From a virus: a DNA stretch of 40,085 nucleotides. The position numbers were made by a program, and so were the translations under genes. The notes below the pieces were generated by a model that saw only the letters and a program-made list of their open reading frames with translations, was not told the origin of the DNA and searched no databases. The DNA lies in IMG/VR virus record IMGVR_UViG_3300009285_002274, positions 1-40,085 of that record; one strand, written 5' to 3'. Positions 1 to 40,085 of this stretch are shown here, one piece after another (position 1 is the first letter of the stretch; each line of letters begins with the position of its first letter).

Positions 1-1
1 A

Positions 2-61
2 GCCGGTCGTACTCTGGATGGGCGGACGTGGGAGGAGGTTGGTGATGATCTGGAAACTTGA
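2..61 (+). CDS. DUF5131 (phage Gp37/Gp68-like) protein, C-terminal end only
   Basis: Only the last 19 codons are inside the window; the stop is TGA at 59-61. The visible tail contains AGRTLDGRTWEE. The complete DUF5131 gene at 39161-40045 has AGRVLDGRTWEE near its own end, so this is the tail of a paralog. After the shared motif it continues with a short acidic tail (VGDDLET), whereas the right-hand copy continues into a palindromic repeat. DUF5131 proteins are phage and bacterial proteins with a cysteine cluster and no settled function. The assignment rests on the match to the other copy. Confidence 0.6.
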   Translation, partial: AGRTLDGRTWEEVGDDLET

Positions 62-326
62 TGCATTAAAGATATTGGCCAAAAATTCTTCTGTGCCTGG
101 TCTAGCATTGAAAGATGCCTGCGATGAAATCGAAAAACTACAGAAAACGAGAAAAGAAGCGAGAGAAACTATAAAAAATTTGCTGTGTGTTCTTCCAGAT
201 AGTCAAATCCAGGACGAATCCTGGGATTGGGCATGGAATGAATTGAGTGGTGATAGCCAAGATCTCGTCAAAGAAAAACGAAAACTGGCTGTGATATGGC
301 TGAACGCCAACCCGGAGGAGAGATGA
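45..326 (+). CDS. hypothetical protein, small, charged
   Basis: I do not recognise this 93-residue protein. The ATG at 45 is chosen because GGAGGAGG at 31-38 sits 6 bases before it; an in-frame ATG at 18 has no such site. The start lies inside the end of the preceding DUF5131 gene. Residues about 22-45 are rich in Lys and Glu (DEIEKLQKTRKEARETIKN) and probably helical. The stop overlaps the next ATG as ATGA, so the two are probably translationally coupled. The region is a run of small accessory genes typical of phage early operons. Confidence 0.6.
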   Translation: MIWKLDALKILAKNSSVPGLALKDACDEIEKLQKTRKEARETIKNLLCVLPDSQIQDESWDWAWNELSGDSQDLVKEKRKLAVIWLNANPEER

Positions 327-586
327 ACGACGATGTTTTGACAATTCACAATAATGATGGAAGTGAGACAAGGGTTGAACATCCATTTGAGGCATTGCAA
401 TCATGCCCAATTCACGATGAGAGCGGTAGTATGACTAGACTGGTTAATGCTCTTGAAAATGAACAGGGCGGCAAAGTGCTCTCAATAATTAAACACATTG
501 TTTACCACATTACCTTGCCTATTTACTTATGGTCTATTGGCATGAATAGCCTTGATGAATATATTGATGCGCTTAAGGAGTGGTAA
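323..586 (+). CDS. hypothetical protein
   Basis: This 87-residue protein has no family I recognise. The start at 323 is preceded by GGAGGAG (314-320) and overlaps the previous stop in an ATGA arrangement. The N-terminal half is polar and acidic. The C-terminal half (KVLSIIKHIVYHITLPIYLW) is hydrophobic and could be an amphipathic or membrane-associated helix. The stop TAA shares its last base with the next ATG at 586. Coding is supported by gene packing and ribosome sites rather than homology. Confidence 0.55.
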   Translation: MNDDVLTIHNNDGSETRVEHPFEALQSCPIHDESGSMTRLVNALENEQGGKVLSIIKHIVYHITLPIYLWSIGMNSLDEYIDALKEW

Positions 587-849
587 TGAGCTCAAATTTC
601 ACGACGAAATGCAAGAATTGTGATCAGAACCTGGTTGCCTGCAAGTGCAAGCAGGGGGAGCCGGTGTGTGGGACGTGCGGGAAGGTTTTGGTGGCGTGCG
701 AATGTGATCCTGACTTTCTTTTCCATCAATGCGAGGCTTGCCTGGAGTGGAAGGATTGTGACCAGGTGGGGGATGCGTTCCAGTGGGTGTGCAGGAATTG
801 CCAGGAAAAACCGGCGGTGATCTGGAATCTGAGGAATGGAGGATTGTGA
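586..849 (+). CDS. small multi-cysteine zinc-ribbon protein
   Basis: The 87-residue protein carries four CxxC-type knuckles: CKNC, CGTC, CEAC and CRNC, plus CKC and CEC pairs. This spacing suggests two zinc ribbons or treble-clef-like modules. Start 586 follows AAGGAG at 575-580; an upstream in-frame GTG at 580 overlaps that site and is unlikely. It overlaps both neighbours by one base, consistent with an operon. A role in nucleic-acid or protein binding is plausible for such fingers in phages, but no specific function can be assigned. Confidence 0.6.
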   Translation: MSSNFTTKCKNCDQNLVACKCKQGEPVCGTCGKVLVACECDPDFLFHQCEACLEWKDCDQVGDAFQWVCRNCQEKPAVIWNLRNGGL

Positions 850-1100
850 TGAAGCAAATAATAATAATAGAGACAGCCGATGAGTTGATCAACGGATTAA
901 TTAAACCAGCTATACCTATTAATCAGACAGCTCCAGCAAATTATTTACCTACCAATGAGTTGAAGGTAGGAACAATCAAGGATACCTATGTCAGTCTGGA
1001 AGTGGACGGATTTCAATTGGGTCCGGGAATAACCATGAAATCCATTTTTATTGGATTGTGTAATCAAGCAGGCATTAAATTGATCGAGGAAAAAATATGA
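849..1100 (+). CDS. hypothetical protein
   Basis: An 83-residue protein of unknown family. ATG 849 is preceded by GGAGG at 838-842 and overlaps the previous TGA by one base. The isoleucine-rich start (KQIIIIETADELINGLIKP) looks like a beta strand followed by a helix. There are no cysteines of note besides one near the C-terminus and no membrane segment. The end overlaps the next small gene at 1097. Not recognised. Confidence 0.55.
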   Translation: MKQIIIIETADELINGLIKPAIPINQTAPANYLPTNELKVGTIKDTYVSLEVDGFQLGPGITMKSIFIGLCNQAGIKLIEEKI

Positions 1101-1240
1101 AGATCTTCTGGTGGGTGGTGGGGATATTGGTCGGGCTGTGGGCTGTGTGTGAGGTGGCTGGCAGGGTGCTGTGGAATTTGTGGATGCAGCACGAAATTCA
1201 AATTTTGAGTGAGAGGATGAGAGATGAAACTGGTAATTGA
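1097..1240 (+). CDS. small single-span membrane protein (lysis-associated candidate)
   Basis: A 47-codon gene. It starts at ATG 1097 in an ATGA overlap with the preceding stop, with GAGGA at 1086-1090 upstream. Residues 3-30 are almost entirely hydrophobic and Trp-rich (FWWVVGILVGLWAVCEV), predicting one membrane helix with a short charged C-terminal tail (EIQILSERMRDETGN). Its end overlaps the endolysin start at 1224. Position and architecture suggest a small holin-like or spanin-like accessory, but this is inference; a second, clearer holin candidate lies at 3327. Confidence 0.5.
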   Translation: MKIFWWVVGILVGLWAVCEVAGRVLWNLWMQHEIQILSERMRDETGN

Positions 1241-2345
1241 TGTGTCTTATTATAATAACCTTTCCCCGGCGCAGTGGGATCTGCTGGCGACGGTGCTGGA
1301 CGGGGTGATCATCCGGCTGAGTTTTGGGCTGAACGAGGATGTGATGGCGGAGGATCACATCGTGCAGGCTAATAGGGTCGGGCTGCCGTATGCGGGTTAT
1401 CACTGGGTGGATCCGACGCGTAACCTGAATCAGCAGGTGGAGTTTTATAAGCGGATGGTGGCAAAGCACAAACCGGCGGGGATGTTCAATGATTATGAGC
1501 AATACTGGACGGATTGGGCGGCTTACATGCGCCAGGATCTGATGGCGGCGTATGCGACGAGGTTTACTGCTGCGGAGCTGAACGGCTATTATTCCAAGTT
1601 CCATACGGCGACGAAATCCGGGCTGGGTATACCGGTGGGAGGTTATTCGGCGGACTGGTTCGTGAGCAAGTATGCCCCGGATATGAACAAGTGGGTGACC
1701 CAGGAGAATTACTGGGAAGCGCGTTATTTTCGGTATTATGATGTGGGTTGGTGGCAGGCCAAACAAAAAGAGTTGGGTCGGGACTTCGATATCCAGCACA
1801 TGAAAGAGATCGGGGCTTATGCCAGGATCTTCAAGGGGATCGGGCGGCAGTTCGAATCTTATGTCGAGGTGGGCGGATTGTGGGACGGAGTGAGGTATCA
1901 CCTGGATTGGAATGTGTTCGCTGATGAGGGGTTCGGGCGGATGTTCGGGGTGGCGGTGGATGCACAACCTGAGTCGGAGCCTGAGCCGGAACCAGAACCG
2001 CTATTCAAAACCTACACGGTGCGCACAAATGCGTGGGTGCGGAATGCGCCGAAAGGCAGGATCATTGATTACCGGTTGAAGGGTGCGTTGGTGATGGGAT
2101 TTGACGCTGCGAGTGGCTGGGTGCGGATCGGCGTTGATCAATGGATGGGTTTGAGTGTGCTGGCGGAGAGCGGGAAAACCTATCGCTGCACGGCAGCATT
2201 TTTGTGGAAGCGTGAGACACCCAATGGGATCAAGATCGGATACCTGGTCAAAGGGCAGATCGTGACGATCCTTGAGATCGAGAACGGCTGGGGATTGATC
2301 GAAGGCGGTGGCTGGGTGGGAATGAGCTACATGGAGGCGGTATGA
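1224..2345 (+). CDS. endolysin, GH25-like muramidase with C-terminal SH3-like repeats
   Basis: The 373-residue protein should cleave the glycan strands of peptidoglycan at lysis. The N-terminal ~240 residues resemble glycoside hydrolase family 25: DVSYYN at 6-11, GVIIRLSFG at 27-35, AGYHW at 57-61 and an acidic D90-x-E92 pair matching the family's catalytic DxE. A proline-glutamate linker (about 251-261) leads to two SH3b-like cell-wall-binding repeats (about 264-312 and 318-373), each with a GxWxxI/L-type motif. The start has GAGAGGATGAGAG upstream and overlaps the small membrane gene. The neighbouring membrane proteins and holin candidates fit a lysis cassette. Family placement is by motif only; divergence of the catalytic core is possible. 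Confidence 0.75.
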   Translation: MKLVIDVSYYNNLSPAQWDLLATVLDGVIIRLSFGLNEDVMAEDHIVQANRVGLPYAGYHWVDPTRNLNQQVEFYKRMVAKHKPAGMFNDYEQYWTDWAAYMRQDLMAAYATRFTAAELNGYYSKFHTATKSGLGIPVGGYSADWFVSKYAPDMNKWVTQENYWEARYFRYYDVGWWQAKQKELGRDFDIQHMKEIGAYARIFKGIGRQFESYVEVGGLWDGVRYHLDWNVFADEGFGRMFGVAVDAQPESEPEPEPEPLFKTYTVRTNAWVRNAPKGRIIDYRLKGALVMGFDAASGWVRIGVDQWMGLSVLAESGKTYRCTAAFLWKRETPNGIKIGYLVKGQIVTILEIENGWGLIEGGGWVGMSYMEAV

Positions 2346-2554
2346 GGAAGATCTGTAAGAATTGCCAGTATTTAAGAAAGATTGCCAGCGGTATGACCTG
2401 GTGCGGTAACTCGAAGTCTCTGTATTACCGGGGGATGGTTTATGCGAGTGAGAGCTGTCTGTTGTTCACCCAGCGTGGCAAGAAAGCGCCGTGGTGGATG
2501 AGGATGCAGGTCAAGGTGATGAATCGATTGCTGAGCAGGTTGTTGAAAGATTGA
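2342..2554 (+). CDS. small cysteine-containing basic protein
   Basis: A 70-residue protein beginning with an ATGA overlap with the endolysin stop. Cys5, Cys8, Cys21 and Cys39 could form a zinc site, and the C-terminal third is basic and amphipathic (MRMQVKVMNRLLSRLLKD). Similar short cysteine proteins occur beside phage lysins, but I cannot name the family. It ends just before a strong promoter at 2563. Confidence 0.55.
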   Translation: MRKICKNCQYLRKIASGMTWCGNSKSLYYRGMVYASESCLLFTQRGKKAPWWMRMQVKVMNRLLSRLLKD

Positions 2555-2562
2555 AAAAACTA

Positions 2563-2591
2563 TTGCATTCGGGGTGTGGAGGTTGTATAAT
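2563..2591 (+). promoter_or_regulatory. sigma-70-type promoter for the leader RNA
   Basis: TTGCAT at 2563-2568 and a perfect TATAAT at 2586-2591 are separated by 17 bases. Predicted transcription start is at about 2598-2599, exactly where the left arm of a 14-bp inverted repeat begins. It lies between two same-strand genes and would drive 2765-3103. Confidence 0.7.
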
Positions 2592-2597
2592 GATTGT

Positions 2598-2764
2598 TGA
2601 GACGTCCATCTCCCATGAAGGCGGCGCATTTGTTTAAGCGTCACTGATCTACAACCCTATTCATGGGTAAAGTCCCGTTGTGGAGTGATTTACCGCCAGA
2701 GATGGACGTCTCCCGGTGATGCTGCTTCACAACGGGATTTTATCGTTATAAGGAGAGACGTCCA
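2598..2764 (+). ncRNA. structured leader RNA with mutually exclusive stems
   Basis: No gene lies between 2554 and 2765. GAGACGTCCATCTC (2599-2612) is perfectly complementary to GAGATGGACGTCTC (2699-2712). Ten bases of that right arm (2703-2712) are also complementary to GAGACGTCCA at 2755-2764, which fills the space between AGGAG (2751-2755) and the ATG at 2765. CCCATGAA (2612-2619) pairs with TTCATGGG (2660-2667). CCCGTTGTG (2674-2682) pairs with CACAACGGG (2728-2736), enclosing the right arm. The two folds cannot coexist, so this looks like a translational switch. It matches no riboswitch class I know. The element begins at the predicted transcript start. Confidence 0.6.
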
Positions 2765-3103
2765 ATGAACGAGAAAGGAATTGTGGTAAGAGCGGAAGAG
2801 CAATTGCCAGCCAGTTTTTACGGGCTGGCGGCGAACGGGGCGTATGAGGCGCTGCACAACTGGCTGGAGGGGGTGGAGCGGGCAGGCATGAAATGCAAGG
2901 GTGGCGAGCAGATCGTGGAGCAGGTGCAGGTGGCGATGCGTCTGCTTTCGGGGCTGATCGTGATGGTGGGGTGGAAGGAGATGGCGCTGAAGGATGGCAG
3001 GATCGGGGAGGGAGACAGCGGGGAGGTGATCGGGATGCTGGGGATGATCGCCAGGGATGCGGAGCTGCTGGGGTTCAGCTGGGAGAGGATGGAGGTGTAT
3101 TAG
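2765..3103 (+). CDS. hypothetical protein under control of the leader RNA
   Basis: A 112-residue protein of unknown family, mostly helical by composition (EALHNWLEGVERAGMKC; QVQVAMRLLSGLIVMVGWKEM). The start at 2765 follows AAGGAG at 2750-2755, but the bases between are part of an inverted repeat that can be sequestered (see 2598-2764). The stop at 3101-3103 is followed at once by a palindromic repeat. It lies between the endolysin and the holin, so a regulatory or lysis-timing role is possible but unproven. Confidence 0.55.
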   Translation: MNEKGIVVRAEEQLPASFYGLAANGAYEALHNWLEGVERAGMKCKGGEQIVEQVQVAMRLLSGLIVMVGWKEMALKDGRIGEGDSGEVIGMLGMIARDAELLGFSWERMEVY

Positions 3104-3105
3104 AG

Positions 3106-3156
3106 CCCCACCCCCGACCCCTCCCCAAATTGAAAATCACAATTTGGAGAGGGGAG
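3106..3156 (+). repeat. GC-rich palindromic repeat, family A copy 1
   Basis: The 51-bp unit runs from CCCCACCCCCGACCCC through CTCCCCAAATTG to CAATTTGGAGAGGGGAG, whose inner arms pair as a hairpin. It differs from the copy at 38207-38257 at only 2 positions and is related to those at 4689 and 39087. It sits three bases after a stop codon. Confidence 0.8.
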
Positions 3157-3170
3157 TGAAAAAAAGAGGG

Positions 3171-3199
3171 TTGACAAGGAGGTAAAAAAGGTTTAATAT
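3171..3199 (+). promoter_or_regulatory. sigma-70-type promoter upstream of the holin-like gene
   Basis: A perfect TTGACA at 3171-3176 is followed, 17 bases on, by TAATAT at 3194-3199 (4 of 6 matches to TATAAT) in an AT-rich run. Predicted start is near 3206. A terminator-like hairpin lies about 60 bases downstream. Confidence 0.6.
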
Positions 3200-3266
3200 A
3201 TATTTATCATAAATATTCAACCGCAGTCCTGAAGTAATTGATCGGGACAAATTAGACGAAGATGAG

Positions 3267-3298
3267 CGCTCGTGTGCTTTTTGCACACGGGCGTTTTT
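3267..3298 (+). terminator. Rho-independent terminator or attenuator before the holin-like gene
   Basis: The 11-bp stem CGCTCGTGTGC / GCACACGGGCG (one G-U pair) has a TTTTT loop and is followed by five T. It lies between the promoter at 3171 and the gene at 3327. Transcripts from that promoter would therefore either end as an RNA of roughly 90 nt or read through into the holin-like gene. It could also end transcription from 2765. Confidence 0.75.
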
Positions 3299-3326
3299 CG
3301 TTTAACTTTCAGACAAGGAGATTGAG

Positions 3327-3635
3327 ATGGAAAACGAATTAAGTATTGTCATCCTGGCGATCGTGGGTATGGTCTTGCAGTTGGCTTTCAAGTATTTCCC
3401 GAAGCTGGCACCGTGGTATGAGGCGCAGAGCAACAAGGCGCTGATCATGGTCGGCGTGGTCTTGCTGGTGTCGCTGGCGTATTTTGGGCTGGGCTGTGTG
3501 GCTTTGCTGGCTGGACGGCTTGGGATCCAGGTGGCGTGTAATGTCGAAGGATTGATCGATATTGCATCCGCTTTTGTCTTGATCTTGATCAGCCAGCAGA
3601 CGACTTATTTGCTGACACGCAAGTCGAACGGATAG
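3327..3635 (+). CDS. holin-like membrane protein with three predicted spans
   Basis: The 102-residue protein has three hydrophobic segments, at about residues 5-23, 35-60 and 76-96, with a short polar C-terminal tail (TRKSNG). This fits a class I holin topology, which would let the GH25 endolysin reach the cell wall. Start ATG 3327 follows AAGGAG at 3315-3320. No specific holin family motif is recognised, so the call rests on size, topology, and position between the endolysin and the packaging genes. It is followed four bases later by a coiled-coil membrane protein. Confidence 0.6.
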   Translation: MENELSIVILAIVGMVLQLAFKYFPKLAPWYEAQSNKALIMVGVVLLVSLAYFGLGCVALLAGRLGIQVACNVEGLIDIASAFVLILISQQTTYLLTRKSNG

Positions 3636-3639
3636 CAAG

Positions 3640-4041
3640 ATGGGTGCTTCACCCGGCAACAACAACATCCTGCAGGAGAGGTTAAACGCATTGAGCCAGG
3701 CTGTCGCAGAAGGGTTTAGCCGCATTGAAAAATTGCTGGCATCGGTGGATGAGCGGGTGAGGATGCTGGAGACTTCTGCCATGGCAGACCTGGCTGTACA
3801 AAAATCCCGCCTGGATGCAGCCTTTAACCGCATTGATGAGAATAAGTGCTCCATTGAAGATGTGCAGACTGATCTTGATCAATATCCGGAAGCGAAGGAT
3901 GTCAAGAATATGGTGGATGACTATCCCAGGATCAAAGACACGATGGCAGGTGTGCGCTGGCTGGCTTTGACGGTGGCCGGGTTGATCATCACCCTGTTGT
4001 GGGGCATGCTGACCGGCTCGATCAAGATCACCATATTTTAG
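3640..4041 (+). CDS. coiled-coil protein with C-terminal membrane anchor (XhlA-like)
   Basis: A 133-residue protein. Residues about 8-60 have heptad-like spacing (LSQAVAEGFSRIEKLLASVDERVRMLE), a typical coiled coil. Residues about 106-130 form one hydrophobic span (WLALTVAGLIITLLWGML), leaving a very short tail. This layout resembles haemolysin XhlA-type holin accessory proteins, which act with a holin and an endolysin. Start 3640 lies four bases after the holin-like stop, so the pair is probably co-translated. Family placement is structural inference. Confidence 0.55.
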   Translation: MGASPGNNNILQERLNALSQAVAEGFSRIEKLLASVDERVRMLETSAMADLAVQKSRLDAAFNRIDENKCSIEDVQTDLDQYPEAKDVKNMVDDYPRIKDTMAGVRWLALTVAGLIITLLWGMLTGSIKITIF

Positions 4042-4056
4042 GAATGAAGGAAAATA

Positions 4057-4755
4057 ATGTCTCTGGATAAGCCGATCTTTCAATTGACCTTACCGCTGGA
4101 TGGCGTGGAAGAAGCCGTCCTGGAAGATCTGCATTTAAGCACGGAAGAGGTCAGGCAGCGCTCCGAAGCGGCATTGTCGGCATTGTCCGCTTTGCGGCTG
4201 AAGAACCCGGAGAGCGGCAAGGTAGGTCAGCCGACGTGGTGGGATCTGTATCAGCAGCTGCATGATGGCGGATGGAGTTGGCGGGTGGCGGTGTACATCG
4301 CCTGGGCGGCACAGCCGAAACGCTATCGCCAGCCGGAAACGCAGTATGAACTGGCGACACAATGCCTGGGATTGACCAGTGACCGGCCGATCAGCACCTG
4401 GCGCAAGCGCAACCCGGCGATTGATAACACGGTCGGGATGCTGCAAGGGGCGATCATCTTCAATGCGCTGCCGGATGCGTATGATGCCATGATCCGGGTG
4501 GCGACGGAAGCGGATTACAAGGGTCACCAGGACCGCAAGCTGATGTTCGAGATGGCTGGCGTGTACACGCCCAGAATCTCAGCTGAGCTGCGCAAACGCG
4601 GGTTGACGATGGATGATCTGGCTGAGATGAGCGACGATGAACTGGAAGCGATCGCTGTGGCGGCTGGGGGAAGACACCTGGTTTCAGACCCCACCCCCAG
4701 CCCCTCCCCATTTCAAGTGACGGAAATGGAGAGGGGAGAGGAGCTTGACGAATGA
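4057..4755 (+). CDS. terminase small subunit-like DNA-packaging protein
   Basis: The 232-residue protein precedes the large terminase and overlaps it by four bases (ATGA at 4752), the usual TerS-TerL arrangement. The N-terminal half contains a helical segment that could be a DNA-binding domain (WWDLYQQLHDGGWSWRVAVYIAW, ISTWRKRNPAIDNTVGML). The C-terminal 24 residues (from about 210) are encoded by a palindromic repeat at 4689-4738 and are low-complexity (DPTPSPSP), so the native C-terminus was altered by repeat insertion. No clear TerS family signature is seen; the call is mainly from position. Confidence 0.55.
   Translation: MSLDKPIFQLTLPLDGVEEAVLEDLHLSTEEVRQRSEAALSALSALRLKNPESGKVGQPTWWDLYQQLHDGGWSWRVAVYIAWAAQPKRYRQPETQYELATQCLGLTSDRPISTWRKRNPAIDNTVGMLQGAIIFNALPDAYDAMIRVATEADYKGHQDRKLMFEMAGVYTPRISAELRKRGLTMDDLAEMSDDELEAIAVAAGGRHLVSDPTPSPSPFQVTEMERGEELDE
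4689..4738 (+). repeat. palindromic repeat, family A copy 2, inside the TerS-like coding end
   Basis: Same plan as the copy at 3106: CCCCACCCCCAGCCCC, then CTCCCCATTTC paired with GAAATGGAGAGGGGAG. The central loop differs, but the arms co-vary (ATTTC/GAAAT in place of AAATTG/CAATTT), so base pairing is kept. It is translated as part of the protein. Confidence 0.75.
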
Positions 4756-6317
4756 TGCCAGCAGCTGCTCCGACGATCAAGACACAGATCTCAGCAAGTG
4801 CGGCGCGCAGTGAACGGGCACGCCGTGAGCTGGCAAGGCGCAATTTTCTGAGGTTCTGCCAGTATGTGGATCCACGCTTTGAGACTCCGGCGCACGTCGA
4901 GCTGGTGGCGGGTAAGCTGCAGGAAGTGGGTAAGTTCATTGAAAGCGGCGGCAAGGATGGCATCAGCCGCTTGATGATCGAGCTCCCACCCAGACACGGT
5001 AAATCCGAACTGGCGAGCCGCAAGTTCCCAGCCTGGCTGATGGGAAAGCGTCCGGATGTGCGGGTGATCCTGGCTTCTTATGGCGCTGACCTGGCAAGCA
5101 AGCATAGCCGGGCGGTGCGGGATGAGATCAACTCGGTGCGTTACCAGGCATTATTCGGCGGATTGTCTTCGACCGGGGAACCGGTGGAATTGAGCAGCGA
5201 CAGCCGCTCGGTGGCAGCCTGGGATCTGGCAGCTCCGCATCGGGGCGGAATGGTGGCGGCTGGTGTGGGCGGTGGTATCACCGGTCTGGGTGCCCATCTT
5301 CTGATCCTGGATGACCTGTTCAAGAACCGGGAAGAAGGCGAGAGCGAGGCACGTCGGGATTATGTTGATGATTGGTATAAGTCATCGGCATACACCCGTT
5401 TGGAGCCAGTTTCCGCCATCATCCTGTTCTTCACACGCTGGCATCCGGATGACCAGGCGGGGCGCTTGATCCGTCGCATGGCGGAAGATCCGGACGCTGA
5501 TCAATGGGAGATCATCTTTTTACCCGCCCTGGCGCTGGATGATTATCCGAAGGACCGGGATGAGCAGCTCGAGAAAATGCGGGACGGCGTTTACATCCCG
5601 CTGGAAGATCCGCTGGGACGCAAAGGAGGTGATCCACTCTGGCCGATGCGATTTGGACGGGAATGGCTGGAAGCCAAGAAATCCAATATCGATCTGTACG
5701 AGTTCGAAGCACTTTATCAGCAATTGCCTTATTTGCGTGAAGGCGGCTTTTTCAAACGGGATTGGTTTTCATTTGTTGATAAGGGTCCCGGCAAGAATGC
5801 GGTCATGCGGGTGCGTTACTGGGATAAAGCCAGTACACCGGGCGGCGGCGACTTTACAGCAGGAGTGCTGATCAGCAAGGACAAGGACGGCATTTACTAT
5901 ATTGAGCATGTGGCACGCGGTCGCTGGAGTGCCGGAAAACGGGACAGCGAAATGACCAGGATCGGTAAGGAAGATTATGAGCAGTACGGTCATTTTGTGA
6001 TCTGGCACCAGCAGGACCCTGGCAGCGGAGGAAAAGACTCTGCCCAGGATACCAGTGCTGTATTGGCTGAGGCAGGATTAACGGCACGTTTTGAACCGGT
6101 GACCGGCGAAAAGGATGTACGTGCAGGTCCGCTCTCGAGCGCGGCGCAGGCTGGCAAGATCAAGCTGGTCAAGGCGGCCTGGAATGCTCCATTTTTGGAC
6201 GAGGCGGCTTCCTTTCCAAAGGGACGTTTTGACGACCAGGTGGATGCGGGAGCCAGTGCCTACAACAAAGTGCGCAAGACACACAAGAAGAAAGAAGTAT
6301 CGAGTTATCAGGGATGA
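4752..6317 (+). CDS. terL: terminase large subunit (ATPase and nuclease)
   Basis: The 521-residue protein should drive DNA packaging into the prohead and cut the concatemer. The ATPase has a Walker A-like PPRHGKSE at 79-86 and a Walker B LLILDD at 183-188. The C-terminal RNase H-like nuclease shows YWDKAS at 356-361 and a closing acidic motif FDDQVDA near residue 497. Length is usual for the family. ATG 4752 overlaps the TerS-like stop; a second ATG follows directly at 4755. The portal gene starts three bases after its stop. Confidence is high on motifs and order. Confidence 0.92.
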   Translation: MMPAAAPTIKTQISASAARSERARRELARRNFLRFCQYVDPRFETPAHVELVAGKLQEVGKFIESGGKDGISRLMIELPPRHGKSELASRKFPAWLMGKRPDVRVILASYGADLASKHSRAVRDEINSVRYQALFGGLSSTGEPVELSSDSRSVAAWDLAAPHRGGMVAAGVGGGITGLGAHLLILDDLFKNREEGESEARRDYVDDWYKSSAYTRLEPVSAIILFFTRWHPDDQAGRLIRRMAEDPDADQWEIIFLPALALDDYPKDRDEQLEKMRDGVYIPLEDPLGRKGGDPLWPMRFGREWLEAKKSNIDLYEFEALYQQLPYLREGGFFKRDWFSFVDKGPGKNAVMRVRYWDKASTPGGGDFTAGVLISKDKDGIYYIEHVARGRWSAGKRDSEMTRIGKEDYEQYGHFVIWHQQDPGSGGKDSAQDTSAVLAEAGLTARFEPVTGEKDVRAGPLSSAAQAGKIKLVKAAWNAPFLDEAASFPKGRFDDQVDAGASAYNKVRKTHKKKEVSSYQG

Positions 6318-6320
6318 CCT

Positions 6321-7664
6321 ATGACAAGTGACCTGGCACGAGCTTACGAAGCCCTGAAGGGCAAAAAAGGCGGGTACGACAAGATGTTCACCTATTATGA
6401 CGGTGAGCAGCCTTTGACGTATACCAGCACACGCCTGGCGGATATTTTCAAAGACCTGGATGCCTACTTTGCGGAGAACTGGTGCAGCGTGGTGGTGGAC
6501 AGCACACGGGACCGCATCAATCTGCGTGAGGTTCAGATCAAGAATGCGACTGCAGCCAAGATGTGGAGAGAGATGTGGGAACGAACCGAGCTGAGCCTGG
6601 AGAGTGACGAAACACACGAGGCGGCACTGGTGGCGGGTGAGGCATATGTGATCGTTTGGAAGGATGAAGCCGGACAGGTGGACGCCTATGCCAATGATCC
6701 GCGCTTGTGCCACATTTTCTATGATGCCCAGTTCCCCAGGAAGAAGAAATTTGCAGCCAAATGGTTTGAGGATGATGATGGCAAACTGCAGTTGACGCTG
6801 TATTACCCGGACCGGCTGGAATATTACATCAGCTCGGGGATGGCTAATGGTGTCAGCGAGGCCAGCTCGTTCGTGGCAAAGGAACCGGCCAGCGCAGCGA
6901 ATCCATTCGGGGAGATCCCGGTCTTTCATTTCAGGCTGGCGCAGCGCAAAGCCAAGAGTGATTTGAAGAGCGTGATCGCTCCTCAGAACGGGATCAACAA
7001 ACTTTTGACGGACATGATGGTAACGGCGGAATACCTGGCGTATCCGCAGCGCTATATCATCAGCAACGCCGAGACGCAGGGCAAGGTGCGCAACGCCCCG
7101 AATGAGATCCTGGATCTACCTGCCGGTGATGGGATGGGTCAGCAGACGCAGGCTGGTCAATTCCCGGCAGCGGATCTGAAGAATTACCTGGATGCGATCG
7201 ATAACCTGGCGACGGCAATTTCATCGATCACACGCACGCCCAAGCATTATTTTTTTTCGGTGGGTTCCAACCTGAGCGGAGAAGCGCTGATGGCAATGGA
7301 AGCGCCACTGAATAAAAAAGCACAGGATCGCATTGATCGCTTTTCGCCGGTCTGGAAACAGGTGGTGCTGTTCATGCTCAAGGCGGCGGGGCAGACGACG
7401 GTCAAAACGGACGAGGTGGAGATCGTGTTTGATAAGCCGGAGACCATCCAGCCGAAGACACTGGCAGAGACGCGGCAGATGAACGTGAATGCCGGGATGC
7501 CGCTCAAATCCATTTTGCGGGATGAAGGTAAGAGTGAGGCCTATATCAAGCAGGTCGAAAAGGATATCGAGGAAGAAGCCACGCGAGCTAGCGATCTGAG
7601 CAAGGTGTATCTGGCTGAGGCGAAAAAGAATTTTGACCAGGGAGTGAATAATGCTGCCGAATAA
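6321..7664 (+). CDS. phage portal protein (SPP1 Gp6-like)
   Basis: The 447-residue protein forms the dodecameric channel at the capsid vertex through which DNA enters and leaves. Evidence is its position after TerL and before a MuF-type head protein, its size, and family-like segments such as NPFGEIPVFHF (near 194-204) and APQNGINKLLTDMMVTAEYLA (about 221-241), typical of SPP1-type portals. The last residues are acidic and helical. It overlaps the next gene by 14 bases, suggesting coupled translation of portal and head-morphogenesis protein. Confidence 0.88.
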   Translation: MTSDLARAYEALKGKKGGYDKMFTYYDGEQPLTYTSTRLADIFKDLDAYFAENWCSVVVDSTRDRINLREVQIKNATAAKMWREMWERTELSLESDETHEAALVAGEAYVIVWKDEAGQVDAYANDPRLCHIFYDAQFPRKKKFAAKWFEDDDGKLQLTLYYPDRLEYYISSGMANGVSEASSFVAKEPASAANPFGEIPVFHFRLAQRKAKSDLKSVIAPQNGINKLLTDMMVTAEYLAYPQRYIISNAETQGKVRNAPNEILDLPAGDGMGQQTQAGQFPAADLKNYLDAIDNLATAISSITRTPKHYFFSVGSNLSGEALMAMEAPLNKKAQDRIDRFSPVWKQVVLFMLKAAGQTTVKTDEVEIVFDKPETIQPKTLAETRQMNVNAGMPLKSILRDEGKSEAYIKQVEKDIEEEATRASDLSKVYLAEAKKNFDQGVNNAAE

Positions 7665-8679
7665 TCGCCCTGATCCTTTGGTGGTGAAAGTGCTGCGGGA
7701 TCATAAAGCCCAGATCCTGGCGATGGAAGAAGCGACCATGCGGGATCTGGCGGCACGCTGGGTGCGGATGGAAGCGGCACTGGAAGCGCAGATGCTGGCA
7801 CTGGCGGCGGAGATCGATCAGGCACGTCTGGCCGGGAAAGTGGTGGATGCGGCTTTGCTGCGTCAATACGAGCGGTATGCCAGGCTGGTGACGCAGGCGC
7901 AGGAAGAGCTGGCGCTTTTCATCCAATTTGCGGGTGAAAGCATTGCCCGATCCCAGGCACAACTGGCAGAACTGGGGATCGACCATGCGATCGAAGCGAT
8001 CCGCTCGGTGTATTACGAGAATGGCATGATCGGCGCAGCGTTCAATATCCTGCCCAAAAGTGCGGTGCAGGCAATGATCGGACTGGCTGGTGATGGCGCC
8101 CCGCTGAAAAAATATTTGGAAGGTATCTATGGCGATGCCGTGAACGGAATGACCCAGGCGCTGATCAACGGCATGGCAAAAGGCTTGAACCCGGTCACGA
8201 TCGCCCAGCAGATGCAAAACGGGTTTGGAATGGGCATGAATCAGGCGATGAACACGGCTCGAACCGAGACCTTGCGGGCGTACCGGGCTGCCAGTATTGA
8301 TCAATACCGGGCGAGCGGGGTGGTCTCCGGATGGAAACGCCTGGCGGCTCACGATGGACGGACCTGCGCAGGCTGCCTTTTCACTGAAGGCGAAGTGTAT
8401 GCAACCCTGGACAATTTCCAGGAGCACAACCAGGGACGCTGTTCGGCAGTGCCGGTGGTAATGGGCGTGCCTGAGCCAACCTGGCAAAGCGGCAAGGAAT
8501 GGTTCTTGCAGCAGGACGAAGCCAAACAGGCTGAGATCCTGGGCACCGGGCGTTATGAAGCCTGGAAGAACGGCGCCAGCCTGGACGATATGGTGAAACG
8601 AGTGAATGACCCGGTGTGGGGTGCGAGTTTCATCCCGACGCCGGTTAATCAATTGAATCAGGCGGGAAGCCTGAATTAG
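7651..8679 (+). CDS. phage head morphogenesis protein (MuF / SPP1 Gp7-like)
   Basis: The 342-residue protein is a minor capsid component associated with the portal and is usually injected or packaged with DNA. The N-terminal ~110 residues are helical. The C-terminal MuF-type domain has RTETLRAYRAA (204-214), DGRTCAGC (235-242), HNQGRC (259-264) and nearby residues, the conserved cysteine-histidine cluster of the family. No extra toxin domain follows. It overlaps the portal stop by 14 bases and is followed by the scaffold gene. Confidence 0.88.
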   Translation: MLPNNRPDPLVVKVLRDHKAQILAMEEATMRDLAARWVRMEAALEAQMLALAAEIDQARLAGKVVDAALLRQYERYARLVTQAQEELALFIQFAGESIARSQAQLAELGIDHAIEAIRSVYYENGMIGAAFNILPKSAVQAMIGLAGDGAPLKKYLEGIYGDAVNGMTQALINGMAKGLNPVTIAQQMQNGFGMGMNQAMNTARTETLRAYRAASIDQYRASGVVSGWKRLAAHDGRTCAGCLFTEGEVYATLDNFQEHNQGRCSAVPVVMGVPEPTWQSGKEWFLQQDEAKQAEILGTGRYEAWKNGASLDDMVKRVNDPVWGASFIPTPVNQLNQAGSLN

Positions 8680-8694
8680 AAACAGGAGAACGAG

Positions 8695-9261
8695 ATGTTC
8701 AGAAAATGGTTGGATGCAAACGCCGGGGGATCCGGCAACGGAAATGGTACGGGTGACGAAGGTGCAGGCGCTGGAGAAAATAACAATGACGAGGGTTTGA
8801 CCTTCGAGACCTGGATCAAAGATCAAAAACCAGAGATCGTCAGCCTGCTGGACGGTCACACCAAAGGTCTGAAGACAGCGCTGGACTCCGAGCGGGTGAC
8901 CCGCAAGGAAACCGAAAAGCAACTGCGTGACCTGGCCAAGAAGGCTGAAGCAGGTAGTGAAGCGCAGACCAAACTGACCGAGATGGCAGATCAATTTTCG
9001 GCTGCCGACCGCCGAGCGGACTTCTATGAGGAAGCCCACAAGGCGGGTGTTGTCAACCTGAAGCTGGCGTTTTTGGTAGCCAGCCAGGATGAGCTGTTCG
9101 ACAGTAAGGGCCGGATCAACTTCGACGGGATGAAGAAGGAATATCCGGAGCTGTTCGGCGGCAAACAAATCCCGGATGGAAATGCCGGAAACGGGACCGG
9201 CGGTCAAAACACGGGTGCGGTCAAGATGGATGATTTCATCCGCGCCAAAATTAATCGTTAA
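8695..9261 (+). CDS. capsid scaffolding protein
   Basis: The 188-residue protein has the usual make-up of phage scaffolds. It starts with a Gly/Asn-rich flexible stretch (about 8-34), then has a highly charged helical middle (about 55-110, TRKETEKQLRDLAKKAEAG) and a low-complexity C-terminus (GNAGNGTGGQNTG) with a basic final segment that may contact the capsid protein. It lies directly upstream of the major capsid gene with a GGAG ribosome site. Scaffolds direct prohead assembly and leave or are cleaved before packaging. The call is from composition and position. Confidence 0.75.
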   Translation: MFRKWLDANAGGSGNGNGTGDEGAGAGENNNDEGLTFETWIKDQKPEIVSLLDGHTKGLKTALDSERVTRKETEKQLRDLAKKAEAGSEAQTKLTEMADQFSAADRRADFYEEAHKAGVVNLKLAFLVASQDELFDSKGRINFDGMKKEYPELFGGKQIPDGNAGNGTGGQNTGAVKMDDFIRAKINR

Positions 9262-9275
9262 AAAGGAGAATTACC

Positions 9276-10229
9276 ATGCCATTCAACAATGTCATTTCAC
9301 GTGCTGATGCTGCCGGGACCATCCCGGTTGAATACAGCAATGAGCTGCTCAACGGTGTCGCCCAGGATTCCTTCCTGATGAAGATGGGGCGCCGCTTGCG
9401 CAACATGACCGTTTATGAAGAAAAACTGCCCGTGCTTTCAGCCCTGGCGACCGCCTATTTCCCCGGCGGGGATACCGGCAAGGTCGAAACGACCGAGATC
9501 AACTGGGAAGATGTGACCATCTATGCCGAAGACCTGGCTGTGCTGGTGCCGATCTCGAAGAACGTGCTGAACGATGCCAAGATCCCGATCTGGGATGAGG
9601 TCAAAAAGGAACTGATCACGGCAGCCGGTGTCGGGATCGATAATGCCCAGCTCTACGGCACCAACAAACCGAGCACCTGGCCGACCGCCATTATCACGGC
9701 AGCCCTGGCAGCCAGCCACAATGTCTCATTGGCGGCTTACACCGACCTGTATGAAGCCTTGTTGGGCGAGACGGCAGGCGGGGCAGCCGGGTTGTTCGGG
9801 GTGCTCGAGAACGATGGCTTCGAGGTCAACGGCGTGCTGGCTCATCTTTCGATGAAGTCCAAATTACGCAACACGCGGGATGCCAATGGCAGCCCGATCT
9901 TCAACACCGACCCGGCTTCAGCAGGACGTTATCTGCTGGATGGGGCGCAGACTTACTTCCCCAAGACCGGCATCACCAACAGCACCCAGATGATGATCGC
10001 GGGTGACTGGCAGGCGCTGTGTTATTCCATGCGCCAGGACATCAACTTCGAGGTCTATACCGAGGGTGTGATCCAAGATGGCAGCGGAGCGATCGTCTAT
10101 AACCTGCTTCAGCAACGCATGGCAGCCATCATGTTGACCATGCGGCTCGGCTTTGCGGTCCCGAATCCGATCAACCGGGTCAACCAGACCGCAGCCACCC
10201 GCTATCCGTTCGCTTACCTGACGGCATAA
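9276..10229 (+). CDS. major capsid protein, HK97 fold
   Basis: The 317-residue protein follows the scaffold gene. Typical HK97-type features are an N-terminal segment with an early arm, a GDTGKVETTEINWEDVTIYAEDLAVLVPISKNVL block (about 67-98) corresponding to the E-loop and spine region, and a C-terminal segment with LLQQRMAAIMLTMRLGFAVPNP. Start ATG 9276 follows AAGGAG. Codon use is GC-rich, as expected for a highly expressed structural gene. Family assignment is by order and sequence style. Confidence 0.85.
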   Translation: MPFNNVISRADAAGTIPVEYSNELLNGVAQDSFLMKMGRRLRNMTVYEEKLPVLSALATAYFPGGDTGKVETTEINWEDVTIYAEDLAVLVPISKNVLNDAKIPIWDEVKKELITAAGVGIDNAQLYGTNKPSTWPTAIITAALAASHNVSLAAYTDLYEALLGETAGGAAGLFGVLENDGFEVNGVLAHLSMKSKLRNTRDANGSPIFNTDPASAGRYLLDGAQTYFPKTGITNSTQMMIAGDWQALCYSMRQDINFEVYTEGVIQDGSGAIVYNLLQQRMAAIMLTMRLGFAVPNPINRVNQTAATRYPFAYLTA

Positions 10230-10240
10230 GGAGGATTGTG

Positions 10241-11188
10241 ATGGGTCTTTTCCCAAAAAATATCAATGAATACCTTGTTTTGCAGGGTATTCCACGTGGA
10301 CCGAACAGCCAGGTCTTTATTGTTGACCCGGCAAACGGCTCCGATTCAAATGACGGCAAAAGTATTAAGTCGCCATTGGCGAGCATCGAGGCAGCTTATG
10401 CCCTGTGCGTGACAAATCAGCATGATGTTGTCCTTTATCTGGCTGGTTCGAGCGGAAATAACCTGGCTGCCGCCATGACCTGGTCTAAAAGCCACACCCA
10501 CCTGATCGGTTGGTGTGCGCCGACCCGGATAGGTCAACGTGCGCGCATCTTCCAGACATCCACCCTGACAGGAGCTTCACCCCTGATCACAGTCAGCGGA
10601 TCCGGCTGTATTTTCAAGGATCTCTATATATTCCAGGGCGTTGCTGATAATACCAGCTTGATCAACGTCAGTGTGACCGGTGGGCGCAACTATTTTGAGA
10701 ACGTGCATTTTGCGGGTGGAGGTCATGCCACCCAGGCTGTTGATGGTGGTGCGTCGCTCAAGTTGGACGGAGCTGAAGAAAACACCTTTGTTAATTGCAC
10801 GATCGGTGTGGATACGATCGATGCTGCGACTGGAATGGTCGGGATCCTGTTGGATGGTGAAGCGCACCGCAACACATTCAAAGATTGTGTGATCCGCATG
10901 CGGGCAGGCAATGCCGGGGCAGCCTGGTTGGAGGTTGCAGATGCAACAGGCATCGATCGGGACACCCTGTTCGATAGTTGTGTCTTTCTTAATAACTCAG
11001 CCACCCTGTTCACATCCGGATTTGTCATCCCGGCTGGCATGGGTGCGCCCCGCAAGATCTTCCTGAAGGACTGCATGCTGTATGGTGCCTCCAAGCTGGA
11101 CGCCAATGATCGCGGGGTACTGTTCGGCAATATGGGTGCCGTAACCGGTGCGGATGGCAGCGGCGTAGCCGTTGAATTGATCACTTAG
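10241..11188 (+). CDS. right-handed beta-helix structural protein
   Basis: The 315-residue protein begins with a family-like segment IVDPANGSDSNDGKS (about 27-41) and continues in repeated strand-turn units of the form ...FKDLYIFQG..., ...YFENVHFAGG..., ...NTFVNCTIG..., ...NTFKDCVIR..., ...TLFDSCVF..., a parallel beta-helix pattern. Start ATG 10241 has AAGGAGG at 10228-10234; a GTG three bases upstream is less likely. It sits right after the major capsid gene, so it may be a head-decorating or vertex protein; the usual place for this fold is the tail spike. No catalytic residues can be identified. Confidence 0.7.
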   Translation: MGLFPKNINEYLVLQGIPRGPNSQVFIVDPANGSDSNDGKSIKSPLASIEAAYALCVTNQHDVVLYLAGSSGNNLAAAMTWSKSHTHLIGWCAPTRIGQRARIFQTSTLTGASPLITVSGSGCIFKDLYIFQGVADNTSLINVSVTGGRNYFENVHFAGGGHATQAVDGGASLKLDGAEENTFVNCTIGVDTIDAATGMVGILLDGEAHRNTFKDCVIRMRAGNAGAAWLEVADATGIDRDTLFDSCVFLNNSATLFTSGFVIPAGMGAPRKIFLKDCMLYGASKLDANDRGVLFGNMGAVTGADGSGVAVELIT

Positions 11189-11214
11189 AGCTAAAAGGTG
11201 AAGGAGAAATAACT

Positions 11215-11661
11215 ATGACAGCACAAATTATCAATGATGGACCTCAAAGCGGTTGGTTGAAGGTCTATATCGCTGGAACGGATACTGTCGGGGGCGCTGA
11301 ATCCCTGGGCAGCATTTTGAACCCGGAAGGGGTCCGTTTGCAGATCACGGATGGCTTCCTGAGAGTCGTGAACGATGCGGACGCAGCTGCCACCCTGGAT
11401 ATCGGGATCGGCGTAAGCGGGGCGGATTCGACCGACATCTGTTCGGCGTATGACATCAACGGGGCAACCCCGGAAGATGTGATCTACCTGATCGGCAAGG
11501 ATGCCGCCTCCGAGGCGGCTGCCACCACCCCCAAGGGCGTGAACTGGGATGCGGATGAGTACCTCAACTTTTATAACCCGGCCGCGGCCGTGTCTTCACC
11601 ATTTGAAGGCTACGCTTATTTCCGCTATATCCGGGTCGGGGATGACGCATCCCTGCTTTAG
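11215..11661 (+). CDS. small structural protein, decoration candidate
   Basis: The 148-residue protein is beta-rich by composition with few charged runs and no recognised family. Position between the capsid/beta-helix genes and the head-tail connectors suggests a capsid decoration or head-completion role. A GC-rich hairpin without a long T tail follows at 11695-11725, so it may be the last gene of a transcription block. Start ATG 11215 follows AAGGAG at 11203-11208. Confidence 0.55.
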   Translation: MTAQIINDGPQSGWLKVYIAGTDTVGGAESLGSILNPEGVRLQITDGFLRVVNDADAAATLDIGIGVSGADSTDICSAYDINGATPEDVIYLIGKDAASEAAATTPKGVNWDADEYLNFYNPAAAVSSPFEGYAYFRYIRVGDDASLL

Positions 11662-11694
11662 TAGATAAGCCCCTGCGGGTTGGGGATTATTGAT

Positions 11695-11725
11695 GGGGAC
11701 GGGCGAACACCTCCCGCCCGTCCCC
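11695..11725 (+). other. strong GC-rich hairpin between head and connector genes
   Basis: GGGGACGGGCG (11695-11705) is perfectly complementary to CGCCCGTCCCC (11715-11725), with a nine-base loop. It is followed by AAATTT rather than a T run, so it is a weak terminator at best. It may instead protect the mRNA end or mark a processing site between the capsid and connector genes. Confidence 0.6.
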
Positions 11726-11745
11726 AAATTTGAAGAGAGAATCTT

Positions 11746-12153
11746 ATGAGCGCAACAGCAGCACAAATCGCACAGGTCCGTCGCATGACGGCAGAACCGA
11801 CCGAGACAACTTACACGGACGAGATCGTTGCTGCGTACATCGAAGCCTATCCGCTGACGGATGAGAACGGCGAACCGCCGCGGGTTGACTCGGACACGGC
11901 GATCGGGATCTCGATGGCGAATCCGGATTGGACAGCGACCTATGATCTGCACGCCGCGGCAGCCGATATCTGGGATGAAAAAGCCAGTGCGGTAGCGCAG
12001 GATTTTGACATGGATGCGGATGGTGCCAACCTGAGCCGCAGCCAGGCATACAGACAATCCATGAATCAGGCGCGTTATCACCGCAGCAGGCGCAGCCCGA
12101 AGACCATTATCCTGGTGCCGAATGTCTCCCGCCAGCGAACAGGTGATGTGTAA
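11746..12153 (+). CDS. head-tail connector protein (gp6-like)
   Basis: The 135-residue protein has the acidic helical style of head-tail adaptor proteins (VRRMTAEPTETTYTDEIVAAYIEAYPL, then AAADIWDEKASAVAQDF). In related phages the equivalent protein docks on the portal and joins the head to the tail completion proteins. It is the first of four small genes in a tight run (11746-13395) just before the tail tube genes, the canonical place. Its stop overlaps the next start at 12153. Confidence 0.65.
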   Translation: MSATAAQIAQVRRMTAEPTETTYTDEIVAAYIEAYPLTDENGEPPRVDSDTAIGISMANPDWTATYDLHAAAADIWDEKASAVAQDFDMDADGANLSRSQAYRQSMNQARYHRSRRSPKTIILVPNVSRQRTGDV

Positions 12154-12530
12154 TGTTATCCAGTAATGACCTGACACGCATGCGCTCGGCAGCCGTCGAT
12201 CACATGATGGACACCTGTGTGATCCAGACCTGTACCCAGACCGCCAACACCTTCGGCGAGCTGGTGGAGACCTTTGCGGATGGAGCTGCGCAGGCTTGCG
12301 GGTTGGACATGCGACCTGGATCCGAGCGGAAAGGCAAGGAAGCCACGGTGGTGCAGTACGATGCCACGTTGCGGTTGGTGATCACGAACACACCCAGCGC
12401 CAAGGACCGCATCAAGGTCACCAAGCGTTATGGCGAGACGCTCAGCACGGCACTGGTGTTCGGGATCGTGGGTCCCATCCAGCGCGGCCCGTCCGGAATT
12501 CGATTGCAGCTCAAGAAGTTGGAGATCTGA
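12153..12530 (+). CDS. head closure / head-tail joining protein
   Basis: The 125-residue protein is in the second connector slot. It is beta-rich with RLVITNTPSAKDRIKVTKRYGETL at about 71-94, as seen in small barrel-like head-closure proteins that plug the portal channel after packaging. It overlaps its neighbours by one base on each side. Family assignment is by position and style; no diagnostic motif is visible. Confidence 0.6.
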   Translation: MLSSNDLTRMRSAAVDHMMDTCVIQTCTQTANTFGELVETFADGAAQACGLDMRPGSERKGKEATVVQYDATLRLVITNTPSAKDRIKVTKRYGETLSTALVFGIVGPIQRGPSGIRLQLKKLEI

Positions 12531-12985
12531 TGACCAAAAATGTGATCGTCCTAAAGAATAATTTTCCCGCTTTCCGCAAAGCGCTGAGCGGTGAAGCATT
12601 GATGGAAGCTGTCAAAGATGGCGGGTTGGTCATCAAACAAAATGCGATGCTCAACGCCTCGCGTGGACGCCCGGGGTTGGCGATTGACAGCGGAGACCTG
12701 ACCAACTCGATCATAGTGGAAGAAGCCGAAAAAACAGCCACCTCCGCCAGTGTGAACGTTGGAACCGGCGTAGAGTATGCTGCCATCCATGAATTTGGCG
12801 GGATCATCAAAGCCAGAGTAAAAAAAGCGTTACATTTTGTAGTGAATGGGCAGTACCGATTTGCCAAAGCAGTGGTCATCCCGGCGCGGCCGTACCTGCG
12901 CCCGGCAGTGGATGAGCATAAACCCGAGATCCAGACCGCTATCGAAGCCAGTTTGAGAGCTTCCATGGAAAAGGCGCTGAAATGA
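12530..12985 (+). CDS. tail completion protein, HK97 gp10-like
   Basis: The 151-residue protein has the family hallmarks: AIDSGDLTNSI (about 46-56, the RTGxLxxSI-like motif), a VNVGTGVEYAAIHEFGG segment (about 70-86) and an IPARPYLRPAVDEHK block (about 115-129). gp10-type proteins terminate the tail or neck and attach it to the head. The start at ATG 12530 overlaps the previous TGA. The stop overlaps the next gene's start at 12982. Confidence 0.8.
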   Translation: MTKNVIVLKNNFPAFRKALSGEALMEAVKDGGLVIKQNAMLNASRGRPGLAIDSGDLTNSIIVEEAEKTATSASVNVGTGVEYAAIHEFGGIIKARVKKALHFVVNGQYRFAKAVVIPARPYLRPAVDEHKPEIQTAIEASLRASMEKALK

Positions 12986-13395
12986 CCGTACTCGAGGAAG
13001 GATTGAAGAGTTACCTGGCAGGCTATGCTGGCTTGAGCGCACTGATCAGTAGCCGGGTTTACCATGCTCCGCTGCCGCAAGGAGTGACGCTGCCCTGCCT
13101 TACTTACCAGCGCATCTCGACGCCGCGTGAATTGACGCACGACATGAGCGGGGCAACGGGAACCCTGGCGCACCCGCGGTTTCAATTCGACGCCTGGGCG
13201 ACAACCCAGGCAGCCGCCAAAGCGATCACGGACCAGGTGCGGGCAGCCCTGAATGGAAAAACGGGCAGCATTGGAACTGCGCCGAACAGCATCACGATAC
13301 GGGCGGCGCTGGTGGCGGATGAAAGACCTGATTTTGACACCGGCACGGAATTGATACGCAGCCAGAGTGATTATTTCATCTGGCACGAGGAGTAA
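12982..13395 (+). CDS. tail terminator / completion protein (DUF3168-like)
   Basis: The 137-residue protein follows the gp10-like gene. Residues about 4-40 (LEEGLKSYLAGYAGLSALIS...VYHAPLPQGVTLPCLTYQRIS) match the common start of DUF3168/gp17-like tail-completion proteins. A PRFQFDAWATTQAAAKAITDQVRAAL block follows at about 60-88. These proteins cap the tail tube. Start ATG 12982 overlaps the previous stop by four bases (ATGA). Confidence 0.75.
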   Translation: MTVLEEGLKSYLAGYAGLSALISSRVYHAPLPQGVTLPCLTYQRISTPRELTHDMSGATGTLAHPRFQFDAWATTQAAAKAITDQVRAALNGKTGSIGTAPNSITIRAALVADERPDFDTGTELIRSQSDYFIWHEE

Positions 13396-13397
13396 TT

Positions 13398-13565
13398 ATG
13401 ACGGCAAATAAAATCAAGTTCGATTCGATCACCCGGGATAAGAACGGAAAGATCCTTGTGATCGTTATTGATAGCAAACCGATCATTGATCCGAAAGAGA
13501 TTCGAAAAATAATCGGTGATGCAAAGGATGAGCACGTAAAAAAGGATGTGAAAAATGAGCGATAA
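13398..13565 (+). CDS. small hypothetical protein between tail genes
   Basis: A 55-codon open frame starting at ATG 13398, two bases after the preceding stop, with GAGGAG at 13387-13392. It is basic and hydrophobic in alternation (KILVIVIDSKPIIDPKEIRKIIGDAKD), suggesting a small beta-alpha domain. Its end overlaps the tail-tube start at 13555 by 11 bases. It is supported by ribosome site and packing only; not recognised. Confidence 0.45.
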   Translation: MTANKIKFDSITRDKNGKILVIVIDSKPIIDPKEIRKIIGDAKDEHVKKDVKNER

Positions 13566-14307
13566 ATATGCTGCCTTTGGCGCTGTTCTGCAGGCAGGCA
13601 TCCAGCAGGTGGAGACGGCTGTAATTGTCGGCACGATCACCGGTGATGGAAACGCAACGATCACAACGACCGTGAGCGGCATGGCTGGATCTCCGCTGGC
13701 AACATCGGTGGCTGTTCTGACCGATGATACACCAGACACAGTTGCCACAAAGATCGCGGCTGCCCTGAACCTGGTGGCTGTGATCACAGCGTTATTCAAG
13801 GTGGAGGCGAACGGTCCGAATGTGCGCCTTACAAAATTGGTGGCGGCGGCAAATGATGCCACTTTGAATATTGCTTACACCAATGATACCTGTACCGGAC
13901 TGACCCCGGACGCTTCCAGCAACGACACAACGGCGGGAGTTGCACCGGCCACGATCGCGGGAATAACCAATATGGCCGGTCTACCGCTCAGCGTGGATAT
14001 GGTTGATGTGACCACCCATGATCAGGCAACGGCTTTTGAGGAATCGGTAGCATCCATTCTACGGACAGGAGAATTGGCGATCGATATTGTCTATGATCCG
14101 GCTGAGGCTACGCATTCAGCGTCTGCGGGTGGAGTGATCAACAAACTTGAAAACAAGTATTACACGTGGTTTGATCTGACGTTCTTGAGCACGTTCGACT
14201 GGAAGTTCTCCGGATATGTAAATAAATTCACGCCAGGCGAACCAGTTGCTGGTGCATTAACTGCATCTGTTTCAATCAAAATTACTGGTGCGCCAGTTTT
14301 AGAATAG
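13555..14307 (+). CDS. tail tube protein with inserted domain
   Basis: The 250-residue protein shares MSDKYAAFG at its start, then LSVDM.DVT.HD...A.EE.VA.I.R.GE.A..IVYDPA.ATH, with the next gene at 14345, so the two are tail-tube paralogs. The difference is an extra block at residues about 20-125, a beta-rich domain (TITGDGNATITTTVSGMAGSP ... ATLNIAYTNDTCTGLTPDASSNDTTAG). This resembles a domain found in many siphophage structural proteins. The insertion would project from the tail tube. The start overlaps the small gene upstream. Confidence 0.75.
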   Translation: MSDKYAAFGAVLQAGIQQVETAVIVGTITGDGNATITTTVSGMAGSPLATSVAVLTDDTPDTVATKIAAALNLVAVITALFKVEANGPNVRLTKLVAAANDATLNIAYTNDTCTGLTPDASSNDTTAGVAPATIAGITNMAGLPLSVDMVDVTTHDQATAFEESVASILRTGELAIDIVYDPAEATHSASAGGVINKLENKYYTWFDLTFLSTFDWKFSGYVNKFTPGEPVAGALTASVSIKITGAPVLE

Positions 14308-14344
14308 TCCTGACAAAACGATCAGGATCCAAGGAGAGATAGAA

Positions 14345-14758
14345 ATGAGTGATAAATATGCTGCGTTTGGGTGTGCACTAAAAAAAGGTGGAGTAGCTTA
14401 TGCCGGGGTCATCAGTATCAACGGACCGGGATTATCGGTTGATATGCACGATGTAACCAGCCATGATTCGACCGGTGCGTGGGAAGAGGTTGTTGCAGGC
14501 ATTATACGATCCGGTGAAGTCGCATTGGAAATCGTTTATGACCCCGCCGATGCCACCCACAAATATGCCGCCGGTGGGTTGCTATATGATTTGGTTTCGA
14601 GAACCGCAATTGCACTGACGCTGGTGTTCTCGAATACTGCAGCCACCACCTGGACATTAAACGGTTTCGTTAATAAGTTCGCCCCGTCCGCTCCGGTGGG
14701 TGGCTTTTTGGGCGTATCGGCGAGCATTAAATTATCAGGTCAGCAAACCCTGGTGTAA
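14345..14758 (+). CDS. tail tube protein, paralog of the preceding gene
   Basis: The 137-residue protein aligns along its length with the two ends of the protein at 13555, without the inserted domain. Shared motifs are SDKYAAFG at the start, LSVDMHDVTSHDS, IIRSGEVALEIVYDPADATHK, and a final region ending in a similar NGFVNKFAPSAPVGG. A small hairpin (TCCTGA/TCAGGA, 14308-14327) lies between the pair and GGAGAG precedes this start. Two tube proteins could form a mixed tube, or one could serve as the tube and the other as a minor subunit. Confidence 0.75.
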   Translation: MSDKYAAFGCALKKGGVAYAGVISINGPGLSVDMHDVTSHDSTGAWEEVVAGIIRSGEVALEIVYDPADATHKYAAGGLLYDLVSRTAIALTLVFSNTAATTWTLNGFVNKFAPSAPVGGFLGVSASIKLSGQQTLV

Positions 14759-14770
14759 TTAGGAGAAGCA

Positions 14771-15166
14771 ATGAAATCATTAAATCGTAAAGATATTTTA
14801 GCCGCGCAGGATATAGCCATTGAGCGAGTCGAAGTGCCTGAGTGGGGGGGATCTGTTTTCGTGAAGGGTATGACCGGAGCAGAGCGGGATTGGCTTGAAA
14901 CCTCGATGGTGGTTGAAAAAGGAAAGAGCCGAACCGTTAATCTGGCAAACTTCCGGGCTAAGTTGGCGAGTATGACGATCTGCAACGAGCAGGGAGTTCG
15001 AGAGTTTGAAGAGAGTGATTGCAAAGCTCTCGGTGAAAAAAGTTCGTCTGCCCTGCAAAGAGTTTACATCGTGAGCCAAAGGCTTTCGTTAATCCGGGAA
15101 GAGGACATTAAGGAGCTAACGGAGGCTTTGGAAGAAGACCCTTTCGAAGATTCACCTACCGATTAG
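14771..15166 (+). CDS. tail assembly chaperone (lambda gpG-like)
   Basis: The 131-residue protein precedes the tape measure, with the usual early hydrophilic helical content (MKSLNRKDILAAQD...) and an acidic C-terminus. In lambda-like phages the equivalent gpG helps assemble the tail, and a minority of ribosomes shift frame near the end to add the gpT domain. A CCCTTTC slippery site lies at 15139-15145, eight codons before the stop, and the downstream frame is open. This matches the conserved arrangement of tail chaperone genes. Confidence 0.8.
   Translation: MKSLNRKDILAAQDIAIERVEVPEWGGSVFVKGMTGAERDWLETSMVVEKGKSRTVNLANFRAKLASMTICNEQGVREFEESDCKALGEKSSSALQRVYIVSQRLSLIREEDIKELTEALEEDPFEDSPTD
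15139..15145 (+). promoter_or_regulatory. -1 programmed frameshift site CCCTTTC
   Basis: The heptamer reads C CCT TTC in the gpG frame, a canonical X XXY YYZ slippery sequence. Slipping back one base gives CCC TTT CGA and opens the frame that continues to 15462 as PFRRFTYRLAIKLGMPRS. It lies near the end of the gpG-like gene, as in many siphophages. Confidence 0.75.
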
Positions 15167-15462
15167 CCATCAAGCTGGGGATGCCTCGCAGCGAAATGCT
15201 CACGAGGATGTCCTCAGCAGAATTGACAGAATGGATGGCTTTTTCACAATTGGAACCTTTTGGATCTGAGGCTGATTACATCGGCCATGCCATCACAGCT
15301 GCAACGGTGGCTAACAGGCACAGAAATAAAGGCGAAAATGTTCACGAGACCAAAGAGTTTATGCCTACATTCAAAAAGAAAAAACAAACGGTAGATCAGA
15401 TGATCCAAATTGCAGAAATGCTGACGATCGGTTTAGGTGGAAAGGATCTAAGAAATGGGTAA
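15145..15462 (+). CDS. gpT-like extension of the tail chaperone, made by -1 frameshift
   Basis: This frame is open from before the slippery site and contains the family-like segment AIKLGMPRSEMLTRMSSAELTEWMAFSQLEPFG, matching the T domain of GT proteins (short hydrophobic lead, then SxxELxEWxAFxxLEPFG). The first in-frame ATG (15181) would miss the N-terminal part, so translation by frameshift to a GT fusion of about 231 residues is the better reading. The C-terminal part is basic (KKKKQTVDQMIQIAEML). It overlaps the tape-measure start at 15455. Confidence 0.75.
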   Translation, partial: RRFTYRLAIKLGMPRSEMLTRMSSAELTEWMAFSQLEPFGSEADYIGHAITAATVANRHRNKGENVHETKEFMPTFKKKKQTVDQMIQIAEMLTIGLGGKDLRNG

Positions 15463-17389
15463 TACACTCATGTCGTTATTGGTCAAGCTGGGCCTTGATG
15501 CGAAGGATCTGGATCAAGGTTTGTCCAACGCTGAAAATAAATCCACTCAATCGATGGACAAGATCGGCTCGAATATGAAAAAGACCGGGCTGGCTATGTC
15601 GGCTGCCTTAACTGTGCCGATCGCCATGGCGGCTGTTAAATTTGTAAAGTCTGCCAGCGATATGACCGAGAGTATTGGCAAGATGAATATAGTGTTTGGG
15701 AAAAGTGCTCATGAAGTTGAAGCTTGGGCGGGAACCACAGCAAGGTCAATTGGCGTAAGCAAACAACAGGCAATAGAAGCTGCGGGTACTTTTGGCAACC
15801 TATTTCAAGCAATGGGGCTTGGTCAAGAGGCTGCCACAGATATGAGCATGTCGGTTGTAACGCTTGGAGCCGATCTTGCGGCTTTTAATAACTTTGATCC
15901 CACAGAAACATTACTCGCTCTAAGGTCAGGTCTATCAGGTGAAATGGAGCCTCTCAAAAAATTTGGTGTGGCCATGAATGAAGCGGCAATGTCATCGATG
16001 GCTATGACAATGGGGCTTGGGGATAATATCCAGTTATTGACAGAGGCTGAAAAAATTCAAGTCAGATATAACATTATCATGGAACAAACTAAGACGGCAC
16101 ATGGAAACGCTGCCGCTACAATCGGAGACCTGGCTGGAGCTAACAGAAGTTTACAGGCTCAAATAGAGGATGTTTCGGCGGCAATGGGAGAGCGGTTGTT
16201 GCCTATTGCGCTGAAGATGGTCACAAAAATATCGGATATGGTAAAGGTATTCTCTGACATGACACCGGCAGGACAGGATGCTGTTTTCATCATTGGTGGG
16301 ATCGCTGCAGCGATGGGACCGCTGTTAACTATTTCCGGTCAACTGATCATTGTTGTACCAAAAATCGGACTTGCCTTTAAGGCCATGTGGGCTTCAGCAG
16401 CTGGCCCGATTGGATTGGCGATCGTAGCGTTGGCAGGCTTGGCTGCCGGTCTGAAGGAGGGCGCAGACGCACAGGGTGAAATTAATAAGCAAGGCGGTTA
16501 TTGGATATCTGTAGGGAATGAAGTTGCTAATACCGCCGTTGAAGTGCGAGAAGAATTTGGAAGAGCTGGCGATGATGCTGTCATTTTTTCAAGCGGAATC
16601 GCTGAGCTCAGTAATGCGACAGTAACTTTAATCGAAGATCTGAGTGATTATGGAGCGATGCTCTCCAATGTCAGCAGCCTGGGGCAACAATTTACAAAAA
16701 CAGACCAGGCCATTGCCGCCGCCCAAAAAGAGTTGAGCGGGTTGTATGATGTCAATGGGAAATTGATCGCAGGCAATGAACAGAAAGAAAAAGACCTGAT
16801 GGGTACCATCCAGGAACTGCAAAAGACCCAGGATCTTCAAACCGCCCAATGGATGACCAATCTGTTGACCCAACAACTTGGGATCGATGGTATCAATAAA
16901 TCCGAGATGGCGTTTTTGCTTCAGTACCAGGTTGATACCGGTTTGATGTCTGCCGATGCCGCCACGCGTGCTCAGGATCAATGGGATATGGCTATGAGGA
17001 TGGCGGAAGGCTACAGCATTGCAGCCGGTACTGCCGCCCAGATCGTGGCTGAGCTGACCAGGATCCCGCGCAATGTCTCATCCACTGTGACGATCACGAC
17101 CTACAGGAATACTTATACGACCGAACAGTTCGATAAACGCAATTATGCCACCGGTGGATTCGTCGAAACGGGCGGTTGGGGTGTCGTGGGCGACTCTGCC
17201 TCCGGTTATCGGACTGGATATGAAGAGCTGATCCATGCAGTACCGGGCGGGGTGGAAGTGATCCCGAATAACAAGATCGGGGCTTATGCGGGTGGAACAA
17301 CTGGCGCATCCGAATCTGCAGCCGAACCTTTTGATTACGACAAATTGGCACGTGTCCTGCGTGATGCTATCATGGCGGGTGGTGGATGA
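15455..17389 (+). CDS. tail tape measure protein
   Basis: The 644-residue protein sets tail length and helps channel DNA into the cell. The N-terminal ~230 residues are helical with family-like segments (LVKLGLDAKDLDQGLSNAENKST, KKTGLAMSAALTVPIAMAAV, MNIVFGKSAHEVEAWAGTTARSIGVSKQQAIEAAGTFGNLFQAMG). Residues about 268-335 hold hydrophobic membrane-like stretches (AVFIIGGIAAAMGPLL; PIGLAIVALAGLAAG). The C-terminus is Gly-rich. At about 1.5 angstrom per residue the tail would be near 95 nm, which is inference from the usual scaling. It overlaps the next gene by four bases (ATGA). Confidence 0.9.
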   Translation: MGNTLMSLLVKLGLDAKDLDQGLSNAENKSTQSMDKIGSNMKKTGLAMSAALTVPIAMAAVKFVKSASDMTESIGKMNIVFGKSAHEVEAWAGTTARSIGVSKQQAIEAAGTFGNLFQAMGLGQEAATDMSMSVVTLGADLAAFNNFDPTETLLALRSGLSGEMEPLKKFGVAMNEAAMSSMAMTMGLGDNIQLLTEAEKIQVRYNIIMEQTKTAHGNAAATIGDLAGANRSLQAQIEDVSAAMGERLLPIALKMVTKISDMVKVFSDMTPAGQDAVFIIGGIAAAMGPLLTISGQLIIVVPKIGLAFKAMWASAAGPIGLAIVALAGLAAGLKEGADAQGEINKQGGYWISVGNEVANTAVEVREEFGRAGDDAVIFSSGIAELSNATVTLIEDLSDYGAMLSNVSSLGQQFTKTDQAIAAAQKELSGLYDVNGKLIAGNEQKEKDLMGTIQELQKTQDLQTAQWMTNLLTQQLGIDGINKSEMAFLLQYQVDTGLMSADAATRAQDQWDMAMRMAEGYSIAAGTAAQIVAELTRIPRNVSSTVTITTYRNTYTTEQFDKRNYATGGFVETGGWGVVGDSASGYRTGYEELIHAVPGGVEVIPNNKIGAYAGGTTGASESAAEPFDYDKLARVLRDAIMAGGG

Positions 17390-19641
17390 GCGAGTTTGCT
17401 GTTCATACTCTGTGGGCTAAGTTGAACGGTGTCTGGACAAATATATCGTCGGACTTGATCGGTCAATTTAATGCGGATTGGGGACTGATGGGGGTCAGGG
17501 AAACCGACAGGACTGCCAAAAGTGGCGATGCATCCCTGATCATGAATAATTTCACATTGCCGGGTAAATACTCTTTTGACCACTCAGACAGGTTGTCCGG
17601 ATGGAGCCTGGGGACTGAAATAAAGAGCGTATTCTTTTATAACGGTGAACTGATCGTAAGGTTCAAAGGAGTGGTGACATCTTCCAAGAACTTCGGACCT
17701 CAGAACATATTCAAAAAGGTTACTGTGGTTGATTGGCTGGAATATGCCAGCACGCAACCGATCGATAACCCGGGCTTCTTTGCAAATAAGACAGGTGACC
17801 AGGTGTTGGATGAGGTTCTATCTTTAATGCCAATCCAGCCAGACAACACAGATTTTGACACGGGCGTTAATACCTTCCCAACCGTCTTTGATACAGTCAC
17901 ATCCACGACAAAAGCGATGGATGAGTTTGTGAAAGTGGCTTTGTCGGAATTGGGGATGGTTTATCTACGCAAAGACAAAGTTTATGGAGAGACGCTTGTT
18001 TTTGAAAATGCGTATGCCAGGAATGGATTAAGGTCGCTCAGTACAATTCCAGCGCTTGGTGGATCTTTGTTATTGCAGGGTGGAGGTTATCAGCTATTGC
18101 AGGGTGGCGGGAAGCGGATATTAAATTCGCAAACATCGCTGCACCTGGAAGAACTGGATATCACGGATTGGGAGGTTTTGGACGGTGAAAATATCACCAA
18201 CAGGTTCATGATCACAGCGCTGCCTCGCAGTTATGACGCTTCAGATGTGACCTTATTTACCTTGAACGAATCGCTGGTCATCGGATCTGGTCAGACGATC
18301 ACCTTAAAAGGAACGTATGCAGATCCGAATGGTGGTTTGCCGGTAAACGTCAATCCTGATGATATGGTGACCCCGGTTGCGACCACGCACTATCTGGCGA
18401 ATACGGTGGACGGTGGGGGAGGGACTAACTTCACAGCCGATTTGGTGGTCACGCCTAGCTGGGGTACAAATGGTTTTACTCACACGATCTTTAATAACAG
18501 CGCGTATGATGGATATGTCTACTTTTTCATTTGTGTTGGCAAAGGTATTTACAAACACAACCCAATCGAACATGTGGCCAGCGATTCGGTTTCCATAGCT
18601 GCTTACGGAACTAGCCCTGGGAACCTGACCCAAAAATACAAGAACGATTTGATAATGGGATCACTGTTCGCAGATATGGTTGTGGATGACGGAAAGCAAC
18701 CTGAGAATAATCTGGTAAAAATACAGTTCTGTGCCAATAAGACCAGTTCCAGCATGTTGTCTTTTCTTAATCTGGATATTGGCGATCTGGTGTGGCTTAC
18801 CCAGGCACAGGATGAAATAGATGGATATTATTTTATTCAGGCAGTTAAATATATGACTGACCCAGGAAATTTAATTATGTGTACATGGCTTTTGAAACAG
18901 TTTTTTTCAGTTGCAGCAGGGCTGTCTTTATTGGCGGCTGAGTTTGCGTTGACATCTACGGATGCAATAAATTACGGGTATATTCCATCGGTTTCAAACG
19001 CCTATATTAAACGAACAATAAGTGTATGGATATATGCGCATACAGAACCAGTAGGAACTGGAGATATGATATTTAGTGTAATTACAGATAATTCAGGCGC
19101 ACTCATATCGCTAACAACATCTAGTCAGATAAATTTTTACCAAAAAGGATTAACAGCTCCAGGTGGTTGGCTTACAGATATTGATACAGTTACTCTTAAC
19201 CAATGGATCAATGTAGTTATAAGTAGAGATGCAATCGCCGCGGCAAATTATCCTATTACCTATATTGATGGCGTAGCAATGGCATTAACTGAGGTACAGG
19301 TACAGGGAGGAGTTACTTTAGCAGAATTAGGCGCACCTGTAATAATAGGCAACTGGAAAACAGCAACAGAAGATTACAGTCGTTCTTTTGACGGCAAAAT
19401 AGCCGATGTTCGTGTTTATGACCGCATCCTGACGGCTTCCGAAGCCGCACAGATCCACACCGAAGGAATAGGCGGGACGGGGGTTACAGATGGGCTAATT
19501 TTTCAAGGTCCGGCTGTGAAAACAAAAAGATTAGCCAGTTACGTTGATGCTGTTTTGACAGGCACGATGAAATTGAAAGATGCAATCCATGGATACGTTG
19601 GGACACCGCATGGCAGCCCGGTCGGTCGTGCGCTGCCTTAG
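17386..19641 (+). CDS. tail tip / baseplate protein with C-terminal LamG-like domain
   Basis: The 751-residue protein follows the tape measure, the place of distal-tail and baseplate hub proteins. Residues 1-~480 are a structural part with no clear motif, including a small Gly-rich duplication (LLLQGGGYQLLQGGGKRI at about 225-242). Residues about 505-690 look like a LamG/concanavalin-type sandwich: FALTSTDAINYGYIPSV..., ISVWIYAHTEP, NQWINVVISRD, IADVRVYDRILTASEA. Such domains bind sugars. The DNA of about 18960-19380 is visibly more AT-rich than its flanks, so this domain may be a separate acquisition. Confidence 0.7.
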   Translation: MSEFAVHTLWAKLNGVWTNISSDLIGQFNADWGLMGVRETDRTAKSGDASLIMNNFTLPGKYSFDHSDRLSGWSLGTEIKSVFFYNGELIVRFKGVVTSSKNFGPQNIFKKVTVVDWLEYASTQPIDNPGFFANKTGDQVLDEVLSLMPIQPDNTDFDTGVNTFPTVFDTVTSTTKAMDEFVKVALSELGMVYLRKDKVYGETLVFENAYARNGLRSLSTIPALGGSLLLQGGGYQLLQGGGKRILNSQTSLHLEELDITDWEVLDGENITNRFMITALPRSYDASDVTLFTLNESLVIGSGQTITLKGTYADPNGGLPVNVNPDDMVTPVATTHYLANTVDGGGGTNFTADLVVTPSWGTNGFTHTIFNNSAYDGYVYFFICVGKGIYKHNPIEHVASDSVSIAAYGTSPGNLTQKYKNDLIMGSLFADMVVDDGKQPENNLVKIQFCANKTSSSMLSFLNLDIGDLVWLTQAQDEIDGYYFIQAVKYMTDPGNLIMCTWLLKQFFSVAAGLSLLAAEFALTSTDAINYGYIPSVSNAYIKRTISVWIYAHTEPVGTGDMIFSVITDNSGALISLTTSSQINFYQKGLTAPGGWLTDIDTVTLNQWINVVISRDAIAAANYPITYIDGVAMALTEVQVQGGVTLAELGAPVIIGNWKTATEDYSRSFDGKIADVRVYDRILTASEAAQIHTEGIGGTGVTDGLIFQGPAVKTKRLASYVDAVLTGTMKLKDAIHGYVGTPHGSPVGRALP

Positions 19642-19651
19642 GAGTAAATAA

Positions 19652-20257
19652 ATGGCAACAGATTACAAAACTCAAAGCTTACCTGATGGAGAGATAGCTG
19701 CCCCTGCTGGGACTGATATTGTTATGGTCACAGCGGATCCCGGCGGAAATCCAATAGATTATTGGTGCCAAATATATAACCTGGTGCCCAAGACATCAGC
19801 GGCTGAGATCAACACGGGCACGGATGCTAATAAGCAGGTCACGGCTGATGCGATTGCTGGCTCTAATGTTGGAACTGCAAAAATCCAGATCGCCGTGATC
19901 CCCGCAGGAACCGCGTTGACGGTTGGAGACCAAAAGTTCGTGTTTGTGGTTCCACTTGAACTAAATGGGATGAACCTGGTGGATGCAGACGCTTCTCTCA
20001 CCGGAGTTGTGGCTACAGGTGCGACTTTGCCTAATATCTCGCTCTACAACAAAACTGACAGCGTGGATATGCTCTCCACTCCGATCACCATTGATGCTTC
20101 TGAGTGGAACAGCTACACAGCTGCCGCTCAGCCTGTGATCGATGCAGCTCATGACGATGTTGCCACCGGAGATCGGATTGAGATCAATATTGATGCGGTT
20201 GGCAATACGACTCCCGGATATGGGCTTAATGTCATGATGTCCTTCAGGTTACCATAA
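19652..20257 (+). CDS. tail tip-associated protein of unknown family
   Basis: A 201-residue protein, beta-rich by composition with short polar repeats, in the tail-tip block. It overlaps the next gene by one base. Start ATG 19652 follows AGGAG at 19640-19644. Near residue 130-150 there is a SLYNKTDSVDMLSTPITIDASEWNSYTA segment typical of phage adsorption or fibre proteins. No family is recognised. Candidate tail fibre or baseplate component. Confidence 0.5.
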   Translation: MATDYKTQSLPDGEIAAPAGTDIVMVTADPGGNPIDYWCQIYNLVPKTSAAEINTGTDANKQVTADAIAGSNVGTAKIQIAVIPAGTALTVGDQKFVFVVPLELNGMNLVDADASLTGVVATGATLPNISLYNKTDSVDMLSTPITIDASEWNSYTAAAQPVIDAAHDDVATGDRIEINIDAVGNTTPGYGLNVMMSFRLP

Positions 20258-20931
20258 TGGCGATTGATCCTATTGCTGCTGGAACAGTACAATCTGGTGT
20301 CGGGGCGGTAACCGTTCCGTGGCCTGCTCACGAAATCGGAGATATTGCCCTGCTTATTTGCGAGTGCGAGTGGATGGATGAGGTATCGTTAGTAACTGCC
20401 AACGGTTTTGCGGCTGTAACCGGCAGCCCTTCAACTGGTGGAAGCGAGCAAACCAAATTATATATGTTCTGGTGCCGTGCAACTTCCACGAGTATGGCTA
20501 GCCCGATAACCAATGATCCCGGAGACCATATACTTGCGCAGATAATAACTTTTCGGGGCTGTATTGCATCAGGAGATCCTCAGCACGTTTATAGCGAGAC
20601 TTTCGACAACAACTCCAGTGCGCTGTCCATAGATGGAGTTACGACCACCGAAGACGGCTGCATGATCGTCTATATGTTGGCGGGTGCCAATCCGGTCAGT
20701 TTTTCGTCCTGGGCGAATGCCGCACTTGAAAGTATCACGGAATTTTGCGACGAGTCAACCACTGCCGGAAACAACGGTTCGATAGCCGCAGCTGGAGGCA
20801 TAAAAGCCGTTGCAGGTGCTACAGGTGCCGCAACTGCCACGGGTAGTGGTGGTGTAGAAGTACAGGGTGCATGCCTGGCATTGTTGCCTGCACCAGAACC
20901 CGATTATGAAGGTCAAGTGATTATTTATTAG
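20257..20931 (+). CDS. tail tip-associated protein of unknown family
   Basis: The 224-residue protein begins DPIAAGTVQSGVGAVTVPWPAHEIGDIALLICE, a beta-rich opening seen in many phage tail or fibre proteins. The last third is Gly/Ala-rich (AAAGGIKAVAGATGAATATGSGGVEV). It lies between two other tail-tip genes and is probably exposed on the tail. No specific function can be given. Confidence 0.5.
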   Translation: MAIDPIAAGTVQSGVGAVTVPWPAHEIGDIALLICECEWMDEVSLVTANGFAAVTGSPSTGGSEQTKLYMFWCRATSTSMASPITNDPGDHILAQIITFRGCIASGDPQHVYSETFDNNSSALSIDGVTTTEDGCMIVYMLAGANPVSFSSWANAALESITEFCDESTTAGNNGSIAAAGGIKAVAGATGAATATGSGGVEVQGACLALLPAPEPDYEGQVIIY

Positions 20932-20983
20932 GCACGATTTACAAGACGTGTTTTTTGGAAATTAGACGAAAAGGAGAAATGAA

Positions 20984-21484
20984 ATGGGTATTTTGAGAAC
21001 ACCAACAAATCCGCTGGATGTGACCGGCACAATAAAGGGGACCGGCTTTGACGTTTCGGTCACTTTGACCGTAACCAACGGAGTCTACTCGATCGGTGAT
21101 GCGGTGGGCGGGTTGATCACCATCCCTGGCATGGCATCCGCTGCCGGGAAACGGAGCGTGATCCACACCATCGTACTGTCCGGTGTGGTTGCCCTGGAAT
21201 ACGAGCTGTATTTCCTACCTGCTGACATCGTAACTCCCGCTGCCGACAATGCGGCCCTGACGATGGTGGCCGCAGATGTGGCGCAGAGTAAAGGCGCTAT
21301 CAAGATCAGCTCGTCCGATTATCTCAGCCCGACCGATGGATTTAACATCGCCACCAAAACAGGGGTTGCCTATGTCTTTTCATGTGTAGCAACCACGCTG
21401 TACGCGTACCTGAAAGCACTGGCAGTCACCAGCCCGGGCACGACCACGATCACTGCCAGATTTATTGGTCAATTCATAGACTAG
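20984..21484 (+). CDS. tail tip-associated protein of unknown family
   Basis: A 166-residue, beta-rich protein (TLTVTNGVYSIGDAVGGLITIPGMASAAG) just upstream of the DGR variable protein. GGAGAAATGAAATG gives a good ribosome site for ATG 20984. Its stop lies 9 bases before the ribosome site of the variable gene, so it is likely co-transcribed. It may form the stem on which the variable lectin-like protein sits; this is inference. Confidence 0.5.
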   Translation: MGILRTPTNPLDVTGTIKGTGFDVSVTLTVTNGVYSIGDAVGGLITIPGMASAAGKRSVIHTIVLSGVVALEYELYFLPADIVTPAADNAALTMVAADVAQSKGAIKISSSDYLSPTDGFNIATKTGVAYVFSCVATTLYAYLKALAVTSPGTTTITARFIGQFID

Positions 21485-21495
21485 GAGCAGATGAT

Positions 21496-22803
21496 ATGCT
21501 TCCAGACATGTTACTGATGGGGAGGAAACAATCGCCTATCTACGGTTCATCCTGGGCTGGTGGATCCAGTCCAACCTTGACGCGCACAGACGCGGCGGTT
21601 GGGATGGTGGCGAACGCTGGGGTGGATGCTGGCGTTGTGGTCAATAATTTTGACACAGCCGATATATACCGAGATATTACTGAGGTCACGGATGTACTCG
21701 GGAACGTATTCATCCGCATCCCAAGATTTTGGATCGAGAAGACGGCAGTGGGGGCGGCCAGGACGTGGAGGATTTCATCCAAGCCGTTCGGTAATGCCTA
21801 CCTACCGGCCTGTTTTGCGAACGCGGCATATGTGGACGTGGGTAAATATAATGCCTCGCTGAGTGGCGCAAACAAACTGGAAAGTTTGTCCGGAAAATAT
21901 CCACTGTACAACAAAAACATTGTCGAATTTAGAGGTTATGCACAGGCTAATGGGGCTGGATATTATCAGATGGATATTCACGTGGTGGACATCCTGACTG
22001 TTTTGTTTTACATCGAGTTTGCAACGCTCAATTCGCAGTCAATCATGGCTGGTTTATCTGCTGGAGCGTATGCCGCTGGGCACACGGCAACCGTTGACGA
22101 AAATGCGGTCAATAGAATTATCGTTGCCAACGCCACGGCTGCCCTATTTGTTGTCGGGCAGACGATTGGTGTGGGTACTTCTCTGGGCGGCAATCAGGTG
22201 ATTTCCAATCGCACGGTCACATCCATCGAAGTGTATGATGCATCCAACAAGGCTATAACGGTGGATGGGGCAGCTTTCAATGTTGCAATCGGAAATATCA
22301 TCTATTCGTTGGGCTGGAAATCTGGCTTTAGCTCTTCCATTGTAGCAAAAAGCGGAAGCCCAACACACAACACAAATGGATTGTATCCGTGCATGTATCG
22401 AGGCATTGAGAACCCCTGGGGCTCGGTGTGGCAGTTTATTGACGGTTTGAACATCAATGAAAATCAAGCCTGGGTGTGCCGGACACCAGCGGATTATGCC
22501 AGCAATCTATTTGCAGCTCCTTATGTCCAGTTGAGTTATGTCTGTAAAAATGCGAACGGGTATCCAATCTCAATGGGCCTGGACCCGGCCAATCCGTTTG
22601 CAAACTTACCATCCGAGGTCGGAGGTGGATCAACCACATATTACAGCGATTATTACTATCAAACCACCGGCCAAAGAATTGCCTTGCTTGGCGGGTCTTG
22701 GGTCGACGGGGCGTTTGCCGGGCTCTCGTGCTGGTTCCTGCATTTCGCGTCTTCCGGTGCGAGCATCCGCTTCGGTGGGCGGCTTCTTAAGACCCCTCTT
22801 TAG
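21496..22803 (+). CDS. DGR variable protein: tail receptor-binding protein with C-type-lectin-like C-terminus
   Basis: The 435-residue protein is the target of the retroelement that follows. The start at ATG 21496 has AGGAG at 21483-21487. The N-terminus (MLPDMLLMGRKQSPIYGS...) is structural. From about residue 120 the sequence looks like the formylglycine-generating-enzyme/C-type-lectin fold used by DGR targets (VEFRGYAQANG, then YRGIENPWGSVWQFIDG). The C-terminal LLGGSWVDGAFAGLSCWF...SSGASIRFGGRL is the variable repeat. Every base difference from the template within 22679-22783 is at a template adenine. This changes 18 residues, most of them from Asn codons in the template. Receptor recognition by the tail tip is the likely job. 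Confidence 0.9.
   Translation: MLPDMLLMGRKQSPIYGSSWAGGSSPTLTRTDAAVGMVANAGVDAGVVVNNFDTADIYRDITEVTDVLGNVFIRIPRFWIEKTAVGAARTWRISSKPFGNAYLPACFANAAYVDVGKYNASLSGANKLESLSGKYPLYNKNIVEFRGYAQANGAGYYQMDIHVVDILTVLFYIEFATLNSQSIMAGLSAGAYAAGHTATVDENAVNRIIVANATAALFVVGQTIGVGTSLGGNQVISNRTVTSIEVYDASNKAITVDGAAFNVAIGNIIYSLGWKSGFSSSIVAKSGSPTHNTNGLYPCMYRGIENPWGSVWQFIDGLNINENQAWVCRTPADYASNLFAAPYVQLSYVCKNANGYPISMGLDPANPFANLPSEVGGGSTTYYSDYYYQTTGQRIALLGGSWVDGAFAGLSCWFLHFASSGASIRFGGRLLKTPL
22679..22783 (+). repeat. DGR variable repeat (VR)
   Basis: Aligned without gaps to 22868-22972 at an offset of 189 bases. Within this 105-base segment the copies differ at 26 positions and every one is an A in the template, the hallmark of DGR mutagenesis. 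The first non-adenine difference is C to T at 22784, marking the 3' boundary. The segment encodes the last exposed loop of the lectin-like domain. Confidence 0.93.
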
Positions 22804-22828
22804 GGGGTTTGGGGGTCTCCCCCCAAGA
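22790..22828 (+). other. hairpin/cruciform-forming GC-rich element directly after the VR
   Basis: AGACCCC (22790-22796) pairs with GGGGTCT (22812-22818). Alternatively CCCC (22793-22796) pairs with GGGG (22803-22806), and GGGGG pairs with CCCCC around a TCT loop (22811-22823). In well-studied DGRs a hairpin follows the VR and helps target-primed reverse transcription; the position here fits that role. There is no T run, so it is not a simple terminator. Confidence 0.6.
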
Positions 22829-22867
22829 AACTATTTGAAAGGATTTATAGGGATATGAGGTGTGCGC

Positions 22868-22972
22868 TTGCCTTACTTGACGGGAATTGGAACAACAGGA
22901 CGAATGCCGGGCTCTCGTACTGGAACCTGAATAACACGTCTTCCAATGCGAACATCAACATCGGTGGGCAGA
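22868..22972 (+). repeat. DGR template repeat (TR) within the non-coding RNA region
   Basis: The template lies between the variable gene and the reverse transcriptase. Read in the VR frame it is rich in AAY codons (DGNWNNRTNAGLSYWNLNN...), which let adenine-directed changes sample many residues without making stops. The surrounding segment 22804-23105 (302 bases) has no convincing gene: an open frame at 22855-23037 exists only because the template is kept in frame. The TR RNA is expected to extend from before 22868 towards the RT gene. Confidence 0.93.
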
Positions 22973-23105
22973 CTCTTATTAGAAAAGATTATCAATGCAA
23001 TTGCATCTCATATTCCTCACCACTTGGTGAAAATTAAGCCGCAAAGAGCATGGTTTAGTAGGCGGAAGCTCGAAACCCCATGAGGCTAATAAGAACAAGG
23101 AAAAC

Positions 23106-24158
23106 ATGAAACGAACAGGCTACATCTACGAAAAGATATGTGATCTCGAAAACATCAAAATGGCGATCTTGAAGGCTTCTCACGGCAAGCGCAACAAGAA
23201 ATATGTAGCTCGCATCCTGGGTTCCCTGGATCACTACGCGGCAGAGATCAAGAAGATGCTTGTTGAAAAGAGCTATGTCCCATCACCCTATACGATCAAG
23301 GTGATCCTGGACGGCGCAAACAAGAAAGAGCGAACTATTTATAAGCCACGTTTCTACCCGGATCAGATCATCCACTGGGCGTTGATGCTCCAGATACAAA
23401 ATATTATTTTGCGCGGCATGTACAAATATACCTGCGGCAGTGTGCCTGGCCGGGGCACGAGCTACGGCCAAAAAATCCTGAGACACTGGCTGGATAGTGA
23501 CTACAAGGGCACGAAATATTGTTTGAAGATGGACGTGTCGAAATTCTACCCATCCATTGATACTGAATTATTAAAACTTATGTTCCGTCGCCAGATAAAG
23601 GACCAGGATTGTTTATGGCTGATCGATTCGATCCTGGATAGCAACCAGGATGGTCTTCCGATCGGAAATTACACCAGCCAATGGTTCTCAAATTATTTCC
23701 TACAAGGGCTCGATCATTACATCAAAGAAGATCTGAAGATCAATTATTACATCCGTTATGTGGATGATCTGGTGATCCTGGGTGGAAATAAGAAAACAAT
23801 ACACAAAGCCAGGATAGCAATAGATCAATATTTGAGTTCAATCAACTTGTCTGTCAAACGAAATTGGCAGGTATCGCTTGTATCCACCAGGGCTATTGAT
23901 TTTCTCGGGCTGCGGTTTTTTCGAGATAGAACAATCCTACGAAAAAGAAACGCCTTGCGGATCCGCAGACGCCTGGTAAAGATCCACAAGAAAGATGATC
24001 TGAATTATGTTGATGCCTGCGCAGTTGTGTCTTACTGGGGCTGGATCAAGCGCAGCGATAGTTACAATTTTTATAACAATCATGTTAAGTCAAAAATTAG
24101 TATTCAGACTGCAAAAATGAGGATAAGCCAATATGCCAAACAAGCCTGTAGTGTATGA
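23106..24158 (+). CDS. DGR reverse transcriptase
   Basis: The 350-residue protein copies the TR RNA into adenine-mutated cDNA that replaces the VR. Catalytic motifs are visible: KMDVSKFYPSID at 141-152, GLPIGNYTSQWFSN at 183-196 (the DGR/group II-like motif 4 with SQ) and YVDD at 218-221. The start of the palm region has SVPGRGTSYG at 112-121. There is no maturase or endonuclease domain, and the length is normal for DGR enzymes. It follows TR and VR as in classic phage cassettes. No Avd-type accessory gene was recognised next to it. Confidence 0.95.
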   Translation: MKRTGYIYEKICDLENIKMAILKASHGKRNKKYVARILGSLDHYAAEIKKMLVEKSYVPSPYTIKVILDGANKKERTIYKPRFYPDQIIHWALMLQIQNIILRGMYKYTCGSVPGRGTSYGQKILRHWLDSDYKGTKYCLKMDVSKFYPSIDTELLKLMFRRQIKDQDCLWLIDSILDSNQDGLPIGNYTSQWFSNYFLQGLDHYIKEDLKINYYIRYVDDLVILGGNKKTIHKARIAIDQYLSSINLSVKRNWQVSLVSTRAIDFLGLRFFRDRTILRKRNALRIRRRLVKIHKKDDLNYVDACAVVSYWGWIKRSDSYNFYNNHVKSKISIQTAKMRISQYAKQACSV

Positions 24159-24543
24159 GTCAGTGCCCGAGTTCGGGCAACTGGTTGAATATGTGACAGA
24201 AGCCAACCCGGTGGAGCGCGAAAATGAGATCTATGTTGGCGCTCAGATCCACCCGGTGGTGATCACGCAGCATAACCTTGAGGACGCTCGATCTCTCGAA
24301 GCGATCAAAAACGATTACCTGAAGATCGAGCTTGAATACAAGCGCACTGTTGAACTGCTGCCAGAGAAAGAGTTGGATGAGTTGAAATTAGATTATGCAC
24401 TGGATGCAAAGCTGATTGCGGTACATCCGGTGGATGCGGTTGATGCAATGCTATTGAAGATTAGCGCGGTGAAGGAAGTGCTGCCAATTGATGAGAAATT
24501 ACCGGTCGAGGGAGATATTGACCTGCTTGATCTACCTTTTTAA
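24133..24543 (+). CDS. hypothetical protein downstream of the DGR
   Basis: A 136-residue protein overlapping the RT stop by 26 bases. The middle is acidic and helical (EAIKNDYLKIELEYKRTVELLPEKELDELKLDYALDAKLI). It is not obviously the four-helix, basic Avd accessory protein: composition is acidic and length is slightly long. Its tail (EGDIDLLDLPF) ends just before a terminator. It could be a DGR-linked factor or an unrelated tail gene. Confidence 0.5.
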   Translation: MPNKPVVYESVPEFGQLVEYVTEANPVERENEIYVGAQIHPVVITQHNLEDARSLEAIKNDYLKIELEYKRTVELLPEKELDELKLDYALDAKLIAVHPVDAVDAMLLKISAVKEVLPIDEKLPVEGDIDLLDLPF

Positions 24544-24552
24544 TTAATCAAG

Positions 24553-24580
24553 AAATCCCGATCTAAGAACGGGATTTTTT
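24553..24580 (+). terminator. Rho-independent terminator ending the late operon
   Basis: AAATCCCG (24553-24560) pairs with CGGGATTT (24570-24577) and the T run continues to 24580. It lies between convergent genes: the rightward gene ending at 24543 and the leftward recombinase ending at 24563. Being nearly symmetric it may work in both directions. Confidence 0.8.
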
Positions 24581-26173
24581 GAGAGCAGGGACAGCGAATG
24601 GAAACTGGATGCTGTGCCTATATTGAGGCGGCCCCGACGGGAGACCCGATATAGGCACAGACGGCGGATAAAAGTAGAAGATCACCCCGAACAATTCATT
24701 TCCATCCCGGTCGACGTCGACGTGATCGACATAGCCGCGCAGGATGGTGCGCAATTTTTCAGGATCTCCATCCTGGATGAGCCGCTTGATCTCCAGCACA
24801 TTGGCCTGGAGATCTTTTTCGTTAATCTCCGGGACCGGCTGCAGGGCGGACGTGTTCAATTCGCCCAGGCTAGTCAAAAGCTGCGTTTTGAAGGTCTCGG
24901 ACTCGCTCAGCAGCTCCAGAAGTGCTGTAGAATGGCCGCTGACAGCAATAGCTTTGCTCAGATTACCAATTTCCCGGGAAACTTTGCTTAAACGGCGTTT
25001 GAGTTGACGTTTTTTTTGCTCCTGTTCTGCCAGGCGACCGGACTGCTGAGCGACCAGGGTTATGCGGGCAGCCTCCATGACTTTGAGCTGCAGGATGTGA
25101 TCGGTCAAGGTCGATAGCACGGCATCTTCAAAGATCTGGCGTGGAATGCGGTGACGAACACAATCACGTTTGCGATAGGCACGCGTGCAGAAATAAGAAT
25201 CATACGTGGTGCCGTTGCGCTGATGGGAGCTGTGGCCATACAGTGGAGATCCACACCTGGCGCAGCGTGCCAGTCCGGACAGCAGGAACTTTGAATTTTT
25301 GCGGCGGGGGTGATCCGGAGATCCGGCTCGCACATGGTGATGACCACGGTAATGGCGCTGTTTTTCCTGGACGGCTTCCCAGAGTTGGGTCGGGACGATG
25401 GGCTCGCAGTAATCGTCGATGACCAGCTCACTGAATTCCAGGATGCCGATATACAGTTTGTTGGAGAAAAAGGTGCGATAGGAATTGACGCCGCCGTACA
25501 GGTTCGTCTCGGTCTGGATCTGGCCCAGGGACGCACCACTGGCGCGCATCTCAAAAGCCTTGAGCACCAGGGATGCTGTTTCCGGGTCTGGCACCCAGCG
25601 GTGGGCGACGTGGGCGCTGCCGTTCCGTCTTTGGCCAATCGTGACCGGCTCTCGTTTGAATCCACGCGGCGGGATGCCTGGCACACAGCCATGCGTCTTC
25701 ACCAGGTCACGCAGACCGCGTTTGACATCGATGGACAGGTCGATCAGGTATTGCTCGTCTTTGTAATCGATCAGGGCCTCGAAGATGCGGCCAGCCGGTC
25801 CATCCGGGATCTCGTCGTTGAGCGAGTAGAAGATGTAACCACGGCTGCGGATCTCGGCCCGGTAGAACTGGGCGTTGTCGATGTTGCGGGCGAAGCGGTT
25901 GTATTTCCAGACCACCACGCCGCGCTCGGGGCAGCCGTGGCGGAAGGTGTTCATCAGGCTGTGCAGCTGCTCACGTCCGACCACGGAGCCCCCGCTCTGG
26001 GCCATGTCCTTATAAAAATGGGTGATGACCAGGTTGTTTTCGAGCGCCCACTCACGCAGGGCGTCTTCCTGCTGGGAGACGGAAAGATCCTGCTCCTCGC
26101 CGCCGCTGTCGCGCAGGTAGGCGACGATGGAGGCACCGGGTGGAAATGGAACGGTCACGGTAGACTTTCGCAA
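24563..26173 (-). CDS. large serine recombinase (integrase)
   Basis: The 536-residue protein has the N-terminal resolvase-type catalytic domain: YLRDSGGEEQDLSVSQQ with nucleophile Ser23, followed by the arginine motif YNRFARN. Then come a recombinase domain and a zinc beta-ribbon with CARCGSPLYG...YFCTRAYRKRDC (about 300-345), and a coiled-coil stretch (about 372-420). This is the layout of phage integrases that join attP and attB. The start is TTG at 26173 with AAAGG close by; GTG 26158 is an alternative. It overlaps the DUF4236 gene upstream by 19 bases. A hairpin lies inside the coding end (24612-24660). Confidence 0.9.
   Translation of the reverse strand: MRKSTVTVPFPPGASIVAYLRDSGGEEQDLSVSQQEDALREWALENNLVITHFYKDMAQSGGSVVGREQLHSLMNTFRHGCPERGVVVWKYNRFARNIDNAQFYRAEIRSRGYIFYSLNDEIPDGPAGRIFEALIDYKDEQYLIDLSIDVKRGLRDLVKTHGCVPGIPPRGFKREPVTIGQRRNGSAHVAHRWVPDPETASLVLKAFEMRASGASLGQIQTETNLYGGVNSYRTFFSNKLYIGILEFSELVIDDYCEPIVPTQLWEAVQEKQRHYRGHHHVRAGSPDHPRRKNSKFLLSGLARCARCGSPLYGHSSHQRNGTTYDSYFCTRAYRKRDCVRHRIPRQIFEDAVLSTLTDHILQLKVMEAARITLVAQQSGRLAEQEQKKRQLKRRLSKVSREIGNLSKAIAVSGHSTALLELLSESETFKTQLLTSLGELNTSALQPVPEINEKDLQANVLEIKRLIQDGDPEKLRTILRGYVDHVDVDRDGNELFGVIFYFYPPSVPISGLPSGPPQYRHSIQFPFAVPALKKSRS
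24612..24660 (-). repeat. perfect 12-bp inverted repeat inside the integrase 3' end
   Basis: CTGTGCCTATAT (24612-24623) is perfectly complementary to ATATAGGCACAG (24649-24660). The 25-base loop contains CGGGAGACCCG and other G/C-rich short arms. It encodes residues about 505-521 of the integrase. It could be an inserted palindromic element or a recombinase-binding or regulatory site. Confidence 0.65.
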
Positions 26174-26931
26174 GCCTTTCCGTCATTGTCGCTCCCATCT
26201 ATTTTGTGAACGTCCCTTCCGGTGATCGTGAAGCAGTAGTCGTAGCAGGCCTGGGCTTGATTGTGGGTTGAAAAATAAGAGCAATTATAGAGGTCTGAAG
26301 TGCATGCGCATGGTCCGCCGGTAGTGGAAACCGGCTTTGGGGTGGCTGGTTTGGGCGTAGGCGATTTCACCAGGCTTGGTGTATGAGTGACCGTGAAGGT
26401 GGCTGTAAGCGTTTTTATAGAAGTAGGAAGTGGAATGAGAGTGTAAGTTTTTGTTGGTGCCAGCGTTCGTGTGGGTAACAGAAATGGTGTTTTGGATATG
26501 GATATGATTGTCATTGTGGCTGTTGGTGTGAGAGTTGGAGTTGGATCTACAATCAAGCCGGAGATGAATGATATTCCAAAGCATCCGGCGCAAAGAAGCA
26601 AAATAACTGCGATAGAGATAATGATCCAGGGACGATCAAATAGTGATTTTGTGAGCTTTGATGAATTTGAGTTGAAGTCTTTGTCATAATTATTTTCGGT
26701 TTGAGCGAATTGATCATCAATATTATTTGATCCAGGTTGATTTGAAAATTTTGTAACAGGATTCCTGAATGACAGACCTGTACCGGGCAATCCAACAGTA
26801 TGTTGAATTCCTTTCTTGCCCACATTGATGGTGTTACCTTTGCCGCCGAAGCTGGTGCTAAAACCAGTCTTGCTCAGATTAATTTTGATGCCTGGGGCGA
26901 TCTTAAAAGTTCTGCGAAAGCGAAATGACAT
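26155..26931 (-). CDS. DUF4236 / Excalibur-domain membrane protein
   Basis: The 258-residue protein starts with a DUF4236-type domain (SFRFRRTFKIAPGIKINLSK...VGKKGIQHTVGLPGTGLSFRN, residues 2-56). One membrane span at about 101-127 follows, then a long Thr/Pro-rich extracellular linker (130-205). The C-terminal cysteine-rich part (CACTSDLYNCSYF...ACYDYC) ends in the Excalibur-type calcium motif DGSDNDGKACE (245-255). It lies in the lysogeny module, so it may be expressed from the prophage and alter the host surface; this is inference. GGGAGGG precedes the ATG at 26931. It overlaps the integrase start. Confidence 0.75.
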   Translation of the reverse strand: MSFRFRRTFKIAPGIKINLSKTGFSTSFGGKGNTINVGKKGIQHTVGLPGTGLSFRNPVTKFSNQPGSNNIDDQFAQTENNYDKDFNSNSSKLTKSLFDRPWIIISIAVILLLCAGCFGISFISGLIVDPTPTLTPTATMTIISISKTPFLLPTRTLAPTKTYTLIPLPTSIKTLTATFTVTHTPSLVKSPTPKPATPKPVSTTGGPCACTSDLYNCSYFSTHNQAQACYDYCFTITGRDVHKIDGSDNDGKACESLP

Positions 26932-26941
26932 GACACCCTCC

Positions 26942-26995
26942 CTAATGAACGATCAAAGCAAAAGCCAATATTCCACCAATCACAGTTGGTATGGT
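26942..26995 (-). pseudogene. remnant of the small membrane protein C-terminus
   Basis: On the minus strand this stretch encodes IPTVIGGILAFALIVH and a stop, nearly the same as the end of the protein at 27474-27734 (IPTAIGGGLAFALIVH). The DNA is about 80% identical over some 50 bases. It is a C-terminal fragment only, lying between the lipoprotein stop and the DUF4236 ribosome site, so the lipoprotein gene is bracketed by two copies of the same sequence. Confidence 0.65.
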
Positions 26996-27459
26996 CAAGG
27001 ATTGGATCTAGCGCATTCCAGGGCTTCCTGGGCGCCATCGTCAAATTGGGAAAGTTGGGCGCTTGTTTTTGTTCCATCCCCCCAGCTTGAAAAGGCGGTT
27101 GCGATCGAATTGACGGAATAGGTTAATCCCGGATTATTTGGATCTCCGGAGATAGCCCACAACCCGACAGCGGAACCTTCGTTTATTCCAGGTCCTGTGA
27201 TCTGGGCGGCTATGAACCAGACATTGTCAAAATCTCCGGATTTTATTGCCCATGCTGATCCAATGTTATTGTTCGAAGCAATATCTTGCACACCGGATCG
27301 GATATTTTCAACCTGACGTTGACTGGCGGGGTTGCAGATAGATTTATTTGAGGAATCAGACTGTGAGCCGCAGGCGGAGATCAATAATGTTGCCATCAGC
27401 ATAATGATGATCAACTTTGCGTTCTTGGTGGTTTTCCAAAATTTACTGGTTTTATTCAT
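26995..27459 (-). CDS. prophage-encoded lipoprotein of unknown family
   Basis: The 154-residue protein has a basic N-terminus (NKTSKFWKTTKNAK), a hydrophobic stretch and a lipobox LISAC with the lipidation cysteine at 30. The mature part is about 125 residues, with two further cysteines (SICNPAS and ALECARS) that may pair. AAGGA precedes the ATG at 27459. A lipoprotein in a lysogeny module is a candidate superinfection-exclusion or lysogenic-conversion factor, but no family is recognised. Confidence 0.65.
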   Translation of the reverse strand: MNKTSKFWKTTKNAKLIIIMLMATLLISACGSQSDSSNKSICNPASQRQVENIRSGVQDIASNNNIGSAWAIKSGDFDNVWFIAAQITGPGINEGSAVGLWAISGDPNNPGLTYSVNSIATAFSSWGDGTKTSAQLSQFDDGAQEALECARSNP

Positions 27460-27473
27460 AATTTTATCCTTCC

Positions 27474-27734
27474 CTAGTGAACGATCAACGCAAACGCCAA
27501 TCCTCCGCCGATCGCAGTTGGAATCGACATCGGGTGGAATGGCATAAAAGTCAGGAGAGCGAACATTCCAACTGTCGCCAATAATGAAAAAGTGATCGGG
27601 CGGGGTAGTGGCTGGCGGTGTGGCAACCGGTTTGTTATCAAGGCAGAGTAAACCCTAAAAAGCAGAGTTTTATGCTCAAAGGTGTTCAGACGGGGCCATA
27701 ATTCATATAGTCGATTTAGATCTCTGTCGGTCAT
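27474..27734 (-). CDS. small two-span membrane protein
   Basis: The 86-residue protein has a charged N-terminal half (TDRDLNRLYELWPRLNTFEHK) followed by two hydrophobic spans (about 47-64 and 70-86) ending IGGGLAFALIVH. Its end is duplicated as a fragment at 26942-26995. It overlaps the repressor gene by about 30 bases, so it should be co-expressed with it in the prophage state. A role in immunity or membrane defence is possible but not shown. Confidence 0.6.
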   Translation of the reverse strand: MTDRDLNRLYELWPRLNTFEHKTLLFRVYSALITNRLPHRQPLPRPITFSLLATVGMFALLTFMPFHPMSIPTAIGGGLAFALIVH

Positions 27735-28077
27735 TGGTATTCTTCTTTACTTTCCCCTCTACCAGGGCTTCGGCTTGTTCACGAATGGCTCGTCGTGAAG
27801 TCTCCGGTATTCGATCCCACACTTTGGTAATGGCTTGCAGATCAGGGTCTGGACGTGGAACATCAAAATATTCATAAATTTCTGGACTGAGAGTTTTACT
27901 CAAAGAGATAAAACTTGATTTATCAGGCTTTCTTTCACCATTCATCCAGAGTGATACAGCCGCTGGACTAAACCCCAAAATGTCAGCAAATTCTGCAATA
28001 GTTAGACGTTTTCCGTTTTCATATTGAATACGTGTAAATTCCCGTTCAAGAAATTCGGAAAAAGGCGATTTAGGCAT
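27703..28077 (-). CDS. XRE-family repressor (CI-like)
   Basis: The protein is about 124 residues from the ATG at 28077. The helix-turn-helix lies at about 25-50 (LTIAEFADILGFSPAAVSLWMNGERKP), followed by a helical C-terminal half and a basic tail. It is divergent from the rightward early genes with palindromic operators between, the arrangement of a prophage repressor. A -10-like TAGAAT (28089-28084 on this strand) after TTTACA and 16 bases would place transcription start at the A of this ATG, with no ribosome site. The message may therefore be leaderless. Alternative start: ATG at 28083. Confidence 0.8.
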   Translation of the reverse strand: MPKSPFSEFLEREFTRIQYENGKRLTIAEFADILGFSPAAVSLWMNGERKPDKSSFISLSKTLSPEIYEYFDVPRPDPDLQAITKVWDRIPETSRRAIREQAEALVEGKVKKNTNDRQRSKSTI

Positions 28078-28102
28078 AGTCATATTCTAGCGTTTTAAGT
28101 GA

Positions 28103-28126
28103 ATTTGTAAATACATCTTGACAAAT
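28103..28126. promoter_or_regulatory. candidate operator (imperfect palindrome) over the -35 region
   Basis: ATTTGT (28103-28108) and ACAAAT (28121-28126) are perfect inverted arms around a 12-base spacer. The right arm overlaps the TTGACA of the rightward promoter. It probably binds the repressor encoded at 27703. This is an inference from position and symmetry. Confidence 0.45.
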
Positions 28127-28146
28127 ACAATTCAATGTGATATTAA
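28118..28146 (+). promoter_or_regulatory. rightward early promoter
   Basis: TTGACA at 28118-28123 is followed, after 17 bases, by TATTAA at 28141-28146. It would drive the Cro-like gene at 28189 and the early operon. A second TTGACA at 28167-28172 lies too close to the start codon to serve the same gene. Confidence 0.7.
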
Positions 28147-28153
28147 TATTACA
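28136..28153. promoter_or_regulatory. palindromic operator over the -10 region
   Basis: TGTGATATTAATATTACA is a near-perfect 18-bp palindrome with 8 of 9 paired positions, covering the -10 of the rightward promoter. It is the best candidate for repressor binding that shuts the early operon. Confidence 0.6.
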
Positions 28154-28188
28154 GTGTAAATAAATATTGACAATGTAATGGAGAATTA

Positions 28189-28482
28189 ATGAACGAAACA
28201 ACTAATCCAATCTCAAACGTGATCACAGCCTATAGACAGAGTAAGGAAATGACATATCGTAGCTTCGCTGACGCACTCAATGAACATCTGGTAAATACCA
28301 GTGTGACTTTCATGAGTATATCGAATTGGGAAAAGGGCATGACAGATCCCAATACCGACTTTTTATTGACCTGCCTGGTGGTTCATCAAGACTGGCGCCG
28401 CCAGTGGGCCATCGATTGCCTGTGCGCCAAGCTGCCCGAAGTTTTCGAGCGGAGTGATCGATCCATCCAAATCCTTATTTAG
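28189..28482 (+). CDS. Cro-like or XRE-type helix-turn-helix regulator
   Basis: The 97-residue protein is the first rightward gene beside the repressor, the usual place of cro. Residues about 10-50 (VITAYRQSKEMTYRSFADALNEHLVNTSVTFMSISNWEKGMTDP) fit a helix-turn-helix with a longer insert between helices two and three. GGAG at 28180-28183 precedes the ATG. The C-terminal part (CLVVHQDWRRQWAIDCLCAKLPEV) is helical. It probably helps switch to lytic growth; this is inference. Confidence 0.6.
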   Translation: MNETTNPISNVITAYRQSKEMTYRSFADALNEHLVNTSVTFMSISNWEKGMTDPNTDFLLTCLVVHQDWRRQWAIDCLCAKLPEVFERSDRSIQILI

Positions 28483-28533
28483 CATAGCATCTACCATCTT
28501 TTTTGTGTGATTTTTCATAGACTGGAGACTGCA

Positions 28534-28707
28534 ATGGCAAAACTAATTCGAATTAATAAAAGAAACAGCAATAAAGAATACGTCTTAATCCTGAGTGAAG
28601 GTGAAAGCGTAGAAGATTACCTGCCAGAAGGTTGTTACGTGGCTGAGGAAATCGAATTTGAAGATCCCGGCAGCTTCCCAACTGACAGACTTTTAGAAGA
28701 AGTTTAG
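28534..28707 (+). CDS. small acidic early protein
   Basis: A 57-residue protein starting at ATG 28534, preceded by GGAG. It starts basic (AKLIRINKRNSNKEYV) and ends acidic (EEIEFEDPGSFPTDRLLEEV). No family is recognised. It is followed by about 220 bases without a gene that contain three hairpins (28748-28904). Confidence 0.5.
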   Translation: MAKLIRINKRNSNKEYVLILSEGESVEDYLPEGCYVAEEIEFEDPGSFPTDRLLEEV

Positions 28708-28747
28708 ATCCGAAAATGATCCATAGAGGCCGCAAATACGCTAAGGC

Positions 28748-28904
28748 AAGGACGGTCACACTATCTGTGCGATTGTGACCTGAGACCTTCAGGAGCTGGA
28801 CATCCAGACTGGCGAGAGTTGTCTGCGAGCACAGAGCGGCGAGCCTCATTATTCGAGCGAACATTATATCGGTAAACCCTCCCGGGTCCAGCGGGAGGCA
28901 CCGA
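28748..28904 (+). other. gene-free structured segment, candidate RNA
   Basis: The region between the genes at 28534 and 28927 lacks an open frame of note. It contains GGTCACA/TGTGACC (28754-28760 with 28774-28780), extended outward by AAGG/CCTT; CTGG/CCAG (28796-28807); and CCTCCCG/CGGGAGG (28878-28884 with 28892-28898), with outer arms CGGT/ACCG. Several paired arms spread over 150 bases suggest a folded leader or RNA, but no known class is recognised and no T-rich end is seen. Confidence 0.45.
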
Positions 28905-28926
28905 CAACAAAGAAATTGGAGGAAAC

Positions 28927-29127
28927 ATGAGAAAAAGAATGCCAAAAACAATGGATAAAAAGATCGGGGTACTCCAGGGAGAATGTATCCGTGGATGTGG
29001 ACGCCAAATACTGAAAATCCGGGGCGGAGAATGTCGCAAGTGTCGCCGGGCACGCCTGGTCAAAGGTGGACGGACTCTTCAAAAGCTGCGCCAGGAAGAA
29101 AGCAAGAAACGCAGAGGCATTGAATAA
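28927..29127 (+). CDS. small basic zinc-finger-like protein
   Basis: The 66-residue protein is highly basic, with a four-cysteine site CIRGC...CRKC (residues 20, 24, 36, 39), suggesting a compact zinc-binding nucleic-acid protein. Its GGAGGAAAC ribosome site is good. The stop overlaps the next start by one base. Not recognised by family. Confidence 0.55.
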   Translation: MRKRMPKTMDKKIGVLQGECIRGCGRQILKIRGGECRKCRRARLVKGGRTLQKLRQEESKKRRGIE

Positions 29128-29333
29128 TGGCGGAGATCATGAACAGTCAATTTCAATACCCTTCAAGTGCTGCCAGCCTGTTTTCCTGCGCAGCACGCCA
29201 GACCAGAGAACAGGATTTATCTGAAACTTGTGTATGCCTTGAGCGCATCGGCGACAACGGTTCCTGCCCGGTGCATAGCGAACAAAACGCCCAGGGACCG
29301 GACTCTTTATTCGTCAAGCGGGAGAAACCATGA
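29127..29333 (+). CDS. small hypothetical early protein
   Basis: A 68-residue protein (ATG 29127 in a TAATG overlap). It has cysteines at SCAAR and CVCLE and CPVHS, possibly metal-binding, and no recognised motif. It ends in an ATGA overlap with the next gene. It is supported mainly by tight packing with neighbours. Confidence 0.45.
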   Translation: MAEIMNSQFQYPSSAASLFSCAARQTREQDLSETCVCLERIGDNGSCPVHSEQNAQGPDSLFVKREKP

Positions 29334-29548
29334 AACCAGTCAACTTTGAGTTCGGCAGGGAAAGAAAAGACCTGAAATTTCAGAAGTGCTATTTTCCATA
29401 TATCCAACGTTTTGGGAAACGATGTTTTGCCTGGCGTGGAAAGATCTTTTTCCGTACTGCCACCCAGGCCCAGGAATATGCCCGCCGTTGGGTTGAACGG
29501 GCAGATCGATATTTTCAGCAGGAGGCTGCGCATGTTGACACAAACTAA
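29330..29548 (+). CDS. small basic hypothetical protein
   Basis: The 72-residue protein is rich in Lys, Arg and aromatic residues (GRERKDLKFQKCYFPYIQRFGKRCFAWRGKIFF), which fits a small nucleic-acid-binding protein. It overlaps the tyrosine recombinase start at 29532 by 17 bases. No family is recognised. Its position suggests it might be an excisionase-like partner, but there is no direct support. Confidence 0.45.
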   Translation: MKPVNFEFGRERKDLKFQKCYFPYIQRFGKRCFAWRGKIFFRTATQAQEYARRWVERADRYFQQEAAHVDTN

Positions 29549-30509
29549 TTTGATGATCGGACCTACTTTGACAACCTGGCGGGAGGCCTTCGAGACCTGG
29601 CTGCGTCTGGACGGACGCAAAGGCAGCCTCAAACCCCTGCGTGAAAAGAGCATCCAGGCCGTGCTGCAGGATCTGCGCCATTTCACCCGCTTCCTCGAAC
29701 AATATGATCCGGATGCCCAGCCCTGCGCACCCACTGTGCAGCTCGTCAAAGCCTATTTTGACTGGCAGACCCACCAGGTCGCTCCAGCTTCTTATAACCG
29801 GCGCCTGGCCAGCCTGCGCACCTTCATGCGTTGGTCGCATCTCTTTGGGCTGGTCGATCAGGACCCGACCGCACGCATTCCACGGCTCGAGATGTCCAAA
29901 TTGCCGCCCCGCTCCCGGAGTCACAAGGATTGCCGTGCGCTGTCCCAGGTCAGCAAAAAAGCCAGTCATTTGCGCAAGGATACCGATCGACACCACACCC
30001 TTGGGCTGCGGGATCAAATCATCTGGGCTTTGCTTAAAGATGCCGGTTTACGCCGCGCTGAAGTAGCCAGTGTCAATCTGGAGGGGATCGATCTGGAGCA
30101 TAAGCTACTGACGGTCACCGGCAAGGGTGGCAAGGTGGGACAGATCTACCTTGTAGCCAGTTTGCGGAAACTCCTCGAGCGCTGGACGAAAACCATGCCG
30201 CGACCGGTTGCCGATGGGCAGGGTACCCCGCTCCTGGTTGGGTGGGAAGGCAAACGCATTTCAGCCGGTCAAGTGGCGCGCCGCTTTGTAATGATCAGCC
30301 AGGCCGCCGGTCTCGAGGTCACCTGTCACGACATGCGCCACACTTTTGTCTATGACCTGGTCAAGAGCTCGATGGACAACGGCGCCACCCGCCAGGTTGC
30401 AGTTGGTATTGCCTGTCAGCAAGCTCGCCACGGCGATACCCGCATCACCGAGATGTACCTGCGTCCCAGTTTTGAGCAGGTTGAACAGGCTATGGAGGAC
30501 ATGCGATGA
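29532..30509 (+). CDS. tyrosine recombinase (integrase/Xer type)
   Basis: The 325-residue protein has an N-terminal SAM-like DNA-binding part (about 15-115) and a C-terminal catalytic domain. The expected residues are visible: R174 in AGLRRAEV, a K near 198-201 in GKGGKVG, H266 and R269 in CHDMRH, H300 in ARHGDTR, and nucleophile Y309 in EMYLRP. CAGGAGG before ATG 29532 fixes the start. It is unusual beside a large serine integrase in the same phage. It may resolve multimers or be a second integration system. It overlaps the ParB gene by four bases. Confidence 0.88.
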   Translation: MLTQTNLMIGPTLTTWREAFETWLRLDGRKGSLKPLREKSIQAVLQDLRHFTRFLEQYDPDAQPCAPTVQLVKAYFDWQTHQVAPASYNRRLASLRTFMRWSHLFGLVDQDPTARIPRLEMSKLPPRSRSHKDCRALSQVSKKASHLRKDTDRHHTLGLRDQIIWALLKDAGLRRAEVASVNLEGIDLEHKLLTVTGKGGKVGQIYLVASLRKLLERWTKTMPRPVADGQGTPLLVGWEGKRISAGQVARRFVMISQAAGLEVTCHDMRHTFVYDLVKSSMDNGATRQVAVGIACQQARHGDTRITEMYLRPSFEQVEQAMEDMR

Positions 30510-31384
30510 ATGATTCAACAAAACGTATCCTATTAAATTTGATCTTTCCAAACCCGGAACAACCCAGGAAGGCATTTGACCAATCTGAATTGGAAGAACT
30601 GGCCGCCAGCATCCGGGAGCATGATGTGATCGTACCTGTCGTGGTGGAAGAGGCGGGAATGAATTACATTCTGCATGATGGGGAAAGACGTATTAGAGCT
30701 GCTAAATTGGCCGGATTGGTCGATATTCCTGTGAGCATCGTTCCGCCATTAAATGGCACCAGCAAACAGGACAGACTTACCCGGGCTGTGGTTGCCAATG
30801 TCCAAAGAGCAGATATGAACCCGATCGAAGAGGCAAAAGCCTATCAGCGCATGCGGGACGAATTTGGGTGGAATGCAAATGAGATCTCGAGACGTACTGG
30901 TGTTTATCAAGTGAAAATCTACAATATGCTCAATCTGACCAGGCTGGAACCGGAAATTCAACAATTGATCGCTGATGGGAAATTGGGGCATGACCACAAT
31001 ATGGTACGAGCATTTTTGGAAATTCCCGGGAGTAAAGAACGGGTAAGCCTGGTATTAGGCCTTGCAAGTCGGGGAACAACAGTTAAAGGCTGCATACTGG
31101 CAGCGAAACGATTAAAGGAAGTTCTTGAGTCTGAAATCTACATTCGGGACAAATGTCCTGCAATGAAGTTGGCTTCCCAAAATGCCGATGTGGCTTTGGA
31201 CCATGAACCTACAAGATGGAGCGCCATGCAAGAACTTGGTACGGTTCCACCCTGGGGAATGGTAAGCAAGATTGCATCTGATACCTGTAATGCTTGTGAA
31301 TTGAAGGATATGGCAAGTTCGGCTGTCTGCGGACGTTGTCAGCTGGTGGATATGTTGCGGCGATTAATGGAGGCTGCCAAATGA
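30506..31384 (+). CDS. ParB/RepB-family DNA-binding protein
   Basis: The 292-residue protein has the family's opening PNPEQPRK (15-22), ELAASIREHDVIVPVVV (31-47) and the GERR motif (59-62) that binds nucleotide in ParB proteins. A helix-turn-helix (WNANEISRRTGVYQVKIYNMLNL) follows at about 123-145. The C-terminal CNACELKDMASSAVCGRC looks like a zinc knuckle. Phage ParB-like proteins serve partition or gene regulation. No parA gene is seen nearby. The stop overlaps the next start (ATGA). Confidence 0.85.
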   Translation: MNDSTKRILLNLIFPNPEQPRKAFDQSELEELAASIREHDVIVPVVVEEAGMNYILHDGERRIRAAKLAGLVDIPVSIVPPLNGTSKQDRLTRAVVANVQRADMNPIEEAKAYQRMRDEFGWNANEISRRTGVYQVKIYNMLNLTRLEPEIQQLIADGKLGHDHNMVRAFLEIPGSKERVSLVLGLASRGTTVKGCILAAKRLKEVLESEIYIRDKCPAMKLASQNADVALDHEPTRWSAMQELGTVPPWGMVSKIASDTCNACELKDMASSAVCGRCQLVDMLRRLMEAAK

Positions 31385-32208
31385 TTGATCAGATGCAAAC
31401 TTTGATCGATCATTTGGTTTTTACGGCGGATACGATCCATACACCCCAACGCTCCCGGGTTTGGAACGAAAAAGAGATCTTATTTCTCTCTGAGAATTTA
31501 GGTTACCTTACTGAAGCTGAAATTGGAGCAATTTTAGGAAGACCAGCAAATGGCGTCAAACTAAAGCGAGAAAGAATTGGATTACAGGCTCCCAGTAAGA
31601 CCCCGGGCTGGTTATCAGCCACCCAAGTTCGATATAAGTTGGGAATGAACGATTCTCGCCCAATAGCAGGATGGGTCAGAAAAGGAATTCTGAAAGGGCA
31701 TGTCCTGGGTGGTCCACGCAAAATCTGCATGGTGAACGAGTTGTCGTTGCGCCAATTTGTGATCAATCCGATGAACTGGCCGTGGTTTGACCTGGATAAA
31801 GTAGAAGATCCGCATTTACATCGATTATTGGAACTCCAAAAAGAAAGATGGGGTGATGAATGGTTGACATCCCGCCAAGCGGGTGAAATTTGTGGTTTGG
31901 AACCAAGCCAGATTAACCAATATATAAGATTAGGCAGGCTTTTCTCTGTGCATACAAACAACAAAGATGGGCGGATGAACGAAAAAGGGCGCTGGGCAAA
32001 TTACAAGGTTTTGAGATCTCAAATTGAGAATTTATATATTTGGAAGCGTGGCGAAGCCTTATCCAGCTGCACCTTACGAGCACAAGATTGGATCCGTTTT
32101 GCATTAGCGAATGGATGGAAGGCAGCCGCAATTGCAAGGTCCATGAAAAGAAGCGATCAAACGGTTAGAAATTGGATCAAGAAATATAACTTGTTGGATA
32201 AAAAATAG
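31381..32208 (+). CDS. HTH-type DNA-binding protein, possible replication or regulation factor
   Basis: The 275-residue protein begins with an SANT/Myb-like or resolvase-type segment (WNEKEILFLSENLGYLTEAEIGAILGRPANGVKLKRERIGL, about 27-68). It also has a helix-turn-helix near 163-185 (LTSRQAGEICGLEPSQINQYIRLGRL) and a final helix-turn-helix (AAIARSMKRSDQTVRNWIKKYNL). Three putative DNA-binding motifs suggest a multi-domain regulator or terminase-like DNA binder. ATG 31381 overlaps the ParB stop. Not matched to a named family. Confidence 0.6.
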   Translation: MIDQMQTLIDHLVFTADTIHTPQRSRVWNEKEILFLSENLGYLTEAEIGAILGRPANGVKLKRERIGLQAPSKTPGWLSATQVRYKLGMNDSRPIAGWVRKGILKGHVLGGPRKICMVNELSLRQFVINPMNWPWFDLDKVEDPHLHRLLELQKERWGDEWLTSRQAGEICGLEPSQINQYIRLGRLFSVHTNNKDGRMNEKGRWANYKVLRSQIENLYIWKRGEALSSCTLRAQDWIRFALANGWKAAAIARSMKRSDQTVRNWIKKYNLLDKK

Positions 32209-32217
32209 GAGTAAATA

Positions 32218-32679
32218 ATGGCTACTGAAGAAGCGATCAACAAATTGAAAGCTGCCTGGCTGGCGGATCCTTGTTGGGATATCGAGACCACCGAAGGATT
32301 TGAAGATCATATTGAAGAATTGAAACAGTTCCGGCTGGAGAATGAAGCCCGCTGGGATAAAAAACGCATGGAACGTAAAGAGCTGGAAAAGAACAAGACT
32401 TTCCAGCAGCGGGTCGAAGAGCTGCGCCAGGATATTAAAGCATCAGATTATCGCATAGGCCAAATGGAAGAACATGACCTAAATGCGCAAAGGCATCAAC
32501 TGGAGCCGATGGCTATCGGGCTGATGCAGATCAAAGCGACTCTTCTTCTTGCCGAACAGGTCAATGTTGTGGTTGATTTATTAACGCCATTGACCAAGTC
32601 GATGATGTTTTTTGTGAATAAAGATGATGATCGTGATGGTCTGGCTGAAAGTGTTCGCATTTGGGGCTCAGGTTCTTGA
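32218..32679 (+). CDS. coiled-coil hypothetical protein
   Basis: The 153-residue protein is strongly helical. Residues about 35-85 are a charged coiled coil (NEARWDKKRMERKELEKNKTFQQRVEELRQDIKA). The C-terminal third is more hydrophobic (QIKATLLLAEQVNVVVDLLTPLTKSMMFF). There is no catalytic motif. It starts nine bases after the preceding stop with AGGAG upstream. Function unknown. Confidence 0.55.
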   Translation: MATEEAINKLKAAWLADPCWDIETTEGFEDHIEELKQFRLENEARWDKKRMERKELEKNKTFQQRVEELRQDIKASDYRIGQMEEHDLNAQRHQLEPMAIGLMQIKATLLLAEQVNVVVDLLTPLTKSMMFFVNKDDDRDGLAESVRIWGSGS

Positions 32680-32682
32680 TCC

Positions 32683-32868
32683 ATGCCCAAGCGCACAGAG
32701 ATGATCGTCACGATGCAGGTCTGTTATGTTCCTCTCTCTCCGGAGCGGGAACAGGCTTGGCGGGATGCCTCTCTACTACTGCTTAATTTAATTTATCCGG
32801 CCCTTTGCGATGCACTCAAAGTCGATCCTGTGCCATCCTACACGCCGGACGAACTTCCTCAGATCTGA
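32683..32868 (+). CDS. small hypothetical protein
   Basis: A 61-residue protein (MPKRTEMIVTMQVCYVPLSPEREQAWRDASLLLLNLIYPALCDALK). ATG 32683 lies four bases after the preceding stop; a clear ribosome site is not seen, so it may depend on coupling. No recognised domain. Low-to-moderate support. Confidence 0.4.
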   Translation: MPKRTEMIVTMQVCYVPLSPEREQAWRDASLLLLNLIYPALCDALKVDPVPSYTPDELPQI

Positions 32869-32881
32869 TTGGAGAAGTCAA

Positions 32882-33214
32882 ATGAACATAACGGCCTTGA
32901 TCGTACTGGTTGTCTTTATTGAAGCCTTTTTACATTATTTTCCATGGCGCCTGATCCTGGCTGGCAAAGAGCTGCCCAGGGTGCTTGCATACATGCTGGG
33001 CGTGCTGGGACTGATGGTCCCGTTCTCAGCATGGTTATTTGAGAATGGCGAATGGATCATCGTCCGGACCTTGTGGCTGGTGATCGTTTCGGGAGGGCTG
33101 TCCGTCATGGCTGCCTATGGGCTGGATAAGGTACTGGATCTGCACTGGCGGGTAATGGAAAGTGATCAGCGTGAGAAGACCTTGCAGGAGCAGCTCAATG
33201 GCCAGAGCGAATAG
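32882..33214 (+). CDS. small membrane protein, three predicted spans
   Basis: The 110-residue protein has three hydrophobic segments, at about 3-16, 34-52 and 58-80, followed by a charged cytosolic helix (DQREKTLQEQLNGQSE). ATG 32882 with GGAGA upstream is preferred over a longer frame. It overlaps the next gene by 17 bases. Its role among early genes is unknown; a membrane-associated replication or exclusion role is possible. Confidence 0.55.
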   Translation: MNITALIVLVVFIEAFLHYFPWRLILAGKELPRVLAYMLGVLGLMVPFSAWLFENGEWIIVRTLWLVIVSGGLSVMAAYGLDKVLDLHWRVMESDQREKTLQEQLNGQSE

Positions 33215-33461
33215 CCACGACACGGCCCTGCGTGAAGCCCTGGAGAATGCCACCGGCTCGATGGTGCGCATCCGCTATATGCAGCGCATCGTCCGTCTGC
33301 GTGTTGACCAAGCACGTCAACGCACCGGCCTCGAAGATCTGCTTGCCCCCGCTCTCGCTGATCTGGACGACATCGGTCGATCCGCACAGGTGGCGCAGGA
33401 TCAGGTTAGAGCTGCCCTTGTTCAGTTGTTAGGTGATAAAGATGCGACCAGCATTTCTTAA
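33198..33461 (+). CDS. small helical hypothetical protein
   Basis: The 87-residue protein is basic in the first half (RIRYMQRIVRLRVDQARQRTGLEDLL) and acidic in the second (APALADLDDIGRSAQVAQDQVRAALVQLLGDKDA). ATG 33198 has GGAGCAG upstream and lies inside the end of the membrane gene. No family is recognised. Confidence 0.5.
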   Translation: MARANSHDTALREALENATGSMVRIRYMQRIVRLRVDQARQRTGLEDLLAPALADLDDIGRSAQVAQDQVRAALVQLLGDKDATSIS

Positions 33462-33657
33462 TGCAGTAGTAGAAAGAATCGTTTTTTTCCTTTATGGCTG
33501 CGCAATGGGGCGGGGGGAGTGGTGCCTGGAAAAAGGTTTTTGGCGGCTGGAAAAGATGCAGCATAACATGGGGTTATGTTGCATGGAATGGATCAGGGCA
33601 GGCGAGGGGCACCTTTCACGGCGGAGTTGCCGGGGGGTGGGTGGACTAGGGGCTTGA
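33442..33657 (+). CDS. doubtful small open frame
   Basis: A 71-residue frame from ATG 33442 (GTG 33433 also possible), running through a 12-bp hairpin at 33556-33584. Composition is mixed, with cysteines and few family features. It may be a real small gene or a chance frame in a regulatory segment between the early operon and the primase. Low support. Confidence 0.25.
   Translation: MRPAFLNAVVERIVFFLYGCAMGRGEWCLEKGFWRLEKMQHNMGLCCMEWIRAGEGHLSRRSCRGVGGLGA
33556..33584 (+). other. 12-bp hairpin before the primase gene
   Basis: ATGCAGCATAAC (33556-33567) pairs with GTTATGTTGCAT (33573-33584) with one G-U pair and a five-base loop. It lies about 115 bases upstream of the primase gene at 33700. 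No T run follows, so it is more likely a regulatory or RNA-processing element than a terminator. Confidence 0.5.
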
Positions 33658-33699
33658 AAAATCTGAGCGAGTTGGGATAAATGTTCAACGGAGAAGCAT

Positions 33700-35502
33700 G
33701 TGGATATCATCGATGAAATAAAGCAACGTGTGGCGATTGAAGATCTGATCGAAGAGGGGGACTATGGATTTCAGCGGAGATCCGGGCGGTATTTGAAGTG
33801 CAAGGAGCACAGCAGCCTGGTGATCGATACGCACAACCAGGCGTATCACTGGAATTCTCAGGATGAGCATGGCGACATCTTCAACTGGGTGATGAACCGC
33901 AACCCGGGTTGGGACTTCCCGCGGGCGCTGGAGGAACTGGCTAAGCGGGCGAATGTGCGGCTGCCGGAACGCTCGAGCGGGGACCTGAAGACCAGGCTGG
34001 CTGCCCGGGCGAAGGAAGATGCTTTCCAGGTGGCGGCGAGGGTCTTCGGGAAATGGCTGAAGGCGGATGCTGAGGCGTGGGAATACGTCAAGGGGCGGGG
34101 CTGGACGGATGAGACGATCAGTGAGGCACAGATCGGGTTTTCTGGGCGGGCTACTGCTGCTGAGATCAAAGAGATGGGCGCTGAATTTGCCATGCACGGT
34201 GTTGATCCACTTTCTCCGGCTGCAGTGGCGGTGACAGGGTTCAAAGGCGACGTAGCGGCATGGCTTGAGCGGCATGAGATGGAGGCGCAGGGGGATTGGA
34301 TCGGGTGGGGGATGATCCCGGGGATGATGAATCGCAAGCGGCTGGTGTACCCGCATATCTCCCAGGGGCGGATGAGGACGATGTGCGGCAGGAATATCCT
34401 GGGTGACGATAAAAACCGGGAGGGGGAGGAGATCAAATCCTGGAATGTGCCGGTGATCCTGGGCGGGCCGCGCAGCTGCTACTTCAATTATGAATATGGT
34501 CCACGAGCGGATGAGGTGGTGATCGTGGAGGGGCAGGCGGATGCTATTACGCTGGGTCAGTGGGGGGTGGCGGCGATTGCGACGGCTGGGACGTCATGGA
34601 AGGACCATGAGAATCTTTTCCGGGAATTGAAGGAACGGCATAAGACGATCTACCTGGCGACGGATGCGGATGAAGCCGGGCAAAAGGTGATCAGCGGCAA
34701 GGATGGGGATTTCCCGCTGGCACGGGTGTTGGGACCGATGCTGCGGGTGGTGGAATGGGGTGAAAAGGATGCGAACGACCAGCTCAAGGCGTATGCGGCG
34801 GAGGGAATTGAACATTATCAGCAGGTGGAAGCCCTCCGAAAAATTTTGGATGTGGCTGAACCGATCGTGTTGTTGATGGCTCGGCAGGCGGGAGCGATGC
34901 GGGGGGCGAAGAAGGACCATGCGGTGGAGCGGGCGATCGGCGTGGTGGCTAATATGGATAATACGCGGCGGGCGATGTACCGGCTGCAGATTGCGGATGC
35001 GCTGGGGATCACGGTACGGGAGTTCAACAACCTGGTGACAACCGAGCGCAAAGAAAAAACCAACACGGAGGACGGGGAGGGTCCGACGGTGTTCGAGGAG
35101 ACGCTGGGGGGCTGGTTCCCGAATGGGGATGGAAAAAAGGGCTGGCTGATCGAGTACCTGTATGACCGGGAGGCGGATAAGGCAATACTGGCGTATCGGG
35201 ATCCGGACGGGCGGGTGGGGACTGCTCCGCACCTGGACATCCAGGGGATCCGCTACGTGCCGGTGCGTGAGGACGAGATCATTAAACAGGGCGGGGTACT
35301 GTTCGCCAGCGAGCTGGGGGCGTTGAAGTCGACACGGGAACTGGTGGGGATGGTGGAACTGTTCCTGCATCGTAATTTCCTGCTGGACAATCCTTTTGAT
35401 TACAAACTGGCGGCATATTATGTGATGCTGACGTGGGTGTTCTGCATCGTAATTTCCTGCTGGACAATCCTTTTGATTACAAACTGGCGGCATATTATGT
35501 GA
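33700..35502 (+). CDS. primase-helicase, N-terminal part (broken by the 77-bp duplication)
   Basis: This frame holds the primase half of a fused primase-helicase. The N-terminal region (about 1-90) resembles a CHC2-type zinc module (KCKEHSSLVIDTHNQAYHWNSQDEHGD). A TOPRIM domain lies at about 265-325 (VVIVEGQADAITLGQWGVAAIATAGTSW...LATDADEAGQKV), with the acidic VEGQ/DADEA motifs. The frame runs into a 77-bp tandem duplication and then stops after a short changed tail. Deleting one repeat copy joins it to the frame at 35433-36743 as one protein of about 988 residues. Primases of this type start phage DNA replication. Confidence 0.8.
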   Translation: MDIIDEIKQRVAIEDLIEEGDYGFQRRSGRYLKCKEHSSLVIDTHNQAYHWNSQDEHGDIFNWVMNRNPGWDFPRALEELAKRANVRLPERSSGDLKTRLAARAKEDAFQVAARVFGKWLKADAEAWEYVKGRGWTDETISEAQIGFSGRATAAEIKEMGAEFAMHGVDPLSPAAVAVTGFKGDVAAWLERHEMEAQGDWIGWGMIPGMMNRKRLVYPHISQGRMRTMCGRNILGDDKNREGEEIKSWNVPVILGGPRSCYFNYEYGPRADEVVIVEGQADAITLGQWGVAAIATAGTSWKDHENLFRELKERHKTIYLATDADEAGQKVISGKDGDFPLARVLGPMLRVVEWGEKDANDQLKAYAAEGIEHYQQVEALRKILDVAEPIVLLMARQAGAMRGAKKDHAVERAIGVVANMDNTRRAMYRLQIADALGITVREFNNLVTTERKEKTNTEDGEGPTVFEETLGGWFPNGDGKKGWLIEYLYDREADKAILAYRDPDGRVGTAPHLDIQGIRYVPVREDEIIKQGGVLFASELGALKSTRELVGMVELFLHRNFLLDNPFDYKLAAYYVMLTWVFCIVISCWTILLITNWRHIM

Positions 35503-35518
35503 TGCTGACGTGGGTGTT
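35365..35518 (+). repeat. exact 77-bp tandem duplication that breaks the primase-helicase frame
   Basis: Bases 35365-35441 recur without a change as 35442-35518. A length of 77 is not a multiple of three, so it shifts the frame and truncates the gene. Removing one copy restores the open frame. The lack of any divergence means the copy is very recent or an assembly error. Confidence 0.95.
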
Positions 35519-36743
35519 TGACAGTTTCTCGGCGATCCCGTACCTGCGGGCGCAGGGTGACACGAATACTGGCAAGAGCGAGCTGATGCTGCGGATCGGG
35601 CAATTGTGCTACCGGATGGTGATCAGTACGGGAGCGAGCTCGACGGCGGCGCTTAAGTTTGCCCTGGATGTGTACCGGGGAACGATGTTCATGGATGAAA
35701 TGGACATTGCCGATAAATTTGACGATAGGATCGTGATTTTGAACGTGGGGGCGATGCGGGACCAGGCAAAGGTCTGGAATATGGTGGAAGTGAAGAATGA
35801 GAGCGGGGGGCGTGGTTTTAGGGGGGTGATGGCGAATGTGTATGGTCCCAAACTGATCACCATGTATGGCAAGTTCAAGGACCCGGCGACAGAGGGGCGC
35901 TGCCTGACGTTCAAGTTGATGGAGAAGGAACCATGGGAGCTGGCGCGGCGCGGCATTCCGATCGAAAAGGGCGAGGATTTTTACCGGGAAGCACAGATGA
36001 TCCGCAACCTGCTGATGCGGTGGCGGTTGTGGCGCTTGGAGCAACGTATTGAGTTGAATAAGGATCTGGCGGATATGCGGGTGAGTACGCGCATCAACCA
36101 GGTGACGATGCCGATCAAGCAACTGGCAAAGGCGAAGCTGGGGGATCCGAATGACCAGGATGACCCGGAGCTGATGAAGGATATTGATCAATTCATCCAG
36201 AATTTGAATGATGATCTGATCCTGGAACGCTCGATGGGGATCCAGGCACGCGTGTTCGATGCGGTGGTGGCGGCGTTGACGGAAAAAACGTACCAGGACC
36301 TGGTGATCGAGGCGGTGGTGGAACCTTATGGAAGAGTGAAATACATCTTTTACAAGCACCTGGCGGATATTGCGAACAAGATCATGGATGAAATGAACCT
36401 GGGCGGGGCGGGGCAGGCTGATTCGAGCGAGGAGGAAGATGGAAAAAAGAAAAAGAAGATGAAGGAGTTGACCTCGCCGACGGTGGGATCGATCTGCAGG
36501 AAGGATCTGCGGCTGCCGGTGAAACGAATGGGGAAGGGTTTTGTGGTGATCCTGGATAAGGACCGGGTGGAGGCGTTGCAGGTGAAGTATGGGCTGGTGA
36601 AGCAGAGTTCGGACGGGAAGTATCAGCCGTTGGAGACGGCGGAGAAGGGTGCAGGCACTGCGCCCCTACAAGCGCCCCTACAAAATATTTCATCTGAAGA
36701 AGAGCCGGAGTGGGATGATGCGGCTCAAGGGAAGATGCTATGA
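35433..36743 (+). CDS. primase-helicase, C-terminal helicase part
   Basis: This frame contains a superfamily 3-like ATPase region: Walker A GDTNTGKSE at about 46-54 and a Walker B-like TMFMDEMDIAD at about 87-97. A long helical C-terminal part follows. The last 30 residues are acidic and contain a stretch made by a palindromic repeat (GAGTAPLQAPLQN, DNA 36648-36684). GTG 35433 is only a formal start; it is really the downstream half of the gene starting at 33700. If the duplication is real, the two halves would be separate or inactive. Confidence 0.8.
   Translation: MGVLHRNFLLDNPFDYKLAAYYVMLTWVFDSFSAIPYLRAQGDTNTGKSELMLRIGQLCYRMVISTGASSTAALKFALDVYRGTMFMDEMDIADKFDDRIVILNVGAMRDQAKVWNMVEVKNESGGRGFRGVMANVYGPKLITMYGKFKDPATEGRCLTFKLMEKEPWELARRGIPIEKGEDFYREAQMIRNLLMRWRLWRLEQRIELNKDLADMRVSTRINQVTMPIKQLAKAKLGDPNDQDDPELMKDIDQFIQNLNDDLILERSMGIQARVFDAVVAALTEKTYQDLVIEAVVEPYGRVKYIFYKHLADIANKIMDEMNLGGAGQADSSEEEDGKKKKKMKELTSPTVGSICRKDLRLPVKRMGKGFVVILDKDRVEALQVKYGLVKQSSDGKYQPLETAEKGAGTAPLQAPLQNISSEEEPEWDDAAQGKML
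36648..36684 (+). repeat. GC-rich short palindromic repeat, family C, copy 1
   Basis: GTGCAGGCACTGCGCCCCTAC followed by a near copy of the GCGCCCCTAC part. A similar element is at 37173-37196 (GGGCGCAGTGCCTGCGCCCCTAC). It lies inside the coding end of the helicase and adds residues to the protein. Confidence 0.55.
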
Positions 36744-36753
36744 AAAATAGCGC

Positions 36754-37104
36754 GATGAACCAAATGAACCCGATGTACCTTTTTTCCGGTTGTGTGAAAA
36801 AAATTTGTTATGCACGCGAAAAATGGGCAAAAGGGGTGCATGCATCGCAAATTTTAATTAAACATGTGGAAATGGGGTTCATTTGGTTCATTTGGTTCAT
36901 TAATTATATGAATTTATTCATAAATATTATTAATAAGTATGAATTAAGTCATAAATATGATGAACCTATGTACCCCGATGTACTTAGGGGGGTGTATGGG
37001 TTTTTTTTGCACTGCTTAAAAAAGGAGGTTTTTTGGATGGCGAAATTTGGTGAAAAAATGGCGTTTTTTGGTTTTCAAACTACATCGAGGTACATAGGTT
37101 CATC
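36754..37104. other. candidate replication origin: iterons around an AT-rich segment
   Basis: The 475-base gap after the primase-helicase has no convincing gene. Repeats of TGAACC and CGATGTACC occur at 36754-36779; three GGTTCATTT units (9-bp period) at 36874-36903 in the other orientation; and 36959-36982 (GATGAACCTATGTACCCC...) is repeated inverted at 37081-37104 with one mismatch in 24. Between them 36901-36960 is 53/60 A+T, a likely unwinding region. Iterons next to a phage primase are a common origin layout. Confidence 0.55.
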
Positions 37105-37172
37105 GGCGACCCGTGTCGCCGATACAGCCGATGGCGGCTGGATGCCGCCTCGGCTAGCATCGCGAATGGAAT

Positions 37173-37196
37173 GGGCGCAGTGCCTGCGCCCCTACG
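37173..37196 (+). repeat. GC-rich palindromic repeat, family C, copy 2
   Basis: GGGCGCAGTGCCTGCGCCCCTAC, with GGCGCAG/CTGCGCC arms, downstream of the candidate origin and just before a short gene at 37218. It is related to 36648-36684. Confidence 0.5.
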
Positions 37197-37217
37197 GGAT
37201 CAAAATTGGAGAAGATC

Positions 37218-37508
37218 ATGAGTGAGAAATTGAAAACCAGGGACAAGATCTTCTGGTATGTGGATGAGCTGACCCAGGAGGATCTGGATCGGGCTTTTGA
37301 GAAGTTGAGCGAGCAGGACAAGGTGGTGCTGGACAGGCTGGCGCTGGCGATCGTGGCGAGCCGGAAGGATGCGAACGCACATATTCAGTTCAGCACGAAG
37401 GCGGCGTTCGAGCTGCTGGCGAAGCTGGGAATCCTGTTTGTGGATAAGGGTGTGAATGGTGGGGTGTGTAAGAAAATCAATCCATATGGAGAGGAGGTGA
37501 TCGAATGA
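37218..37508 (+). CDS. hypothetical protein
   Basis: The 96-residue protein has an acidic helical N-terminal half (ELTQEDLDRAFEKLSEQDKVVLDRLALAIVASRKDANAHIQFS) with no recognised motif. GGAGAAG at 37208-37214 supports ATG 37218. The end overlaps the next gene by four bases (ATGA). Probably early operon. Confidence 0.55.
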   Translation: MSEKLKTRDKIFWYVDELTQEDLDRAFEKLSEQDKVVLDRLALAIVASRKDANAHIQFSTKAAFELLAKLGILFVDKGVNGGVCKKINPYGEEVIE

Positions 37509-37723
37509 CAACCAAAATTACGTTGGAGATCGACCCGGAGAGTTATGAAGATGTCAAAGCCAAGCTGACAAGTTTATATGAAATTGCGGACAATATTGGC
37601 GAGCGGATAGAACCGATTCGGAATTTCAGATTGTACATAGACCATTATTATGCTTTCTTCTCTTTTCTGACCGGAGTTGTGATTGGTGCGATCGGATTGT
37701 GGATCATTCTGGGTCATTTATAG
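37505..37723 (+). CDS. small protein with one C-terminal membrane span
   Basis: The 72-residue protein has a soluble acidic N-terminus (TTKITLEIDPESYEDVKAKLTSLYEIADNIGERIEPIRN) and a hydrophobic span at about 51-71 (FFSFLTGVVIGAIGLWIIL). It overlaps the preceding gene by four bases. Function unknown. Confidence 0.55.
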   Translation: MTTKITLEIDPESYEDVKAKLTSLYEIADNIGERIEPIRNFRLYIDHYYAFFSFLTGVVIGAIGLWIILGHL

Positions 37724-37780
37724 CGGTGATGAAAATTAAACCGTTAGTTAAAGCTAACAAGGGACGTTAAAGGACAAATC

Positions 37781-38095
37781 ATGCAACTGTGGCAACTACG
37801 CCTTGATATTCAAAAGAGACATTCTGGCGGGGAAAACTTACCAGGGGAAACTTACCAGGAAATTGCGGATTCGCTGGGGATCACGAAGCCGATGGCTTTC
37901 CAGATCGCGGTCAATGGCTATAAGCCGGGAAAGAAGACGGCGGCGATATTGGGTCTGGATCCGGAGAGCGGGCTGGTGGCGACACGCAGGCGGCGGGCTA
38001 TGCTGGATGAGATCGCCCGGTTGAAGGGGTGTGCGAGCTGGTGTGCGTATGAGACGCAGGAGTTGGAGGATTATAAGAAAGGAGGTGCGAGGTGA
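37781..38095 (+). CDS. small DNA-binding protein, helix-turn-helix type
   Basis: The 104-residue protein has a helix-turn-helix-like segment at about 24-48 (TYQEIADSLGITKPMAFQIAVNGYKPG), then a basic loop (TRRRRAMLDEIARL). Two C-terminal cysteines (KGCASWCAY) are noted. ATG 37781 has AAAGGAC upstream. It overlaps the next gene by four bases (GTGA). A role as a regulator is likely, but the family is not recognised. Confidence 0.6.
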   Translation: MQLWQLRLDIQKRHSGGENLPGETYQEIADSLGITKPMAFQIAVNGYKPGKKTAAILGLDPESGLVATRRRRAMLDEIARLKGCASWCAYETQELEDYKKGGAR

Positions 38096-38274
38096 TAAAG
38101 TGTGCGAAGTGTGGAAAGGTAAGCAAGCAAGTGAGTATGGTCCTGATGAGCGGCTGGAATGGTTTCCGGCGCTATCCGGTGTGCAAGGTTTGTGACGATC
38201 AAGGTGCCCCACCCCCGACCCCTCCCCAAATTGAAAAGCGCAATTTGGAGAGGGGAGAAGTAAAAGGCGGCTGA
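38092..38274 (+). CDS. small zinc-ribbon protein with repeat-derived C-terminus
   Basis: The 60-residue protein has a zinc-ribbon with CAKC at 4-7 and CKVC at 31-34. It starts at GTG 38092 with AAAGGAGG upstream, in a GTGA overlap. Residues 38 onward (GAPPPTPPQIEKRNLERGE) come from the palindromic repeat at 38207-38257, which probably replaced the original end. Confidence 0.55.
   Translation: MIKCAKCGKVSKQVSMVLMSGWNGFRRYPVCKVCDDQGAPPPTPPQIEKRNLERGEVKGG
38207..38257 (+). repeat. palindromic repeat, family A copy 3
   Basis: Only two differences from the copy at 3106-3156, in the loop of the inner hairpin. It is translated as the C-terminal end of the gene at 38092. High identity at opposite ends of the window suggests recent spread. 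Confidence 0.8.
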
Positions 38275-38275
38275 G

Positions 38276-38800
38276 ATGGGTAACCAGATCGTGATCCAGG
38301 ATGATTTGAGCATGGAGGGGATGCGGATTTTGCACCTTATGTCGAATGACCCCCCTGCGGCTATCGCCGCGTCCCCCCATTTGGCGGAAGCGTGCCAAAT
38401 AGGGGGACAAACAATCCCAGCAGGGGCTGAGGTTAAATTGAGCGTGGATGAGATCTCGATGTACCACCTGGTGGCGTCGTGGCCAGCGCGGGAGGCGATG
38501 TATTTGGATCTTAGTTCCTTCGGGGAGAGCAGGCCGCGGCGGACGGCGATCTGGAGACTTGATGAGGGTCAGCGGATCAGCGAGGGGGCAACGGAGGCGG
38601 CGCTGTTGTTCTTTGCGGCGTTCGAATACTGGCCTTCGGCAGCCTGGGTGCGGGTCTGGCCAACGGGGCTGACGGTGGAGCAGGCTTTTATTCCGATCCG
38701 TTCAGATTGTGGAATGGATCTATTTGCGGTGCCGTGGACGTATGAGCGCTGTGTGCTGGTGGGTGGTGGTTTTCACCGGGAGGAGGTTATGGATGGATGA
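38276..38800 (+). CDS. hypothetical protein with an internal repeat-encoded insert
   Basis: The 174-residue protein starts two bases after the preceding stop. Residues about 25-44 (DPPAAIAASPHLAEACQIGG) come from a palindromic repeat, an in-frame insertion after the N-terminal strand. The rest (SVDEISMYHLVASWPAREAMYLDLSS...) is unrecognised and contains a hydrophobic Trp-rich part near 118-130. An enzyme or regulator cannot be named. Confidence 0.55.
   Translation: MGNQIVIQDDLSMEGMRILHLMSNDPPAAIAASPHLAEACQIGGQTIPAGAEVKLSVDEISMYHLVASWPAREAMYLDLSSFGESRPRRTAIWRLDEGQRISEGATEAALLFFAAFEYWPSAAWVRVWPTGLTVEQAFIPIRSDCGMDLFAVPWTYERCVLVGGGFHREEVMDG
38350..38407 (+). repeat. palindromic repeat, family B copy 1
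   Basis: CCCCCCTGCGGC... then GCCGCGTCCCCCC, followed by ATTTGGC paired with GCCAAAT and AGGGGGAC. It is a relative of the copy at 39978 and lies inside an open frame without breaking it. Confidence 0.6.
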
Positions 38801-39164
38801 TGTATTTGAGGGTGTAAAGGAATGGAAATGCCCGCAGGGACATACGCTTGGACTGGTGAAGCGCATCAAGGTTGTTTCCTCCGGAAGAACCGGTCATGTC
38901 AGCCGCTTGATGCTGTTCCGGCAGGCGGTGGACCGTGAGGCGGTTGATCCGGCGGATGTGGATGTGATCGCAAATGTGGAGGGGACGGCGCTGGAGATCC
39001 GCTGTTCGGTGTGCGGGGAGGTGCGCCCGTGGTACATCGGTGCGGATGCGTTGGAGAGGTTGGTGGAGAAGCTGACGCCGTCGGGACCCCTATCCCCCCG
39101 CCCTTTCCCCATCTTGAAAAACGAAGATGGAGAAAGGGAGCTTAGAAATGGAGGCGTAAGATGA
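38793..39164 (+). CDS. zinc-ribbon protein with repeat-derived C-terminus
   Basis: The 123-residue protein has a split zinc site, CPQGH at 12-16 and CSVCGE at about 73-78. The middle is a helical, charged segment. The start at ATG 38793 has AGGAGG upstream; ATGs at 38789 and 38797 are alternatives in other frames. The last ~25 residues (GPLSPRPFPILKNEDGERELRN) come from a palindromic repeat. It overlaps the DUF5131 gene by four bases (ATGA). Confidence 0.55.
   Translation: MDDVFEGVKEWKCPQGHTLGLVKRIKVVSSGRTGHVSRLMLFRQAVDREAVDPADVDVIANVEGTALEIRCSVCGEVRPWYIGADALERLVEKLTPSGPLSPRPFPILKNEDGERELRNGGVR
39087..39140 (+). repeat. palindromic repeat, family A-like copy 4
   Basis: CCCCTATCCCCCCGCCCTTTCCCC is followed by ATCTTG... 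paired with ...GAAGAT and then GGAGAAAGGGAG. The arms co-vary relative to other copies (CTTTCCCCATCTT with AAGATGGAGAAAG). It is translated at the end of the gene at 38793. Confidence 0.65.
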
Positions 39165-40045
39165 AAACTAAAGATGGTGAGTGGTGGGATCATTCGTGGA
39201 ATGTGGCGCCGGGGTGTACGAAGGTGTCTCCGGAGTGCGATCACTGCTGGGCTTTAAGTATGGCGAAGCGGTTGCAGGGTATGGGGAAGCCGGGGTATGT
39301 GGGGCTGGTGAGTGAGAAGGGCAACTGGTCCGGGAAAGTGAACCTGATGGATGACAGGCTGAAGGCACCATTTGATCTGAAAAAGCCGCGTGTGATCGCG
39401 GTAAATTTGATGGGTGACCTGTTCCATCCCGAGGTCAACGATTCATTCTTATTTGAAGTGTGTGTGACCATGAAATTGGCTGATTGGCATACCTACATGG
39501 TCCTGACCAAACGTCCGGAAAGAGCGGCTGCCTTTATAAAGAAAAACGCAATAATACCAATATCCAATGTCTGGATCGGATGTACGGCGGGGACGCAGCG
39601 GTCGGCGAATGAGAGGTGGGCGCCGATGTCGCTTATGGCGCAGTTGGGCTGGAATACCTGGGTGAGCAGTGAGCCGAGGCTGGAGGCGATCGACTGGCAT
39701 GGCTGGAATTTTCTGAAGCGGATGGTGACGGGCGGGGAGAGCGGTCCGTATGCCAGACCGATGAGTGTGTTGTGGGCGCGGGAGGATCGGGACTGGTGCC
39801 AGCGGCAGGGGGTGGCGTTCTGGTTCAAGCAGTGGGGGGAGTGGGCGCCGATGATCCCGGGGATGAAGATGTATGAGCTGCCGCAGGATTACCCCTCGAC
39901 GATGATGGGCGGGGAGAAGATGGTGCGCTTCGGGAAGCTGGCGGGGAGGGTTTTGGATGGCAGGACGTGGGAGGAGGCCCCCCTGTCTCCTGCGGAGACA
40001 TCCCCCCAAATCGAAGTACACGATTTAGGGGGAAAAGATGCCTGA
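39161..40045 (+). CDS. DUF5131 protein (phage Gp37/Gp68-like)
   Basis: The 294-residue protein has a cysteine cluster CTKVSPECDHC (residues 19, 26, 29) after a WNVAPG segment, as in DUF5131, plus VTGGESG and WFKQWGEW motifs near residues 190 and 223. DUF5131 proteins are thought to be iron-sulphur or radical-SAM-like, but a firm role is not known. The C-terminus after DGRTWEE is a palindromic repeat (39978-40032) and differs from the paralog at 2-61, so the native end is probably lost. It overlaps the DUF4326 start. Confidence 0.8.
   Translation: MKTKDGEWWDHSWNVAPGCTKVSPECDHCWALSMAKRLQGMGKPGYVGLVSEKGNWSGKVNLMDDRLKAPFDLKKPRVIAVNLMGDLFHPEVNDSFLFEVCVTMKLADWHTYMVLTKRPERAAAFIKKNAIIPISNVWIGCTAGTQRSANERWAPMSLMAQLGWNTWVSSEPRLEAIDWHGWNFLKRMVTGGESGPYARPMSVLWAREDRDWCQRQGVAFWFKQWGEWAPMIPGMKMYELPQDYPSTMMGGEKMVRFGKLAGRVLDGRTWEEAPLSPAETSPQIEVHDLGGKDA
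39978..40032 (+). repeat. palindromic repeat, family B copy 2
   Basis: CCCCCCTGTCTCCTGCGGAGACATCCCCCC with inner TGTCTCC/GGAGACA arms, followed by AAATCG...CGATTT and AGGGGGA. Same plan as 38350-38407. It replaces the natural end of the DUF5131 reading frame. Confidence 0.6.
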
Positions 40046-40085
40046 GAGAATTCAACGCAAGCGGACGAAGGGTTGGCGAATGCCA
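40038..40085 (+). CDS. DUF4326-type protein, N-terminus only
   Basis: The first 16 residues are MPERIQRKRTKGWRMP, the usual opening of small DUF4326 proteins seen in phages and bacteria. The gene runs off the window edge. It overlaps the DUF5131 stop by eight bases. Confidence 0.65.
   Translation, partial: MPERIQRKRTKGWRMP

Follow-up and report, generated by a model that had tools for sequence, protein, structure and literature searches.

The 40,085-base virus record analysed here, which we call the window, carries a genuine phage diversity-generating retroelement (DGR) of a known kind. Its parts lie in close order on the plus strand: a target gene for a tail protein (21496–22803) whose 3' part holds the variable repeat (VR, 22679–22783), the template repeat (TR, 22868–22972), an RNA element and a reverse transcriptase gene (RT, 23106–24158). 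We hold with high confidence that a DGR of a temperate tailed phage, in which cDNA synthesis would be primed from an RNA duplex and the cDNA would replace the VR, best explains the element as a whole. The original prediction had placed VR, TR and RT at exactly these coordinates, and its central claim of a DGR aimed at a lectin-like tail protein is borne out by an RT nearest to the Bordetella enzyme bRT, a match to the tail protein family phrog_5302, a fold shared with the variable proteins TaqVP and Mtd, and hypervariation among relatives. Its description of the DGR as complete stands for TR, VR and RT as well as for the spacer RNA, the hairpin and the IMH-like end, and does not extend to an Avd gene, which the window lacks.

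The two repeats align without gaps over 105 nt at an offset of 189, leaving 84 nt between them. A recount agreed that the 26 differences all lie at template adenines (26/26): VR differs from TR at 26 of the 30 TR adenines and at none of the 75 other positions (hypergeometric p = 9e-21), and the bases of VR opposite the 30 adenines are 13 G, 9 T, 4 C and 4 A. The figure of 18 varying residues, said to be mostly Asn, is reached only by counting codon 22783–22785, and 10 of these 18 are Asn in TR. The stop codon of the target at 22801 lies 17 nt beyond the VR end, and there is no second VR in the 40,085-base window. Searching with the RT turned up 67 related loci on viral contigs and a further 24 in genomes of bacteria, almost all of them Bacillota. 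A repeat search tolerant of adenine changes upstream of the RT recovered both repeats from the majority of viral loci that contain that region. Mismatches in these pairs fall nearly all at TR adenines, and the order is conserved: target with VR, short gap, TR, short gap, RNA, RT. As side observations, locus L041 has a distant VR (1099–1208) about 1.4 kb before its TR with only 2 differences, L016 also has a distant VR, and L035 holds two VR-like repeats (3408–3529 and 3594–3711).

Where the diversified part of VR ends deserves closer attention. The boundary had been put at 22784, which is indeed the first non-adenine mismatch on the 3' side (C in TR, T in VR); diversification at an adenine is last clearly seen at 22771, and the changes at 22781 and 22783 are fixed ones rather than the result of hypermutation, so that 24 mismatches at 28 adenines are left as diversified sites once these two are removed. 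VR and TR have TCTTA in common and then diverge in an IMH-like end (22780–22789; CGGCTTCTTA in VR, CAGACTCTTA in TR). Every relative with the TR end CAGAC-TCTTATTA has CGGCT in VR against CAGAC in TR, with a small indel just past CGGCT in the VR of L009; all of them have A>G at 22781 and A>C at 22783, and the C-to-T change at 22784 is conserved together with these. Because the two adenines always become G and then C, which is nonrandom, and because C-to-T is no adenine change, we regard 22780–22784 as fixed differences. Judged from the sequence, they mark an IMH/IMH*-like boundary as in Bordetella phage BPP-1, and the diversified part stops before it. It is unlikely, if far from implausible, that protein selection for an Arg-Leu-Leu end, and not a cDNA-replacement boundary, fixed 22781 and 22783: relatives conserve the residues GGRLLK at the end of VR, as such selection would have it, but the C-to-T change at 22784, conserved alongside, cannot be made by adenine mutagenesis. 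Protein selection and a cDNA-replacement boundary may also both act on the VR end, and selection on the conserved protein C-terminus may thus contribute to its fixation.

Just past the stop codon of the target lies a G/C-rich hairpin or cruciform (TTGGGGG-TCTC-CCCCCAA, 22809–22826). Of 51 distinct loci, 41 have a hairpin of comparable strength at the corresponding position, as against 2.6% of shuffled sequences. Efficient homing in BPP-1 requires a hairpin of such kind (Guo et al. 2011, PMC3240598). Its loop follows the consensus GRNA (PMC3240598), which the minus-strand loop GAGA fits here, while some relatives do not.

The RT open reading frame (350 aa) matches PF00078 (E 4.9e-11) and phrog_1423 (E 2.7e-101), and contains both motifs expected of it, KMDVSKFYPSID and YVDD, as well as the DGR-type IGNYTSQ. 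An IGxxxSQ-type motif is usual in DGR RTs, and QGxxxSP is usual in other RTs; among the family RTs the former occurs in 79 of 89 and the latter in 0 of 89. The best solved relative is 8ub7 (E 4.2e-28), labelled in its structure record simply as 'Reverse transcriptase', which we take to be the BPP-1 bRT, and other bacterial RTs follow far behind (E 5e-10 and weaker). Assignment of the RT to a retron, a group II intron or an antiviral DRT was rejected, as NCBIfam scores fall far under the cut-offs and the TR/VR pair decides the matter.

The target (435 aa; best start ATG at 21496, stop 22801–22803) matches the PHROG tail protein family phrog_5302 (E 1.5e-51). An AlphaFold2 model that drew on 32 targets of the family (pLDDT 85.8 on average, dropping to 62–71 around the VR segment) agrees with the predicted C-type-lectin-like fold of its C-terminal variable domain: it matches TaqVP, the Thermus aquaticus DGR variable protein (5vf4; Z 23.6 over 268 residues, Foldseek E 1.3e-7), which at 18% identity is the closest solved fold, and Mtd, the BPP-1 major tropism determinant (1yu3; Z 9.3 over 167 residues), and it also resembles predicted phage tail collar fibres. 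Unlike the rest of the comparison with TaqVP, a domain inserted at residues 190–275 of the target (~22063–22320) has other relatives; this beta domain resembles pb9, the distal tail protein of phage T5, and a domain of a K1 capsule lyase, with Z reaching 9.6. A modular swap can be seen elsewhere in the family, where L003 (1992–3701) and L023 (1856–3676) join differing N-terminal virion domains (Phage_tail_2; BppU_N) to the common variable domain. The changed residues sit on the lectin-like domain of the target, a tail protein that probably binds the host surface, and their variation would, by analogy, allow receptor switching. Of the original wording 'tail-tip', the 'tail' part stands with the phrog_5302 match, whereas a position at the tip and a change of receptor specificity draw on gene order and homology.

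The RNA RT-18 (Rfam RF03021, 23018–23096), a putative DGR spacer (Sp) RNA, occupies the interval from TR to RT; it scores 66.9 bits against a gathering score of 41.3 and covers the full length of the model (1–84). A scan of 63 related loci from viruses and bacteria placed RT-18 just before the RT in 62, the exception being L065, and Lactobacillus phage LBR48 also carries it before its RT. In a reverse search of about 400 sampled genomes the RNA model found few matches, and those beyond the RT search (L098, L100 and L101) are again next to a DGR-type RT, upstream of which lies a TR-like stretch rich in Asn codons. RT-18 stays under its gathering score in BPP-1, Butyrivibrio phage Arawn, Psychrobacillus phage Perkons and crAssphage LMMB, and is therefore not universal among DGRs; the RTs of the last three are more distant from that of the window, and the BPP-1 spacer, in the same place between TR and RT, is Rfam RF03022 (Phage_DGR). 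As RT-17 (RF03020) weakly matches the RT-18 location, the two are probably related; the RT-n motifs reportedly come from Weinberg et al. 2017. We found no stated role for RT-18 in Rfam, and an earlier printed link to DGRs is possible. Very probably, RT-18 is the RNA that starts the rewriting, i.e., the DGR spacer.

This reading draws on a predicted priming duplex. Its 5' arm, TCTTATTAG (22974–22982), begins one base 3' of TR, and its 3' arm, CTAATAAGA (23086–23094), is the tail of the RT-18 RNA; the two are perfect complements over nine bases, and the duplex lies within the minimum free energy fold. The Rfam model stops at the tail and leaves it unpaired, since the partner arm at the TR 3' end lies outside the model. 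Across relatives the arms change together, with TTTAATCTT/AAGATTAAA in L051, TTTGTTGC/GCAACAAA in L063, TCTTTTAC/GTAAAAGA in L087, TTATCGTC/GACGATAA in L088, TTCTTATGG/CCATAAGAA in L048, and further loci likewise. Because RNAalifold on the raw MAFFT alignment, where the tail arm is misaligned, missed the duplex, we turned to swap tests, in which the best helix score of each locus with its own tail was compared with that obtained with swapped tails. Among 42 types the own tail scored 17.8 versus 13.5 (sd 0.41), and among 16 representatives with less than 60% RT identity it scored 18.2 versus 14.2 (sd 0.56), with 0 of 20,000 permutations reaching the observed value. Covariation across the swap tests reaches z 7.1–10.5, a quantity that shared ancestry can inflate, but the effect holds after the strict thinning to 16 loci. 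In folding energy the TR end with the spacer RNA does not fall below its shuffled versions (z −0.41), so that energy alone is no evidence here.

The analogous pairing in BPP-1 joins ATCACCT of TR with AGGTGGT of Sp, and ends two bases before adenine A56, the primer of the cDNA. By this analogy, 22974–22982 and 23086–23094 likely form the cDNA-priming duplex, and synthesis should start at a base just past 23094, with TR copied from about 22970–22973. Spacer-primed synthesis from an internal adenine is summarised in a 2026 paper (PMC12875486). It is very unlikely that RT-18 is instead a cis-regulator of RT translation, in which pairing with the TR end would hide or expose the RT ribosome-binding site. 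One duplex arm does lie close to the RT gene, 11 nt before its start codon, and borders on a purine-rich ribosome-binding region, but anywhere from 3 to 25 nt may separate duplex and start codon, the partner arm sits at the TR 3' end in an IMH*-like position, and the Phage_DGR spacer at the same place in BPP-1 is reported to prime cDNA (PMC12875486).

With RT-18 read as the spacer, the following course of events may be proposed. A transcript containing TR and the RT-18 spacer RNA would be bound by the RT; the TR 3' end (22974–22982) would pair with the RT-18 tail (23086–23094), and a nucleotide of the spacer, located immediately 3' of the paired arms, would prime cDNA into TR, starting near 22970–22973. 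The RT would misincorporate opposite adenines, and the mutagenised cDNA would replace the VR of the tail gene, guided by the IMH-like end (22780–22789) and the hairpin (22809–22826). TR and VR would differ exactly at the TR end because pairing with the spacer is required of TR and has to be avoided by VR: by retaining its spacer-pairing 3' end TR would remain the donor, and VR, having no such end, the recipient.

Evidence that DGRs of this family are at work comes from pairwise comparison of near-identical relatives from different samples. In L003 and L004 the VR differs at 20 of 26 TR-adenine sites, with 0 differences at about 2,950 aligned positions elsewhere (76 in VR, 102 in TR, 1500 upstream, 217 intervening and 1051 in the RT). 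Similarly, L009 and L043 differ at 18 of 26 VR adenine sites versus 1 of 75 other VR sites, with 0 differences in TR, RT and upstream sequence, and further pairs differ at 19 of 26 adenine sites versus 0 of 88 others (L031/L084), 15 of 28 versus 0 of 83 (L040/L075) and 16 of 32 versus 0 of 82 (L067/L090). TR is identical between close relatives with differing VRs. The variation among these relatives is therefore neither missing from TR-adenine sites nor spread evenly over the gene, and the family is active in nature, as hypervariation in close relatives is confined to TR adenines. Activity in the phage of the window can only be deduced from these relatives, since neither an exact pattern search nor blastn found a second genome of it. 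That its DGR is a former one, now inactive, whose VR records past diversification, is highly improbable: the near-identical relatives L028/L029 and L033/L034 do share the same VR, but all parts are intact here (an open RT with YVDD, spacer RNA, duplex and hairpin), and the full-length repeats, with 26 of 30 adenines changed and 0 of 75 other positions mismatched, bear no sign of decay elsewhere in VR. A separate observation concerns L058 and L083: these two, in contrast to the remaining pairs, differ within the TR itself, at 19 of its 28 adenines, as if a diversified copy had overwritten the TR of L083.

One point against the overall reading is the lack of Avd, which is essential in BPP-1. The Avd model (NF033474), which scores 106.8 bits on BPP-1 as a positive control, has no match in the window, in 19 related viral records, or in phages LBR48, Arawn and Perkons; Avd-like matches do occur in some bacterial genomes, but elsewhere, on contigs untied to the cassettes of this family. 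According to a review, the majority of DGRs, though not all, encode Avd (PMC10053308), which is therefore no strictly defining part of a DGR. The ORFs past the RT in relatives belong to unrelated families, and the ORF that overlaps the RT end in the window (24133–24543) was rejected as a DGR accessory, with relatives in some loci only, unrelated ORFs in others, and no match in phage records. As far as gene content tells, the cassette is without Avd or any other conserved accessory gene, and its RT would function without Avd. With slightly less than an even chance of being right, we suggest that these elements form a two-component DGR lineage of phages and prophages, mainly of Bacillota, in which an RT and an RT-18 spacer that primes cDNA suffice without Avd or a substitute protein.

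The closest parallels are the DGRs of BPP-1 (mtd-avd-TR-brt) and LBR48. With BPP-1 the window shares TR/VR differences restricted to adenines, a homologous RT, a lectin-fold tail target and a hairpin past VR; in both, the repeats have IMH/IMH*-like ends, and a spacer RNA located ahead of the RT can base-pair with the 3' end of the TR that precedes it. Unlike BPP-1, the window has no Avd, a VR–TR gap of only 84 nt, and RT-18 in place of Phage_DGR as spacer. LBR48 has the closest RT of a named phage (53.8% aa identity), RT-18 just before it and a similar target fragment, whereas its downstream gene is unrelated and target and TR are unannotated in its record. That deposited record (L093, 1–822) annotates the RT, without TR, RT-18 RNA or the preceding target fragment.

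DGRs are the main known route to targeted protein diversity in phages, and it is from a single element, that of BPP-1, that their mechanism is understood in detail. What the analysis adds is that an Rfam RNA without an assigned role can be read as a DGR spacer, with covariation backing the candidate priming duplex. The family serves as an evolutionary test of the BPP-1 mechanism: pairing of the BPP-1 type between spacer and TR covaries in RT-18 even where the RTs have diverged strongly, an argument for spacer priming as a general feature of DGRs. Furthermore, the start of cDNA synthesis is predicted to within a few bases, and with its compact, Avd-less cassette the element could reveal if DGRs can dispense with Avd.

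As for the phage itself, the target gene sits after the tape-measure and other tail genes, and directly past the DGR region lies a large serine-type integrase on the minus strand (24563–26173; phrog_95, E 2.3e-66). Given these tail genes and the integrase, the phage is tailed and probably temperate.
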